A stretch of 64,000 bases of DNA from Candidatus Riesia pediculicola (GTDB lineage Bacteria; Pseudomonadota; Gammaproteobacteria; Enterobacterales; Enterobacteriaceae), in the NCBI RefSeq assembly GCF_002073915.1, contig NZ_CP012841.1, forward strand, positions 119,328 to 183,327, given 5' to 3'. How positions within the stretch are numbered: the stretch's first letter is position 1; every line of letters begins with the position of its first letter. A program made the position numbers and the translations under genes. The notes beneath the pieces were generated by a model. It saw only the letters and a program-made list of their open reading frames with translations. It was not told where the DNA came from and searched no databases. This document shows positions 1 to 64,000 of the stretch, one piece after another.

Positions 1-1
1 T

Positions 2-643
2 GAAAATTTATTTCATGAAATTGTTGAGTCAACTCTTAAAAAGAGTGGAATAAAGTACGGAGAAAACTTTCTGAATTTCGACAAAAGATTTAAAAAAGTT
101 ACAATGAAGCAATCTATCTTGCAAAATATTTCTAATCAATTTTCCATGAAAGATTTAGAGAATAAGGATAAAGTCTTTACGATTGCAAGATCATACGGAG
201 TACAAGTTGAGAAAGAAGATTCTATAGGAGAGATACAGTATAAAATTTTTGAAAAAGTAGTTGAGAAGAAATTGATACAACCAACTTTCGTTACCGAATA
301 TCCGATCGATGTGTCTCCTCTCTCGAAGAGAAGTAGAGAGAATCCGTTGGTTGCAGAACGATTTGAGCTGTTCATTGGAGGATATGAAATAGCCAATGGA
401 TTTTCCGAGCTAAATGATCCAGTTGATCAAACAAGCCGGTTTCTTCAACAATCTCGAAAAAATGGGATTAGAAGAGACATCGATGAAGATACCTTTTATG
501 ATAAAGATTATATCACTTCGCTTGAATATGGATTACCTCCAACGGCAGGAGTAGGAATAGGGATTGATAGGTTGGTGATGTTATTAACAAATCGTCGTTC
601 GATTCGAGATGTCATATTTTTTCCTGCTCTCAGAAAGAAATAA
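2..643 (+). CDS. lysS: Lysyl-tRNA synthetase, class II (5' end outside window)
   Basis: LysS charges tRNA-Lys with lysine in the cytoplasm. The frame is open from base 2, so the gene begins before the window and only about the last 213 residues are seen. The first visible methionine (base 104) is internal, because the residues before it ([17 protein letters not shown]) already match the LysS catalytic core. Class II motif 3 lies near the C-terminus ([18 protein letters not shown]), and [17 protein letters not shown] and [11 protein letters not shown] are typical LysS blocks. The protein ends like E. coli LysS ([12 protein letters not shown]). It could be the paralogue LysU, but a reduced genome would normally keep only one. 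No frameshift is visible. Confidence 0.95.
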
Positions 644-675
644 AACATAAAATTTGAGAAAATATCATGATTAAT

Positions 676-699
676 TCGGATTTCCGTTCAATAATCCGA
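676..699 (+). terminator. Possible lysS 3' stem-loop
   Basis: TCGGATT (676-682) and AATCCGA (693-699) form a perfect 7-bp stem with a 10-base loop, about 30 bases after the lysS stop. No clear T-run follows, so a terminator role is only a guess. Confidence 0.25.
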
Positions 700-756
700 T
701 GAGTATATTTTGTGGATTAAGAAAATCATTTCTATTTTATAAAAACGATAATTATA

Positions 757-1560
757 ATGAAAATTGTTTCATTTAACATTAATGGAATTAGAGCACATTT
801 TCATCAACTTTATGAAATTGTTAAAAAATATGATCCAGATATTATAGGATTACAGGAAACTAAAGTAGAAAATAGTCTTTTTCCAAAAGATGGATTCGAC
901 CATAAGTATCATATATATCTAAATGGACGAAAATCTCATCATGGAGTGGCTTTATTCAGTAAAAAAAAATTATTTGATATCAATATCAGATTTTTCAAAG
1001 AAAATTCGAATGAAGAACATCGGGTAATTTCAGCCAATATTTTCTTTCAAGAAACTGAAATTCAAATAATTAATATTTATTGTCCTCAAGGAGAGAATAG
1101 AAATAATAAAATTAAATTTAATAAGAAAAAAAATTTTTACAAAAATTTAATTAAGTATGTTCAAAAAAAGATTTTTGAAAATAAAAATATTATCCTTATG
1201 GGAGACATGAATATCAGTCCAGAAGATCAAGATATTGGAATCGATCCGTATCATCAGAATAGATGGATTAATTTAGGAAAATGTGGCTTCTTGCCGGAAG
1301 AAAGGATTTGGATGAAAAAATTAAAATCTTTTGGGTTGATTGATACTTACACGAAAAGAAATTTTTTTAAAAAAAATAAATTTTCTTGGTTCGACTATCG
1401 CTCAAATGGGTTTCTTAATAAAGTTGGATTGAGGATCGATTTTATCTTAGTTTCAAAGAAATTATTTGACTCCTGCAGAAGTTCTGGAATAGATTATTCT
1501 ATTCGAAGTATGAAAAGGCCTTCCGATCATGCTCCTATATGGGCTTTTTTCGAAATATAA
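757..1560 (+). CDS. xthA: Exodeoxyribonuclease III (AP endonuclease)
   Basis: ExoIII cuts DNA 5' to abasic sites in base excision repair and has 3'-5' exonuclease activity. The 267-residue protein matches the usual length (268 in E. coli). It shows the exonuclease-endonuclease-phosphatase motifs in order: the N-terminal ISFNINGIR-like strand, the metal-binding Glu in GLQETKVE (about residue 34), MGDMNISPEDQD with the catalytic Asp and Asn (about 150), an Asp in RIDFIL (about 228), and the terminal SDHAPIWA with the catalytic His. The start codon is the first ATG of a frame that begins directly with the conserved MKIVSFNINGIRA. The gene stands alone, and its stop codon lies inside a strong inverted repeat. 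Confidence 0.95.
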   Translation: MKIVSFNINGIRAHFHQLYEIVKKYDPDIIGLQETKVENSLFPKDGFDHKYHIYLNGRKSHHGVALFSKKKLFDINIRFFKENSNEEHRVISANIFFQETEIQIINIYCPQGENRNNKIKFNKKKNFYKNLIKYVQKKIFENKNIILMGDMNISPEDQDIGIDPYHQNRWINLGKCGFLPEERIWMKKLKSFGLIDTYTKRNFFKKNKFSWFDYRSNGFLNKVGLRIDFILVSKKLFDSCRSSGIDYSIRSMKRPSDHAPIWAFFEI

Positions 1561-1576
1561 ATTTATTTCGAAAAAA
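1545..1576 (+). terminator. Inverted repeat over the xthA stop codon, likely terminator
   Basis: TTTTTTCGAAATA (1545-1557) and TATTTCGAAAAAA (1564-1576) are perfect 13-base reverse complements with a 6-base loop. The xthA stop (1558-1560) is in the loop. A T-rich stretch (CGATTTTATTTTTT) follows on the plus strand, which fits an AT-rich intrinsic terminator. Confidence 0.5.
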
Positions 1577-1660
1577 CGATTTTATTTTTTAATAAAAATG
1601 ATCGTAGTAGTTGAAAATTTATTAAATTTAATGGTTTTTATTTGACTTAATTTCTATCAA

Positions 1661-3565
1661 ATGCTGAGTTTTTTAAACTTTTTCGTTTTTTTCTTAAGAT
1701 CTTTTTTTTATCTTTTTACTTTGATAAGAAAATTGATTTCTTTCTTTTTGAATTTTCTATTTCTTATTATACTAATATTTATTTTTCTTCTTTATCTGGA
1801 AAATAAAGGATTTAACAAAAGTGACTTCGGAGCGCTTCTTTTAGATTTAAATGGGGTAATCTTAGATCATGTTCCTTCCGAATCATTCCTAACGTCTAAT
1901 AACTTCAATCAAAAGTTATTCTTTAGTCAAGATGAAATAATTCGGAAAAACTCTTTATTTGAAATAATCCATTCAATAAGAGAAGCGGCTAAGGATCGAA
2001 AAATTAAAGGAATGGTCCTCAAGTTAGACCATCTAATAGATGCAGATCAACCCTCTTTACGTTACATTGGGAAATGTTTAAAAGAATTTAAGAAGGCAGG
2101 AAAACCAATTTTTTCTATAGGAGAAAATTATAGTCAACTACAATATTACTTATCTAGTTTTGCAGATAAAATTTACATATCGAACTATGGAAAAATTGAT
2201 ATTCATGGAATATCCAATTATAGGATGTATTATAAAGATTTTTTAGAAAAATTGAAGATAAAAAGCCATATTTTTAGAGCAGGAAAATATAAGTCAGCCG
2301 TAGAACCTTTCATGAGAAACAATATGTCTCATGAATCAAAAGAAAATCATTTTTCTTGTCTAAGAAAGTTGTGGAAAGACTATTTGAGAACAGTTTCCGA
2401 AAATAGAAATATTAAAATAAACGATGTATTTCCAGAGATTAACTCAATGATCAAAAAGATTAAATCCAATCGAGGAAATATCACAAAATATCTTATGGAT
2501 CAAAAGTTAGTTGATTATGTCATAGAGAAAACAAATCCGGAAGAAAAGTTCATTGAAAAGTTTGGTTTAAGTCGAGATGATAATCAATACAATCGAATCA
2601 GCATATATGAATACAAAAATGATTCAACTCGACGGAATGATAAATTTCTTGGAAAGAGAAATGATTTTCCTTCAAATATCGCAGTTATTTTTGTACAAGG
2701 CATGATTTCAGGTGGAAATGAGGAAAATTATGAGAATTCATCAATAGCAAATAGCGAAAATATTGTAAAAAAAATCAGACAAGCTGAATCCGATCCAAAT
2801 ATTCGATCCTTAATACTCAGGATCAATAGTCCAGGAGGTACCGTTTCAGATTCTGAAAAAATCAGAAATGCACTAAAATCTTTTCGAAAAAATAAAAAGT
2901 TTGTGGTGGTATCTATGGGAGGAATGGCAACTTCAGGAGGGTATTGGATATCCACCGAATCTGATCGTATTATTGCAGATCAGACAACTATTACCGGATC
3001 GATTGGAGTGTTTGGAGTTGTCAACACTTTTGAAAGCAGTTTAGAAGATATTGGAATACGTTGTGATGGAATTTCCACCACCCCTTTATCTCAGGGTCCG
3101 ATTGAATATACCGGAATAAATCCGTATTTATCTGAAATTTTAAAGATTTCTGTTGATCATAACTATGAAAAATTTTTGAAATACGTTTCTCTCTCTAGGA
3201 AAAAAAATATTCAAGATGTTAGAACCATAGCGAATGGAAGAATTTGGATCGGTTCAGAAGCATTTAAAGTAGGATTGATTGATCAATTAGGAGATTTCGA
3301 TGACGCCATAGAAGCAGCTATGAAAATTTCAAATATCGAACACCCTTCGTTGGAGTGGATGTTTTCTGATACTTCTTTAATGGAAAATTTAATCGATTTA
3401 TTTTCATCAAATATAAAAAATTTGTTTATTTCAACAATTATTTTATCTCAAAAAAAAGAAACGCTTGAGTTGATGAGATATGGATATAATCCGTACGATA
3501 AATATATCACCAATTTTAATGATTGTTATGCAATATGTCTTCACTGTAACATATCGTATAAATAG
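1661..3565 (+). CDS. sppA: Signal peptide peptidase SppA, 67K type
   Basis: SppA is an inner-membrane serine protease that degrades cleaved signal peptides. This 634-residue protein is slightly longer than E. coli SppA (618) and has its tandem two-domain layout. It has a very hydrophobic N-terminal anchor (about residues 5-46), an N-terminal domain with the catalytic Lys in RAGKYKSAVEPF (about 208), and a C-terminal domain with the nucleophilic Ser in GGMATSGGYWIS, followed by TGSIGVFGV. The C-terminus, with YAICLHC, resembles the enterobacterial ending. The long Phe/Leu-rich anchor suggests compositional drift. The start is the first ATG, 100 bases after xthA, and an internal start would cut the anchor. 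Confidence 0.93.
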   Translation: MLSFLNFFVFFLRSFFYLFTLIRKLISFFLNFLFLIILIFIFLLYLENKGFNKSDFGALLLDLNGVILDHVPSESFLTSNNFNQKLFFSQDEIIRKNSLFEIIHSIREAAKDRKIKGMVLKLDHLIDADQPSLRYIGKCLKEFKKAGKPIFSIGENYSQLQYYLSSFADKIYISNYGKIDIHGISNYRMYYKDFLEKLKIKSHIFRAGKYKSAVEPFMRNNMSHESKENHFSCLRKLWKDYLRTVSENRNIKINDVFPEINSMIKKIKSNRGNITKYLMDQKLVDYVIEKTNPEEKFIEKFGLSRDDNQYNRISIYEYKNDSTRRNDKFLGKRNDFPSNIAVIFVQGMISGGNEENYENSSIANSENIVKKIRQAESDPNIRSLILRINSPGGTVSDSEKIRNALKSFRKNKKFVVVSMGGMATSGGYWISTESDRIIADQTTITGSIGVFGVVNTFESSLEDIGIRCDGISTTPLSQGPIEYTGINPYLSEILKISVDHNYEKFLKYVSLSRKKNIQDVRTIANGRIWIGSEAFKVGLIDQLGDFDDAIEAAMKISNIEHPSLEWMFSDTSLMENLIDLFSSNIKNLFISTIILSQKKETLELMRYGYNPYDKYITNFNDCYAICLHCNISYK

Positions 3566-3716
3566 ATTGGGATCTTTTAGATATTTTTGAATCGTTGATT
3601 TTATTTATGTTGTTCTATAAATTGGAATAAAATTTTTCCATTTTAAAGGAAAGTATATATTTTGAACTTTTTAATCATTTATTTAAAAAAATCATTTCTT
3701 ATGAAGAAGAAAAAAT

Positions 3717-3746
3717 TTGATTTTTTATAAAATTCAACTATATTAT
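3717..3746 (+). promoter_or_regulatory. Candidate sigma-70 promoter for gapA
   Basis: TTGATT (3717-3722) and TATTAT (3741-3746) are separated by 18 bases, about 100 bases before the gapA ATG. The surrounding DNA is so AT-rich that chance matches are likely. Confidence 0.3.
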
Positions 3747-3846
3747 TTAATTCGACATTATTTAATCGATCTGAAAAGATTTTTAGAAATTAATTAAATA
3801 ATTTCTTCAAAAATTCAAAAACGAAAAATGAAGATGGTGAAATTCA

Positions 3847-4848
3847 ATGACAATTAGAGTTGGAATTAATGGATTTGGTCGAATTGGAAGATTAATTTTT
3901 CGACTTGCTCAAAAAAGAAAAAATATAGAAGTAGTTGGAATAAACGATTTGTTAGATACGAAATACATAGCTTATCTTCTTAGATACGATTCAACTCATG
4001 GAAAATTTCTAGGAGATATCGAAGTTCGAAATGATCTGCTTTTAGTTAATGGAAAGGAAGTTCACTGTACTTTTGAAAGAAATCCTAAGGATATTCGATG
4101 GGGGGAAATGGGAGTGGATTGTGTAGCAGAGGCGACTGGACTTTTTTTAACCGATAACTTATCTCGTCCTCATATATCGTCAGGAGGTGCTAAAAAAGTT
4201 GTTTTAACGGGTCCATCTAAAGATGATACTCCTATGTTCGTAATGGGTGTGAACCATTACAACTATAGAAATCAAGATATAGTTTCCAACGCTTCTTGTA
4301 CTACAAATTGTCTTGCTCCGATAGCAAAAATCATACATGAGAATTTTAAGATCCAACAAGGAATAATGACGACAGTACATGCGGCTACTGCTACTCAAAA
4401 AACTGTCGATGGACCTTCCATTAAAAATTGGAGAGATGGAAGAGGTGCAATGCAAAATATCATACCTTCTACAACTGGAGCAACTCAAGCCACTGGGAAA
4501 ATTATTCCTGATTTAAAAGGAAAATTAACTGGAATGGCTTTTAGAGTGCCAATCTCTAATGTATCTGTAGTTGACTTAACAGTATCATTAAAGTATTCGA
4601 CTTCTTTTAACAGAATTTGTGAACTGATAGAAGATGCTTCTAAAACGTATTTAAAAGGAATTTTGGGATATACAGAAGAAGAAGTCGTTTCAAGCGATTT
4701 TAATGGAAATACGCTAGTATCTATTTTTGATGTTAAAGCAAGTTCATTATTGAACGGAAATTTTGCAAAACTAATCTCATGGTACGATAATGAAACTGGA
4801 TATTCTGAAAAAGTTTTGGATTTAATTGAGCACATTCATCGACAATAG
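3847..4848 (+). CDS. gapA: Glyceraldehyde-3-phosphate dehydrogenase A
   Basis: GapA oxidises glyceraldehyde-3-phosphate to 1,3-bisphosphoglycerate with NAD in glycolysis. The length is 333 residues, against 331 in E. coli. The Rossmann motif [11 protein letters not shown] opens the protein. The active-site Cys is in [12 protein letters not shown] (about residue 150), the catalytic His in [10 protein letters not shown], and the C-terminal [10 protein letters not shown] is intact. The start fits because the NAD-binding strand begins at residue 3. It is monocistronic, with about 280 bases of spacer upstream and a stem-loop downstream. With pykF, it shows that the lower half of glycolysis is retained. 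Confidence 0.97.
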
Positions 4849-4900
4849 ATCTTATTTTAAAGATTTTTAGATATGTCTGAGCTGAGAAAAGTTTTGAGAA

Positions 4901-4925
4901 ATAATTTTATCGGAGATAAAATTAT
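4901..4925. terminator. Perfect 11-bp stem-loop between gapA and fabI
   Basis: ATAATTTTATC (4901-4911) and GATAAAATTAT (4915-4925) are perfect reverse complements around a GGA loop, 52 bases after the gapA stop. A second 6-bp hairpin (TCTCTT 4948-4953 with AAGAGA 4958-4963) follows. Neither has a T-run, so transcript-end processing or attenuation is as likely as classic termination. Confidence 0.4.
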
Positions 4926-5050
4926 CATGAATAGTTGGATAGGCTTCTCTCTTCTGAAAGAGATATAATTATATGTTCGAAATAATCAGATCTTTTAAAA
5001 ATCTTTGTAACTATTAATTAATTAAAAATTAAAGAATAACTGATACTTTT

Positions 5051-5863
5051 ATGTCGTCAACCATCAAAAAAAATAAAATTGGTCTCGTGGAAGGAAGAAA
5101 GATATTAATTACGGGAATATCTGGAAAGCTTTCCATTGCTTATGGAATAGCAAAAGTCTTATACCAAAATGGAGCGAAATTGGCTTTCAGTTGTCAAAAT
5201 GAAAGAATTAAATCGAGAGTGGAAAAAATAGCAAGACAGTTTGAATCTGAAATTGTTATTCCTTGCGATGTTTCTTCAGATGAAAACATAAGGATTTTTT
5301 TTAGTCGATTAGAAAAAATTTGGGGTCAGTTTGATGGGTTCGTTCATTCAATAGCATACGCGAACCAGAATCAATTTCGAGGAAATTATTTAAATGTCGT
5401 AACAAGGAAGGATTTTGAAGTAGCACATAGCATCAGTTCTTACAGTTTGGTAGAAATGGTGAAATCTTGTAGAAGTATGTTAAGAAAAGGATCGACTGTA
5501 CTGACTATAACCTATATTGGATCTTCTTTATCAATTCCGAACTATAATGTCATGGGTCCTGCTAAAGCATCTCTTGAATCCAATGTTCGATACATAGCAA
5601 GTTCTCTCAAAGAGAGTAAGATTAGAATCAATGCAATTTCATCTGGGCCTATTCTAACAATTTCGTCTTCAAGAATTAGAAACTTCCGAAAAATGCATAG
5701 AAGATTTGAAAAAAACATTCTGACAGAAAAAATTTCAATAGAAGATATAGGAAAATGTGCAGTTTTCTTGTGTTCTGATCTTTCTTCTGGAATTAATGGG
5801 GAAATCATTCATGTAGACGGAGGTTTTAACTTCGTTTATGGAAATTGTTTTGAGGAAGAATGA
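5051..5863 (+). CDS. fabI: Enoyl-[acyl-carrier-protein] reductase (NADH)
   Basis: FabI performs the last reduction of each fatty-acid elongation round. The protein is an SDR-fold enzyme of 270 residues, about 10 longer at the N-terminus than E. coli FabI (262). It has the nucleotide-binding block ITGISGKLSIAYG, and the catalytic Tyr and Lys with six residues between them in PNYNVMGPAKASLE. The C-terminus has GINGEIIHVDGGF. The residue before the catalytic Lys pair is Pro-Ala, where E. coli has Leu-Ala. HSIAYAN replaces the E. coli HSIGFAP, a form that I recall from other FabI proteins. It converges on tyrS with 46 bases between the stops. Confidence 0.95.
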   Translation: MSSTIKKNKIGLVEGRKILITGISGKLSIAYGIAKVLYQNGAKLAFSCQNERIKSRVEKIARQFESEIVIPCDVSSDENIRIFFSRLEKIWGQFDGFVHSIAYANQNQFRGNYLNVVTRKDFEVAHSISSYSLVEMVKSCRSMLRKGSTVLTITYIGSSLSIPNYNVMGPAKASLESNVRYIASSLKESKIRINAISSGPILTISSSRIRNFRKMHRRFEKNILTEKISIEDIGKCAVFLCSDLSSGINGEIIHVDGGFNFVYGNCFEEE

Positions 5864-5909
5864 AACGTTTTAACTTTTAAAAAAGGATTTTTTAATGAAA
5901 ACAAACTTT

Positions 5910-7193
5910 TCACTTGACTTTTTTCCATACTATCAAAATAAAATCTTTCTTTCCCTTTCTGACAATAGAGTATCTCTGAAATATCTGTTCGTTTTCTGAA
6001 AAAATGAATCTTTTATCTTCGCATGGATGAAAATTAACTGAGATTGAGTGATTTTCGATCATATTTCTTGCTTGACTTTTGGAATCCAAAAGTTTAGATT
6101 TTACTAAAATTTCCTGAATGTCGTATCTTCTAGAAAGATCGATCTCTATCTTAGGAACTCCTAGTTTTAGAAAATTTCGAAAATCCTCCTCTTTGAATTG
6201 AGAAATTTTTTGGTATTCAAATATTTTTTTAGATATATCATGAGCCATATCTGAAAGATATTTTCCATGAATAATCTCAGTAACTTTTTTTGCTAAAAAG
6301 TACTGAATTTTTTTAGGATATTTTTTCATTTCTAAATTGTGTATTAGAGTAGAATTGCTCATTAAAAGAAGATAAAAAAACATCTGAGCGTTTCGATCAT
6401 CTAGATTAATCCAAAATTGATAGAAACAATATGGGCTTGTTTTTTTAGGATCTAACCAAATGTTATTTTTTTCTGTTTTTCCAAACTTTCTTCCTATCGA
6501 ATTTGTTATCAATGAAAAAGTCAATCCGAATACCTCTTTTCTAGATAATTTTTTTATTAGTTCGATACCGACAATAATATTTGACCATTGATCTGACCCT
6601 CCAATTTGGAGAGAAGCATGATAATCTGTATATAATTTGTAAAAATCGTACGCTTGCAATAAACTATAAGAAAATTCTGAGAAAGAAATTCCTTGACGGT
6701 TTTCTAATTTATTTTTAATTAGTTCTTTACGAAGCATATTTTTAATTGAAAAATTTCTTCCTACCGTTGTTAGAAAATCTATTATCTTCATTCTTTCAAA
6801 CCATTCAATATTATTGACAATGATCGCTTTATTTTTTTTGTGATTAGAATCGAAAAAGATTCCTATTTGGTTGTATATCTTTCTTGTCCAACTTTCTATT
6901 TGATCTACTTGATTTATTGATCTTTCAGAATCTCTGAAACTAGGATCTCCTATTAAGCTTGTTGCCCCTCCTACTAATATGATCGGTTTATGTCCGAAGT
7001 TTTGAAATGTTTTTAATAAAAACAATGGAATGAGATGACCTACATGCAAACTATCGGAAGTAGGATCGAAACCACAATAAAGAGTAATATTCTTTTTTAA
7101 AATAGTTTGAACTAATTTTTTCTCGTGAATCAACTGATCGATTAACTTAAGTTCTTTAAAAATTTTAATTAAATTTCTCTTTTCGTGTTTCAT
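5910..7193 (-). CDS. tyrS: Tyrosyl-tRNA synthetase
   Basis: TyrS is a cytoplasmic class I synthetase that charges tRNA-Tyr. Its 427 residues match E. coli TyrS (424). The class I HIGH motif is HVGHL (about residue 52), within YCGFDPTSDSLHVGHL. The KMSKS loop is the usual TyrS variant, seen here as KFGKTEKN (about 236). Tyrosine recognition residues are in SYSLLQAYDFYKLY and GGSDQWSNI. The C-terminal 65 residues form the S4-like RNA-binding domain. The start MKHEKRN precedes the conserved N-terminal helix. It is followed upstream by 270 bases of spacer before grxD, which is on the same strand. Confidence 0.96.
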   Translation of the reverse strand: MKHEKRNLIKIFKELKLIDQLIHEKKLVQTILKKNITLYCGFDPTSDSLHVGHLIPLFLLKTFQNFGHKPIILVGGATSLIGDPSFRDSERSINQVDQIESWTRKIYNQIGIFFDSNHKKNKAIIVNNIEWFERMKIIDFLTTVGRNFSIKNMLRKELIKNKLENRQGISFSEFSYSLLQAYDFYKLYTDYHASLQIGGSDQWSNIIVGIELIKKLSRKEVFGLTFSLITNSIGRKFGKTEKNNIWLDPKKTSPYCFYQFWINLDDRNAQMFFYLLLMSNSTLIHNLEMKKYPKKIQYFLAKKVTEIIHGKYLSDMAHDISKKIFEYQKISQFKEEDFRNFLKLGVPKIEIDLSRRYDIQEILVKSKLLDSKSQARNMIENHSISVNFHPCEDKRFIFSENEQIFQRYSIVRKGKKDFILIVWKKVK

Positions 7194-7462
7194 ATTTATT
7201 ATCTTGAGGGATTATTTTTTACATTCAATGAGAGATTCATAAATTGAATATGTTTTCCGATGATATGATAAAGAAAAATTCTCATTTTTTCCAAAAGAAA
7301 AACCATAAAATTAGAAAAAATATGTTAAGCAGAAATCAATCTTTTGAAAAAATGTTCCTACAATTATCAAAGAGTTTCTAATACGCCTAAGCATTTTAGG
7401 AGCACATAATCTTAACCATGTTTTAAATGATGAGACATTCTTCCTAGAATATTTCAGTTTGA

Positions 7463-7783
7463 TTAGTTTTTTTTAATCACATCATTTAACATTTTCTGTA
7501 ACTTACCTTCAAAATATAATGATTTCATAATATCGTATCCACCTATAAATTGACAGTTAACCCAGAATTGTGGAAAGGTAGGCCAATTGGAATATTTTGG
7601 CAAGTTTATACGAATATCCTTATGCTTCAAGACATCAATATACGCGAATCTTACTTTACATAAATTTATAATTTGTACTGCTCTCATTGAGAATGTGCAA
7701 CTTGGATAATCTGGTGACCCTTTCATATATAACAGAAACTTATTTTTCTTGATTTGTTCTTCTATTTTTTTTATTGTGTTCAT
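7463..7783 (-). CDS. grxD: Monothiol glutaredoxin Grx4, unusual CTFS active site
   Basis: Grx4 carries a [2Fe-2S] cluster bound with glutathione and delivers it to targets. The 106-residue protein follows E. coli GrxD through LLYMKGSP, FAYIDVL, LPKYSNWPTFPQFWV and GGYDI. The start is ATG at 7783, whose product MNTIKKIEEQI aligns with the family N-terminus. An upstream in-frame ATG at 7831 would add 16 residues that match nothing. The expected CGFS motif is CTFS here (residues 29-32, bases 7688-7699). The C-terminal tail is about 10 residues shorter than in E. coli. The sulfur and cluster context is the SUF operon 3 kb away. Confidence 0.93.
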   Translation of the reverse strand: MNTIKKIEEQIKKNKFLLYMKGSPDYPSCTFSMRAVQIINLCKVRFAYIDVLKHKDIRINLPKYSNWPTFPQFWVNCQFIGGYDIMKSLYFEGKLQKMLNDVIKKN

Positions 7784-7831
7784 AAATAATTTCCTAAAAA
7801 GGAATGAAGATCTTTTCTTATTATAATTCAA

Positions 7832-8185
7832 AAGAAGTACTTAAAATTAATATCTCTTGTTTTTTTTGATTAAAAATTTACTTTTAACTCTCCGACGTTT
7901 TTGAAAATCTTTCAATTAGAAAAGCACTTCATGCACGTTACAAAATGAGCAAAATTCATTCTTATCTGTTTAATTCATAGAATTTTTGATGATCTTGAAA
8001 AAATATTTATAAAAACTTTATGTTTGTAGATACAATAATATGAATCAATTTTAATTTAAATTACTTAATGATCTTTTTTTTATTTATTAAAAAATAAATT
8101 TCATTAAAATAATTCATTTTAGTAAATTATTGTTACAGATTTTTCAAACTTAAAAAAATATTCGATCAGTATAAAATATAATTTT
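7832..8185. other. AT-rich spacer, divergent grxD/pykF promoter region
   Basis: This is about 350 bases, more if counted from the grxD ATG, between divergent genes. It must hold promoters for both. I see no RNA gene, no convincing open frame and no clear -35/-10 pair. Confidence 0.4.
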
Positions 8186-9598
8186 ATGAAAAAGACAAAA
8201 ATAATTTGTACTATTGGACCTAAAACAGAATCTGAATATATGTTATCTAAATTGATTGATCATGGGATGGACGCTATCCGATTAAATTTTTCTCATGGAA
8301 GTCATCAAGAACATGAAAGGAGAATCGAGAATATTCGTAAGATATGTATTAAGAAAAAAAAACAAATAGCTATTTTACTAGATACAAAGGGTCCAGAAAT
8401 AAGAACGATGAAGTTGAAAGAAAATAAAGATATTTTTCTAAAAACCGGACAAAAATTCGTATTAACTACAGATTCTTCCATATTAGGAGATCAAAATCAG
8501 GTAGCTGTGACTTATTCAAAATTACATGAAGATCTGAAGGGAGGGGATTCTATTTTAATCGATGATGGACTCATCGAAATGAAAGTTTTATTGATTGACA
8601 ATCAAAGAATTATTTGTAAGGTATTGAATAACGGAACATTAGGGGAAAGTAAGAGTATCAATTTACCAGGAATTTCTATAAATTTTCCATCATTGTCTCA
8701 ACAAGATATGAACGATCTAATTTTTGGATGCCAAAAAAAAGTAGATTTTATTGCAATTTCATTTGTCAGAAAACGATCTGATGTTAGAGAGGTGAAAAAA
8801 TTGTTGAGAAACTATGGAGGAAAAAAAATTTCTATAATTTCCAAGATAGAAAATCAAGAAGGACTTAACAATTTTGAAAGTATATTGGAAGAATCAGATG
8901 GAATTATGGTTGCTAGAGGAGATCTTGGAGTAGAAATTCCAGTAGAAGAAGTTATATTTGCACAAAAAATGATGATTTCAAAATGTGTCAAATCCTCCAA
9001 AATTGTAATCACAGCTACTCAGATGTTAGATTCTATGATTAAAAATCCGAGACCTACAAGAGCAGAAGCTGGAGATGTCGCTAATGCGATTCTAGACGGA
9101 ACAGATGCAGTTATGTTGTCTGGAGAAAGTGCGACTGGTAGATATCCAATTCAATCTGTTAAAATTATGTCCAACATCTGTGAAAGAACCGACTTCATTA
9201 TGAATCATATCGATTATAGAACAATTTACAAGAAGAGAACTACAATCACTGAAGCAGTTTGTCACAGTGCTGTAGAAATTTCTGAAAATTTAGGTGCTAA
9301 ACTGATTATTGTAGCTACTCTTGGAGGAAAATCTGCAAGATCTATTCGAAAATATTTTCCCAAAGCTCTAATTTTAGCATTAACTACTCGAAAAGAGACG
9401 GTTAACCAGCTGCTTCTCGTAAAGGGTGTTTTTCCAAAGTTAGTTGAAAAATTTGTTTCAACTGATGATTTTTATATTAAAGGAAAAAAAATTGCTCTTG
9501 AAGAGGAGGTCGGTCAAAAGGGAGATATCATCATAATGGTTTGTGGAGCACTAGTTCCTAGTGGAACCATTAATACTTCCTCAATTCATATCTTGTAA
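8186..9598 (+). CDS. pykF: Pyruvate kinase I
   Basis: PykF converts phosphoenolpyruvate and ADP to pyruvate and ATP at the end of glycolysis. The length is exactly that of E. coli PykF (470). Visible blocks are [14 protein letters not shown] at the N-terminus, [20 protein letters not shown], the catalytic Lys region [13 protein letters not shown], the phosphate-binding [11 protein letters not shown], the signature [19 protein letters not shown] and [12 protein letters not shown]. The C-terminal domain ends with [11 protein letters not shown]. The gene order pykF-lpp-ldtE-sufE is the E. coli order, which supports the F isozyme over PykA. Confidence 0.96.
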
Positions 9599-9630
9599 TT
9601 TTCTGAAGAGATTTTGAAAGTATGAAAAAA

Positions 9631-9659
9631 TTGATTTTCATTATAGATAAGTATATAAT
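9631..9659 (+). promoter_or_regulatory. Strong sigma-70-like promoter of lpp
   Basis: TTGATT (9631-9636) and a consensus TATAAT (9654-9659) have the ideal 17-base spacing. This lies just after pykF and predicts a start near 9666, giving lpp a leader of about 105 bases. A strong promoter fits the very high expression of Lpp in enterobacteria. Confidence 0.55.
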
Positions 9660-9695
9660 AAGATCTCTCTTAATAGATTTTAATGTGTGATTGAA

Positions 9696-9712
9696 TCCTC
9701 CTTTCAGGAGGA
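9696..9712 (+). promoter_or_regulatory. GC-rich hairpin in the lpp leader
   Basis: TCCTCCT (9696-9702) and AGGAGGA (9706-9712) form a perfect 7-bp stem with a TTC loop. It is by far the most GC-rich structure in the neighbourhood. It contains an AGGAGGA Shine-Dalgarno core but has no start codon at the right distance. It may stabilise the lpp mRNA or be a decayed pykF terminator. There is no T-run. Confidence 0.4.
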
Positions 9713-9770
9713 CTTTGAAATTTTACGCTTTGCAAAGTTAAAAATATAACCGAAGACATTGGAGTATATC

Positions 9771-10004
9771 ATGAAGAATAAATTTATCTTGTGTTTTCTC
9801 ACTCTGATTTTTTTAACACTTTCCGGATGTACCACAAATAATCAGACCAAAAAGATAAGTTCTGATTTAAATTCTTTAAAGGATAAAGTAGAGAACATAT
9901 CTGAAGAAACCCAATCAATACAAACTGATCTTCAAAATACAAAGGAGGAAGCTGTTCGAGCTAACCAAAGATTAGATAATCAAGTTCATAAATACAAAAA
10001 ATAA
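9771..10004 (+). CDS. lpp: Murein (Braun) lipoprotein Lpp
   Basis: Lpp is the abundant outer-membrane lipoprotein that is covalently tied to peptidoglycan. The 77-residue product has an N-terminal signal peptide ending in a lipobox, LSGC, with Cys 20 as the lipidation site. A heptad-patterned coiled coil of about 50 residues follows (ISSDLNSLKDKVENI...), then the conserved ARANQRLDNQ-like block, and a C-terminal Lys for linkage to diaminopimelate. The ATG at 9771 is chosen because GGAG (9761-9764) lies six bases before it. An earlier TTG in frame would precede that ribosome binding site. The neighbouring ldtE encodes an L,D-transpeptidase, which fits wall attachment. Confidence 0.93.
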   Translation: MKNKFILCFLTLIFLTLSGCTTNNQTKKISSDLNSLKDKVENISEETQSIQTDLQNTKEEAVRANQRLDNQVHKYKK

Positions 10005-10065
10005 AGTCTTTGAGAGAAGAAAGAGTTCTGTTGACAATCTAAAAAAATAGAAGATGACTTTAAGA

Positions 10066-11025
10066 TTAATTTTTTGACATTTTTAGTTTGATAGGAATTC
10101 CAGAACAATCTAAAACAGTTTTTAAAAAACATTCTTCTTCTATTTTATTAGTTTTTAAGAACTTCTTGAGTTCCGGATCTTTTTCATAAAACTTAGAGGT
10201 AGTTCTTTGATTTTTAGATTCATTATCTTCTGAAATTGGACGATGAACTTCAATATAGCAGTCTCCGCTTGGTTCCTTGGAATATTTGATTGGTTCATTG
10301 ATAACTCTAACTTTATCTCCGATTTTAACCGAACTAAATAATTTTTTTATGTCTTCTTTTCTCAATCTGATACATCCAGAAGTTACTCTCGAACCTATTC
10401 CAAAATTCTCATTGGTTCCGTGAATTAAATACTCTCCTTTTCCATAGGATAATCTCATAGCATACATACCCATAGGGTTGTTAATACCAGAAGGAACGAC
10501 CTCAGGAAGTTTTATTCCCTCAAGTTCATATCTCTTACGTATATTCTTGGTTGGAATCCATACCGGTTTTTTAATCATTTGAATGATTTTAGCCTCAAAT
10601 GTAGGAGTACTTGCTTCTTTTTGTCCAATTCCTACTGGATATACTGAAACTATATTCTTCTTTTTAAGAAAATGATACAATCTTAGCTCTGCAAGATTGA
10701 TTAAGATATCTTCGTCTTCTTTTAAATTAGGAATTATCATCTGAGACGGTATAATTATTTGACTGCCAGGTCTCGGGAGATAAACATCTATTTTTGGATT
10801 TATCCGAAGTGTTCCTAGTAATCCAACTTGGAATCGACTCATAATATCTTCCAGAGATTCTTTTTTTTTTGGAACGGTATACTTTTCTATTTTTCCTATT
10901 AATCTTCCTCCATATGGATTTAATAAGTAATCTCTTGCAAAAACAAGAGAAGAAGTAGGAAAGTAAAAGATAAAAAATAAAATTATTTTAAAAAATATCG
11001 GAAATTTTCTGTAATTTTTTATCAT
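10066..11025 (-). CDS. ldtE: L,D-transpeptidase (YkuD family), LdtE by position
   Basis: L,D-transpeptidases make 3-3 peptidoglycan crosslinks or link Lpp to peptidoglycan in the periplasm. The 319-residue protein has a signal peptide (residues 1 to about 30, hydrophobic FKIILFFIFYFP, predicted cut after VFA), a short LysM-like region (about 45-95), and a YkuD domain with the catalytic signature HGTNENFGIGSRVTSGCIRL, whose Cys is the nucleophile (about residue 218). Its place between lpp and sufE matches E. coli ldtE (ynhG). Whether it crosslinks peptides or anchors Lpp cannot be told from sequence. It may do both if it is the only enzyme of this kind. Confidence 0.88.
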   Translation of the reverse strand: MIKNYRKFPIFFKIILFFIFYFPTSSLVFARDYLLNPYGGRLIGKIEKYTVPKKKESLEDIMSRFQVGLLGTLRINPKIDVYLPRPGSQIIIPSQMIIPNLKEDEDILINLAELRLYHFLKKKNIVSVYPVGIGQKEASTPTFEAKIIQMIKKPVWIPTKNIRKRYELEGIKLPEVVPSGINNPMGMYAMRLSYGKGEYLIHGTNENFGIGSRVTSGCIRLRKEDIKKLFSSVKIGDKVRVINEPIKYSKEPSGDCYIEVHRPISEDNESKNQRTTSKFYEKDPELKKFLKTNKIEEECFLKTVLDCSGIPIKLKMSKN

Positions 11026-11070
11026 AAAACCAAAGAACTAAAGAAAGTTATATCAAATTCTAAAAAATTT

Positions 11071-11478
11071 CTATAATAATCTAGAAAAAATATTTTGAAT
11101 AATAGCATGCAATCCACTACTTCTAGATGGAGATATATATCTTTCGATTGATAATTTTTTAAAAAAAGAGTTTAAATCAGTACGAAGTACTTCACGAGAA
11201 CTTCTTTTATTAAACAGAACGACTAAAATTGCAATCAATCCTCTTACTATTGCTGCATCACTATATCCGTTGATATGAGCTACATCTCGATCATCTTTTT
11301 CTACAACAATCCAAACTTTACTTTGACAACCAGAAACCTCATTTTCTTTATTTCTTTGTTTTTTTGACAGAGGAACTAACTTTTTTCCTAAATCGATCAG
11401 ATACAAATATTTTTGTTCTAAATCATCACAACAAAGAAAGTTTTTCAAAAGTTTCTTCTTTTCAGGTAAGGAAGACAT
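11071..11478 (-). CDS. sufE: Cysteine desulfuration protein SufE
   Basis: SufE takes persulfide sulfur from SufS and passes it to the SufBCD scaffold. The acceptor Cys lies in SGCQSKVWIV, as in E. coli (GCQSQVWIV). DAAIVRGLIA and the C-terminal SPSRSSGLHAII are also family blocks. With the start at ATG 11478 (MSSLPEKKKLLKNF) the product lines up with E. coli SufE. ATG 11490 and GTG 11502 are in frame, and the GTG would overlap the end of sufS by eight bases. It is the last gene of the suf operon. Confidence 0.93.
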   Translation of the reverse strand: MSSLPEKKKLLKNFLCCDDLEQKYLYLIDLGKKLVPLSKKQRNKENEVSGCQSKVWIVVEKDDRDVAHINGYSDAAIVRGLIAILVVLFNKRSSREVLRTDLNSFFKKLSIERYISPSRSSGLHAIIQNIFSRLL

Positions 11479-11494
11479 TCTTGGTATCATAAAG

Positions 11495-12781
11495 TTATTC
11501 ACGACTCAACAATTTTTCAACATATTTTAATTTTTCTACTAAAAAATCTATCTCTTTTTTTTGATTATAGATAGCCAACGATATTCTACACATGGAAGAT
11601 ACTCCATAGAAGTTCATCAATGGAATAGCACAATGATGTCCTGTTCTTATAGATATAGAATATAGGTCCAAAAACCTTCCGATGTCATAAGAATGACATC
11701 TACCGATATTAAAGGAAATAATGGATTTTCTTTTTTTTAAAGTACCATATAAACGTATGGATCTTATTTCTTTAAGCTTGTAATAAGTATATCGAATCAA
11801 ATCTTCTTCATAACGAGAAATGTTTTCATATCCTATTTCTGATATGTACTTTAAAGCTTCTCCTAATCCTATTATTCCAACAACGTTTATTGTTCCAGAT
11901 TCAAACTTCCAAGGTGATTTTTCGTAAGTAATACTTTTTATTTTATGCTTTTGATCGAAAGAAGTGTAAGATATGTCCATTTCTTTAACCATCCCTCCCC
12001 CGCTTTGCCAAGGATCCAATTGGTTTAATATTTTCTTCTTTCCATACAAAATTCCAATTCCTGTCGGACCATACATCTTATGTCCAGAAAAAACATAAAA
12101 GTCACAATCTATTCTTTGAACGTCAACCGGATAATGAGATATATATTGAGCTCCATCTATTAGGACATGTAATTTAGAATTTTTCATATCGGAAAACTTT
12201 TTGGCGCATTCAATAATTTTTCGAACAGGATTGATGGTTCCTAAAACATTCGACATATGAGTGACTGATAAAAACTTAGTTTTAGAATCGATCATTTTTT
12301 TTAAGTTTTTTAAATCAATCTCTCCTTCTTTATTAATTGGTAAAATTCTAATCTCAAATCCCACTTGATTGGATAAAATATACCAAGGAACAATATTTGA
12401 ATGATGTTCCATCTGACTAATAATTATGTTGTCTCCAGAATGTACAAACTTTTTCACGTACGAATAAGCTACCAAATTTATACTTTCTGTTGTATTTTTA
12501 GTAAATACGATTTCTGATCTATCAGAAGCATTGATAAATTTTGATATTTGATAACGAACAGACTCAACTTGTTCAGTAGATTGATCGGACAAAATGTTCG
12601 ATCCTCTGTGAATAGAAGAATAAAAATAGTCTAAAAAATGTTCTTCTTTCTTTCTAACTTGTATTGGTTTTTGAGAACTAGCCGCATTATCTAAATATAT
12701 TAACGGAAACCCATTAATCCTTCTTGACAAGATCGGAAATTGTTTTCGAATAAGATCTGAATCTATAATAGAAGTATGCAT
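11495..12781 (-). CDS. sufS: Cysteine desulfurase SufS
   Basis: SufS is a PLP enzyme that removes sulfur from cysteine as a persulfide and passes it to SufE. The 428 residues are slightly more than the 406 of E. coli. It shows YLDNAASSQKP at the N-terminus, HHSNIVPW, the PLP Lys in SGHKMYGPTGIGILYG (about residue 232), and the catalytic Cys in RTGHHCAIPLM (about 380). It is a group II desulfurase. The stop of sufD and the start of sufS share a base (ATGCA junction), so the genes are probably translationally coupled. Confidence 0.96.
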   Translation of the reverse strand: MHTSIIDSDLIRKQFPILSRRINGFPLIYLDNAASSQKPIQVRKKEEHFLDYFYSSIHRGSNILSDQSTEQVESVRYQISKFINASDRSEIVFTKNTTESINLVAYSYVKKFVHSGDNIIISQMEHHSNIVPWYILSNQVGFEIRILPINKEGEIDLKNLKKMIDSKTKFLSVTHMSNVLGTINPVRKIIECAKKFSDMKNSKLHVLIDGAQYISHYPVDVQRIDCDFYVFSGHKMYGPTGIGILYGKKKILNQLDPWQSGGGMVKEMDISYTSFDQKHKIKSITYEKSPWKFESGTINVVGIIGLGEALKYISEIGYENISRYEEDLIRYTYYKLKEIRSIRLYGTLKKRKSIISFNIGRCHSYDIGRFLDLYSISIRTGHHCAIPLMNFYGVSSMCRISLAIYNQKKEIDFLVEKLKYVEKLLSRE

Positions 12782-14088
12782 TACAAACCTTTTAATATCT
12801 TATTTTTAATTGTTTGGCGTATCTTATCTTTGACACATTTTACGTGAATTTTTTTCAACGTTTTCTCAAAGAAAGAATTGATAATCATTTCCTTCGATTT
12901 ATCTTCAGATATTCCACGAGAACACAAATAGAATATTAAAGATTTATCAATATTTCCAACAGTCACACCGTGAGAGCAACTGGATTCCTTATTGTAGATA
13001 TTCAGATGAGGAGAAGAAAAAACTTTTGAATTTTTTCCGAAAATAAGGTTTCTATTTAAAATTTTTCCGTAAGAAAAAGGAGATTGATGAAATATCTGAA
13101 TATTATTTTTTAAACTAATTGAACTCTTACCTAAAGTTACCATGTTGTATATTTGTTCACTTTTTCCAAAAGGACAAATATGATCGATCGAAATGTAATT
13201 ACTATTTTTTTCCGACTGTTTTTGAAGAGATAAACCGTTCAAATTTACTCGACTGTTATATCCATTTAAACAAATTTTTATAATGTTTTGAGAATCTTTT
13301 GAACCTAAAGTAATATTATTGTATTTTAGAAAACTATTTCTTTTTAAAGAAGCTCCTGAATATGAATGATGTAAGTTTTGATCATTCTCCAAATTTACCC
13401 TATCGTACTGTAGAGTACTATTCTCTTCAACACTGAAAGTGAATAAACTATTTGTAAAACATGAAAAACGATTAATTGAAAGAAAAACTTCGATTATTTT
13501 GATCTTACTATTTTGAAGAATTTCTAAGAAATACCTACAATGATTAATATTTGAAAATCGGTTTTCCTCGATTCCATAGGAAAAATTAAATATGTATAAT
13601 ACCCTTCTTGGATAACTATTTTCTTGAGATCGGATATATATCACTTTATTAGATATGAACTGCGTTATGTAAGAAAAAGGATCCTCTATTTCTACAAAGT
13701 TTCGTAAAATAGAAGAATGATTTCCATTAAAAATTTTTACTTGATAAGGACTATCTTGATAATTACTTTCCTCAGGTATAATTGATCCATTTAAAATGCA
13801 TAATTTCCAATACTTTTCTGTCGAAGAATTTCCAAAAAATAACTTAATTGCTTTCCTAACTTTTTGAATTTTTTTTTCACAAAGTTTATTAAAAATATAC
13901 TTTCTTTTCAAAACTTCCTTTAAAAAATCTACATTGACTTTTTCTTGAATGAAGAAACGAAAGTCTTCTCTTTCTAAAAATCTAAAATCAATCGAACCTT
14001 CCTTAGTTCGAAATAAATTATAAATCTTCTTTCTTATTTTTTTATCTTTAAATTCTTTTTTATCTTTCATAAATCCAACTATATCCAT
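12781..14088 (-). CDS. sufD: Fe-S cluster assembly scaffold subunit SufD
   Basis: SufD is the partner of SufB in the SufBC2D scaffold and is a beta-helix protein. The 435-residue product is the most divergent member of the operon. The recognisable part is its C-terminal half, with NKESSCSHGVTVGNIDKSLIFYLCSRGIS, which matches the SufB/SufD signature containing a conserved His. The N-terminal 100 residues are rich in Lys. The start at 14088 overlaps sufC by 29 bases. ATG 14070 is an alternative that shortens the overlap to 11. Identity rests on the operon position and the C-terminal motif. Confidence 0.9.
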   Translation of the reverse strand: MDIVGFMKDKKEFKDKKIRKKIYNLFRTKEGSIDFRFLEREDFRFFIQEKVNVDFLKEVLKRKYIFNKLCEKKIQKVRKAIKLFFGNSSTEKYWKLCILNGSIIPEESNYQDSPYQVKIFNGNHSSILRNFVEIEDPFSYITQFISNKVIYIRSQENSYPRRVLYIFNFSYGIEENRFSNINHCRYFLEILQNSKIKIIEVFLSINRFSCFTNSLFTFSVEENSTLQYDRVNLENDQNLHHSYSGASLKRNSFLKYNNITLGSKDSQNIIKICLNGYNSRVNLNGLSLQKQSEKNSNYISIDHICPFGKSEQIYNMVTLGKSSISLKNNIQIFHQSPFSYGKILNRNLIFGKNSKVFSSPHLNIYNKESSCSHGVTVGNIDKSLIFYLCSRGISEDKSKEMIINSFFEKTLKKIHVKCVKDKIRQTIKNKILKGL

Positions 14089-14803
14089 CTTTTTCTATCT
14101 TTTTAGATAGAAGATACGTACCAGACTTTATGATGGTTCCTTGATGCAAGATGTGCACAAAATCTGGATTGATATAATCGATAAGATTTTGATGATGCGT
14201 AATTAAGATAAAAGATCTCTTTCGATTTATCATTGATTTGATTGAATTAGCTATTAACTTTAAAGAATCTACATCTAAACCAGAATCAATTTCATCTAAA
14301 ATACAAAGATCTGGATCTAGAACTAACATTTGTAAAATATCGTTCCTTTTCTTTTCTCCTCCTGAAAAACCTACATTTACACATCGATTTAACATATCTT
14401 TAGAGATTTTTAGGAATTCAGCCTTACTTCTTAAAAATTTTTGAAATTCTAAAATATCCATAGGTTCCTGATTCCTTTTTCTTCTAATTTCATTCAAAGC
14501 AGTTCTCAAAAAGAGATCGTTCCTAACTCCAGGAATTTCTATGGGATTTTGGAAGGCTAAGAAAATTCCTTCCTTTGCTCGAATTTCGGGTAAAGCTCGT
14601 GTTAAATCTTGATCTTTAAAAAAAATTTTACCTTGTAGTACGGAATATTCCTTTTTTCCTGCTATAGTAAATGCGAATGTACTTTTTCCAGATCCGTTAG
14701 GACCCATGATAACATGAACTTCTCCATAATTTATATTCAAATTCAAATTCTTGAGAACCCTTTTTTTTTCAACTTCTACAGATAAATTCTGAATATTTAA
14801 CAT
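14060..14803 (-). CDS. sufC: Fe-S assembly ATPase SufC
   Basis: SufC is the soluble ABC-type ATPase that drives conformational change in SufBC2D. The 247 residues match E. coli (248). Walker A is GPNGSGKST (about 34-42), the Q-loop lies in FLAFQNPIEIPG, the ABC signature is FSGGEKKRND and Walker B is LCILDEIDSGLD, followed by the H-loop in LITHHQNL. The Asp-Glu-Ile-Asp-Ser form of Walker B is typical of SufC rather than of transport ATPases. It lies between sufB and sufD. Confidence 0.97.
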   Translation of the reverse strand: MLNIQNLSVEVEKKRVLKNLNLNINYGEVHVIMGPNGSGKSTFAFTIAGKKEYSVLQGKIFFKDQDLTRALPEIRAKEGIFLAFQNPIEIPGVRNDLFLRTALNEIRRKRNQEPMDILEFQKFLRSKAEFLKISKDMLNRCVNVGFSGGEKKRNDILQMLVLDPDLCILDEIDSGLDVDSLKLIANSIKSMINRKRSFILITHHQNLIDYINPDFVHILHQGTIIKSGTYLLSKKIEKDGYSWIYER

Positions 14804-14847
14804 AATTTTATTAAAAAGTTTAAATAAATTGAAATCAGTTTCTGTTT

Positions 14848-16341
14848 TTAAATGATTCTTTCTAGATTAGTTTTTAAAAGTTCCTGAGCTTCTGCAGAGA
14901 ATTCCAGTGGAAACCTAAAAAAAACATCTCTACAAAAACCATTTACGATCATAGAAACAGCATTTTCTTGATTTATTCCCCTTTGTGAACAATAAAAAAT
15001 TTGTTCTTCACTAATTTTAGAAGTTGTAGCTTCATGTTCTAATTGAGCAGTTCTATTTTTTACAGTAATCAATGGAAAGGCGTGTGAACTACTTTTTTTT
15101 CCTACTAATAAAGAATCACATTGAGTATAATTTCGAGAAAAATCAGATTTTTCTAAAATTTTAACTAAACCTCGATAACTGTTTATACTTTTTCCACATG
15201 CAATTCCTTTAGATATGATTGTAGAACTGGTATTCTTTCCGATATGAATCATTTTAGTTCCAGTATCAGCTTGTTGATCTCCATTAGTTAAAGAGATGGA
15301 GTAGAATTCTCCAACTGAATTATCTCCTTTTAAGATGACACTTGGGTACTTCCAAGTAATTGCTGATCCGATTTCTGACTGTATCCAGGACATATTAGAA
15401 TTTTTCCCTTTACATAAAGCCCTCTTCGTAACAAAGTTTAAAATTCCATTTTTTTCTCCTATTTTTCCTGGAAACCAATTCTGTATGGTAGAATACTTCA
15501 CTTTTGCATCTTCATGAACAATCACTTCAACTACTGCTGCATGTAGCTGATAATTTTTTCTAATTGGGGCTGAACAACCTTCTAGATAACTTAATTCACT
15601 TCCTTTATCTGCAACTAGAATAGTACGTTCAAATTGACCCGTGTTTTTTTCGTTAATTCTAAAATAAGTGGATAATTCTATAGGGCATTTTGTATATTTT
15701 GGAACATATACGAAAGTTCCGTCAGAGGCAACAGCAGAATTTAAAGAAGCAAAAAAATTATCATCATTCGGAACAACACTTCCTAAATATTTTTTTACTA
15801 ATTCCGGATATTTTCGAATTGCTTGATTAAAAGAACAAAAGATAATTCCAAGATCTTCTAAATCTTTTCTATGAGTTGTGAAAACAGAAACCGAGTCGAA
15901 TACAGCATCTACAGCAATTGTACTTTTTTTCTTGAAAGATATACCGAATTTTTCAAAAGTTTTTTGAATTTCTTGATTCAAAAGATTATATTTTTTATTA
16001 TCTCTTAATGTATTTTGATTTTTAAAACTTTTTTTTAAGATTCCTGAATTAGGATTATCCCTTTTCTGTATTGGAGAGGAGTAATAAAAATATTTTTGAT
16101 AATTTATTTTTGGATAATATCCGTTCAACCAGTGAGGTTCCTTCATTTTTAACCATTTTTTATAAGATTCTAATCGAAAATTTAACATCCAGTCTGGTTC
16201 TTTCCTCTTTTTCGAAATTTGGTAGATAATTTTTTCATTAATTCCCAAATTTGTTTTGTCTGATAAAACAGGAGTCGAAAATCCTAACCTATATTTCTCT
16301 TCAGATATTGAAAAACTTTTTCCTTTTTTATACGTTGACAT
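14848..16341 (-). CDS. sufB: Fe-S cluster assembly scaffold SufB
   Basis: SufB is the core scaffold on which new Fe-S clusters form. The 497 residues compare with 495 in E. coli. Typical blocks are KEPDWMLNFRLESYKKW, LGSVVPNDDNFFASLNSAVASDGTFVYVPK (read at about residues 190-220), ELSTYFRINEKNTGQFERT and the conserved Cys region EGCSAPIRKNYQLHAAVVE. The C-terminal HEATTSKISEEQIFYCSQRG carries the residues thought to bind clusters. The gene starts five bases after sufA ends, and a 44-base gap separates it from sufC. Confidence 0.97.
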   Translation of the reverse strand: MSTYKKGKSFSISEEKYRLGFSTPVLSDKTNLGINEKIIYQISKKRKEPDWMLNFRLESYKKWLKMKEPHWLNGYYPKINYQKYFYYSSPIQKRDNPNSGILKKSFKNQNTLRDNKKYNLLNQEIQKTFEKFGISFKKKSTIAVDAVFDSVSVFTTHRKDLEDLGIIFCSFNQAIRKYPELVKKYLGSVVPNDDNFFASLNSAVASDGTFVYVPKYTKCPIELSTYFRINEKNTGQFERTILVADKGSELSYLEGCSAPIRKNYQLHAAVVEVIVHEDAKVKYSTIQNWFPGKIGEKNGILNFVTKRALCKGKNSNMSWIQSEIGSAITWKYPSVILKGDNSVGEFYSISLTNGDQQADTGTKMIHIGKNTSSTIISKGIACGKSINSYRGLVKILEKSDFSRNYTQCDSLLVGKKSSSHAFPLITVKNRTAQLEHEATTSKISEEQIFYCSQRGINQENAVSMIVNGFCRDVFFRFPLEFSAEAQELLKTNLERII

Positions 16342-16345
16342 ATTT

Positions 16346-16750
16346 TTATTTAAAATTAAAACTTTTTCCGCATTTACAAGATGTATGGATAATTTTTTGA
16401 TTTTTAAAACTAAATTTTTTATTTAATCCTTCATTAACATAGTCAATCGTAACTCCATTTATTAAGTGAATAGATTTCGGTAAAATAAAGAAGTTCATAT
16501 TACTCTTTATGTTAAAAATGATGTAAAATTCTTTTACTTCATAAATTGCTTTCATTCTATAAGAAAAACCAAGACATCCTGATTTAACTACATCCAAAGA
16601 AAGTCCCTTGATTTTGGGGTCTCCTTTAAAAATTTGAGATAGTTTGATGAATGCATTTTGGGTGATTTTGATTATCTGTTTATTTCCTTGATATTTCATT
16701 TGAATTAAGAGGCACCAGTCATTTTTTTTTGAAAACTTTCTACAAAACAT
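16346..16750 (-). CDS. sufA: A-type Fe-S carrier SufA
   Basis: SufA carries [2Fe-2S] or [4Fe-4S] clusters from SufBC2D to target proteins. The three conserved cysteines are present: SGCLGF (Cys 59) and CKCGKSF (Cys 125 and 127), where E. coli has CGCGESF. The region between them is diverged. As drawn, the 134-residue protein has about 10 more N-terminal residues than E. coli SufA. ATG 16699 is a possible shorter start, and neither site has a clear Shine-Dalgarno sequence. It is the first gene of the operon, so the operon promoter should lie just above 16750. Confidence 0.9.
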   Translation of the reverse strand: MFCRKFSKKNDWCLLIQMKYQGNKQIIKITQNAFIKLSQIFKGDPKIKGLSLDVVKSGCLGFSYRMKAIYEVKEFYIIFNIKSNMNFFILPKSIHLINGVTIDYVNEGLNKKFSFKNQKIIHTSCKCGKSFNFK

Positions 16751-17353
16751 GATAACAGAAGAAGTTGAAATTATTTTTATTATATATCATTTTTTTTTAA
16801 AAATAATTTAGATATGTAGAAGATTACTATCCAATGATATGATTTAGATGAAAAGATTAATCGAAATATTTTCTGAAATTTCAAAAAAAACAGATCAAAA
16901 AAAATCTTTATGAATTCTTTTTTTTACTTAAATTAATTAAAAAGTATTTTTTATATTATCTTTTTTTGAATTACAAAAATATTAGATTCGTATTATTCTT
17001 TTAATTAGAATTACTAAATTTATATTAAACAATAATTTCTTAAAAGAAGATCAAAATATTATCTTTCTTTTATAAAATTATTTTGCGAAGGTAATACAAT
17101 CTTTTATGAAAATATTCGAAAAAATTAATAAGATTGAATTTTTTAATTGATCTTTTGGATAAAATTACTGAATATATTCTTAATATACGCATGGTATTTT
17201 GTTATAAAAATATTTCAATTTTTTAAAAGATTTCATGAGAAAGATCTTTCTTATCTATTAGATCAATTAAAATTTTTAAGTCTATCTAATTTCTTAAAAA
17301 GATAGATTCGTTTAGTTATTTAATAATTTGTTTATTATAACGGAGTAAAAAAA
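16751..17353. other. Spacer between divergent sufA and aroH
   Basis: Six hundred bases of very AT-rich DNA lie between the suf operon and aroH. On the minus strand a TATAAT (plus bases 16779-16784) lies about 30 bases before sufA, but no matching -35 is evident. I cannot identify Fur, OxyR or IscR sites. No RNA gene or credible open frame is seen. Confidence 0.4.
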
Positions 17354-18433
17354 ATGTACAGAAATAAGAAATTAAGAATTGAATTTTTAGAAAATTTGAT
17401 TACTCCGTTTCAATTGTTCAACGAATTTCCTATTTCTTCAGATATTGCAAAGCATGTAAAAAAATCCAGAAAAAAAATAATGTCTATTCTATCAGGAAAA
17501 GATGAAAGATTATTGGTAATAATTGGTCCTTGCTCGATTCATGATTATTACTCTGTTTTTGAATATGCAAAGATGCTTTCTAAATTGTGTAGTCGTTATC
17601 GAAACCATTTACAAATAGTCATGAGAGCATACTTTGAAAAACCTAGAACTGTTTCTGGTTGGAAGGGATTAGTTTTAGATCCAGAAATTAATAATTCTTA
17701 CCTTGTAAATAAGGGTCTAAGAATTGCTAGAGAACTTTTGATTAACATTAATCAACTAGGATTACCTGTTGCAACTGAATTTCTAGACACAACAATTTTT
17801 CAATATCTATCAGATTTAATTAGTTGGGGTTCTATTGGTGCAAGAACAGTAGAAAGTCCAATACACAGACAAATGGCTTCTGCTTTACCATTTCCAATAG
17901 GATTTAAGAATGGAACAAATGGTGATATCAATGTAGCTATTAATGCAATTCTGTCATCTAGAATGAAACATGTTATTTTAAATCAAGATCAATATGGAAA
18001 AATAAAAATTTATCGAACTTCTGGTAATAAATACGGTCATATCGTAATGAGAGGAGGAAAAAAACCAAATTATAAGAAAAAATTTATAGAAATGACGTCT
18101 TATAAATTGAGAAAATTGAAACTTCCAGAAAAGTTGCTAATTGACTTGAGTCATGGAAACTGCCAAAAAAAATTTTATCAACAGATGGACGTCGCAAAAT
18201 ACGTAATAGATCAATTATGTAGCAAAAAAAGTCAAATCTTCGGAGTGATGGCTGAAAGCTTTCTAATAGAAGGGTCGCAGAAAATAAAAAATAAGAAGTT
18301 TTTAAGATATGGACAATCTATTACAGATCCCTGCTTAGGTTGGAAAGACACGGAAATTTTATTAGAGCTTCTCATCGAAGCATCTAAAATAAGAGCAGAA
18401 GAATATCAAAAAGTAAAACGTACCATTTGTTAA
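17354..18433 (+). CDS. aroH: DAHP synthase, tryptophan-type isozyme
   Basis: The enzyme joins phosphoenolpyruvate and erythrose-4-phosphate in the first step of the shikimate pathway. The 359-residue protein contains LLVIIGPCSIHD, MRAYFEKPRTVSGWKG, IGARTVESPIHR, GFKNGTNGD and DLSHGNCQKK. Details separate AroH from AroG and AroF: an ITPFQL-like opening, TSGNKYGHIVMRGGKKPNY, GVMAESFLIEG and YGQSITDPCLGWKDTE all follow E. coli AroH. It is preceded by a good ribosome site (GGAG 17342-17345, eight bases before ATG). Retention implies that chorismate or prephenate is still needed, for example for tRNA modification, quinone or folate. Feedback control by tryptophan is family knowledge, not shown here. 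Confidence 0.93.
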   Translation: MYRNKKLRIEFLENLITPFQLFNEFPISSDIAKHVKKSRKKIMSILSGKDERLLVIIGPCSIHDYYSVFEYAKMLSKLCSRYRNHLQIVMRAYFEKPRTVSGWKGLVLDPEINNSYLVNKGLRIARELLININQLGLPVATEFLDTTIFQYLSDLISWGSIGARTVESPIHRQMASALPFPIGFKNGTNGDINVAINAILSSRMKHVILNQDQYGKIKIYRTSGNKYGHIVMRGGKKPNYKKKFIEMTSYKLRKLKLPEKLLIDLSHGNCQKKFYQQMDVAKYVIDQLCSKKSQIFGVMAESFLIEGSQKIKNKKFLRYGQSITDPCLGWKDTEILLELLIEASKIRAEEYQKVKRTIC

Positions 18434-18451
18434 ATTAAAAAGAAAAAACAG

Positions 18452-18467
18452 ATTTTTTCGAAAAAAT
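18452..18467. terminator. Symmetric palindrome between convergent aroH and trhP
   Basis: ATTTTTTC followed by GAAAAAAT is a perfect 16-base palindrome midway between two gene ends. It reads as a T-tract on both strands, so it could serve as a weak bidirectional terminator. Confidence 0.35.
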
Positions 18468-18495
18468 TGTAAAAAAATTCGAAAAAGGTCATATA

Positions 18496-19809
18496 TTATA
18501 TTGCGGTTTTATTGCCATTTTCTAAGTTTAGTAAAAGGATAGAAAATTTTAAATCAAATGGATTTTCTATCTCAGGAAGAGAAATATAGACTATTTCATT
18601 ATTTTTTGCACAGAATATTGAGTTCCATCTTTCATCAAATATTTTTTTTATGAAAAATTGAATATTTTTTTTTGAATTCATAAGTTCAAGATTATTTCCT
18701 ACACAAAACTTATTTTTTACCAGAACTTCGGCAAATCCTTCTTTGTATTTTCCAGTAAATTCCCCTACAAATTTTTGAGATGCAGATAGAGAGTGACTTC
18801 TTTCATAGTTTTGATGAAATTCACAAGATCGATCTTTTCTAAAGAAACCAGAAGTATATCCTCTGTTAGAGAGATTATTTAACATCCTAATTAAAGATTT
18901 GTTAATATTTTTTTTTCCGGAAATAACATCGTCGATAGCTCTTCTGTAGATTTGAGTTGTCCTAGCACAATAAAAAGTAGATTTTGATCTACCTTCTATT
19001 TTAAAAGATGAAACACCAGCTTCTATCAAATCACGAATACTTTCTATAGCGCATAAATCTTTAGAATTCATAATGTATGATCCGTGTTGATCTTCTATAA
19101 TGGAAAGAACTTTGGAATCTGTCTGAAATCTTCCAATATCTGAAGATACTTCTTCTTCGCTAAAATCACGTCTTTTTAATGTTCTCCGATTTTTTTTGAT
19201 AGAAAATGCTTTCCTGCAAGAATGGTCACAAACACCCTGATTAGAATCTTTTCTTTTTAAATATGAAGAGATCAAGCAACGACCGGAATATGCTATACAA
19301 AGCGATCCATGAATAAATACTTCTAGTTCAACTTTCGGATTATTTTTATGAATTTCGTATATTTCTTTAGTTGTTAGCTCTCTAGCAAGAATGATGCGTT
19401 TAATTCCAATATCTTTCCAAAATTTTACAGATAAAAAATTTGTTGTATTTGCTTGTACTGAAAGATGTATATTTATCTTTGGGAATTTTTTTTGAATTAA
19501 CAAAATCATTCCTGGATCGGATACGATTATAGCATCTGGATTCATTTCAACGATTGGGGATATATCATCTATAAAAGTTTTAACTTTATTATTATGCGAA
19601 ATAATGTTTGCTACAACATAAAACTTTTTTTTCATCTCGTGTGCTTCTCGTATGCATTGAACTAACTTTTTAGAATTTAGTTCGTTATTCCTTACTCTTA
19701 AACTATATCTAGGCAATCCTCCATAAACAGCATTTGCTCCATAATGAAAAGCATATCTCATATTTTTTACAGATCTGGCTGGAGATAAAAGTTCTATTTC
19801 TTGAGACAT
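18496..19809 (-). CDS. trhP: tRNA U34 hydroxylation protein TrhP (U32 peptidase family)
   Basis: TrhP (YegQ) is needed to hydroxylate U34 of several tRNAs to 5-hydroxyuridine, the precursor of cmo5U and mcmo5U, using prephenate. The 437-residue product aligns along its length with E. coli YegQ (453). It has ELLSPARSVKNMRYAFHYGANAVYGG at the start (residues 6-31), IFVHG-type EVFIHGSLCIAYSGRCLIS, NQGVCDHSCR with Fe-S-type cysteines, MNSKDLCAIESI and SFKIEGRSKS. The PRYSLRVRNN block separates it from RlhA. It lies directly opposite aroH, the entry enzyme of the pathway that makes prephenate. Confidence 0.93.
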   Translation of the reverse strand: MSQEIELLSPARSVKNMRYAFHYGANAVYGGLPRYSLRVRNNELNSKKLVQCIREAHEMKKKFYVVANIISHNNKVKTFIDDISPIVEMNPDAIIVSDPGMILLIQKKFPKINIHLSVQANTTNFLSVKFWKDIGIKRIILARELTTKEIYEIHKNNPKVELEVFIHGSLCIAYSGRCLISSYLKRKDSNQGVCDHSCRKAFSIKKNRRTLKRRDFSEEEVSSDIGRFQTDSKVLSIIEDQHGSYIMNSKDLCAIESIRDLIEAGVSSFKIEGRSKSTFYCARTTQIYRRAIDDVISGKKNINKSLIRMLNNLSNRGYTSGFFRKDRSCEFHQNYERSHSLSASQKFVGEFTGKYKEGFAEVLVKNKFCVGNNLELMNSKKNIQFFIKKIFDERWNSIFCAKNNEIVYISLPEIENPFDLKFSILLLNLENGNKTAI

Positions 19810-19955
19810 AAAATTTTTTAAAATTTATTTTTAATAAATAGGAATGAACTTGTATGGAATTTTCAAAAGTTCAATCGAAAAAACTCGCTACTTGGTTAAG
19901 TATAATTTCTTTTCAAAAATTTCTTTTATAAAGTAATTTAATCATTAAGATTTCC

Positions 19956-20549
19956 TTATATTAAAAAAAGAGTAGCTAACCAAAGAAATATAAAAAATCC
20001 GCTCGTATCGGTAATTGCAGTAATAATCACACTAGATCCGATCGCTGGATCTTTTCCAGACTTTATCATAATCAAAGGTATTGCTACACCAATTAAAGCA
20101 GCAGTCATCAAATTTAAAATCATGGCCAACGTCATAATAAAACTCATTTTTATACTATGATACAGAAAATAAATAATTATTCCTGCAATACTTCCACAAA
20201 ATATCCCATTAATTAAAGCAACTCCTAATTCTCTTAAAAAGAGAAAAGAAATGTTATTTTTTTTGACTTGATGTAATGCTATAGCGCGAATAATTATCGC
20301 TGTAGTTTGATTTCCTGTATTTCCTCCTACACAAGCAACTATTGGCATAAGTGTTGCTAGAGTTACAATATGAGAAATGGTATTTTCAAAAACTTCGATC
20401 ACCCTAGAAGCGATAAAAGCTGTACAAAGGTTAATTGTTGGCCAAATCCATCTGTTTCTAACAGATCTCCATATCGATGATGAGAAGATGTCTTCCACAT
20501 GATTCAATTTAGCTTGATTATATTTCTCTCTTTTAATGATTTTTTCCAA
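19956..20549 (-). CDS. mgtE: MgtE-type Mg2+ transporter, reduced to the membrane domain
   Basis: MgtE is a Mg2+ channel whose pore is formed by five C-terminal membrane helices and gated by cytoplasmic N and CBS domains. Here only the end of the CBS linker and the membrane domain remain (197 residues, against roughly 450 or more in complete MgtE). The pore signature is clear: LMPIVACVGGNTGNQTTAIIIRAIAL, then RELGVALINGIFCG, and DPAIGSSVIITAITDTSG near the end. The start is TTG at 20549. The frame stays open upstream for eight codons whose residues still look like the family linker, then hits a TAA at 20574-20576 and more stops. It may be a functional pore without a sensor or a decaying gene. 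Confidence 0.85.
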   Translation of the reverse strand: MEKIIKREKYNQAKLNHVEDIFSSSIWRSVRNRWIWPTINLCTAFIASRVIEVFENTISHIVTLATLMPIVACVGGNTGNQTTAIIIRAIALHQVKKNNISFLFLRELGVALINGIFCGSIAGIIIYFLYHSIKMSFIMTLAMILNLMTAALIGVAIPLIMIKSGKDPAIGSSVIITAITDTSGFFIFLWLATLFLI

Positions 20550-21973
20550 AATTCTATCTTCAATAATTAATTGTTATGTTTGAGTTTATCACATTTAATT
20601 TTCTTCTAAATTTTTAAAATTATTCTATAAAGAAAATAATAATGATTTTTTAAAATTCATTAAATAAATATTTTTATGAGTAAATCGAATTGTAAAAATT
20701 ATAATTCGAATTTTTCTAAGGAACGTTGAATCAAGATAAAATCTAAAAATTTTTTTAAACTTTATTCCAATCTTTCAACAGTTTGTTTCGTTAAAACGAT
20801 ACTTGAGAAAAGCCTTAAGAAAAATTCAGAAATAATCATCTAAACGATTTAAAATAATTAAATTCGATTATATTTATTAAAAAACACATATGTAATTTGA
20901 AGAAAGATCGATTTTCTCGATTCATTTAATCATTTTTTTTATTGTGAATTACAAATAATTTTTTCTTTAGTAAAATGATTTTTTTAAACATCAATTCAAT
21001 AATTGAAACATGATCTTATTAATATTTTACATCATTAAAATGAATTTGAATTTAGAGATCTCTTAGATTTCTGATCATCTTTCGTTTCAGTGATAACAAG
21101 GTTTTTATCAAATTAATTTTTCGTTCAAGAATTTTAGTTTAAATAGGATTTCATAAAAATTTTTTAAGAAAGTAAACTAACTTAAAAATTTTTAAAAGAT
21201 TTATAATTTCCCTGTCAATACATCTCATAAAAATTTTATCTAATATATTCAAAAAACATTATAAAATTTTCTGACTCTTCTTATTAAAAAATATCTGTCT
21301 TTACGAGATGAGTTATACGAGAGAACAAAAAACACTGTTAATCATATCCCCCAAATTCTTATCGTAATAATAGAAATTATTTTTTCTATTATATTTTCCT
21401 ATATAAATAAAAAATATCCAATTATTAAACACTCTCTTTTATGAAAAAATTTATAGAAATTTTTCTATATCTGTTTATTTAAGAACATATTTTATCTTAA
21501 AGTTATGTACAAGAAATTTTTTTCGATAACAACTTTTATTAAAAAATTTCAATAACCTTTCTCTCAAAAGAGAAGGAGGGAGAATCGTAAGTCATTTATT
21601 TAAAGATTTTAATGAACAAGTGAGATATTGAAGATTTTTGATCAGTTTTTAAAAATTAATTAAAAATATTTTTATCCTTTTTGATTTGAAGAACTAAAAA
21701 TTTAAATAATGGAAAAAATTTTAATTGTCCATAAAGATAAAAAATTATCTTTTTAAGATTGAAGTTTTTTAATATTTAAGTGACTTAAGTATGAATGATT
21801 GTTCTATATCTATAAAATAGAACGAGATTGTAATGTACAATATCTATCTTCTGTTTTTATAAAAAACTGTTGATTTTATTTATGTTAACTTAATAAAATT
21901 CAGAAAAATAGTTAAATAAACAGTCGGAACTAGTTTAATGATATTTTTATTCAAAAACAAGGAACAATGTATC
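20550..21973. other. 1.4-kb gene-free spacer between mgtE and upp
   Basis: No convincing open frame, tRNA or known RNA is seen. The part next to mgtE is probably the eroded 5' part of that gene. A hairpin (TTCTCT 21559-21564, AGAGAA 21569-21574) is followed by the purine block GGAGGGAG at 21575-21582, with no usable start codon after it. The remainder is low-complexity A/T. Confidence 0.5.
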
Positions 21974-22600
21974 ATGAAAGTTATTGAAGTGAAACATCCT
22001 TTAGTCCAGCATAAACTGGGATTAATGAGACACAAAGATATTAATACTAAAAGTTTTCGAGAACTTTCTTCAGAAATAGGAAGTTTGTTGACTTATGAAG
22101 CAACGGCAAGTTTAGAAACTGAAACAATCATAATTGATGGATCGTTAGGTAAAGTAAAAGCAAAAAAAATAAAAGGAAAAAAAATTACTGTTGTTCCAAT
22201 ATTACGAGCTGGGCTTGGAATGATGGACGGAGTTTTGGAAAACATTCCAAGTGCAAGAATTAGTCTGGTAGGAGTATATCGAGATAAAGTAACATTGAAA
22301 CCAATTTTATATTTCCAAAAGTTAGCTTCAAATATTGAAAAGAGAATGGCTTTAGTTTTAGATCCTATGTTAGCAACTGGAGGATCAATATTTTCTACAA
22401 TTTCATTGTTAAAAAAATGTGGATGTAGATCCATTAAAGTAATTGTTATCGTTTCTTCTCCAGAAGGAATAGAGAAACTGAAGCTTTTTCATCCAGATAT
22501 TGAACTATATACCGCTTCTATCGACAAAAGATTAAATGAGAATGGTTATATTATTCCTGGTTTAGGAGATGCAGGAGATAAGATTTTTGGTACAAAATAA
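21974..22600 (+). CDS. upp: Uracil phosphoribosyltransferase
   Basis: Upp salvages uracil to UMP with PRPP. With the start at ATG 21974 the product is 208 residues, the same as E. coli, and begins [24 protein letters not shown] at 21958-21962 serves as the ribosome site. An earlier in-frame ATG at 21938 would add 12 unmatched residues. The PRPP-binding loop is [13 protein letters not shown], and the uracil site is [13 protein letters not shown] near the C-terminus. It is isolated, with more than 850 bases of spacer after it. Confidence 0.96.
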
Positions 22601-23462
22601 AAAATAATCGAAAGATTTAAAAATTGGTCTTTTATATTTAATCATAATCAACAGACTTCTGATTTTTTAATTGGAAAAATTCTAAACAAAGTATATTCTG
22701 ATTTAGTTATAGAAATTGTGCTTTCAGTTAATTTTTTAAGTTAAAAAACAAATATTTTTTTGAAGAAGATTTTTCTATTTATAACAAAAATCAAGAAAAA
22801 TTTAAGTTTAAGGAAATGATCTTTAATTAATTTCAAAGATTTTGAGATATTCTTCAGATCTTGAGGAAAATACTATTTCATAGTAAAAAATGATTTTAAA
22901 TGCGTCGTTTATTAAGTTATTTAAGATGAAAAATTTATTTTGGTTGATATTCAGAAAACAGTTATTCAACAAAAAAATTCAATACAATTAAAAAAGTTTT
23001 TAGAATTTCTAGATATTAGAACAATAAGAGTTTTATAAGGTTTTATACAGAAAGAATGTTTCCAATAGTTCTTATTATTTATAAATGAATACTAAAGAAA
23101 ATTCTTATATTTATAAATGTATAAATTCATTTTCATAGCTATGTTACTATAATAAAAATGTGATGAAATGTATTGAGATTTTTAAATCTGATAAAATTAA
23201 AAGATCTGAAGATAATTTTGAAAGGGGTCGATTTTTTTCAAAAATGTTTTTTAAAAAAAATAGAGAATACTTTTGTAGATTGAACTTTCTAAAGAACAAA
23301 ATCATTAAAACATCTTTAAAACGGATAAGTAGTAAAGATCTTTATAATTATTTATACTGCAATCGAATCTATAGAAATGAACGCAATTTTCTAAAAAATT
23401 TTTGATCTGAAAGAAATTTATTATTTTGGTATACGATATTTGAATGCTGGAATGAAAATAAA
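22601..23462. other. Spacer between upp and dapA
   Basis: About 860 bases of AT-rich DNA hold one short open frame (23163-23405, listed separately) and no RNA gene that I can recognise. A TATAAT at 23148-23153 with a weak TTCATT 16 bases upstream may be a promoter for what follows. Confidence 0.4.
23163..23405 (+). CDS. Doubtful 80-residue basic open frame
   Basis: The predicted product is short, rich in Lys, Arg, Asn and Phe, and has no motif, signal peptide or membrane segment that I recognise. GTG (23160) and ATG (23163) are both possible starts. A TATAAT box ends only seven bases before the GTG, so a transcript would be nearly leaderless. Base composition resembles non-coding spacer read in frame. 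It is probably a chance open frame or the remains of a gene that once lay upstream of dapA. Confidence 0.2.
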   Translation: MKCIEIFKSDKIKRSEDNFERGRFFSKMFFKKNREYFCRLNFLKNKIIKTSLKRISSKDLYNYLYCNRIYRNERNFLKNF

Positions 23463-24392
23463 ATGGAGAACTTCTTGAAAAAAACTCATCAAAAAAAAAA
23501 TAGAAATAATTTTTTAGGAAATATTGTTGCGATTGTTACTCCAATGAAACAGGATGGAAACATAGATAAAGTAAGCTTAAAAAAAATAATTGAATATCAT
23601 ATTCGAGAAAAAACAAATTCTATTGTAATATTTGGAACTACTGGTGAATTCTCTAAAATTACAAGAAAAGAATACTTAGAAACTATTTTTTCTGCAGTAG
23701 AATATTCTGATAATAAAATACCAATTATTGTAGGGAACAACTCTATTTCGACAGAAGAAGCAATTTTAACTAATAAATTGGTTCAATGTTCTAAAATATC
23801 AGGTTGTCTTATCAACTCTCCAATATCTCAAACTATTCTTTCTCAAGAGGAACTTTATATTCATTTTAAGAAGATCGCTGAATCTTCTGAAGATTCTCAA
23901 ATATTATTATATAATGTTCCTTCCAGAACTAAACAAAATTTATCACCATCAACAATCTCCAGACTATCTGAAATTGATAATATTATTGGAATTAAAGAAA
24001 CGAGTCCTGATTTAAAAAGAATGCTTAAAATAAAGGAAGTAGTTAACGAGGATTTCATTATACTAAGCGGAAATGATCTGAATTTTTTCGATTTTATGTT
24101 GGCAGGAGCGGACGGTGTAATTTCCGTAGTTGCTAACATCGCAGCAAACTTAGTATTTGAGATCTGTTATTCCATTCGATTAGGAAAAATTAGGAAAGCA
24201 AAGAAGATATATTCCAATTTAAAACCATTGATTATAAAACTTTCATACTCCATTAATCCCATTCCAATCAAATTTGCATGCCACAAAATTGGATTGATTA
24301 GGTCAAATTATTCTAGAATAGAATTTAGAAAAGATAAAAAATTTAAGAAGTTTCAAAAAAGTTTAGAAAATTTTCTTTTAAACTTTTTTTAA
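23463..24392 (+). CDS. dapA: 4-hydroxy-tetrahydrodipicolinate synthase, altered active site
   Basis: DapA condenses pyruvate with aspartate semialdehyde, the entry to diaminopimelate and lysine. The 309-residue protein has a 15-residue N-terminal extension over E. coli DapA. It keeps GTTGE (Thr 59-60), LYNVPSRT (Tyr 150 and the following Arg) and the Schiff-base Lys in GIKE (Lys 178). The segment TPYYNRP, which supplies the second catalytic Tyr, is SPISQTI here (residues 119-125). Other blocks, such as ADGVISVVANIAA and NPIPIKFACHKIG, favour DapA over related aldolases. asd, 4.6 kb away, makes its substrate and dapE acts later in the pathway. Confidence 0.85.
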   Translation: MENFLKKTHQKKNRNNFLGNIVAIVTPMKQDGNIDKVSLKKIIEYHIREKTNSIVIFGTTGEFSKITRKEYLETIFSAVEYSDNKIPIIVGNNSISTEEAILTNKLVQCSKISGCLINSPISQTILSQEELYIHFKKIAESSEDSQILLYNVPSRTKQNLSPSTISRLSEIDNIIGIKETSPDLKRMLKIKEVVNEDFIILSGNDLNFFDFMLAGADGVISVVANIAANLVFEICYSIRLGKIRKAKKIYSNLKPLIIKLSYSINPIPIKFACHKIGLIRSNYSRIEFRKDKKFKKFQKSLENFLLNFF

Positions 24393-24398
24393 AAAAAG
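24383..24398. terminator. Palindrome at the dapA stop
   Basis: CTTTTTTT followed by AAAAAAAG is a perfect 16-base palindrome overlapping the dapA stop codon, in a convergent gap with recG. It could end transcripts from either side, but low-complexity chance cannot be excluded. Confidence 0.25.
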
Positions 24399-24436
24399 AA
24401 ATCAAGAATTTTTATATATTTGAACAATATTTCCTA

Positions 24437-26516
24437 TTATTTGATTTTCCATCTTTTTATTATTCTTTCTGAAAGATTTCCATCTTTCTTACTTATACAT
24501 CGTGCTACATCTTTGACTTGGCAAAACAATTGAGCATCTCTCTTTAAATTGGCGATCTTAAAAGAAGGATGACCCTTCTGTTTAATTCCTAAATTTTCTC
24601 CAGGTCCTCTTATTGAGAGATCTTTTCTAGCTATTTGAAGACCTTCTAGATTTTTTTTGAACATATTTAATCTAAATCTTGCTGCTTTATTTATAGAAGA
24701 AGAATATAGAAGTATACAAAAAGATTCCTGATTACTATTTCTTCCTACTCTTCCTCTGAGTTGATGTAATTGAGATAATCCTAATCTTTCCGGATTCTCG
24801 ATAACCATTAGATTAGCATCTGGAATGTCTAAACCTACTTCTACTATTGTAGTGGAAATCAAGATTTGTATTTGGTTTCTTCGAAAATCAGAAATTATTT
24901 TTCTTTTATCTTCTGCTCTCATTTTTCCGTGAATCGATCCAATCTTTATTTTAGAAAAAGATTCTCTTAATTTATAATCGATTTCTACTAAAGATTTCAC
25001 ATCTGAATTTTTTGATTTTTCAATTACAGTACATATCCAATAAACTTTTATTTTTTTTTTTTTCGAATATATTTTTAATACGATAAATTAATTCATCTCT
25101 TCTGATATTTGAAATGATTATAGTACGCACTGGAATTCTTTTTGGATTATGAAGATTATCAATCGAAGAAGCATCAAGATTCGCATAAATTTGCATTGAT
25201 AGTGTTCTAGGGATAGGAGTGGCCGTCATAATTAACTGATGTACATGTGTTCCACACAATTTACCTTTTTTTAATAGCTTTGATCTTTGACTTACACCAA
25301 AACGATGTTGTTCATCAATAATAACTAAGGATAAAGAACAAAAATCAATTTTGTCTTGAAATATAGAATGTGTTCCAATAATTACTAAAGCTTTTCCTTT
25401 CTTAATTTCATCTAGTTTGGATTCGTAATTCTTTCTATCGGAATCTTTACATAATTGAATTACTCTTTTTCCAATTGGTTTTAGAATTTTTTTAAAGAAA
25501 TCTGCATGTTGTTTAGCAAGTATTTCGGTAGGAGTCATAAGAGCCACTTGCTTTTCGTTAGAAATAGCACAAAGTGAAGAAAATAAAGCAACTATCGTTT
25601 TTCCTGTACCTACATCTCCATATAATAACCTTTTCATAGGTACATTTTTTGATAAATCTGATTCAATTTCCTTGATTGCATTTTTCTGAGAATTTGTCAG
25701 AGAATATGGAAGATTTTGGATGATCTTCTTTTTAATTGATTGTTTTACAATTAACGGTGTTGCAGATAAAAGAAAGTTTCTTTTTTTTATTTTCAGAAAA
25801 GATAACTGAAAAGCTAGTAATTCCTCAAATATTAATCTTTTCTGAGCAGGGTGTTGATATTTCTTCAACTCGTTCAAAGAACATCTAGAATTTGGATGAT
25901 GAATATTTTTAATTGCTTGTTGAAATCTTATAAAATTTTTATTGAACGGTTTAGGAATTAAATCTTGAACTATGCAGTGATCAATCATTCTAATTGATTT
26001 TTTTATTATTTTATGAATCTTATCTTGACGTATTCCAGAAATATTTGGATAAATTGGAGTTAAAAAATTACATAAAGAGAAATTTGAAAAAGAGTTCAAT
26101 ATTTTATATTCGGGATGAATCATAAAAATTTTATTTTTTTGACGATATGCTTTTCCATATACTTGAATATAGGAATTCTTTTTAAAAAATTTCTTCCTTA
26201 GAAAGGAACTATTGAAAAATTTAACTATTAATTCTCCAGAACGATCCCGAAGATATATTTCAACTTGATTTTTTTTTTCTTTCAAATTTTTTCTGAACAC
26301 TTTTGCTGTTACAAAAGCTTCTTCTCCATTCTTCAACTCATTGATCAAAGATAATTTAGTTTGATCTTTATAGTTTTTAGGAAAATAAAAAATTAGATCT
26401 AAAATGCTATTTATTCCAGCACGATTTAACTTCCTTTTTTCTAAAAAACTGATTTTATTAATCTTTTCTACTGAAATATGATCCAAATCTTCTAGTTGAA
26501 TGCGATTTTTGTTCAT
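24437..26516 (-). CDS. recG: ATP-dependent DNA helicase RecG, split by a poly(A) frameshift
   Basis: RecG reverses stalled forks and processes Holliday junctions. The gene is read as two frames: 26516-25020 (residues 1 to about 487) and a second ending at 24437. The first has the wedge/OB region, Walker A GDVGTGKT and the DEQH box. The second has STTIVEVGLDIPDA, ENPERLGLSQLHQLRGRVGR and RGPGENLG. Between them is a run of 13 A (25051-25063). Removing one A restores a continuous frame, reading VYWICTVIEKS, which matches E. coli AYWVCTLIEES. The restored protein is 692 residues, against 693 in E. coli. Every other motif is intact, so transcript slippage could still yield active protein. Confidence 0.9.
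25051..25063 (-). repeat. 13-base poly(A) tract at the recG frameshift
   Basis: Thirteen consecutive T on the plus strand (A in the recG mRNA), following the codons for ATA TTC GAA. Twelve would keep recG in frame. It is the longest homopolymer that I noticed inside a gene here. Confidence 0.85.
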
Positions 26517-26598
26517 TTCGTTTTAACTAAAAATAAAGGGTATTTAAAGAATTATTTGAATTTTATAAAATTAAAAAATTTAGAAGATTTCTTTAAAG

Positions 26599-27246
26599 TT
26601 AATTTTCATAAAATATATCGTTCTTAAAAAAATTATAGATTAAATCTTGATTTCTTATGATTTGCTCTTTTGATCTAAGATGTTCTGATGTAATGATCGA
26701 ATGAAGATCTTGAAGAGCTGAATCAAAATTATCGTTAATAACTATATAGTGATACTTCGGGCAATTCTTAATCTCTTTCACAACATTTTGCATTCTAAAT
26801 TGTATTGATTCTCTGTCGTCTTGTTTTCTATCCAATAATCTCTTTCGAAGAGTTTTTTTACACGGAGGTAGGATAAATATACTTTTTGAAGATGGAATTT
26901 CTTTAAGTACTTTTTTAGTTCCTATCCAATCAATTTCTAAAATTACATCAAAACCTAACTTAATATTATCTTCAACAAATCTTTTTGGAGTACCATAATA
27001 GTTTCCAAAAATGGAAGCATATTCCAAAAAATCACTTCTTCTAATCATTCTCTGAAATTCTTCAACACTAACAAAGAAATAATTCTTCGCATTTGTCTCT
27101 TTAGGTCTAATTTTTCTAGTAGTATATGAAATAGAGAACTTTGTATTTCTCTGAATCTTTTTTGCTAAAGCTCTTAATAAACTGGATTTTCCTGTTCCAC
27201 TCGGTGCTGAAACAATAAAAACTTTTCCTAGAATTGTTTTTTTCAT
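26599..27246 (-). CDS. gmk: Guanylate kinase
   Basis: Gmk phosphorylates GMP to GDP. The 215-residue protein has the P-loop APSGTGKSSLL (about residues 14-24), the GMP-binding SYTTRKIRPKE and NYFFVSVEEFQ, YGTPKRFVEDN, and the lid region RLLDRKQDDRESIQFRM. A slightly longer C-terminus than E. coli Gmk (207) follows. It lies 82 bases from recG on the same strand. In E. coli, rpoZ, spoT and trmH separate the two, so those genes have gone from this spot. Confidence 0.96.
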   Translation of the reverse strand: MKKTILGKVFIVSAPSGTGKSSLLRALAKKIQRNTKFSISYTTRKIRPKETNAKNYFFVSVEEFQRMIRRSDFLEYASIFGNYYGTPKRFVEDNIKLGFDVILEIDWIGTKKVLKEIPSSKSIFILPPCKKTLRKRLLDRKQDDRESIQFRMQNVVKEIKNCPKYHYIVINDNFDSALQDLHSIITSEHLRSKEQIIRNQDLIYNFFKNDIFYEN

Positions 27247-27602
27247 TTTTTTAACAAAAAATTTTTAATTAGTTATGACCGATGTATCTCATAATGGGTA
27301 AATTCATTAATAATGAATATCTTTATAACATATGTAGTTAATTTTATTCAGATTCAAGATATGCTTAATCAAAAAATTTATTAATATTTATCAGATCGTA
27401 GATTTTTAAATTGATTATTATCCACATCTAAAATCAATTCTTAATTAATTTTTTTAAAAAAACTAAAGAGTTTCCATATAAAATGATAATTTTTTTTAAA
27501 AGATATTACTTTTCTGTTTGACTTTTATATTTTTTATAATGTTTTAAAATACAGTTTGAATAAAATGATTTGGCAATATCATGAACACGAACTGATTTAA
27601 TA
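27247..27602. other. Spacer between divergent gmk and digH
   Basis: About 356 bases of AT-rich DNA. It contains one perfect DnaA-box sequence, TTATCCACA at 27418-27426, and TTGACT (27518-27523) close to TATAAT (27535-27540), but their 11-base spacing is wrong for a sigma-70 promoter. No gene is seen. Confidence 0.4.
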
Positions 27603-28961
27603 ATGAAGATTTATATGACAGTGAAAGACAAGTATGATCTATCTTTAGAAAGCAGGTCAAAAAATCATTATAGAAATTTTTGGTTATACATTTTATACAT
27701 ATTAATTTTAAGTCTTTTTCTTTGTACTTTGTTTGAAAAACAAGCTGACTCTTCAGGTATAAGAGGAATATGGATAGCTACAATATTTGGGTTAGATTGG
27801 CCTCATTCATCATCATCGACTTCATTTTTTCGAACTTCTATTGATAGAAGAATAAAACAACAAAAAAATAGCTTAATAAAAAAGTTGAATAGTCTGAGAA
27901 AAATTGGAATTAATACAATTTTTTTTCAGGTAAAGCCAGATGGAACATCTTTGTATCGATCTCGTATTTTACCTTGGTCAAATGTATTGACTGGAAAAAT
28001 TGGAAAAGATCCTGGATATGATCCACTAAAATTTATCATAAAAGAAGCACATAAAAGAAATCTAAAAATACATGCTTGGTTAAATCCATATAGAGTTTCC
28101 ACGAAAACAGATTCAAAAACTATATCATCTTTGAAAGATACTGCTTTTTCTTGTTTACCAAGCGTATACGTTAAACATAATAATTGGATAAAAATTTCTC
28201 ACAATCAATTTGTATTGGATCCAGGTCTACCAGAAGTTCGTAAGTGGATCATTAAAATAGTCGAAGAGATTGTAAAATTTTACGATGTGGACGGAATTCA
28301 TTTTGATGATTACTTTTATTATGAAGATTCTTTTTCAAAATTAGAAGATGATGATACGTACTATAAGTATTCCAATCGATTTTCCAATAAGGAAAATTGG
28401 AGAAGAAATAATACTTTTCTTCTAGTTAGAGAAGTATATAAAAAAGTTCATGCTATTAAACCTAACGTAAAATTTGGAGTGAGCCCGATGGGTATATGGA
28501 GAAATGTTGGCAACGATCCTTCAGGATCCAACACTGATTCTAAAAATTCTTCGTATGATTCTTGTTATGCAGATATTAAATTATGGATCAAAAGTGGAAT
28601 CTTAGATTATGTAATTCCCCAAATATATTGGTCTTCTTCTTACAAAATTGCTAAGTATAACGTATTAGTGAAATGGTGGGCTGATCTTATCAAAAGTTCA
28701 AGAACTAAATTATGCATCGGATTAGCTTTATATAAAGCTGGGACTTATAGTTTAAAAGAACCTGATTGGTTTGAAAACTACGGAATTACAGAAATTAAAA
28801 AACAATTAGATTTTAACGATAATATTTCGGAAATAGATGGGGTTGTTTTATTCAGAGAATCGTTTCTTACAAGTTCTTCTAAAATATCTAAAAAAATCGT
28901 AGAATACTTGCAAAAGAGATGGAAAGTAAACAAAAGGAATAATTTTAACTCACCTGTTTGA
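27603..28961 (+). CDS. digH: Glycosyl hydrolase acting on denuded peptidoglycan glycans
   Basis: DigH (YddW) cuts peptidoglycan glycan strands that have lost their stem peptides. The 452-residue protein follows E. coli DigH closely: RGIWIATIFGLDWP, INTIFFQVKPDGTSLYRS, ILPWSNVLTGKIGKDPGYDPL, HAWLNPYRVS, VDGIHFDDYFYYED, FGVSPMGIWRN and YVIPQIYWSSS. The FDDYF block carries the presumed catalytic acids. E. coli DigH is a lipoprotein. Here residues 26-43 form a hydrophobic segment (WLYILYILILSLFLCTLF) without a standard lipobox, so it may be membrane anchored. ATG 27615 is an alternative start. The gene ends just before asd. Confidence 0.9.
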   Translation: MKIYMTVKDKYDLSLESRSKNHYRNFWLYILYILILSLFLCTLFEKQADSSGIRGIWIATIFGLDWPHSSSSTSFFRTSIDRRIKQQKNSLIKKLNSLRKIGINTIFFQVKPDGTSLYRSRILPWSNVLTGKIGKDPGYDPLKFIIKEAHKRNLKIHAWLNPYRVSTKTDSKTISSLKDTAFSCLPSVYVKHNNWIKISHNQFVLDPGLPEVRKWIIKIVEEIVKFYDVDGIHFDDYFYYEDSFSKLEDDDTYYKYSNRFSNKENWRRNNTFLLVREVYKKVHAIKPNVKFGVSPMGIWRNVGNDPSGSNTDSKNSSYDSCYADIKLWIKSGILDYVIPQIYWSSSYKIAKYNVLVKWWADLIKSSRTKLCIGLALYKAGTYSLKEPDWFENYGITEIKKQLDFNDNISEIDGVVLFRESFLTSSSKISKKIVEYLQKRWKVNKRNNFNSPV

Positions 28962-28975
28962 ATTCGAGACAATTT

Positions 28976-30097
28976 ATGTATAACGTTGGATTTATTGGAT
29001 GGAGAGGTATGGTAGGATCTGTCTTATTGAAAAGGATGAGAGAACAAGGAGATTTTAAGAGTATAAATCCTTTCTTTTTAAGTACATCTCAATTTGGAAA
29101 AGAAAGATCTGTTATATATGAACAAAAAACAAAAAAAATACTCGATGCATTTGATTTAGATGTTTTATCATCTTTAGATATTATAGTTTGCTGTGCAGGA
29201 AATTATTATACAAATCAAATGTATTTCAAATTAAAAAAAACCCATTGGAAAGGATATTGGTTAGATTCTGCTTCTTCTATAAGAAGGTTAGAAGAAAGTT
29301 TAATAGTTCTAGATCCAATAAACAAAAAAAAGATTTATCAATCTTTAGAAAGTGGTGTGAAGACGTTCGTAAGTGGAAATTGTGTCGTTAATCTAATGCT
29401 GATGTCTTTAATAGAACTCTTTCGAAAAAATCTTATTGAATGGATTTCCGTATCCACTTATCAATCCGTTTCTGGAGCTGGATCGAATGCTATTTTAAGA
29501 CTGATTGAACAAATTGAAGAAATATCCAAAGAATTTTATAAAAGTTATCTAAGCAAATCTAATTTGAAAAAATCGATAGAAAAAGAGTTTCTTTCCTACA
29601 TTCAAAAATATTCTAAAGAAAAAGAGTTGTCTTTAGTAGTTAATACAATTCCTTGGATTGGAAAAGAAAATATTTTGTATGATGGAAGAACCTCAGAAGA
29701 ATGGAAAATTCAGAATGAAGTTAACAGAATTTTAGGACTTAATAAGAACAACCTAATATCGATCGATAGTACATGTGTACGAGTCGGATCTGTTAGATGT
29801 CATGGTCAATCTTTTTTAATAAAACTAAAAAGAAACATTTCAATTCAGAATATACAAGAAATTTTAAAAAAAAACCATGAATGGATAAATATTGTTCCTA
29901 ACGAGAAAAAAGAAACTTTAAAAAAATTAACTCAATCAAAGGTTATGGGAACCTTAGATATCAATGTGGGAAGAATTCGAAAAATGAAATTTGGAAAAAA
30001 GTATATTTCTCTATTCTCAGTGGGTGATCAATTATTATGGGGATCGGCAGAACCTTTGAGAAGAATGTTAAAAATATTAATCAAAAAGAAAAATTGA
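28976..30097 (+). CDS. asd: Aspartate-semialdehyde dehydrogenase
   Basis: Asd makes aspartate semialdehyde, the branch point to diaminopimelate. With ATG 28976 the protein (MYNVGFIGWRGMVGSVL) aligns from its first residues with E. coli Asd (MKNVGFIGWRGMVGSVL). A TTG at 28958 overlaps the digH stop and would add six residues without homology. The catalytic Cys is in SGNCVVNLMLMSL, and the substrate and His region in CVRVGSVRCHGQ. DQLLWGSAEPLRRML closes the protein. It probably shares a transcript with digH, 14 bases away. Together with dapA and dapE this keeps the wall-precursor route. Confidence 0.95.
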   Translation: MYNVGFIGWRGMVGSVLLKRMREQGDFKSINPFFLSTSQFGKERSVIYEQKTKKILDAFDLDVLSSLDIIVCCAGNYYTNQMYFKLKKTHWKGYWLDSASSIRRLEESLIVLDPINKKKIYQSLESGVKTFVSGNCVVNLMLMSLIELFRKNLIEWISVSTYQSVSGAGSNAILRLIEQIEEISKEFYKSYLSKSNLKKSIEKEFLSYIQKYSKEKELSLVVNTIPWIGKENILYDGRTSEEWKIQNEVNRILGLNKNNLISIDSTCVRVGSVRCHGQSFLIKLKRNISIQNIQEILKKNHEWINIVPNEKKETLKKLTQSKVMGTLDINVGRIRKMKFGKKYISLFSVGDQLLWGSAEPLRRMLKILIKKKN

Positions 30098-30129
30098 GAA
30101 ATCCTTTTGAGAAAAATCATTATTAATTT

Positions 30130-32547
<2,418 letters not shown>

Positions 32548-32903
32548 TCAAAGTATCTCTTTTCTTTAATGGTTTTATCATTATTCGTTTCTTATCAGAA
32601 TGAAAACCATTTTTCAATTAATTTTTTCATGTATTATGAATATGAAAAATCGTTTTCAAATAAATCTCTATTAATACTTTCAAATTAGAGATCTAAACAG
32701 ATAAAATTTATGAATTTTAAAGATTAATTTTCTAATAAATATCTATATAAATATCTTATTTTGTACTAAAAAAGAAAAACATATTTTTTATAAATCAAAA
32801 TAAACTTTTTTTACAGTCAAAAATATTTAAATAACTTCATAAATTTTTAGAGAATTCAAAATAATTTTTCTATTGATTTATATTCAATTTTTATATAGTT
32901 GAA
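32548..32903. other. Spacer between dnaN and gyrB at the recF position
   Basis: In E. coli recF (about 1.07 kb) lies here between dnaN and gyrB. Only 356 bases of A/T-rich DNA remain, with no recognisable RecF residue blocks such as a P-loop. gyrB must have its own promoter here or be read from dnaN. Confidence 0.6.
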
Positions 32904-34007
32904 TCATATTCTTATTGGCATAATAACATAAAAAGACAATCGATTCGATATACCTTGTATTCTAATATATGAGATAGAATCCGTTATTTCTATCTTCACA
33001 TTCTCACATTGAATAATGTTAAGAACATCTAGAACATATTTGATATTTAAATAAATTTTGACAGGAGAATCTTGATACTGAGAATCGATAGATTCTTCGT
33101 ATTCTCCTTGATCAAAATTTTTTGTAGTAATTCTTATTAAATTATTTTCAAAAACAAAACATGCATTCTGATTTTTATCATTTAATAATATTAAAGCTCT
33201 AGAACACATTTCTTTAAAAAGAATACGATTTACAGTGACAATCTTTTTTTTGTTTCTTGATAAAACACTTTCATAATTTGGAAAATTTCCATTTATTAGC
33301 TTGGCATGAAAGGAAATATTATTGATATCCATTCTAAAATCTTTTTCTCCAATAAAAACTTGCAAAAAATCATCATTATTTTCCAATAATTTAAGACATT
33401 CAACAATACTTCTTCTTGATAAAAGAACGGAGAAATCATTTTGACTTCCAAATTGGATTTTTACGTAACTTGCAGACAATCTATGTCCATCTGTAGAAAC
33501 CATTTTGATATAATTCTCCCTTTTTTCTAGAAGCATACTATTTAAATAATATCTTGCATCTTGAAAACCCATCGAGATCTTAGTTGACAAAATCAGTCTT
33601 TTCCATTCCATTTGAGAGATCTTAAAATTTGAATTTGCGTTCCAAATAACTAATTTTGGAAAATCAAATTCAGAAAATACTAAAATTGAAAATTTACTTC
33701 TTCCGTAAAATATAATAAGATTTTTTTTGTTAAAAAAGAAATAGATTTTAGACTTTGGTTGAGAATTTAAACAGATGTTAAAGAACTTTCGTATGGAAAC
33801 TACAATCGATCCATCTTGGTCAGAATACATTAATTTAACTTTAGCTATTATCCCAATTTCAGAATCTAAATAAGTTAAACTAAGAATATTATCTTTTACT
33901 GATAACAAAATTTTATCACAAGAAAAATTTGTGATTTTGCTATTAGCTACTCCGTATATTTTTTTCATCGATTTAAATAAAATCTCTTTTTGAATGATAA
34001 ATTTCAT
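32904..34007 (-). CDS. dnaN: DNA polymerase III sliding clamp (beta subunit)
   Basis: DnaN is the ring clamp that holds polymerase III on DNA. The 367 residues equal the E. coli length (366) and span the three clamp domains. It begins MKFIIQKEILFKSMKKIYGVA, has ATDGHRLS-like STDGHRLSAS (about residue 175), NGNFPNYESVLS in domain 2, and ends FYVIMPIRI, as E. coli ends YVVMPMRL. Sequence identity is modest, but these anchors are clear. It is normally the gene after dnaA, which is missing upstream. Confidence 0.94.
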   Translation of the reverse strand: MKFIIQKEILFKSMKKIYGVANSKITNFSCDKILLSVKDNILSLTYLDSEIGIIAKVKLMYSDQDGSIVVSIRKFFNICLNSQPKSKIYFFFNKKNLIIFYGRSKFSILVFSEFDFPKLVIWNANSNFKISQMEWKRLILSTKISMGFQDARYYLNSMLLEKRENYIKMVSTDGHRLSASYVKIQFGSQNDFSVLLSRRSIVECLKLLENNDDFLQVFIGEKDFRMDINNISFHAKLINGNFPNYESVLSRNKKKIVTVNRILFKEMCSRALILLNDKNQNACFVFENNLIRITTKNFDQGEYEESIDSQYQDSPVKIYLNIKYVLDVLNIIQCENVKIEITDSISYIRIQGISNRLSFYVIMPIRI

Positions 34008-34380
34008 ATCTGATTCGCAATTTGTTTGATTCTTTAAATTATATATGTTCGTAAAATGAAATTATGTTCATCTTTTTTAAAAACGATATCATGCACTTGA
34101 ACTAATTTAAAAATCATAAATATATAATGAATGATATATAATATAAACAGATCATTTGAATGCTAGAAATATCTCAAAAATTATATTTGAAGATCAAACT
34201 AGCAATTTTGAAAAATAAAATTTATATTCATAAATCGACGATATATAAAAATATCAAAAAATGACTCGAATAAGAAGTAATTTGATAAACTATTGAAATT
34301 GTGTGATCTATATGTTTAGATTCTTCTAAGAAGAAGGTTCTTTTATAAAACGTGGAAAGTTAATTGTATCAACATAATTT

Positions 34381-34434
34381 CAAACTGAAGGATGAGATTA
34401 ACAAAAAATGAGATTTTTCTTTTATCTCAGTTTG
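34381..34434. repeat. Large stem-loop in the dnaN/rpmH spacer
   Basis: CAAACTGA (34381-34388) and TCAGTTTG (34427-34434) are perfect 8-base reverse complements. GAGAT at 34394-34398 can extend the helix against ATCTC at 34424-34428, and TGAGAT also recurs at 34409-34414, giving two alternative pairings with the same right arm. Confidence 0.45.
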
Positions 34435-34562
34435 AATGGCAATTTCCATATTAAATAAATCAGATGTATTCCAAATGGAATAATATTTGCTTTCTTCTCT
34501 TATTTTAAAATTCAAATATGTAATGTAAGTTATAGAATATTTTTACACTAATCTTTCATAGT

Positions 34563-34590
34563 TTGATTAAATTTTAATAGATGGTAAAAT
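34563..34590 (+). promoter_or_regulatory. Candidate promoter for rpmH-rnpA-yidD
   Basis: TTGATT (34563-34568) and TAAAAT (34585-34590) are 16 bases apart, about 100 bases before rpmH. The match is plausible but weak in AT-rich DNA. Confidence 0.25.
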
Positions 34591-34688
34591 TTAAAAAGGT
34601 TATGAAAATTTGAAACGAAAGGAATATTTTTTAAACGTTTATCTTAAATAGTTTTTTTAACATCACTTATTTCTTAATAAGAAACTTC

Positions 34689-34844
34689 ATGAAACGCACT
34701 TTCCAACCTTCTATATTAAAGAGACTTCGAACTCATGGATTTCGTAGTAGAATGTCGAAGAAAAGCGGTAGAATCATTTTATCTCGTCGAAGATCTAAAA
34801 GAAGAGTTAAGATAACTGTATCTTCGGAAAAGAAGAAGAAATGA
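34689..34844 (+). CDS. rpmH: Ribosomal protein bL34
   Basis: bL34 is a very small, basic protein of the large ribosomal subunit. The 51-residue product begins [20 protein letters not shown], a near match to enterobacterial bL34 ([19 protein letters not shown]), and continues with [19 protein letters not shown]. It has a few additional basic residues at the C-terminus compared with the 46 of E. coli. Its stop overlaps the rnpA start as ATGA, so the two are likely translated together, as in most bacteria. Confidence 0.96.
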
Positions 34845-35191
34845 AATTTTCTAAAAAATTTAGACTATCGAAAAAGAAATTTTTTGATAGAGCTTTTAAG
34901 AATCCAAAAAAGGTTTCATATAATGGAATCGTCATATTCGCTAAAGAAAACTTTTTACAATATCCAAGGATAGGTTTAATAATTTCGAAAAAAAATATTA
35001 AACATTCTTCTGAACGAAATAGAATAAAGAGACTAATTAGAGAATGTTTTAGATTAAATCTTTTTTTCTTAAAAAAGATGGACTTTATTGTTTTAGTAAA
35101 AAGAAATTTAAAAAATTTAGAAAATAGAAGAATTAACAAAACATTGAATAAGTTATGGACTCAATATTATCATTCTCCTCAAAAATTGTAA
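34841..35191 (+). CDS. rnpA: Ribonuclease P protein component
   Basis: RnpA is the protein cofactor of RNase P, which matures tRNA 5' ends. The 116-residue protein (E. coli 119) carries the signature [15 protein letters not shown] (about residues 60-74) preceded by [14 protein letters not shown]. It opens with [11 protein letters not shown], like the family. It overlaps rpmH by four bases and yidD by 37. The RNA subunit gene rnpB is not in this window. Confidence 0.96.
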
Positions 35192-35370
35192 TTTTTTTAA
35201 TAACCATATATCAGAAACTTGTTAGTCCTTTTCTTGGAAATCATTGTCGATTTAAAATTTCTTGCTCCGAATATTCAATTGAAACAATCAAAAAGTTAGG
35301 TTTAATAAAAGGTTCTTACTATTCTTTTAAAAGAATATTGAGTTGTCATCCATTGTATTTTCATAACTGA
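35155..35370 (+). CDS. yidD: Membrane protein insertion efficiency factor YidD
   Basis: YidD is a small protein thought to help YidC and Sec insert inner-membrane proteins. The 71 residues hold the family pattern: an amphipathic N-terminal helix ([18 protein letters not shown]), then CRFKISCSEYSIETIKKLG, and the terminal RILSCHP. The cysteines and the CHP motif are intact, although the usual FxPTCS is FKISCS here. It overlaps rnpA by 37 bases and lies 52 bases before yidC. Confidence 0.93.
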   Translation: MDSILSFSSKIVIFLITIYQKLVSPFLGNHCRFKISCSEYSIETIKKLGLIKGSYYSFKRILSCHPLYFHN

Positions 35371-35422
35371 AATAATTTGAAAAAAACTTATCGATACTGA
35401 TCTTAACAGCAAAAAAATTCTC

Positions 35423-37066
35423 ATGTATCTTCAAAAGAACTTACTTTTCATTGCATTGTTATTCTTCTCTTCTTTAATTTGGCAAATATGGAAAAATGAC
35501 AAAGTTCAAGAAAAGACTTTAATTAACGCAGAGTCAAATGATATTCCTTTAGATAGAAGCTCAAAATATCAAATTCAAAAAGGAGAATATAATTCTTTTA
35601 TAAAAGTTAAAACAAATGTTTTTGAGATACTTCTTGATAAGAAAGGAGGAGATATACATAGAGTTGATTTAATTCAATATAAGAAGAAACTGAATTCTGA
35701 CGAACCTTTCAGAATAATAGACACAAAAGAAGATTTTGTATATCAAGTTCAAAGTGGATTTATCGGAAAAAATGGTCCAGATAATATTAGTTACAACAAT
35801 GGCATTCGACCTACCTATTCTTCCAGAAGAGATTATTTTATAATCGATAATGAAAAAGAATACATCAAGGTTCCATTAATTTTTGTTAGTAAAAATAATG
35901 TAATATATGAAAAAATTTATGTGTTCAAGAGAGATCAGTACGATATTGAAGTAGAATATCGAATCACAAATAACAGTGCAGAAAATATTGAAATATCCAT
36001 ATTTGGTCAACTCAAGCAAAATGTAGAAGAATCTTACGATAATAGATTAGAAAATCGTAATTTTTCCGTCCGTTCTTACAGAGGAGCAGCGTATTCATCT
36101 GATCAAACAAAGTACAAAAAATGTACATTTAAAGATCTCATGAAAAAAAAATTAGAAATTCATACAAAAAGTGGATGGATTGCAATGCTACAACAATATT
36201 TTGCGAGTGCATGGATATTAAATGATCAATATATAAATTCCGTATATTCGATCAATTTTCAAGGAAAATCTGCAATTATTGGTTATAGAACTCCAAAGAT
36301 TCTAATAAAAAGCAATGAAAGATTTCAGTATATTTCGAAATTATGGATTGGTCCAGAATTACAAACTGAAATGTCAAAAGTAGCTAACTATTTGGATCTA
36401 ACTGTAGATTATGGATGGCTTTGGTTCATTTCTCAGCCTTTATTTCAATTATTACAATTCATTTATCGTTTTGTCGGAAATTGGGGCTTTTCTATCGTTA
36501 TCATCACTTTTATTGTTAGAGGACTAATGTATCCGTTAACTAAAGCCCAATACATCTCCATGGCAAAAATTAGATTATTACAACCTAAATTGGAAGAAAT
36601 TAAAAATAGAATAGGAGAAGATAAGAACAAAATGAGCCAAGAAGTTGTAGAACTATATAGAAAAGAAAAAGTTAATCCATTAGGGGGCTGTTTACCGTTA
36701 ATAATACAAATGCCAATATTTCTTGCTCTGTATTATATGTTAATAGGATCGGTAGAATTAAGACAAGCTCCTTTTATATATTGGATACAAGATTTATCTT
36801 CCAAAGATCCATATTATTTTCTCCCATTATTGATGGGATGCACAATGTATTTCATTCAAAAGATGTCTCCTAATACTAATACTTCTGAACTGTCCAGAGA
36901 AAAAATAATTAATTACATTCCAATATTCTTTACGATATTTTTTTTATGGTTTCCTTCAGGATTAGTTTTGTATTACATCATAAGTAATTTGGTAACGATT
37001 ATTCAACAAAAAGCTATTTACCGTTTTTTAAAGAAAAAAGGATTAAGAAAATTCGATAAGAATTGA
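35423..37066 (+). CDS. yidC: Membrane protein insertase YidC
   Basis: YidC inserts and folds inner-membrane proteins, alone or with SecYEG. The length is 547 residues (548 in E. coli). It has an N-terminal anchor (about 6-22), the large periplasmic P1 beta-sandwich domain (about 55-340) and the C-terminal five-helix Oxa1 core (about 350-535). Core markers are NWGFSIVIITFIVRGLMYPLTKAQY, which includes the hydrophilic-groove Arg, and GGCLPLIIQMPIFLALYYML. The position between yidD and mnmE is conserved across gammaproteobacteria. Confidence 0.97.
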   Translation: MYLQKNLLFIALLFFSSLIWQIWKNDKVQEKTLINAESNDIPLDRSSKYQIQKGEYNSFIKVKTNVFEILLDKKGGDIHRVDLIQYKKKLNSDEPFRIIDTKEDFVYQVQSGFIGKNGPDNISYNNGIRPTYSSRRDYFIIDNEKEYIKVPLIFVSKNNVIYEKIYVFKRDQYDIEVEYRITNNSAENIEISIFGQLKQNVEESYDNRLENRNFSVRSYRGAAYSSDQTKYKKCTFKDLMKKKLEIHTKSGWIAMLQQYFASAWILNDQYINSVYSINFQGKSAIIGYRTPKILIKSNERFQYISKLWIGPELQTEMSKVANYLDLTVDYGWLWFISQPLFQLLQFIYRFVGNWGFSIVIITFIVRGLMYPLTKAQYISMAKIRLLQPKLEEIKNRIGEDKNKMSQEVVELYRKEKVNPLGGCLPLIIQMPIFLALYYMLIGSVELRQAPFIYWIQDLSSKDPYYFLPLLMGCTMYFIQKMSPNTNTSELSREKIINYIPIFFTIFFLWFPSGLVLYYIISNLVTIIQQKAIYRFLKKKGLRKFDKN

Positions 37067-37143
37067 TTTTTTTTAATTGACTTTTCTAAAGTTTTGTCTC
37101 GTTTCTTTCTGATCTAATTGAAGATTCTTTGAGAAAAAATCAT

Positions 37144-38526
37144 ATGATAATAGATGATCTACAAGACACAATTGTTGCTCAGTCCACTCCACCAGGAATC
37201 GGTGGAATTGGGATATTAAGGATCTCTGGAACAGAGATCGATCAAGTATGTCAAAAAATATTGAAAAGAAAATTACAACCAAGATACGCTACTTATTTAC
37301 CGTTTTATGGAGAATTCGATCAAGTAATAGATCATGGGATTGCGATATATTTCATAAAACCAAATTCCTTTACTGGAGAGAATGTTCTAGAACTTCACGC
37401 TCATGGCGGACAAATTATCATAGATATTTTAATGGAAAATATTTTAAAATTTCCTAGAATTAGGGTAGCATATCCAGGAGAATTCACCAAACGTGCTTTT
37501 TTAAATAATAAAATTGATTTGATTCAAGCAGAATCCATTTGTGAACTAATTCACGCTAATACCAGAGAGGCCGCTAGAAATTCTGTTAAATATGTCGAAA
37601 AAAATTCTAAATTTTCTAAGAATCTATTTTCTATAAAAAAAATGGTTGAAGAAATTCAATCCTTGGTCGAAATAAAAATTAATTTTCCAGAAGAAAACCT
37701 TTCTTTTTCCAAAGATAATTTAAGTTGTAAGATACAAGATGTTATTCTAAAATTAGAAAATTTAATTGATGGTTTAATCTATAATTCTAATGTTTCTGAA
37801 TTCATTAAGATTTCCATTGTCGGAAAGCCAAATTCAGGGAAATCTAGTTTGATGAATATTTTATCAGAAAAAGAGGCTTCCATTGTTACTTCGATTCGAG
37901 GAACTACAAGAGATATTATCAAAGAAAATATACATATTCATGGAGTTTCTGTTCAAATTTCTGACACGGCAGGAATAAGAAGATCCAAAAATGAGATAGA
38001 AAGAATTGGAATAAAAAAAGCCTTAAAAGAATTAAAAGAATCAGAACATGTTTTGTATGTAACAGAAGATGTAATATGCAAAAATTTTTTCTCAGAAAAA
38101 AATAATATCTTATCAATTCTTAAAAAAAATTTTTCTTCTTCTAAGTCTTTCACTATTATTAAAAATAAAATAGATATTGATAATTTATCCTCTGGAATTA
38201 AAGTAATAGAAGGATGTACGGTAATTTTTTTGTCTTCTAAAACAAAAGATGGATTAGAGATGCTAAAAACACATCTTAAGAAGATCTTACAAAATAGAAA
38301 TCATATCGAAAATAAATTCTTATCTAAACATCGATATAGGCTACTTTTGAAAAAATCTTTAAAACATCTAAAAAAGATAGAGAACGTTTCTAACTATTCG
38401 ATAGAAATCTTAGCAGAAGAAATCAAACTGACTAATGAATACTTAGATCAGATATTTGACGGAAGGAGATACTATCCCCAAAACATGTTAAACGATATTT
38501 TTTCTAACTTTTGTATCGGAAAATAA
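37144..38526 (+). CDS. mnmE: tRNA modification GTPase MnmE
   Basis: MnmE works with MnmG to put the cmnm5 group on U34 of tRNAs. The 460-residue protein (E. coli 454) begins its homology at DTIVAQSTPPGIGGIGILRISG. ATG 37144 is preferred to the upstream TTG 37129. GTPase motifs are G1 GKPNSGKSS (about residue 227), G2 TTRDI, G3 DTAG and G4 NKID. The C-terminal FCIGK contains the conserved catalytic Cys. The N-terminal folate-binding block HAHGG is present. It converges on yqhA. Confidence 0.96.
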   Translation: MIIDDLQDTIVAQSTPPGIGGIGILRISGTEIDQVCQKILKRKLQPRYATYLPFYGEFDQVIDHGIAIYFIKPNSFTGENVLELHAHGGQIIIDILMENILKFPRIRVAYPGEFTKRAFLNNKIDLIQAESICELIHANTREAARNSVKYVEKNSKFSKNLFSIKKMVEEIQSLVEIKINFPEENLSFSKDNLSCKIQDVILKLENLIDGLIYNSNVSEFIKISIVGKPNSGKSSLMNILSEKEASIVTSIRGTTRDIIKENIHIHGVSVQISDTAGIRRSKNEIERIGIKKALKELKESEHVLYVTEDVICKNFFSEKNNILSILKKNFSSSKSFTIIKNKIDIDNLSSGIKVIEGCTVIFLSSKTKDGLEMLKTHLKKILQNRNHIENKFLSKHRYRLLLKKSLKHLKKIENVSNYSIEILAEEIKLTNEYLDQIFDGRRYYPQNMLNDIFSNFCIGK

Positions 38527-38583
38527 GTCGATGAAAATAATCTCAAAAATTAAAAATTTTTTTTAAATTCAATCGCTCAAAAT

Positions 38584-39072
38584 TCACTTTTTTCCCATTC
38601 GATCAATATAGGACATTCCGAAAGCTGACAAAACAAAAGTTAAATGAACAATAACACTCCACATTATTTTATTATCCGATACTTTTTCTGCTTCCATAAA
38701 TAATCGAAGTAAATGTACTGAAGAAATTGCTACAATGGAAGAGGCCACTTTATTCTTAATGGAATTAACGTCCATTTTTCCCATCCAACTTAGTTTTTGG
38801 TGTTTGTCATCTACAGTCATCTTTAAAATGAAGTTCTCATAACTGGAAAACATAACCATTACTAATAATCCTCCTACTAAAGCAATATCGACTAAAGAAA
38901 GAACTGTGAGTATCAAACCAGATTCATCGATCATAAAAAGTTCTGGAATAGTACAAAGAACCTTTTGAAAAAATTTTAGAGTTAGCAAAATAAACCCAAA
39001 GGATAATCCCATATATACAGGAAATAGCAACCATCTCGATATATAAATAATCTTTTCAATTAATTTCTTCAT
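38584..39072 (-). CDS. yqhA: UPF0114 inner-membrane protein, YqhA type
   Basis: The function of this family is not established. The 162-residue protein follows E. coli YqhA (164): [75 protein letters not shown] and [14 protein letters not shown]. Three or four hydrophobic helices are visible. ATG 39072 is the start, while an upstream TTG at 39090 adds six residues with no counterpart. Retention in such a small genome suggests a useful membrane role, but none can be named. Confidence 0.92.
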
Positions 39073-39217
39073 ATTTGATCTAACAAACAAAAATTTTTAT
39101 AGATATTATTTTACGAATCCGACAATGAATTGAAAATGAAAAATTTGTCGAATAACCTTATAAAAGTTTTATAAAAATAGTATGCGTTCAATATCTATAT
39201 GATTGTTCATTTCGAAT

Positions 39218-41086
39218 CTAAAAGTCCATCTTTTTTTGATCGATTTTTGCATGACTGAATAAATTAAAAAAAAGAGATTCTAAAACTATAAAGTTGAAAT
39301 TTCTAAGAACTTCTGAAGAGGCCAACTCTATTTCTTTTGTACTAGGATATTCACGAATAATATCTGTAAGTTTGATGATTATTAAGTTTTGATTTCCATC
39401 TCTGATCATGCAATAACTTGGATTTTCTCGATTTGAAATAGACATGTTAAAAGCTTGATGAAGAAATGAAGAACGATCGATCTCTCTACGAGAGATGGTT
39501 TTTTCATTTTGAAAACTAATCTTTCCTATTTCAGAAAAAAAAGTTTTTTTATTTACATTTTGATTATTTCTCAACTGATCTAAAATGAATTTTCCATCTT
39601 TTTCAACTTTTTCGTATGCTTTTCGAAAGCTAATTAATTTAAAAATTTTTTCTTTAACTAAATGAATAGGTTGAACGAATTCCGAACAATAATCTTCTAT
39701 TCGAATTATGAAAAGAAGATTCTTATTTATTTCAACGATACCGATATTTTTTTTATTTTGGTTCTTTTGAGTGAAGTCTTGATTGATGTTTTGAGAAAAA
39801 ATAAACTTTTTTACTTCTTGAAAATCAATTGAATTCGGTAAATTTTCATTTTCAAACCAATCTGTCCTGTATATTTTCATCTGAAATTTTTTTTGAGTTT
39901 TTAATAACAGATCAGAACTATTTTCTTTAATCTCCTCCAGGATAAATTCTCTAATTTTGTAAAATTTTTCTGAAGACTTGCTTTTTAATAGAATATCGTG
40001 TATTTCCGACTTAGATTCTAAGAATGTTTTATAGGATTTATTAATGGAACGATCCAATCGAAATATTAGATATTTTCCTTCAAATTCAATTATTTTCGAT
40101 ATTTGACCTATCTTCTTTAAATTAGCAGAAACGATTACTTGCGGTAAAAATTCTTTCTCTATCCATCCAATAGAACCATTTTTTTTAGCACTGAAAGGGT
40201 CTGTGGAAAACTTTTTTGCCAATTCTTCGAAAGAAAATCCCTGACTTAACTTTTCAATCATTAATTCTGCATCTTTTATGCTATCTAATTGAATCATGCT
40301 ATAATAATTTTTTGGAGGGTTAGTAAAAAATTTTTTATTTTTTTTATAAAACTCAAATTCTTCTTCTTTCAAATTAAGATTTTCGTATTGACTTTCAATA
40401 TCTAATTTAATATAGCTAATCCTAGCCTTCCTAGAAGATAGAAATTGATCCGGATAATTTTGATAATAAGCTTCCATCTCTTCTTCTGAAACATTTTGTA
40501 ATTTTTGATACTGTAAAATAGGTAAAGTCAAAGTTTGTATCTTTCTTTTTTGAAACATGAATTTTGCATATTCAAGAGATTCTGAAGGTAATAGAAACTC
40601 ATCGAGAAAATATGATTGCATAACTTTTTTGGTCAAAAAATTTTTCTTGATTTCTTGAGATAACGTTTTACCACTGATTTGGTTTCTCAATAAGAAGCTT
40701 TTATATTTTCTTTTGTCGAATTTTCCATTTTCTTGAAAAATTGATAAATTTCTAATTTCTTCCTTAATTTTGTCTTCACTGACTTTTATTCCCAACTTCA
40801 TTGAATATTGACTCAATAAAGTTTCTTGGATTAATTTATTTAAGACTTGAACACGAATGAAATTCTCTAGATCTTGATCATGATCTTTCCAAAGGAATTC
40901 TTGATGCATGTTTTTTAGAAAAAAATATTTTTCCTTTTGAAAAGCTTGATCAAATTGATCTTGATGAATTTGTTCTCCATTAATTTTTATAATGTATTTT
41001 TTTGAATTCTCGTTTCCTAAGAAGTAACTTCCGACACCTGTCATAAAAATCGATAGAATAATCATCAAAGATATTGCTTTTTTCAT
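39218..41086 (-). CDS. ppiD: Periplasmic chaperone PpiD (parvulin-type)
   Basis: PpiD is anchored in the inner membrane by one N-terminal helix and assists proteins leaving the Sec channel. The 622 residues match E. coli (623). The anchor is about residues 4-23 (AISLMIILSIFMTGVGSYFLG). A SurA-like chaperone region follows, then a parvulin-like domain at about 225-355 with FSFEELAKKFSTDPFSAKKNGSIGW. The parvulin domain of PpiD is generally thought to lack isomerase activity. It sits next to lon with hupB missing between them, where E. coli has lon-hupB-ppiD. Confidence 0.93.
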   Translation of the reverse strand: MKKAISLMIILSIFMTGVGSYFLGNENSKKYIIKINGEQIHQDQFDQAFQKEKYFFLKNMHQEFLWKDHDQDLENFIRVQVLNKLIQETLLSQYSMKLGIKVSEDKIKEEIRNLSIFQENGKFDKRKYKSFLLRNQISGKTLSQEIKKNFLTKKVMQSYFLDEFLLPSESLEYAKFMFQKRKIQTLTLPILQYQKLQNVSEEEMEAYYQNYPDQFLSSRKARISYIKLDIESQYENLNLKEEEFEFYKKNKKFFTNPPKNYYSMIQLDSIKDAELMIEKLSQGFSFEELAKKFSTDPFSAKKNGSIGWIEKEFLPQVIVSANLKKIGQISKIIEFEGKYLIFRLDRSINKSYKTFLESKSEIHDILLKSKSSEKFYKIREFILEEIKENSSDLLLKTQKKFQMKIYRTDWFENENLPNSIDFQEVKKFIFSQNINQDFTQKNQNKKNIGIVEINKNLLFIIRIEDYCSEFVQPIHLVKEKIFKLISFRKAYEKVEKDGKFILDQLRNNQNVNKKTFFSEIGKISFQNEKTISRREIDRSSFLHQAFNMSISNRENPSYCMIRDGNQNLIIIKLTDIIREYPSTKEIELASSEVLRNFNFIVLESLFFNLFSHAKIDQKKMDF

Positions 41087-41207
41087 AGGATTCAGTTAGA
41101 AAACTAATTTACATTTTCATGGATGTAAAGTTGAAAGAAACAGATTTTTCAAAGGATGAAAAATATAGAGTAATAGAAATGATTTGAAGAACAGTCTGTC
41201 TGGGTTT

Positions 41208-43562
41208 TTAAAATCTTGTTAAGATTTTTTTGTATTTCAATGGATTTTGAAAAGCAATGGAAAAAACTTCTTTCATACTCTTCACTGCATGAATTTTTAA
41301 AGAATTAGTTATATTTTTCGGTAATTCTTGTAACTCATGACGATTTTTATTTGGAATGATCACGGTTTTTATTCCTCCTCTCTGTGCGGCTAAAAGTTTT
41401 TCTTTTAGACCACCTATTGGAAGAATAAAACCCCTTAAAGTGATTTCTCCAGTCATGGCTATGTCAGATCGAGCTGGATTTTTTGTTAGATAAGATACTA
41501 AAGCTGTACATATTGCTATTCCTGCACTTGGTCCATCCTTTGGAGTAGCCCCGTCTGGAACATGAATATGTATATCTTGATTTTTGTAGAAATTAGATTC
41601 AATTCCTAGATAGTTTGACTTTGATCGAATGAACATCATCGATGTTTGAATGGATTCTTGCATAACTTCTCCTAAAGATCCTGTACAAGTTAATTTTCCT
41701 CTTCCAATAACACAAACTGCTTCGATAATTAACAAGTCTCCCCCAGATTCCATCCATGCAAGTCCTGTCACTTGACCTATTCTGTTTTTATTTTCGGCTT
41801 TTCCATAATCTAATTTTCGACGTCCTAAATACTCTTTTAAATTATCTTTATTGATGACAATTTTATGAATAGAAGGATTACTGATTATGGCTTTTACTAC
41901 TTTTCTACATATCTTCGAAATTTCCCTCTCAAGGTTTCTAACCCCTGCTTCTCTGGTATAATAACGTATGATTTCTTCGAATGCATTTTCTTGAATTATC
42001 AACTCGTCTTTCTTCAAGGAATTTCTTTTGAATTGTTTTGGAAACAAATGATTTTTAGCAATTTTTTTCTTTTCTTCTTCTGTATATCCAGAAATTCTAA
42101 TAATTTCCATCCTATCCAACAAAGCTGGTGAAATTCGAGTTGTATTAGCGGTCGCAATAAACATCACTTCAGATAAATCATAATCTATCTCTAAATAATG
42201 ATCGTTAAATGCGAAGTTTTGTTCTGGATCCAACACTTCTAATAAAGCTGAAGCTGGATCTCCTCGAACTTCATAAGAGATTTTATCTATTTCATCAAAA
42301 AGAAACAAAGGATTTTTAACTCCAATTTTTGTTATTTTTTGTATGATTTTCCCTGGCATGGACCCAATGTATGTCCTTCGATGTCCTCTAATTTCCGCTT
42401 CGTCACGAATTCCTCCAAGAGACATTCTCACATATTTTCTCCCTGTAGCCTTTGCAATAGATTTTCCTAAAGACGTTTTTCCAACACCTGGTGGGCCAAC
42501 TAAACACAAAATAGGGCCTTTGATCTTATTGGTTCTAATTTGTACTGCTAGATATTCTAATATGTACTCTTTAACTTTTTTTAATCCATCATGATCTTGG
42601 TCTAATATTTCCTTTGCTCGATTGATATCTTTTTTAATTCTACTTCTTTTTTTCCAAGGAACATTGATGATCCAATCGATATAACTCCTTAAAACAGTAG
42701 CTTCTGCAGATATTGGAGACATCATTTTAAGTTTTTGCAACTCTGATTCAGCTTTTTTTCTAACTTCTTTTGGCATCTTCAATGATTCAATTTTTTTTCT
42801 AAAAGTCTCAAATTCGTCAGGAGCGTTTTCCATTTCCCCCAATTCTTTTTGAATCGCCTTGATTTGTTCGTTCAAATAGTATTCTCTTTGACTTTTTTCC
42901 ATTTGTTTTTTAACTCTTTCACGAATCTTTCTTTCAATTTGAAGAAAATCAATTTCCGATTCCATCATAACCATCAGATATTCTATTCTCTCTGAAATAT
43001 TTGAAATTTCTAAGATTCTTTGCTTATCTGAAATTTTTAAAGACATGTGCGAAGCAATGGTATCTGCTAATTTATCCGAATTCTCTATAGATCTCAGAGA
43101 CATCAGTATTTCTGGAGATATTTTTTTATTCAATTTGGCATAACATTCGAATTGATTGATGACCGTTCTGTTAAGGATTTTTTGTTCTTTTTCATCAATA
43201 TCAGATTGACTTAAGTATTTTATTTTAGCAACGAAGTAATTTTCATTTTCTTTAAGATCAATGATCTTAACTCTTTCAATTCCTTCTACTAAAACCTTCA
43301 AAGTTCCGTCTGGCAACTTTAACATCTGTAAGATAAAAGATATTGTCCCTATGGAAAAGATATCGTTTACATTTGGATGTTCTTTGGAGGATTTTTTTTG
43401 CGCAACTAATATCACCTTTTTATTTCCATTCATTGCTGCTTCTAAACATCGAATTGATCTTTCTCTTCCTACAAATAAAGGAATAACCATATGAGGATAT
43501 ACCACTACGTCCCTTAGTGGGAGTACCGGTATTTCAACTTGTTCTGAACTTTCAAGATTCAT
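41208..43562 (-). CDS. lon: ATP-dependent protease La (Lon)
   Basis: Lon degrades misfolded and selected regulatory proteins. With ATG 43562, preceded by a GAGAGA ribosome site, the product has 784 residues, the E. coli length, and starts MNLESSEQVEIPVLPLRDVVVYPHMVIPLF. A TTG at 43580 would add six unmatched residues. The AAA+ motifs are GPPGVGKTSLGKS and LFLFDEIDKI. The protease domain has the catalytic Ser in DGATPKDGPSAGIAI and the Lys in GGLKEKLLAAQRGG. A hairpin (41210-41228) spans the last codons. Synteny is clpP-clpX-lon. Confidence 0.97.
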   Translation of the reverse strand: MNLESSEQVEIPVLPLRDVVVYPHMVIPLFVGRERSIRCLEAAMNGNKKVILVAQKKSSKEHPNVNDIFSIGTISFILQMLKLPDGTLKVLVEGIERVKIIDLKENENYFVAKIKYLSQSDIDEKEQKILNRTVINQFECYAKLNKKISPEILMSLRSIENSDKLADTIASHMSLKISDKQRILEISNISERIEYLMVMMESEIDFLQIERKIRERVKKQMEKSQREYYLNEQIKAIQKELGEMENAPDEFETFRKKIESLKMPKEVRKKAESELQKLKMMSPISAEATVLRSYIDWIINVPWKKRSRIKKDINRAKEILDQDHDGLKKVKEYILEYLAVQIRTNKIKGPILCLVGPPGVGKTSLGKSIAKATGRKYVRMSLGGIRDEAEIRGHRRTYIGSMPGKIIQKITKIGVKNPLFLFDEIDKISYEVRGDPASALLEVLDPEQNFAFNDHYLEIDYDLSEVMFIATANTTRISPALLDRMEIIRISGYTEEEKKKIAKNHLFPKQFKRNSLKKDELIIQENAFEEIIRYYTREAGVRNLEREISKICRKVVKAIISNPSIHKIVINKDNLKEYLGRRKLDYGKAENKNRIGQVTGLAWMESGGDLLIIEAVCVIGRGKLTCTGSLGEVMQESIQTSMMFIRSKSNYLGIESNFYKNQDIHIHVPDGATPKDGPSAGIAICTALVSYLTKNPARSDIAMTGEITLRGFILPIGGLKEKLLAAQRGGIKTVIIPNKNRHELQELPKNITNSLKIHAVKSMKEVFSIAFQNPLKYKKILTRF

Positions 43563-43650
43563 AAAGATCTCTCTTTTCAATTTTTTAATATCTGATAATT
43601 ATTTTATAATTTTTTATTGAAATCAATTTAAAATATTGGAAAAATGTTTG

Positions 43651-43667
43651 AGGATTTTTAAAATCCT
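43651..43667 (-). terminator. Palindrome downstream of clpX
   Basis: AGGATTTT (43651-43658) and AAAATCCT (43660-43667) mirror each other around one base, 13 bases after the clpX stop on the minus strand. It may limit read-through from clpX into lon. The hairpin has almost no loop and only a short T-run. Confidence 0.35.
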
Positions 43668-43679
43668 TTTTAGAAAAAA

Positions 43680-44942
43680 TTATTTGTTATAGATTATTAC
43701 AGGTTCGAGTTTTTCAGATATTACTTTTTTATTAATGATAACTTGTTTAACACTTTTCATAGAAGGTAATTTATACATGACGTCAAGTAAAATATCTTCT
43801 AAGATGGATTTTAAACCTCTTGCTCCTGTTCTTTTAAGGATTGCTTTTTTTGCAATTTCTTTGAAAGATTCTTCTTCAAATTTAAGCTGTACATTCTCCA
43901 TTTCAAAAAGCTTTTGATACTGCTTGATCAAAGAATTTTTCGGCTCCTTTAGAATTTTAACTAGCGAAGTTTCATTTTGTTCATCTAGAATGACAAAAGT
44001 AGATAGTCTTCCAACAAATTCCGGTATCAATCCAAATTTAATAAGATCTTGAGGTTCAACTTGACATAAAATTTTAGAAGTGTTTCTGTTATAATAAGAA
44101 TGATCTATCAATTTGGCACAAAATCCTATTCCAGAACTTTTATTTAGTCTTTTTAAAATAATTTGATCTAATCCAAAAAAAGTACCTCCACATATAAAAA
44201 GAATGTTGGAGGTATCGATTTGTAAAAATTCTTGCTGAGGATGTTTTCTTCCTCCTTGTGGAGGAACAGAAGAAATGGTTCCTTCTATTAATTTCAATAA
44301 AGCTTGCTGAACACCTTCTCCGGAAACATCTCTGGTAATTGAAAGATTGTCAGATTTTCTGGAAATTTTGTCGATTTCATCGATGTATATTATTCCATTT
44401 TGAGCTAATCCAACGTCGTAATTACATCTCTGTAAGAGTTTTTGTATTGTATTCTCTACATCTTCACCAACGTATCCTGCTTCTGTCAATGTAGTTGCAT
44501 CAGCTATAGCAAATGGGATGTTTAAGTAGTTGGATAGGGTTTTAGCTAACAAAGTTTTTCCACTTCCAGTAGGACCAATTAGAAGAATATTATTTTTTTC
44601 TATCTCTATCGAATTATTACTCGTTCTTTTAAAATTGTTGCTAATTAATCTTTTGCAATGGTTATAGATAGATACAGAAAGGACTTTTTTAGAACGATCT
44701 TGTCCAACTATATAATCATCTAAGTGCTTTTTTATTTCGTATGGTTTTTTAGTGAAATCCTTTGAAAAATTTGTAAAAAATTTTTTACTAGTTTTTTGAA
44801 TGATTTCTTTGAACAAATCAACGCATTCATCACATATATAAGCAGAATTTCCAGAAATCAATTTTAAAACTTCATTTTGACTTTTTCCGCAAAAAGAGCA
44901 AAAAAGCAAATTTTTAGAGTCAATTTGACATTCGTCTTTCAT
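43680..44942 (-). CDS. clpX: ClpXP protease ATPase subunit ClpX
   Basis: ClpX unfolds proteins and feeds them to ClpP. The 420 residues (E. coli 424) show the zinc-binding domain [14 protein letters not shown]...CDEC (about 16-38), Walker [14 protein letters not shown], the pore-1 loop GYVG, Walker [12 protein letters not shown], the pore-2 region [10 protein letters not shown] and the GIGF loop, which docks on ClpP. The sensor-2 Arg is in [10 protein letters not shown]. It follows clpP by 81 bases on the same strand, so the pair is probably one transcript. Confidence 0.97.
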
Positions 44943-45023
44943 ATAAGAATCACTAATACTTTTTTGTTTAAAAATAAAAATAGTTTAAATTAATCTCCAA
45001 AACAAACACAAGTATTTTGCCAA

Positions 45024-45620
45024 CTAAATAGATCTTCTATTAAGATAGACTCTATCTACTAACCCATAGTCAACCGCTTCTTCTGAAGAAAGAAAATAAT
45101 CTCTTTCTGTATCTTTTTCTATTTGTTCGACTTGTTTTCCAGTATGTTTTGCCATGAGTTCGTTCATTTTAGATTTAAGTTTTATTATCTCTTTCGTATG
45201 AATTTCTATATCCGTTGCTTGTCCTCGAAAACTACCCATTGGTTGATGAATCATGATTCTTGAATTCGGCAGACAATATCTTTTTCCTTTAGCACCAGAA
45301 GCTAATAGAAATGCGCCCATGGAACAAGCTTGACCAATACATATTGTACTGACTTTCGGCATAATAAACTGTATTGTGTCATAAATAGAAATTCCTGATG
45401 TAATTATTCCTCCTGGAGAATTAATATAGAGATAAATTTCTTTCGTTTGATTTTCTGATTCTAAAAAAAGTAATTGAGAGATTATTAAGTTTGCCATATT
45501 ATCTTCAATATAACCAGTTAAGAAGATAATTCTTTCCTTTAGAAGACGAGAGTATATATCATAGGATCTCTCTCCAAAAACAGTTTTTTCTATTACAGTA
45601 GGTATTATTGACATGTCCAT
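45024..45620 (-). CDS. clpP: ATP-dependent Clp protease proteolytic subunit
   Basis: ClpP forms the 14-subunit proteolytic chamber used with ClpX. The 198-residue protein has the catalytic Ser in [11 protein letters not shown] (E. coli GQAASMGAFLL), the His in RIMIHQPMG and the Asp in the TERDYFLS region. E. coli ClpP is made with a 14-residue propeptide that is cut off. This protein begins [11 protein letters not shown], which is already at the mature N-terminus, so the propeptide has been lost. Loss of tig upstream leaves clpP as first gene of the cluster. Confidence 0.97.
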
Positions 45621-46717
45621 GTTCCAATGAATTATCTAAAAAATTTTGTAATTGTGCAAAAACTTTTGAAAAGTTTTTGATAGTTAATAAATTTCTTTCA
45701 GAAAAGATGAGAAATCAATTTGATAGAATGAATTCTACAAAATAATATAATTTAAAAAGAATGATTAATTCTGGCAGATTAATTTTTTCTCTTCATATCT
45801 GAACTTCTAAAAATTAATAAAAATCTTTGATAACATAATGTATCAACTTTTTCATTTTTAAAAATTTTTTAAAATATTTTATTTAAATTTTTTATTGATT
45901 TTATAAAGTTTTCCGATTCTTCATTTTAGTTCGTTATCTTTCGAAAAAATTTTGTTTTTCTATTTTTTAAAAGGAATTTAAAGGACAATTTATTTTTCTG
46001 ATTTTTAGCATTTTTAAATATCCTTAATTTTTTTTAGAAAGTATTTTTTCGACGAAAAAATTAAATCACCTCCGACGATGAATTATAAATTCGGATTTTG
46101 AGGTTTAAATTTTCAGTATATACTTAATTTCTTCTTTTATACTAAAGTAATATAGCTAAAAGGTTGATCAGTAACTGGTTGTTAAATGATAAAAGAAAAA
46201 TACTTTTTAATGTGTTCAGTTTTTTAGAAAATTCGTATATTTTTAAAATTCATCAGTCATAAATCAAATTGACTTTTTCGTAACTGATATTCTATTGAAT
46301 AAGTTTCTACATCGAAAATTAGCATACTATATTAGTATATTCGTTAGATACTAACATAAAAAATTATATCATTTGAAATATGTTTATCATATTCTCAGAA
46401 GATAATTCTTAAAAACTCTTTCTTTTTAAAAAGCATTATAACTATATAAAATAAAATAAATTTAGTTAAAATACATTTTGTGAATCTGAAATATCTAAAG
46501 AATTATTCAAAAAAATTTTTTCAAATTTATGAGATAGAAAACAAAAATTTATTTATTTAAAGAATGTAATGATCAACTTTTATCATTTGACTGAAAAATA
46601 AACAAAACATTTTATAAATTTTTAACTAAAATTGAGTTCATTAAGAATTAAACTATTACTATGAATTGTTCAATATCAGATTTTCTAATTGATTCAAGAA
46701 ATTATTGAAAAACTTAT
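45621..46717. other. 1.1-kb spacer between clpP and cyoA at the tig position
   Basis: E. coli has tig, bolA, yajG and ampG between clpP and cyoA. Here 1.1 kb of A/T-rich DNA has no credible open frame or RNA gene. Promoters for the divergent clp and cyo operons must be inside. The only structured element that I see is a palindrome with a purine-rich neighbour at 46044-46075. Confidence 0.55.
46044..46075 (-). other. Palindrome plus orphan Shine-Dalgarno-like sequence
   Basis: TTTTTTCG (46044-46051) and CGAAAAAA (46053-46060) mirror each other. Right beside it the plus strand reads ATCACCTCC, which on the minus strand is GGAGGTGAT, a textbook ribosome binding site. No open frame follows on the minus strand. 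It may mark the dead 5' end of a former gene, tig being the positional candidate. Confidence 0.3.
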
Positions 46718-47563
46718 ATGAAAATTTTCAAACTTAAAAAAATTTTACATTGGTTCTCTATAATCTTAGTTTCTACTTTATTATCAGGTTGTAATAGTTC
46801 ACTAATGAATCCACAAGGAACAATTAGTAAAGATCAAAAAGTAATAATACTATCTTCAATCGGACTTATGTGTATAATTGTTGTTCCTGTTATATTTATG
46901 GCAATCTTTTTTTCTATTAAATATTGGGAAAAAAACAACAAAAAATCCGTTTATCTTCCAGATTGGTCATTTTCTAAAAAAATAGAATTCTTTTGTTGGT
47001 TTTTACCGATGATCATTGTTTTAATACTAAGTATCTTAGCTTGGAAGACGACTCATCGATTAGATCCTTATAAGAAAATCAATAGTTCCGAAAAAAAAAT
47101 AATAATTCAAGCCATATCAACTGATTGGAAATGGTTTTTTATATATCCTTTTCAAAAGATAGCAACGATCAATGAAATATGTATCCCAATTAACGTTCCA
47201 ATTGAATTTCATCTAACTTCTTATTCAGTAATGAATTCCTTTTTTATTCCATCACTTGGTGGCCAAATCTATGCTATGAATGGAATGAAAACGAGAATTA
47301 ACTTGATTTCAAAAAATATAGGTGTTACCGATGGATTCTCATCGAGTTACAGTGGATCGGGTTTTTCAGATATGAAATTCAAAGTTATCATGTGCAATAA
47401 ATCTGATTATATTAGATGGATCGAAAAAGTGAAGAATTCAAAAAATCAATTAAAAAGTTTCGAGGAATTTAAAAAAATTGCCGCCCCAAGTGTTAATAAT
47501 CCAATTTCTTATTTTTCCAACGTTTTTCCAAATTTATATGATTATCTTACTTTCAAACATTAA
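46718..47563 (+). CDS. cyoA: Cytochrome bo3 ubiquinol oxidase subunit II
   Basis: CyoA is subunit II of the proton-pumping quinol oxidase. The 281-residue protein is a lipoprotein with lipobox LLSGC (Cys 24) and two membrane helices (about 45-67 and 90-110), followed by a periplasmic cupredoxin domain. Blocks include STDWKWFFIYPFQKIATINEI, SVMNSFFIPSLGGQIYAMNGM and SSYSGSGFSDMKFK. As in all quinol oxidases, the CuA ligands are absent. The C-terminus stops soon after NVFPNLYDYL, so it lacks the His/Met-rich tail of the E. coli protein (315 residues). Confidence 0.96.
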   Translation: MKIFKLKKILHWFSIILVSTLLSGCNSSLMNPQGTISKDQKVIILSSIGLMCIIVVPVIFMAIFFSIKYWEKNNKKSVYLPDWSFSKKIEFFCWFLPMIIVLILSILAWKTTHRLDPYKKINSSEKKIIIQAISTDWKWFFIYPFQKIATINEICIPINVPIEFHLTSYSVMNSFFIPSLGGQIYAMNGMKTRINLISKNIGVTDGFSSSYSGSGFSDMKFKVIMCNKSDYIRWIEKVKNSKNQLKSFEEFKKIAAPSVNNPISYFSNVFPNLYDYLTFKH

Positions 47564-47680
47564 AATACTTTCAATCACAAATTTGGAAAAATGAAATTTT
47601 GAAATGTAAATTTTTAAAACTATGATAGCAATAAAATTATTTTGAATATAAATTTATAAATGATACGAGGAAAATAGTAA

Positions 47681-49696
47681 ATGTTTGGCAAGCTCACTCT
47701 AAAATCGATTCCAACACATGAACCAATTATAATGGTTACGATGGCAATTGTATCTTTGATTATTTTTTTTGTTCTATTTTTAATTACTTACACGAAGAGA
47801 TGGAATTGGTTGTGGAGCGAATGGTTAACAAGCTTAGATCATAAAAAAATTGGAGTTATGTATATTATTGTTTCTATAGTAATGTTATTTCGTGGATTTA
47901 CAGATGCAATATTAATGAGAACACAACAAACTATAGCTTCAACCAATTTTTTGGGAGGGAACGGATTCCTTTCATCAGATCATTATAATCAAATTTTTAC
48001 AGCTCATGGAGTGATAATGATATTTTTTATGGCTATGCCTTTAGTCATTGGATTAATGAATATTATTGTTCCTTTGCAAATCGGATCTAGAGATGTTGCG
48101 TTTCCTCGTCTAAATTCTATTAGTTTTTGGATTTTTTTATCTAGTGTAATTTTAATGAACTTATCTTTTTTTATCGGAGAATTCGCTAAAACTGGATGGC
48201 TAGCCTATCCTCCATTGTCTGAAAAAAATTACAGTCCAGATGTTGGAGTAGACTACTGGATATGGAGTTTGCAAATAGCTGGAGTTAGTACGACTTTGAA
48301 TGGAATTAATCTAATTACTACAATTTTAAAGATGAGAGCGGAAGGAATGTCTATGATGAAAATTCCAGTTTTTACATGGACTGTTCTTTGTTCGAACATA
48401 TTAATTGTCGCTTCTTTTCCCATATTAACCTCTACAATCGCATTGTTATCTATGGATAGATATTTAGGAGCACATTTTTTTACTAACGATGGAGGAGGAA
48501 ATATGATGTTATACATAAATTTAATATGGGCTTGGGGGCATCCTGAAGTATATATATTGATATTGCCTGCGTTTGGAATTTTTTCAGAAGTTACTTCTAC
48601 CTTTTGCAGAAAAAGTATATTTGGATATCAATCCTTAGTTTTAGCCACCGTTGCAATTACTGTAATGTCTTTTATGGTTTGGTTACATCATTTCTTTACA
48701 ATGGGATCTGGTGCAAAAGTTAATTCAATTTTTGGAATTGCAACAATGATTATTGCGATTCCAACTGGAGTGAAGATGTTTAATTGGTTATTTACCATGT
48801 TTAAGGGAAATATATCTTTTCGAAGTCCTATGTTATGGACGTTGGGATTCATAATAACATTCACAGTAGGAGGTGCTGCTGGAGTTCTTTTATCTATTCC
48901 ATCAGCAAACTTTTTTTTACACAATAGTTTATTTTTAGTTGCTCATTTCCATAATGTGATTATAGGAGGAGTGGTATTTGGATGTTTTTCTGGTATTACA
49001 TATTGGTTTCCGAAAGTTTTTGGATTTTTACTAAATGAAAAAATTGGAATTTTATCTTTTTCTTTATGGATAATAGGATTTTTATTAGCTTTTGTTCCAC
49101 TATATTTTTTAGGACTGGATGGGATGACTAGAAGATTGAGTCAACATATAAATCCTAGATATCATCTTTTATTATCCGTAGCATGTTTCGGAACCATTAT
49201 TATAGCGATTGGAATTTTATGTCAAATAATTCAAGTGATATACAGTTGTTTAAACAAAAATATGGATGTTACTGGAGATCCTTGGAATGGAAGAACATTA
49301 GAATGGTCAATTCGTTCTCCTGCTCCAGTTTATAACTTTGCTTTTCTTCCGAAAGTAAAGAGTCGTGATGATTGGTGGGAAATAAAAAAATCAAGAAAAA
49401 GAATGCAAGAGATGAAAAAAAGAAGATCCAAAGGTTATCGTTCTATATGTCTTCCAAATAGATCTTTTTCTGGAATATTGATCGGATTTTCTTGTCTTAT
49501 TTTTGGGTTTTCAATGGTATGGTATATATGGTGGATGGCGATATTTGGAATGAGTCTTATTTTAGTTTTTTCCATTCATTCTTTTTTGACAAAAGAAAAG
49601 ATGGTTTATATTGATTCCAAAGATGTTCAAAGAATAGAAGAACCTCTTAAAAATGTAAAGAATGTGTATGACATTAGGAGGACTGATGCTTTTTGA
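47681..49696 (+). CDS. cyoB: Cytochrome bo3 ubiquinol oxidase subunit I
   Basis: CyoB is the catalytic heme-copper subunit holding low-spin heme b, heme o3 and CuB. The 671 residues (E. coli 663) have 15 membrane helices. Ligand regions are visible: [15 protein letters not shown] (a heme b His), [17 protein letters not shown] (CuB His and the cross-linked Tyr), [10 protein letters not shown] (CuB His pair) and [16 protein letters not shown] (heme His residues). The quinone-site Arg and Asp of the N-terminal region ([11 protein letters not shown]) are present. It overlaps cyoC by 11 bases. Confidence 0.97.
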
Positions 49697-50276
49697 TAAC
49701 GAAGATACATTAAGAAAGAATAATAAAACATTGCTTGGGTTTTGGATATATTTAATGAGCGATATGCTTTTCTTTGTCTCTTTAATCTTAGTATATTCTG
49801 TTTTTTTAAAAGAAGATGTGAGATTTTCAATTTTAAGAGATCAAATAAATTTAAAAATAGTATTTTTAGAGACTATTTTATTATCAACTAATAGCTTAAT
49901 GTTCTATTTTTCTGAAACTTCTTTTCAATTGAATAGGAAAAAGGAATTTTTTATAAAGATTTTATTTTTCTCGTTAATTATCGGTGTAACATTTTTCTTT
50001 GTAGAAACTTATGAGATTTCTAAATTATTTCAATGTCAATTTTTTCCGAAAAATAGTTCTATATTTTCTGCTTTCTTTTCTGTAATAGGAGCTCACAGTT
50101 TACATGTTTTTTTCGGACTGATATGGATTATTGTAATGGAAGGAAAGATCCTTTTTAAAGGACTAGATAAAAATAGTTTAGTATCATTAAAATGTCTAAG
50201 TGATTTTTGGCATTTTTTAGATATCATGTGGATACTTATAGTAAGCGTTGTTCATCTCTTGATAAAAGTCATTTAA
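49686..50276 (+). CDS. cyoC: Cytochrome bo3 ubiquinol oxidase subunit III
   Basis: CyoC is the five-helix subunit III that stabilises the oxidase core. The start is ATG 49686 because a perfect AGGAGG (49676-49681) lies just before it, inside the cyoB coding end. The earlier in-frame GTG (49662) precedes that site. The 196-residue product has [13 protein letters not shown] near the start, [21 protein letters not shown], and [20 protein letters not shown] at the end, all close to E. coli CyoC (204). Confidence 0.95.
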
Positions 50277-50312
50277 GCAATTTTCTTAAAAATATTTCTT
50301 GGAGAAATAGAA

Positions 50313-50627
50313 TTGAAAAAGACATTAATTTATTCTTTTTTTTATTTACTTATAACAACGACACCTTTTCTTACGGTAAAGTTCTCGCAAAATTTTACAA
50401 AACCATTAATCGTCATGATAATTTTCATTTCTTCCATTGCTAGAATTTCAATTCATTTTTTAGTTTTTTTGAACTTAAAACTCTTTAAAGAAAAAATATA
50501 TAAGATATCATTTTTAATGTTTTTTATTATAATTTCTTTTATATTATCTTCAGGATCTTTATGGATTATGCATCATTTAAGAACAAATATGTCCAATCAA
50601 CATGAGACGTTATTTCGAGATAATTAA
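50313..50627 (+). CDS. cyoD: Cytochrome bo3 ubiquinol oxidase subunit IV
   Basis: CyoD is the small accessory subunit IV. The 104-residue protein has three hydrophobic helices, and its C-terminal WIMHHLRTNMS corresponds to E. coli WIMWNLNYNMM. The start appears to be TTG at 50313, eight bases after a GGAG (50301-50304), since no ATG exists in the needed place. Sequence conservation is low, so operon position between cyoC and cyoE is part of the evidence. Its end overlaps the cyoE start by 26 bases. Confidence 0.9.
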   Translation: MKKTLIYSFFYLLITTTPFLTVKFSQNFTKPLIVMIIFISSIARISIHFLVFLNLKLFKEKIYKISFLMFFIIISFILSSGSLWIMHHLRTNMSNQHETLFRDN

Positions 50628-51459
50628 ACCAAAAATTGTACTTGGAAATCTGATTTCTTCTGTTTGTGGGCTTTTGATAGCAGAGGAATATTCTTTTAAT
50701 TTTTTTCGAGGTTTTTACGTAATATTGAGTATCTTTTTAATTATTTCTTCTTGTTTTATCTTAAATAACTTCATGGATAGAAAAGTAGACAAAATCATGA
50801 TTAGAACGAAAAATAGAATTTTAACGAAAGATAGTTCGAAAAATAATATTTTCTTTTTAATCTTGTCTTTTTCTTTTTTAATAATTGGACTATTAATTTT
50901 ATATAAATCATCTAACTTGCTTTCTTTATCAATTTCAATTTTTGGTTTTTCAACTTATGTTTTGTATACTGTACTGAAAAAAAAAACTTTCTACAGTATA
51001 TATTTAGGGAGTTTATCTGGGTCAACCCCTTCAATGATCGCTTATTGTTCCATATCTAATCGAATAGATGTTCGATCAATTATCATATACATCACCTTAT
51101 TTCTTTGGCAAATTCCACATTTTTACTCCATTTCTTTATTATTTTTAAAAGATTATTTGAGGGCTAAAATTCCAATTTTACCTAATAAGATAGGATTATT
51201 TAAAACTAAAATACATATATTCTCATACGTTATGGTGTTTTCCATATTAAGTATAATTCCATTTTTTAATGGATATGTTGGAATAAGATACCTAAACATA
51301 ACCATATTTGTTAATTTAATTTGGTTACTAACAGTATTACAAGGTGTAATTGATTCATCTGTTAGTTTAAAGAAATGGTCTAAAAAAAGTTTTATGATTT
51401 CTATAATTTCAATTAATTTATTCAATTGTATGTTTGCAATAGATAAAAACCTAAACTAG
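50602..51459 (+). CDS. cyoE: Protoheme IX farnesyltransferase (heme O synthase)
   Basis: CyoE attaches farnesyl to heme b to make heme O for the oxidase. It is a UbiA-family polytopic membrane protein of 285 residues. The first Asp-rich motif is NNFMDRKVDKIMIRTKNR (about 55-72) and the second region has SLWQIPHF-type FLWQIPHFYSISLLFLKDY. Farnesyl diphosphate would come from ispA, 1.6 kb downstream. The start ATG lies within cyoD, suggesting translational coupling. This completes cyoABCDE. Confidence 0.95.
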   Translation: MRRYFEIIKPKIVLGNLISSVCGLLIAEEYSFNFFRGFYVILSIFLIISSCFILNNFMDRKVDKIMIRTKNRILTKDSSKNNIFFLILSFSFLIIGLLILYKSSNLLSLSISIFGFSTYVLYTVLKKKTFYSIYLGSLSGSTPSMIAYCSISNRIDVRSIIIYITLFLWQIPHFYSISLLFLKDYLRAKIPILPNKIGLFKTKIHIFSYVMVFSILSIIPFFNGYVGIRYLNITIFVNLIWLLTVLQGVIDSSVSLKKWSKKSFMISIISINLFNCMFAIDKNLN

Positions 51460-51585
51460 AGCAAAGATTTACTACGACATTATTGATAAAACATATGATT
51501 GAATTTATCGTTTAATAATTATTTAAAATATGTACCTATTTACCTAAAATATCATTATAAGATTATAAGAAAGTTTATAAAAAGT

Positions 51586-52776
51586 ATGTCTAAAAAAGAA
51601 TTAAAAATTTTCTTTAGCTTGGGTTCAGTTTTTGCGCTCCGGGCATTTAGTATGTTTATGACTCTCCCAGCAATAGTAAGTTATGGAAGAAATTTGAAAG
51701 GATCTACCGATTTTCTACTAGGTTTGGCTATTGGAATATATGGTTTAACTCAAGCAATTTTTCAAATTTTTATTGGATCAATGTTGGATCGGTTTGGAAA
51801 AAAAAAATTGATCATTTTTGGATTATTTGCATTTGTTTCTGGAAGCATTGTATCAGCTTTTTCTAAATCAATATGGGGTTTAATTATTGGAAGGGCATTC
51901 CAAGGATCTGGGACAATTTCTTCTTCTATGATGACAACGATGTCTGATTTAATCGACGAAAAAAATCGAATAAAAATAATGATAATGATTGGAGTAAATT
52001 TCATTTTTATTTTTTTATTAACAATCATTATCAATCCAATAATCACTTATTTTATAGGAATGAGAGGTATTTTTTTCATTTCTAGTATTTTTTCTATAGT
52101 TTCCATTTTAATTGCTATTCTTTTAATTCCAGAAAAATCCTCTATGCAATCCAAATCAGAGAATTATTTTTCAATGTCTAGCATAAAAAAAGTTATTAAA
52201 AATCATCGATTGATGAAATTGAATTTTGGAATATGTTTCTTATATATCTTATTAATGTCTAATTTCACAGTTTTACCATCGATATTATTAAATAAAGATT
52301 CGTTTCTTATCGATCAAAACTGGAAGTTGTATTTAGTAATTCTTTTCATCTCTTTCGTAATTACTCTACCAATTTCTATGGTTTTAGAAAAGAAAAAGGA
52401 AACAAAACAAATTTTTTCAAGTTGTATAGCCATTTTCATCATTTCTGAAATAATGTTCATTAATTTCGTTAAAAACTTTTTCTTATTATTGATTAGCCTA
52501 CAAATTTTCTTCATTGTTTTTGGTATTATGGAAAATTTAATATCAACTTTAATAAATAAAGAATATTGTTTCGAATATAAAGGTACAGCGATTGGCATAT
52601 ATTCCATATTTCAATGTGGAGGATCTGCAGTCGGAGGAATCCTTGGAGGATGGTTTTTAGAGATTCAAGGGATTCAATCAGTTTTTATATTATTCATCAT
52701 CACTTCCATATTGTGGTTTTTCATTAATTTAAACTCTAGTCGCTTGAAAAAAATAAGATTTTTATTTAGAAATTAA
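51586..52776 (+). CDS. yajR: Major facilitator transporter YajR without its C-terminal domain
   Basis: YajR is a proton-driven MFS efflux-type transporter of unclear substrate. ATG 51586 gives MSKKELKIFFSLGSVFALR, which aligns with the E. coli N-terminus. The TTG at 51499 would add 29 unmatched residues. Twelve helices are visible, with motif A as GSMLDRFGKKK between TM2 and TM3, and GRAFQGSGTISS. The 396-residue protein ends just after TM12, so the cytoplasmic ferredoxin-like YAM domain of E. coli YajR (454 residues) is missing. It follows cyoE, the E. coli order cyoE-yajR. Confidence 0.85.
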   Translation: MSKKELKIFFSLGSVFALRAFSMFMTLPAIVSYGRNLKGSTDFLLGLAIGIYGLTQAIFQIFIGSMLDRFGKKKLIIFGLFAFVSGSIVSAFSKSIWGLIIGRAFQGSGTISSSMMTTMSDLIDEKNRIKIMIMIGVNFIFIFLLTIIINPIITYFIGMRGIFFISSIFSIVSILIAILLIPEKSSMQSKSENYFSMSSIKKVIKNHRLMKLNFGICFLYILLMSNFTVLPSILLNKDSFLIDQNWKLYLVILFISFVITLPISMVLEKKKETKQIFSSCIAIFIISEIMFINFVKNFFLLLISLQIFFIVFGIMENLISTLINKEYCFEYKGTAIGIYSIFQCGGSAVGGILGGWFLEIQGIQSVFILFIITSILWFFINLNSSRLKKIRFLFRN

Positions 52777-52799
52777 AAAATTTTTCGAAAAAAAATCTT
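52755..52799 (+). terminator. Stem-loop over the yajR stop
   Basis: AAGATTTTT (52755-52763) and AAAAATCTT (52791-52799) are perfect 9-base complements enclosing the yajR stop. The inner palindrome TTTTTC/GAAAAA is at 52781-52792. It resembles the xthA gene-end repeat and may end the cyo-yajR transcript. Confidence 0.35.
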
Positions 52800-53034
52800 G
52801 ATTTTACTTTAATAAAAAAATGGAGTGATGATTAGAAATTTGAAATATTCTTTAAACAAAAAAAAAGTAAATTTCTGTCATAGAACTAGAAAATACAACT
52901 ATTTATGATCAAAAACTATTTTAGGTTTGATGATTAAATAAAAACTTTCAAAGATTTTTTATCGGAAAAAATTTAACTATTTATCATTCATTTTAAATCA
53001 AATAATTTCTTTAAGATTTTCGAGTATTTTAAAA

Positions 53035-53943
53035 ATGATTAATTTTTCTGGACTTTCTTTTCATCAGAAATCTAAGATAATAAAAAAACAGGTTAATGAT
53101 ATACTGATGCAAAAAGTTCGATCTTTTCAAAAAATTCATAGAAATTTAATTAATGTTATCCGATATATTATTTTTGAAGGAAAAAAAATTAGATCTTGTT
53201 TCATATATTCTGTTGGAAGTATGTTAAAGGTCTCTTGTAAACAAATCAGTAAAATAGCTGCTTCTGTTGAATGCATGCACGCATATTCTTTAATTCATGA
53301 TGATTTACCTTCGATGGATAATGACGATATCAGAAGAAACAAAAAGTCTTGTCACATTGTTTTCGGAGAAGCTAATGCCATATTGGCTGGAAATGCACTA
53401 CAAGCGTTAGCTTTTGAGTTATTGTTAAGTCTGAATAGAAAAAATTTGGATCATAAGAGTCACTTGCAAATTATTCGAGAACTAACTATAGCAGGAGGAA
53501 TAAAAGGAATATGTGGAGGACAATCCCTGGACATTTCAAAAAAAAAGAGATGTCATATGAACATTGAACTGTTAAATATAATTTATTTTTATAAAACTGT
53601 TTCTCTAATAAGAGCTTCTATTAGAATGATTTTTTATGCATCCAGATATCGATATGAAAAGAAATTAATCCTTATTTTAGATGATTATTCTGAAAATATC
53701 GGTTTATTGTTTCAAATTGCAGATGATCTTATTGATTTCAAAAAAGATAAATTAAAATCTCAAAATCAAAATAAAAACAAAATAACTTATCCGATATTAA
53801 TTGGCATCGATCAATCAAAAAAGTCTATAAAAAATCTATATAAAAAATCAATAAGAAATATTTTTCTCATCAAAAAAAAATATGGGTTCAATATCGATAT
53901 GTTATGCAATGTAACTGACTTCATTCTTTTTAAGAATAAGTAA
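53035..53943 (+). CDS. ispA: Farnesyl diphosphate synthase
   Basis: IspA makes farnesyl diphosphate from IPP and DMAPP for quinone, undecaprenol and heme O. The 302-residue protein has the first Asp-rich motif in YSLIHDDLPSMDNDDIRR (about residues 87-104) and the second as FQIADDLIDFKKD (about 238-250). VFGEANAILAGNALQALAFELL and GGIKGICGGQSLDI are further family blocks. The KSTYP-like segment reads KNKITYP. It precedes dxs by 85 bases on the same strand. In E. coli xseB-ispA-dxs form an operon, and xseB is gone. Confidence 0.95.
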   Translation: MINFSGLSFHQKSKIIKKQVNDILMQKVRSFQKIHRNLINVIRYIIFEGKKIRSCFIYSVGSMLKVSCKQISKIAASVECMHAYSLIHDDLPSMDNDDIRRNKKSCHIVFGEANAILAGNALQALAFELLLSLNRKNLDHKSHLQIIRELTIAGGIKGICGGQSLDISKKKRCHMNIELLNIIYFYKTVSLIRASIRMIFYASRYRYEKKLILILDDYSENIGLLFQIADDLIDFKKDKLKSQNQNKNKITYPILIGIDQSKKSIKNLYKKSIRNIFLIKKKYGFNIDMLCNVTDFILFKNK

Positions 53944-54028
53944 AATATCTTGATTACTATTAACCAAAAAGTATCTTTACAATTTACAACATAATTGATC
54001 ATATTTGATGATCACGTATTTAGAGAAA

Positions 54029-55867
54029 ATGAAAACTAATTCCATATTTTATCCGATTTTATCTAAAATAAATAATCCTAAAGATCTTCGATCTTTATCA
54101 GAAAAAAAATTATCTAAACTATGCTTAGAGATTAGAAGATTTCTTCTGCATAGCGTAAGTAAATCTAGCGGTCATCTCGCTTCTGGATTGGGTGTAATTG
54201 AATTAACAGTAGCATTGCACTATGTTTATAATACTCCATTCGATCATCTTATATGGGACACTGGACATCAATCTTATCCCCACAAGATATTAACTGGAAG
54301 GAGAGATAAAATGCATACTATCCGAAAAAAAGATGGTCTACATCCGTTTCCTTGGAGAGAAGAAAGTGAATACGATATATTAAGTGTTGGACATTCTTCT
54401 ACTTCCATCAGTGTTGGATTAGGTTTGTCCATCGCTGCAAAAAAAGAAGGAAAAAACAGAAAGACGATATGCGTAATAGGGGATGGAGCGATAACATCCG
54501 GAATTGCTTTTGAAGCTATTAATCACGTAGGTTTTATTAAGGAAGATCTCTTAATTATTTTAAACGATAATAAAATGTCAATTTCTAACAATACAGGAGC
54601 ATTACACGAAACTCTCCTAGGAGAAACAAAATATTATCAGTCGAAAAAGTTTAATCAGGTTCTTGAAAAAGAAGAAAAATTTGTTTCAAATAGTCTAAAA
54701 AGAAGATCCAGAAATTTTTTTCGATCATTGGGATTGAATTATTTTGGTCCAATAGAAGGAAATGATGTTTATCATCTTATTCGAACGATTGAATATTTAA
54801 AAAAACGTCGAGGACCTAAATTGTTACACATCATTACAAAAAAAGGAAATGGGTATCTTCCAGCTGAAAAAGATCCTATTCTTTGGCATTGTGTACCTCA
54901 ATTCAATTTAAAGAATGCGAATAAATCTATTAAAAGAAACAAAAAAAAAATGTTTTCAGATCTATTCGGAAAATGGTTATGTAGAGAGGCTTCAACAGAT
55001 CCAAAATTAATTGCAATCACACCAGCTATGAAAGAAGGTTCAGGAATGAAAAATTTTTGTAAATTTTATCCAAATCAGTTTTTTGATGTTGCGATTTCGG
55101 AGCAACATGCAGTTACTTTTGCAGCTGGTTTAGCAATTGGAGGGTATCATCCAATAGTTTCTATATATTCCACTTTTCTACAACGAGCATATGATCAAAT
55201 CATTCATGATGTTGCAATACAAAATCTACCTATTTTGTTTGCAGTGGATCGATCTGGAATCGTTGGAGAAGATGGACCAACCCATCAAGGTTCCTTCGAT
55301 TTAACTTATTTAAGATGCATACCTAAAATTGTGATCATGTCTCCCAGTAATGAGGAAGAACTCATTAATATGCTCCATACTGGATTTCATTATAGAAAAG
55401 GTCCTGTTGTAGTAAGATATCCGAAATGTTATCAAAAAAAATTTTTGAAAATACAATCTTTTTCTAAAATGAAAATAGGAGAAGCTGTAATTAAGAGATC
55501 AGGTAAAAAAATTGCTATTTTGAATTTTGGAACACTTATTGAAGAAGCTAAAATTGTTTCAAATCGTTTAGATGCTACTTTAGTAGATATGAGATTTGTC
55601 AAACCTCTAGATGAAAAGATGATCCTAAAGCTTGTTCAAAATCATCAAGTATTAATTACTCTAGAAGAAAATTCTACATTTGGAGGGGCAGGAAGTGGAG
55701 TAAATGAATGCGTTTTAAAAAATAAAATTTTCATGCCGATATTAAATATTGGATTTCCAGATAATTTTATAAAGCAGGGGAATAGAAGAGAAATTTACGA
55801 AGAAATAGGATTGAACTCTAAAGGAATTGAAAATACGATACAGAATTATTGCAATAAGATTATTTAA
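54029..55867 (+). CDS. dxs: 1-deoxy-D-xylulose-5-phosphate synthase
   Basis: Dxs condenses pyruvate and glyceraldehyde-3-phosphate with thiamine diphosphate, the first step of the MEP isoprenoid route and a precursor step for thiamine and pyridoxal. ATG 54029 gives 612 residues that align from residue 1 with E. coli Dxs (620). In-frame starts at 54005 and 54008 lie upstream. The ThDP motif is [10 protein letters not shown]...[42 protein letters not shown] and [15 protein letters not shown] are intact. It has a shortened loop after GETKYY compared with E. coli. It converges on pgpA. Confidence 0.96.
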
Positions 55868-55878
55868 ATGGATTTTTA

Positions 55879-56295
55879 TTAGAACTTTGTTTGAATATAT
55901 ATGCTTGAAAAAAAGGCGGCTAAAAGATCGTCTAACATGATTCCAACTCCATTTTTTATTTTCTTTTCTAAGAAATTTATAGGAAATGGTTTAAGGATGT
56001 CTAAAGTTCTAAATATCAGAAAACTTTCCAAGATTTTTTCTATATTAGGTTTTTCTAAAGAAGCTAAAACGAAGAACATTCCAGAAAATTCATCTAAAAC
56101 AATAAAATTATGGTCTAAACATTTTGTTTTTCTTGAAAGAATGTAACAAATTAATAAACCTATTAAAATGTTTGACAAACTAATCAAAAAAATAATTTTT
56201 TTGGAAAAGAAGATACTTATTATTTTCCAAATTAAAATTGTGATTAAAGAGGAAAATGTTCCCGGAAACTTTGGAAAAAAACCTATTCCAAACAT
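55879..56295 (-). CDS. pgpA: Phosphatidylglycerophosphatase A
   Basis: PgpA removes phosphate from phosphatidylglycerophosphate to make phosphatidylglycerol in the inner membrane. The 138 residues hold GFFPKFPGTFSSL, FIVLDEFSGM (E. coli IVWDEFIGM), FLIFRTLDILKPFPI and GVGIMLDDLLAA, with hydrophobic helices between. The protein is about 30 residues shorter at the N-terminus than in E. coli. The frame stays open upstream of ATG 56295 for 14 codons (reading KSCYCFLT), with no standard start codon there, so the true start may be non-standard. Confidence 0.9.
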   Translation of the reverse strand: MFGIGFFPKFPGTFSSLITILIWKIISIFFSKKIIFLISLSNILIGLLICYILSRKTKCLDHNFIVLDEFSGMFFVLASLEKPNIEKILESFLIFRTLDILKPFPINFLEKKIKNGVGIMLDDLLAAFFSSIYIQTKF

Positions 56296-56433
56296 CGTTA
56301 AAAAACAATAACAAGATTTGTAAAAAAAAATTTCATTCTACTTCTAATTTTTTGAAAATTTAGATTGAATAACTCTTTCATCTTGACTGTATAACGAAAA
56401 TGTTCAAGAGATAATTTGTTTTTACATCTGTGA

Positions 56434-56856
56434 TTAAGAAGAACCAGATTCTTTTTTTTTAAAAACAATTTTGTCCAGAACTCCATTAACAAACTTATAA
56501 CTCCTTTCGGAACCAAATTTTTTAGATAGCTCAATTGCTTCATTAATAATCACTTTATATGGAATTTTAATATACAAAAGCTCAAAAACTCCGAGTCTAA
56601 GAATTGCTTTTTCAATTTGATCGATCAATTTTAAAGCTCTTGAAGTATGTCGAAACAATTTTTGATCTATCTTTGAGACTTTGTTAGAAGTTCCAATAAA
56701 AATTTTTTTAAAATATTCAATATCTACATCTATTTTTTTTGACTGAATCATATTCAAAAAATCAACTACTATAAGCGAGTTCTTTGTTCCTGAGATTTGC
56801 CAGGAATAAAGTGCTTGAACAGCCATTATTCTAGCTTTGTGACGAATTCTTCTCAT
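56434..56856 (-). CDS. nusB: Transcription antitermination factor NusB
   Basis: NusB binds boxA RNA with S10 to prevent premature termination in rRNA operons. The 140-residue all-helical protein has RHKARIMAVQALYSWQISG at the start, AILRLGVFELLYI and IPYKVIINEAIELSKKFGSERSYKFVNGVLDKI at the end, as in E. coli NusB (139). It follows ribH by 21 bases on the same strand. thiL, which separates nusB and pgpA in E. coli, is missing. Confidence 0.95.
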   Translation of the reverse strand: MRRIRHKARIMAVQALYSWQISGTKNSLIVVDFLNMIQSKKIDVDIEYFKKIFIGTSNKVSKIDQKLFRHTSRALKLIDQIEKAILRLGVFELLYIKIPYKVIINEAIELSKKFGSERSYKFVNGVLDKIVFKKKESGSS

Positions 56857-56877
56857 CTCATCTTTATTTTAAATTAG

Positions 56878-57381
56878 TTAATACTTCTCTTTCTTTAAAG
56901 ATGTTTTAGAAATTTTATCAATCAAATTAATCATTTCTAAAGAAACTAATGCTGCTTCGGATCCTTTGTTTCCCATCTTAGATCCTGATCTAATGATTGC
57001 TTGATCTAAATTTTCTGTAGTTAGAATTCCGCAAGATATTGGAATTTCATATTTTATAGATATTTTAGAAATCTCAGAAATACATGTATTGGAAATAAAT
57101 TCAAAGTGCTTTGTATCTCCTTTAATCAAAGTCGCGATTGTAATAATGGATCGGTATTTTCTGGACTTAGAGAGTATTTTTGCAATTAATGGAATTTCAT
57201 AAGCTCCTGGAACTTCTACGATGTATATATCTTCTTCTTTTAAATTTCCTACTCTTAGTAAAGTATCTAAAGCCCCATTTATTAGATTTTCATTGATAAA
57301 ATAATTAAAACGGGAAACTATTATTGCTATTTTGATAGGATGAATAAAATATAAAGATCCTTTCATTTTCTTTATTACCAT
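56878..57381 (-). CDS. ribH: 6,7-dimethyl-8-ribityllumazine synthase
   Basis: RibH (RibE in E. coli) joins the pyrimidine from RibD/RibA chemistry with dihydroxybutanone phosphate to form lumazine, the last-but-one step to riboflavin. The 167-residue protein has IAIIVSRFNYFINENLINGA, VPGAYEIPLIAK, the catalytic His in IKGDTKHFEFIS, GILTTENLDQAI and GNKGSEAALVSLEMI. The N-terminus may begin at the internal ATG 57366 (MKGSLYF). It lies in the ribD-ribH-nusB order seen in E. coli. Riboflavin synthase itself is not in this window. Confidence 0.96.
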   Translation of the reverse strand: MVIKKMKGSLYFIHPIKIAIIVSRFNYFINENLINGALDTLLRVGNLKEEDIYIVEVPGAYEIPLIAKILSKSRKYRSIITIATLIKGDTKHFEFISNTCISEISKISIKYEIPISCGILTTENLDQAIIRSGSKMGNKGSEAALVSLEMINLIDKISKTSLKKEKY

Positions 57382-57465
57382 AATTTACCTGATTAATAAT
57401 AAAATTTTTATTCTATTTATCAAAAGAAAAACAAAAAAATTAAGACAATGAATAATATGATAAAT

Positions 57466-58587
57466 CTAAGATTCTTTCTTTTTTAAAATTACTCGTACAT
57501 CTTTTCCAATTTTCTTAACTTGCACAAATCTCAACTTAGAGATATTATTTATTTCAGACTCCTTCGAAATAATAATTAATTCTTTCGATTGACTTCCAAA
57601 GAATTTTGGAGCGATGTATAAAATGATCTGATCAAACAAATTTAAAGAAAGTAAAGAACTTGCAAAAGTAGGACCGCTTTCTATCAGAATAGAATTAATC
57701 TTTCTTCGAGCAATTTGTTTCATGGTATAGATCAAGTCGATTCTTCCTTCAGAGTCTAATTTTGTTGAAAATTCTTTTACATTTTTTTTCCATCTTTTTT
57801 TCGAAAATTGACTTCGAAATAGCCAACATTCTCCTGGAGTATTTACTATTTTATGATTTTCATGAACTTTATTTTTCGTGTCAATTACAATTCGAACTGG
57901 TTGTCTGATTTCTTTTTCTGGATAAATATTCTTCAGTTCATCTGAAAAATCGTTCCATCGAACATTAAGTCTAGAATCATCCGAAACGATAGTAGACCCT
58001 GTGGTTAAAACTGCACTTGATTGTGCTCTAATTTCTTGAACATCCTGTCTAGATTTATAAGAAGATATCCATTTATTTTTTTCAAAATTTATAGGAATTA
58101 CTTTAGAATTAATAGAAGTTGCCATCTTAATTGTTATATATGGTAATCCTTGTTTCATTCTTTTGATAAATCCTAAATTTATTTTTTCAGATTCATCTTT
58201 TAAAAGTCCAGAAATTACCTGAACTCCAGATTTTTTTAATTTTATCAAACTTTTTCCTGAAACTTTCGGATTAGGATCGGTCATAGATACAAATATTTTA
58301 GAAATTTTAGCATTAATCAGTTCATCAACACAAGGAGGAGTAAGACCATAATGATTACATGGTTCTAAAGTAACGTAAACAGTGGCTCCTTTTAAGAAGT
58401 GCCCTGCCTTCTTCATGGCAAGAACTTCGGCATGTGACTCTCCAGTCTTAGAATGATAAGATTCTCCTACAATTCTATTGTTTTGAACTATTACACAACC
58501 AACATTTGGATTAGGAGAAGTGGTAAACTTTCCTTTTTTTGCTAAAAAAATTGCCCTACTCATAAATTGTCTATCTTTATCGTTCAT
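57466..58587 (-). CDS. ribD: Bifunctional pyrimidine deaminase/reductase RibD
   Basis: RibD deaminates and then reduces the riboflavin pyrimidine precursor. The 373 residues (E. coli 367) have two domains. The deaminase domain has the zinc ligands in ESHAEVLAM and LEPCNHYGLTPPC (about residues 48-85). The reductase domain (about 146-370) has PYITIKMATSINSKV, WISSYKSRQDVQEIRAQSSAVLTTG and LIESGPTFASSLL. No frameshift is seen. It heads the ribD-ribH-nusB-pgpA cluster, and nrdR, usually upstream, is absent. Confidence 0.96.
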   Translation of the reverse strand: MNDKDRQFMSRAIFLAKKGKFTTSPNPNVGCVIVQNNRIVGESYHSKTGESHAEVLAMKKAGHFLKGATVYVTLEPCNHYGLTPPCVDELINAKISKIFVSMTDPNPKVSGKSLIKLKKSGVQVISGLLKDESEKINLGFIKRMKQGLPYITIKMATSINSKVIPINFEKNKWISSYKSRQDVQEIRAQSSAVLTTGSTIVSDDSRLNVRWNDFSDELKNIYPEKEIRQPVRIVIDTKNKVHENHKIVNTPGECWLFRSQFSKKRWKKNVKEFSTKLDSEGRIDLIYTMKQIARRKINSILIESGPTFASSLLSLNLFDQIILYIAPKFFGSQSKELIIISKESEINNISKLRFVQVKKIGKDVRVILKKKES

Positions 58588-59075
58588 CCTACATATCTCT
58601 TGTTAAATTGAGAATTTCTTCATAAAAGTTTAAAAAAAAATTTTCTTAGAAAGATACGATTCTTTGAAAGAAATGGAAAAGTTGATCATTTTGAATCTTA
58701 AAATCCAAGTTTTTTAAAAATCTTAAAAAAAGAAACTAGAAACTCTAGAAGTTTCTTAAAAAAATCAAAAACCAAATCGTTCTTTGAGGAATAGAAATTC
58801 AATTAAAACTATTTTACTTAACAAATTCTGTAAAAAATTGATGAACAATTTTAGAAAAAATTCTTTTAAGAACAGATTAATAAGAATTACTTCTTTTAAA
58901 AAACGAGCCTTTGCTAATAAATCTTTTAACTTATCTAAAATTTTTCAAGGATAATATTTTAATTTTAAATCAAATGACAGAATAATCTTATAAAGCTCAT
59001 CTATTTTGATGTAAATCTCATTCTCCATAATTCATTAGAATTGATCATTGATCCTAAAAAATCTCAAAAGTAATT
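58588..59075. other. Spacer after yajC where secD/secF would be
   Basis: E. coli has yajC-secD-secF. Downstream of yajC here are only 488 bases of AT-rich DNA before ribD, with no recognisable SecD or SecF blocks and no other gene. It also contains the ribD promoter region. Confidence 0.5.
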
Positions 59076-59420
59076 CTAAATAGAATCTATTGTTCCTTTA
59101 GGTAGAATGGAAGTAATGAAATTTCTATGAAGTAGAATTTTGTTCGAATCATTCAACATTACTACGAGATAATCCGAATTTTTATGAGTACGATCTACTT
59201 TTCCGATCAACCCACCCTTAGTAATAATTTCGTCTCCAGAAGTAATGGAATCCATCAATTTTTTATGTTCTTTAGCTTTTTTCTGCTGTGGACGAAAAAT
59301 TGATAAATAAAAAATAATTGCAAACAAAACTAACATCGCTACTAAAGAATACGGACTATCTTTTTCGTGATGTAAATTTGTTGATGCATACGCTGAATCA
59401 ATAAAATATTTCACGATCAC
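59076..59420 (-). CDS. yajC: Sec translocon accessory protein YajC
   Basis: YajC is a small single-helix inner-membrane protein of the SecDF-YajC-YidC assembly. The 114-residue product has an N-terminal periplasmic stretch, one helix (about 26-42, SLVAMLVLFAIIFYLSIF) and then FRPQQKKAKEHKKLMDSITSGDEIITKGGLIGKV, a close match to E. coli, where the helix is followed by RPQQKRTKEHKKLMDS. The end is LPKGTIDSI. Both the usual neighbours (tgt and queA upstream, secDF downstream) are missing, so the gene is orphaned. Confidence 0.95.
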   Translation of the reverse strand: MIVKYFIDSAYASTNLHHEKDSPYSLVAMLVLFAIIFYLSIFRPQQKKAKEHKKLMDSITSGDEIITKGGLIGKVDRTHKNSDYLVVMLNDSNKILLHRNFITSILPKGTIDSI

Positions 59421-60256
59421 TCCTTTTACTTTCCGCTTAAATATAATAAAAAATCATTAAGTCGTCAATTTTTGTTAAAAACCTCTATTCTAAAATAATA
59501 GCATAAAGAAATACTTTTATGAAATCTAGAAGTATATTTCGAACAAATAACATGTTGGTTCTAAAGAAATCCTTAAAAAAAATAATTTAAAAGTATAATT
59601 TAAATGATAATATGTCAAATTTGACAATTAAAAGATCCAAAAAAAATTATAAAAACGATAAATATCGATAAATGTATTAAATTTTAAATTATTATTTGAT
59701 TGATTCGATTCTTATTTTTGATCGAATTTATTAATCGAATCAGATATACCTAAGATTTTTCTTAAATCTTTTATCGAGATAGAGTTCTTCAACTTCTTAA
59801 AAAAATTAATTCAAGTAAACTTTTGAAAGATATTTCATTTTTTTTACTTCATGAAAAAGAACTATCTTTCGTCCACTTTTTCTAACGAAATACTTTATTT
59901 ATGTGAAAGAAAATCGATGAATATTGAGTTGATTTTAATGAGATACTTTAATGTTTTTTAAAAAATTAAAAGTAATTTTTTTTAAAAAAGATTATATTAA
60001 TTGTTTAAATCAGTGATCTTTCTTAAAAAGAAAAATATGAAAGAAATTTTTCTTTTCTTTCTTCACATAAAAAATTTTTTCAAATACATATCTTTTTTAA
60101 TGATTTAATTTAAGCAACTTTTTATTTTTATTTTTTTTAAAAATTCCAATCTCTTTCATAAAATTTTTTTCATCTAAATAAAGTAGCTAATTTTGATAAA
60201 TCAAAGATATTTTTTCAATCATTCATAACTCATTATATTAAAAACAATACTAAAAT
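59421..60256. other. 836-base spacer between dapE and yajC
   Basis: Very AT-rich DNA with no credible open frame or RNA gene. queA and tgt, which precede yajC in E. coli, are absent here. The one ordered element is the inverted repeat at 59701-59742. Confidence 0.5.
59701..59742. repeat. 10-base perfect inverted repeat in the dapE/yajC spacer
   Basis: TGATTCGATT (59701-59710) and AATCGAATCA (59733-59742) are exact reverse complements with 22 bases between them. The loop also holds GATCGAATT, a partial copy of the right arm. The function is unknown. Confidence 0.4.
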
Positions 60257-61387
60257 TTATAAAAGAATTTTCTTCATAATTTCTAAATAAATTGTGTTTA
60301 ATCTGATCAAATCCTGAATTTCTATCATCTCATTCGGTTGATGAATTGTTTGATTTATCAATCCTATTTCTACTATTTGGTTACAAATTTCGATAATAAA
60401 ACGACCATCAGAAGTTCCTCCAGAATGAGATAATTTTGGAAACAAACTAAATTTTTCTATTAATATTTTATTAATAATTTCAATCAGTTCTTTACTTTTC
60501 TTTTCGAAGGGTTTTGCAGAAAGTTTCCAAAAAAGTTTATAGGAAGAAGTATGTTTTTCAATTTCAGAAGATATATATTGTTTGACGAAATCATGATTAA
60601 TCTCTTTATCGAATCGAAAGTTCATTTTTATTTCTACTTGAGATGGAGTAATATTGTTTCCATAAGAATTGGAAGAAATCTTTACAATTTGAGAAGAAAC
60701 ATTTTTAGAAAATTTATCTATCATGTTGGATCTAAAAATCAATTTTTTTAAAAGTGGGACGACAAGATTGACTGGATTTTTTATAGGATCAAGATATGCG
60801 ACATGTCCTTGAGGACCATATAGAAATAAATTCAGATTTAAAGAACCTCTTCTACCATTTTTTATGGTATCTCCGACTATAAACTCACTAGTAGGTTCTC
60901 CAATGATGCAGTAATCTATTTTTTCTTTTCTTTTTTTTAAAATTTCAACCACTTTTTTTGTTCCATATTTTGCTGATCCTTCTTCATCTGAAGTGATTAG
61001 AAATGCTAATTTTCCAATATGATCTGGAAAGGAAGTTACGAATTCTTTAGCAGACAAAATCATGGAAGCTATGGCTCCTTTCATGTCTGCTGTTCCTCTT
61101 CCATAAATTGAATTATCTTTGATCACAGGATCGAAAGGATAGTATCTCCAATCTTTAAGAGAACCAGGACATACTACGTCAGTATGACCAACAAATAGTA
61201 GAACTTTCCCTTTCTTCTCTCCATGAGAAGCAAAAAAATTTTTAACATTGTTAAAATTTATTCTTTCAACTAAAAAACCAACCTTTTTTAGAGTTCCAAT
61301 CAAAATCTCTTGACAGCCTAAATCATTTGGACTGATAGATGGTATTTTAATCATTTTTTGAAGAATCTTTATAGTTTGATCAATCAT
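60257..61387 (-). CDS. dapE: Succinyl-diaminopimelate desuccinylase
   Basis: DapE removes succinate from N-succinyl-diaminopimelate, a late step to meso-diaminopimelate. The 376 residues equal the E. coli length (375). The di-zinc ligands are visible: GHTDVVCPG, YGRGTADMKGA, SDEEGSAKYGT with the catalytic Glu, GEPTSEF and the terminal INQTIHQPNE. The dimerisation domain (about 180-290) has NGRRGSLNLNLF and GPQGHVAYL. With asd and dapA it shows that cell-wall diaminopimelate synthesis is kept. Confidence 0.96.
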   Translation of the reverse strand: MIDQTIKILQKMIKIPSISPNDLGCQEILIGTLKKVGFLVERINFNNVKNFFASHGEKKGKVLLFVGHTDVVCPGSLKDWRYYPFDPVIKDNSIYGRGTADMKGAIASMILSAKEFVTSFPDHIGKLAFLITSDEEGSAKYGTKKVVEILKKRKEKIDYCIIGEPTSEFIVGDTIKNGRRGSLNLNLFLYGPQGHVAYLDPIKNPVNLVVPLLKKLIFRSNMIDKFSKNVSSQIVKISSNSYGNNITPSQVEIKMNFRFDKEINHDFVKQYISSEIEKHTSSYKLFWKLSAKPFEKKSKELIEIINKILIEKFSLFPKLSHSGGTSDGRFIIEICNQIVEIGLINQTIHQPNEMIEIQDLIRLNTIYLEIMKKILL

Positions 61388-61653
61388 TTCATTTTTTGTG
61401 CTTTTATTTTTTTATAATTAAAAGAACGACAAAAATATTACTTCTTTATCTCGAAAAATTCCAATTTTATCCTTTATTTTTTTAGAAAACATTGGAAGAA
61501 AGAAAATTTAGAAAATAATAATATACTTATGAGAAATTATTTCCAAAAAAAAGAATTTTAAAATAATCAAATAATTAAGAAATACATTTCGATTATCATT
61601 AAAAATGATTTGATTTTTTAAAAGTATTTATTTCATAGTTTCAGGAATTTAAT

Positions 61654-63924
61654 ATGAACAAGAAAATAATGAAAAAGTCTCTAAAGCTCCACAGCAGAAT
61701 TAAGAAAGGAAAAATCGAAGTCATTCCAACAAAACCGATCTCAACAAAAAAAGATTTAATATACGCTTATACACCTGGAGTTTCGTTTCCTTGTGTAGAA
61801 ATCTTAAAAAATCCAGAGAATGTACACAAATATACTTCTAAATCCAATTTATTAGCTGTAATATCAAATGGAACAGCCGTATTGGGATTGGGTAATATCG
61901 GTGCTTTAGCAAGTAAACCGGTGATGGAAGGAAAATCAATAATTTTTAAAGAATTTGCTGGAATTGACGTTTTTGATATTGAAATAAATGAAAAAAATCC
62001 GGAAAAGTTTGTAGAAATTACTTCTTCTTTGGAACCTACGTTTGGAGGAATTAATTTGGAAGATATTCGATCTCCAGACTGTTTTTATATAGAAGAAAAA
62101 TTGAAAGAAAAAATGAATATTCCAATATTTCACGATGATCAGCATGGAACAGCAATTGTCGTTTCGTCAGTTATATTAAATTGGATCAAAGATACAAAAA
62201 GAAATATACGAGAAGTTAAGTTAGTTATTTCTGGTGCAGGAGCAGCTTCCATAGCTTGTGCCAATATGTTAGAAAAACTTGGAATCCTACATGAAAATAT
62301 ATTTATGTGTGATTCCAAGGGTGTAATAAATACTGGTAGAAAAGATTTAAATGAGATTAAGTCAATCTACGCTACTCGAAATGAAAATCTTCAAACATTA
62401 TACGATATTATTCAAGGAGCAGACGCGTTTTTGGGGTGTTCTGTTTCAAAAGTTTTAAAAAAAGACATGGTTCAATCTATGGCTAATAGACCTATTATTT
62501 TAGCCTTAGCAAATCCAATTCCAGAAATAATGCCATATGAAGTTGAAGAAGTCAGATCAGATGCTATTGTTTGTACGGGTAGATCCGATGATCCAAATCA
62601 AGTCAATAATATTTTATGTTTTCCATTCATCCTCAGAGGCGCTTTAGATGTTCAAGCAACTCAAATTAATGATGCTATGAAAATAGCTTGCATAAAAGAA
62701 ATTTCTAAGTTGGCCAGAAAAAAAGTAGATTTTATTACATATGATTCAGAAACTAGTCAAAACTGTTCTCAAAAAAATTATTCTATTGTTCCAAATCCAT
62801 TTGATCCAAGATTGATCATGAAAATTGCTCCATCCGTCGCTAAAGCTGCAATGGATTCTGGATTAGCAATAAAACCAATTAAAAACTTTAAACTCTATAA
62901 AAAAGATCTGAAAAAATTTGTTAAAAATGACTATTTCTTTATGAGACCAATATTCATATCTGCTCAGAAAAGAAACAGGAAAATTCTTTTTACAAAAGGA
63001 GAATCTAAAAAAACACTTCTTGTTGTCAAGAATATCATTGATATGAATCTATCCAATCCAATTTTAATAGGAAGAAAAAGTGTTATTGAAGATAAAATTA
63101 GAAACTTAAATCTGAGAATTAAAGAAAACAGAGATTTTCAATTGATAGATTTAGATCAAAAAATGAAGTATGAAAAATTCTGGAAAAAACATCTTAATTT
63201 TCTTAAAAAGAGAAGAATACTTAAAAAAAATAGTTTTGAAAAAGAAAACTCATATTTTTCTACTTTAATTGGAACTTCCTACTTACATTCAAATAAAGCA
63301 GATGGAATGATATGTCATGTCGATGATTATAATCTTTCGGATCATACTAATATCATTATGAACATTATTGGACCTTCAGAAAGAAAGATTGTTGAAAAAA
63401 TGGATATCATTTGCACGTCAAATATGAATTTTTTCATTGTGAATTTTGAAGATACTAAAGATATATCAATACAAAAGTTGAAAAAAATTATTTTAATAAT
63501 ATTGAAAAAAATAAAAATATTGAATATTTTTCCAAATATAGTTCTTCCTCGTCTGGAAAATTTAAAAAATATAAGTCATTTAGATTGGTATAAAAAAAAT
63601 GACTTATTTTCTTCTATTAAGAAGAATTATCCGTCAGTTCATTTTATAAAAGAAAGTTTAGAAGAAATAGATTTGAAAAATCTTATTAAAAACGAAAAAT
63701 TGTATCCCAATTATCAACATGAAAGGTCATCTGATTTCCTTTTTGTCACTCCAACTAATAAGTTGCACATGATTTATCTTGATTTGTTAAAAGTCGTAAA
63801 TTATAAAGAAAAAACTTTAGGATCGATTCTTATGGAAACTAAAAAACCGGTTCACATTTTAAATAAAAATAGTTCAATTCGAAATATTACAGATTCATTT
63901 GTATATCTTATGATAGAAAAATAG
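61654..63924 (+). CDS. maeB: NADP-dependent malic enzyme with phosphotransacetylase-like domain
   Basis: MaeB converts malate to pyruvate, producing NADPH and CO2. The 756 residues match E. coli MaeB (759). The malic domain (about 1-430) is well conserved: YTPGVSFPCVEI, VISNGTAVLGLGNIGALASKPVMEGK, EPTFGGINLEDI, FHDDQHGTAIV, ISGAGAASIACANML, CTGRSDDPNQVNN. The C-terminal phosphotransacetylase-like domain (about 430-756) is recognisable (PILIGRKSVIEDKI, KADGMICHVDDYN, KPVHILNKNSSIR) but much more diverged. AGGAA lies before the ATG. It is 266 bases from dapE and transcribed away from it. Confidence 0.94.
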   Translation: MNKKIMKKSLKLHSRIKKGKIEVIPTKPISTKKDLIYAYTPGVSFPCVEILKNPENVHKYTSKSNLLAVISNGTAVLGLGNIGALASKPVMEGKSIIFKEFAGIDVFDIEINEKNPEKFVEITSSLEPTFGGINLEDIRSPDCFYIEEKLKEKMNIPIFHDDQHGTAIVVSSVILNWIKDTKRNIREVKLVISGAGAASIACANMLEKLGILHENIFMCDSKGVINTGRKDLNEIKSIYATRNENLQTLYDIIQGADAFLGCSVSKVLKKDMVQSMANRPIILALANPIPEIMPYEVEEVRSDAIVCTGRSDDPNQVNNILCFPFILRGALDVQATQINDAMKIACIKEISKLARKKVDFITYDSETSQNCSQKNYSIVPNPFDPRLIMKIAPSVAKAAMDSGLAIKPIKNFKLYKKDLKKFVKNDYFFMRPIFISAQKRNRKILFTKGESKKTLLVVKNIIDMNLSNPILIGRKSVIEDKIRNLNLRIKENRDFQLIDLDQKMKYEKFWKKHLNFLKKRRILKKNSFEKENSYFSTLIGTSYLHSNKADGMICHVDDYNLSDHTNIIMNIIGPSERKIVEKMDIICTSNMNFFIVNFEDTKDISIQKLKKIILIILKKIKILNIFPNIVLPRLENLKNISHLDWYKKNDLFSSIKKNYPSVHFIKESLEEIDLKNLIKNEKLYPNYQHERSSDFLFVTPTNKLHMIYLDLLKVVNYKEKTLGSILMETKKPVHILNKNSSIRNITDSFVYLMIEK

Positions 63925-64000
63925 ATTTGTTATGATCGAAGTAGTTTTTTATGAAGAGAAAATGATTTTAATTTCAATTCTAATATCAACAACGCGTACT

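Follow-up and report, generated by a model that had tools for sequence, protein, structure and literature searches.

Genes frameshifted within poly(A) tracts have been described in Blochmannia (PMC3017870, PMC4389277) and in Buchnera (Tamas 2008 and Wernegreen 2010, as cited in PMC3017870/PMC4389277). Eight such genes, including dnaX and dnaG, are reported for B. vafer, and the same account puts full-length transcripts at 30% (PMC3017870); for aphid and ant symbionts, slippage at long poly(A) runs is reported to give 12–50% corrected transcripts (PMC5009743). The slippage mechanism is thus already known, and Riesia is a lineage for which no report of rescue by poly(A) slippage was found in the literature searched, most subscription papers lying outside that literature.

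Candidatus Riesia pediculicola is the vitamin-making symbiont of the human louse. In its genome (G000) we analyzed a window, a continuous stretch of 64,000 nucleotides of the chromosome, in which the DNA-repair gene recG lies on the minus strand and is divided between two reading frames. The N-terminal frame (25020..26516, minus strand) encodes 498 amino acids with the wedge/OB domain and DEAD helicase domain 1, as recognized from its ORF, from Pfam and NCBIfam, and from alignment to the RecG of a second Riesia species (G001). It stops about nine codons past a run of 13 A, its last ~10 residues being out of frame. The C-terminal frame (24437..25048, minus strand), with helicase domain 2 and RecG domain 3, is open from 25087 to its end at 24437 and is shifted by one base relative to the first. 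The two frames meet at the A13 tract (25051..25063, minus strand; T13 on the plus strand), exactly where a preliminary description of this DNA had placed their junction. The frame-consistent RecG of 692 residues proposed there is confirmed (2,080 nucleotides from start to stop), and with no further stop in either piece the interruption is a single one. The junction residues, VYWICTVIE, had been said to match those of Escherichia coli; they resemble those of relatives but are not identical, since 12 of the 17 relatives compared, a set that includes one wrong ORF, have AYWVCTLIE. The break in recG, as deposited, is confirmed.

All the parts expected of a RecG are present, divided between the two frames: RecG_wedge, the OB fold and DEAD in the N-terminal piece, and Helicase_C and RecG_dom3_C in the C-terminal piece. 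On the NCBIfam RecG model NF008163 (692 positions) the N-terminal piece covers 4–483 and the C-terminal piece 485–682, with scores of 497.8 and 252.3 bits, neither of which alone reaches the cut-off of 796 bits. The gene shows a lone frame lesion in an A/T tract and is otherwise intact, and its tract of 13 A exceeds the approximately nine bases that mark the slippage class. The 60 relatives surveyed include one congener, G001, whose recG is a single open frame of 703 amino acids without a long run at the site. Each piece aligns to this RecG in one frame, the N-terminal piece with 66% identity over 481 aligned positions and the C-terminal piece with 63% over 200, and our count of the residue spacing across the site in G001 fits the frame-consistent reading. 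A comparison of the window with 72 kb of syntenic G001 sequence, based on G001 ORFs of 100 codons or more, found no window gene other than recG in two frames; a break near the end of a gene can escape this approach. Two other genes drew attention in this alignment. cyoB is one ORF in the window (47681–49696), whereas in G001 it lies in two frames near the 3' end (L140, about 17535–17834), and no long run accompanies the break. A short magnesium-transporter-like ORF, recognized by eye at 19956–20549, encodes 197 amino acids, compared with 211 in G001, and may be a conserved short form.

The conservation test on the two parts of recG drew on 16 of 28 relatives with a full RecG ORF identified by script, an antisense ORF (L014) being left out. 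Among columns with at least 90% conservation across the 16, changes confined to G000 and to G001 number nine and nine in the N-terminal part (213 columns), and nine and eight in the C-terminal part (124 columns). Columns invariant in all 16 deviate in 38 (G000) and 37 (G001) of 150 cases in the N-terminal part, and in 29 and 27 of 91 in the C-terminal part; the majority of these deviations are common to both Riesia species. Values of dN/dS against G001 are about 0.19 (N) and 0.21–0.22 (C). For comparison with 39 other window genes dN ranks were used, because saturated dS spoils the median and ranks of dN/dS; counted from the lowest dN, the N-terminal part ranks 24 and the C-terminal part 30. 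Branch lengths (G000/G001) are 0.33/0.22 for the N-terminal part and 0.54/0.40 for the C-terminal part; the latter evolves faster in the two species alike, and G000 shows no excess. By a rough neutral calculation, for which the constants were assumed, non-function of recG over more than about 5–10% of the branch is unlikely. No relaxation of constraint is seen in the C-terminal part, beyond the lesion; an error, or a lesion that arose very recently, would give the same picture. Thus the break is of recent origin, is rescued, is polymorphic or reflects an error of sequence, and an old recG pseudogene is unlikely. The preliminary description had named slippage, a very recent pseudogene and a sequencing error; its frame analysis was right, and for recG itself all three explanations still stand.

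The chromosome contains 57 A/T runs of at least 10 bases: 43 of 10, 11 of 11, two of 12 and a single one of 13, that in recG. In synonymous-codon shuffles of 42 window ORFs, A runs of 13 or more averaged 0.46, and at least one was present in 80 of 200 shuffles. The A13 run itself is rare yet not improbable, and the chromosome's run-length tail leads up to 13. Runs of 11 or more A in the window ORFs number only one, compared with 4.57 in the shuffles, so that such tracts may be selected against. The 7.7-kb plasmid (C1) has an A/T run of 15 (6425–6439) and others of 11–12, the longest lying outside any clear gene.

If the run of 13 were an error of sequencing or cloning, the tract in the genome would be in phase and recG would be an ordinary gene, which would account for the lack of relaxed constraint. 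Such errors fall in homopolymers, of which this is the longest on the chromosome, and a homopolymer error is possible because a single assembly of the species stands behind the recG lesion. The genome analyzed here has 582,126 bases, made up of a chromosome of 574,389 and a plasmid of 7,737; its chromosome is one base short of the 574,390 published (PMC8103877), and the published total, including the 7,737-base plasmid, is 582,127 (PMC4232544). For a second strain, from Bristol head lice, a genome (CP062474) and Illumina reads (SRR12717033) have been published (PMC8103877). However, the lesions in thrA and rlmE described below lie at the same tract and in the same phase in two separate genomes, so that the broken genes are not all likely to be errors, an argument that leaves recG itself untouched. 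For recG we regard an error as unlikely, but as an explanation to be taken seriously.

A second explanation is that slippage in the DNA has turned recG off in the sequenced lineage, as a very recent pseudogene or a slightly deleterious polymorphism, with decay or reversion to follow. No match to MutS_V or to a MutL-family domain was found in G000, each of these being found in 11 of 14 control genomes; tract slippage should therefore be frequent, which fits unstable tracts. The recG gene of G001 is in frame, and recG is dispensable in E. coli. Furthermore, the N-terminal piece of RecG has no match in four of the 60 genomes, three of them family members of 0.5–0.6 Mb (G007, G019 and G022), and reduced genomes can thus lose recG. 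A recent loss is countered by the lack of a second lesion and of excess change in the C-terminal part, and by the set of recombination genes. RecA and RuvC are present in G000 and RuvB was not found there, so that branch migration may now depend mainly on RecG. The best RuvB candidate sits in an ORF that reads as dnaX; the stretch itself scores 23.5 bits, and together with its neighbors it exceeds the cut-off of 27, at 33.2. This gene set is different from that of the Sodalis symbionts of feather lice, in which loss of RuvABC is reported always to be accompanied by loss of RecA and RecG (PMC11137140); Riesia keeps RecA. On balance, we consider a recent loss of recG rather unlikely.

Ribosomal frameshifting at the tract, or separate translation of two half-proteins, appears very improbable. 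Ribosome slippage is in general favored at A-rich slippery sites, and the C-terminal frame has a GTG at 25000; however, this frame, although open from 25087, has no start codon upstream of A13, and a simple −1 slip enters a frame without an open stretch of 100 codons. No stable structure lies directly downstream of the run (z −0.28), and a programmed ribosomal frameshift was rejected on this ground.

All 57 chromosomal runs were checked for reading frame, including a search for start codons before each run. On our reading five lie outside any recognized gene (1713, 15921, 83170, 362000 and 424531 on the chromosome, C2), and two more repeat runs already counted, in the second copy of a dnaG-like gene; 50 sites are left. 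The dnaG-like gene, recognized by eye, occurs twice, as inverted copies near the chromosome end (C2:556480–573210), each in frame with A11 and A10. At least seven genes are frame-broken at A/T runs of 10 or more: recG, priA, rlmE, miaA, prmC, cls and thrA. This is a lower bound, as breaks close to gene ends can escape the survey, the window included. These names (thrA standing for aspartokinase, rlmE for the 23S rRNA methyltransferase and cls for cardiolipin synthase) come from family scans, whereas others, such as dnaG and dnaX, were assigned by eye.

Four of the genes broken in G000 besides recG are in frame in G001. The break in priA is at A11 (C2:383755; L068:2006–2016), where G001 has 13 A; positions 3–170 of the priA family model (731 positions) lie on one side of the run and 168–730 on the other. 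In miaA, cls and prmC the run is A10, near the start of the readable gene (C2:248884, 287313 and 441209, respectively). miaA has no start codon before A10 in the catalytic frame and has A11 in G001, and prmC, which in G001 lacks the run, is in frame there.

The remaining two lesions, in thrA and rlmE, are common to both Riesia species, with the same tract and the same phase offset. In rlmE the run is A12 in G000 (C2:275954; L064:2005–2016) and A11 in G001, and an N-terminal stretch similar to its counterpart in relatives, as compared for segments from 12 out of 23, is in a different frame from the catalytic part; dN/dS is 0.27 over the 180 codons after the run and 0.47 over the 22 before it, the latter weak alone because the stretch is short. 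In thrA the tract is T10 in both species (G000, C2:519228, L110:1529–1538; G001, L158). Its dN/dS is 0.12 over 68 codons before the tract and 0.26 over 392 after, with dS about 1.2, and its N-terminal part contains four to eight stops when read in the other two frames. Translation of the second piece is a possible alternative for both genes: in the C-terminal frame of thrA a GTG (ATG in G001) lies about 15 codons past the run, and in G001, though not in G000, the catalytic frame of rlmE contains a TTG ahead of the run. The start of each enzyme would then be on a separate fragment. Since both sides of the thrA tract have been constrained through ~1.2 synonymous changes per site, it is difficult to account for this lesion unless some rescue takes place, and thrA is the best single case for rescue by slippage.

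For recG, the reading that we hold most likely, with modest confidence, is that the gene is still expressed, at a reduced level, through slippage of RNA polymerase on an unstable tract. On this explanation recG would be under selection, and drift in the length of its long A tract would have put the two frames out of step by a single base. In a cell lacking mismatch repair the number of A residues would wander in the DNA, and RNA polymerase would also slip on A13; a fraction of the transcripts would then carry the frame-joining tract length and yield full-length RecG, whereas the remainder would give the 498-residue product without helicase domain 2. Constraint on the C-terminal part, the failure to find MutS and MutL families, and at least six further broken genes, two of them shared between species, make buffering by slippage likelier for the organism, and the pattern suggests that the cell probably depends on slippage in the copying of A/T runs to make whole proteins. 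The lesion in recG is known from one assembly, so that its rescue is argued by analogy; error and recent loss together are nearly as likely as rescue. A point against rescue is that the lesion is not common to G001, which is in frame, although sharing between species is seen in only some of the known cases and is not required of the class. On short poly(A) runs examined in E. coli, RNA polymerase is reported to show no rescue by deletion of an A, and for long A runs bias in both directions is reported (PMC6260861).

More broadly, and tentatively, Riesia may obligately express thrA and rlmE (since before the species split), and recG, priA, miaA, prmC and cls in the human louse symbiont, through polymerase slippage. 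In that event transcription error would be a required step of gene expression, with both fork-restart helicases, RecG and PriA, included, and slippage-dependent expression, described in aphid and ant symbionts, would extend to a human louse symbiont, with two lesions predating the species split. A symbiont without detectable mismatch repair, and still needing PriA and RecG, would show the reach of error-prone transcription in a decaying genome. It would also be a warning that a gene annotated as broken in a genome of this kind may still work.

Reversible change of tract length in the DNA would switch recG on and off, as in homopolymer phase variation. However, the Riesia genes are housekeeping genes with no sign of selection for switching, and A runs of 11 or more are rarer than in shuffles, unlike the situation in phase variation. 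The Riesia cases resemble those of Blochmannia and Buchnera: the host cell of the lesion is an AT-rich obligate insect symbiont, a single indel lies in a long A/T tract, the gene is otherwise in frame without marked acceleration of rate, and some lesions are conserved between species. They differ in belonging to a louse-symbiont lineage and in the genes concerned (recG, priA, rlmE, miaA, prmC, cls and thrA). Transcript correction is reported to have been measured for some Buchnera and Blochmannia genes, whereas in Riesia it is predicted from the sequence.
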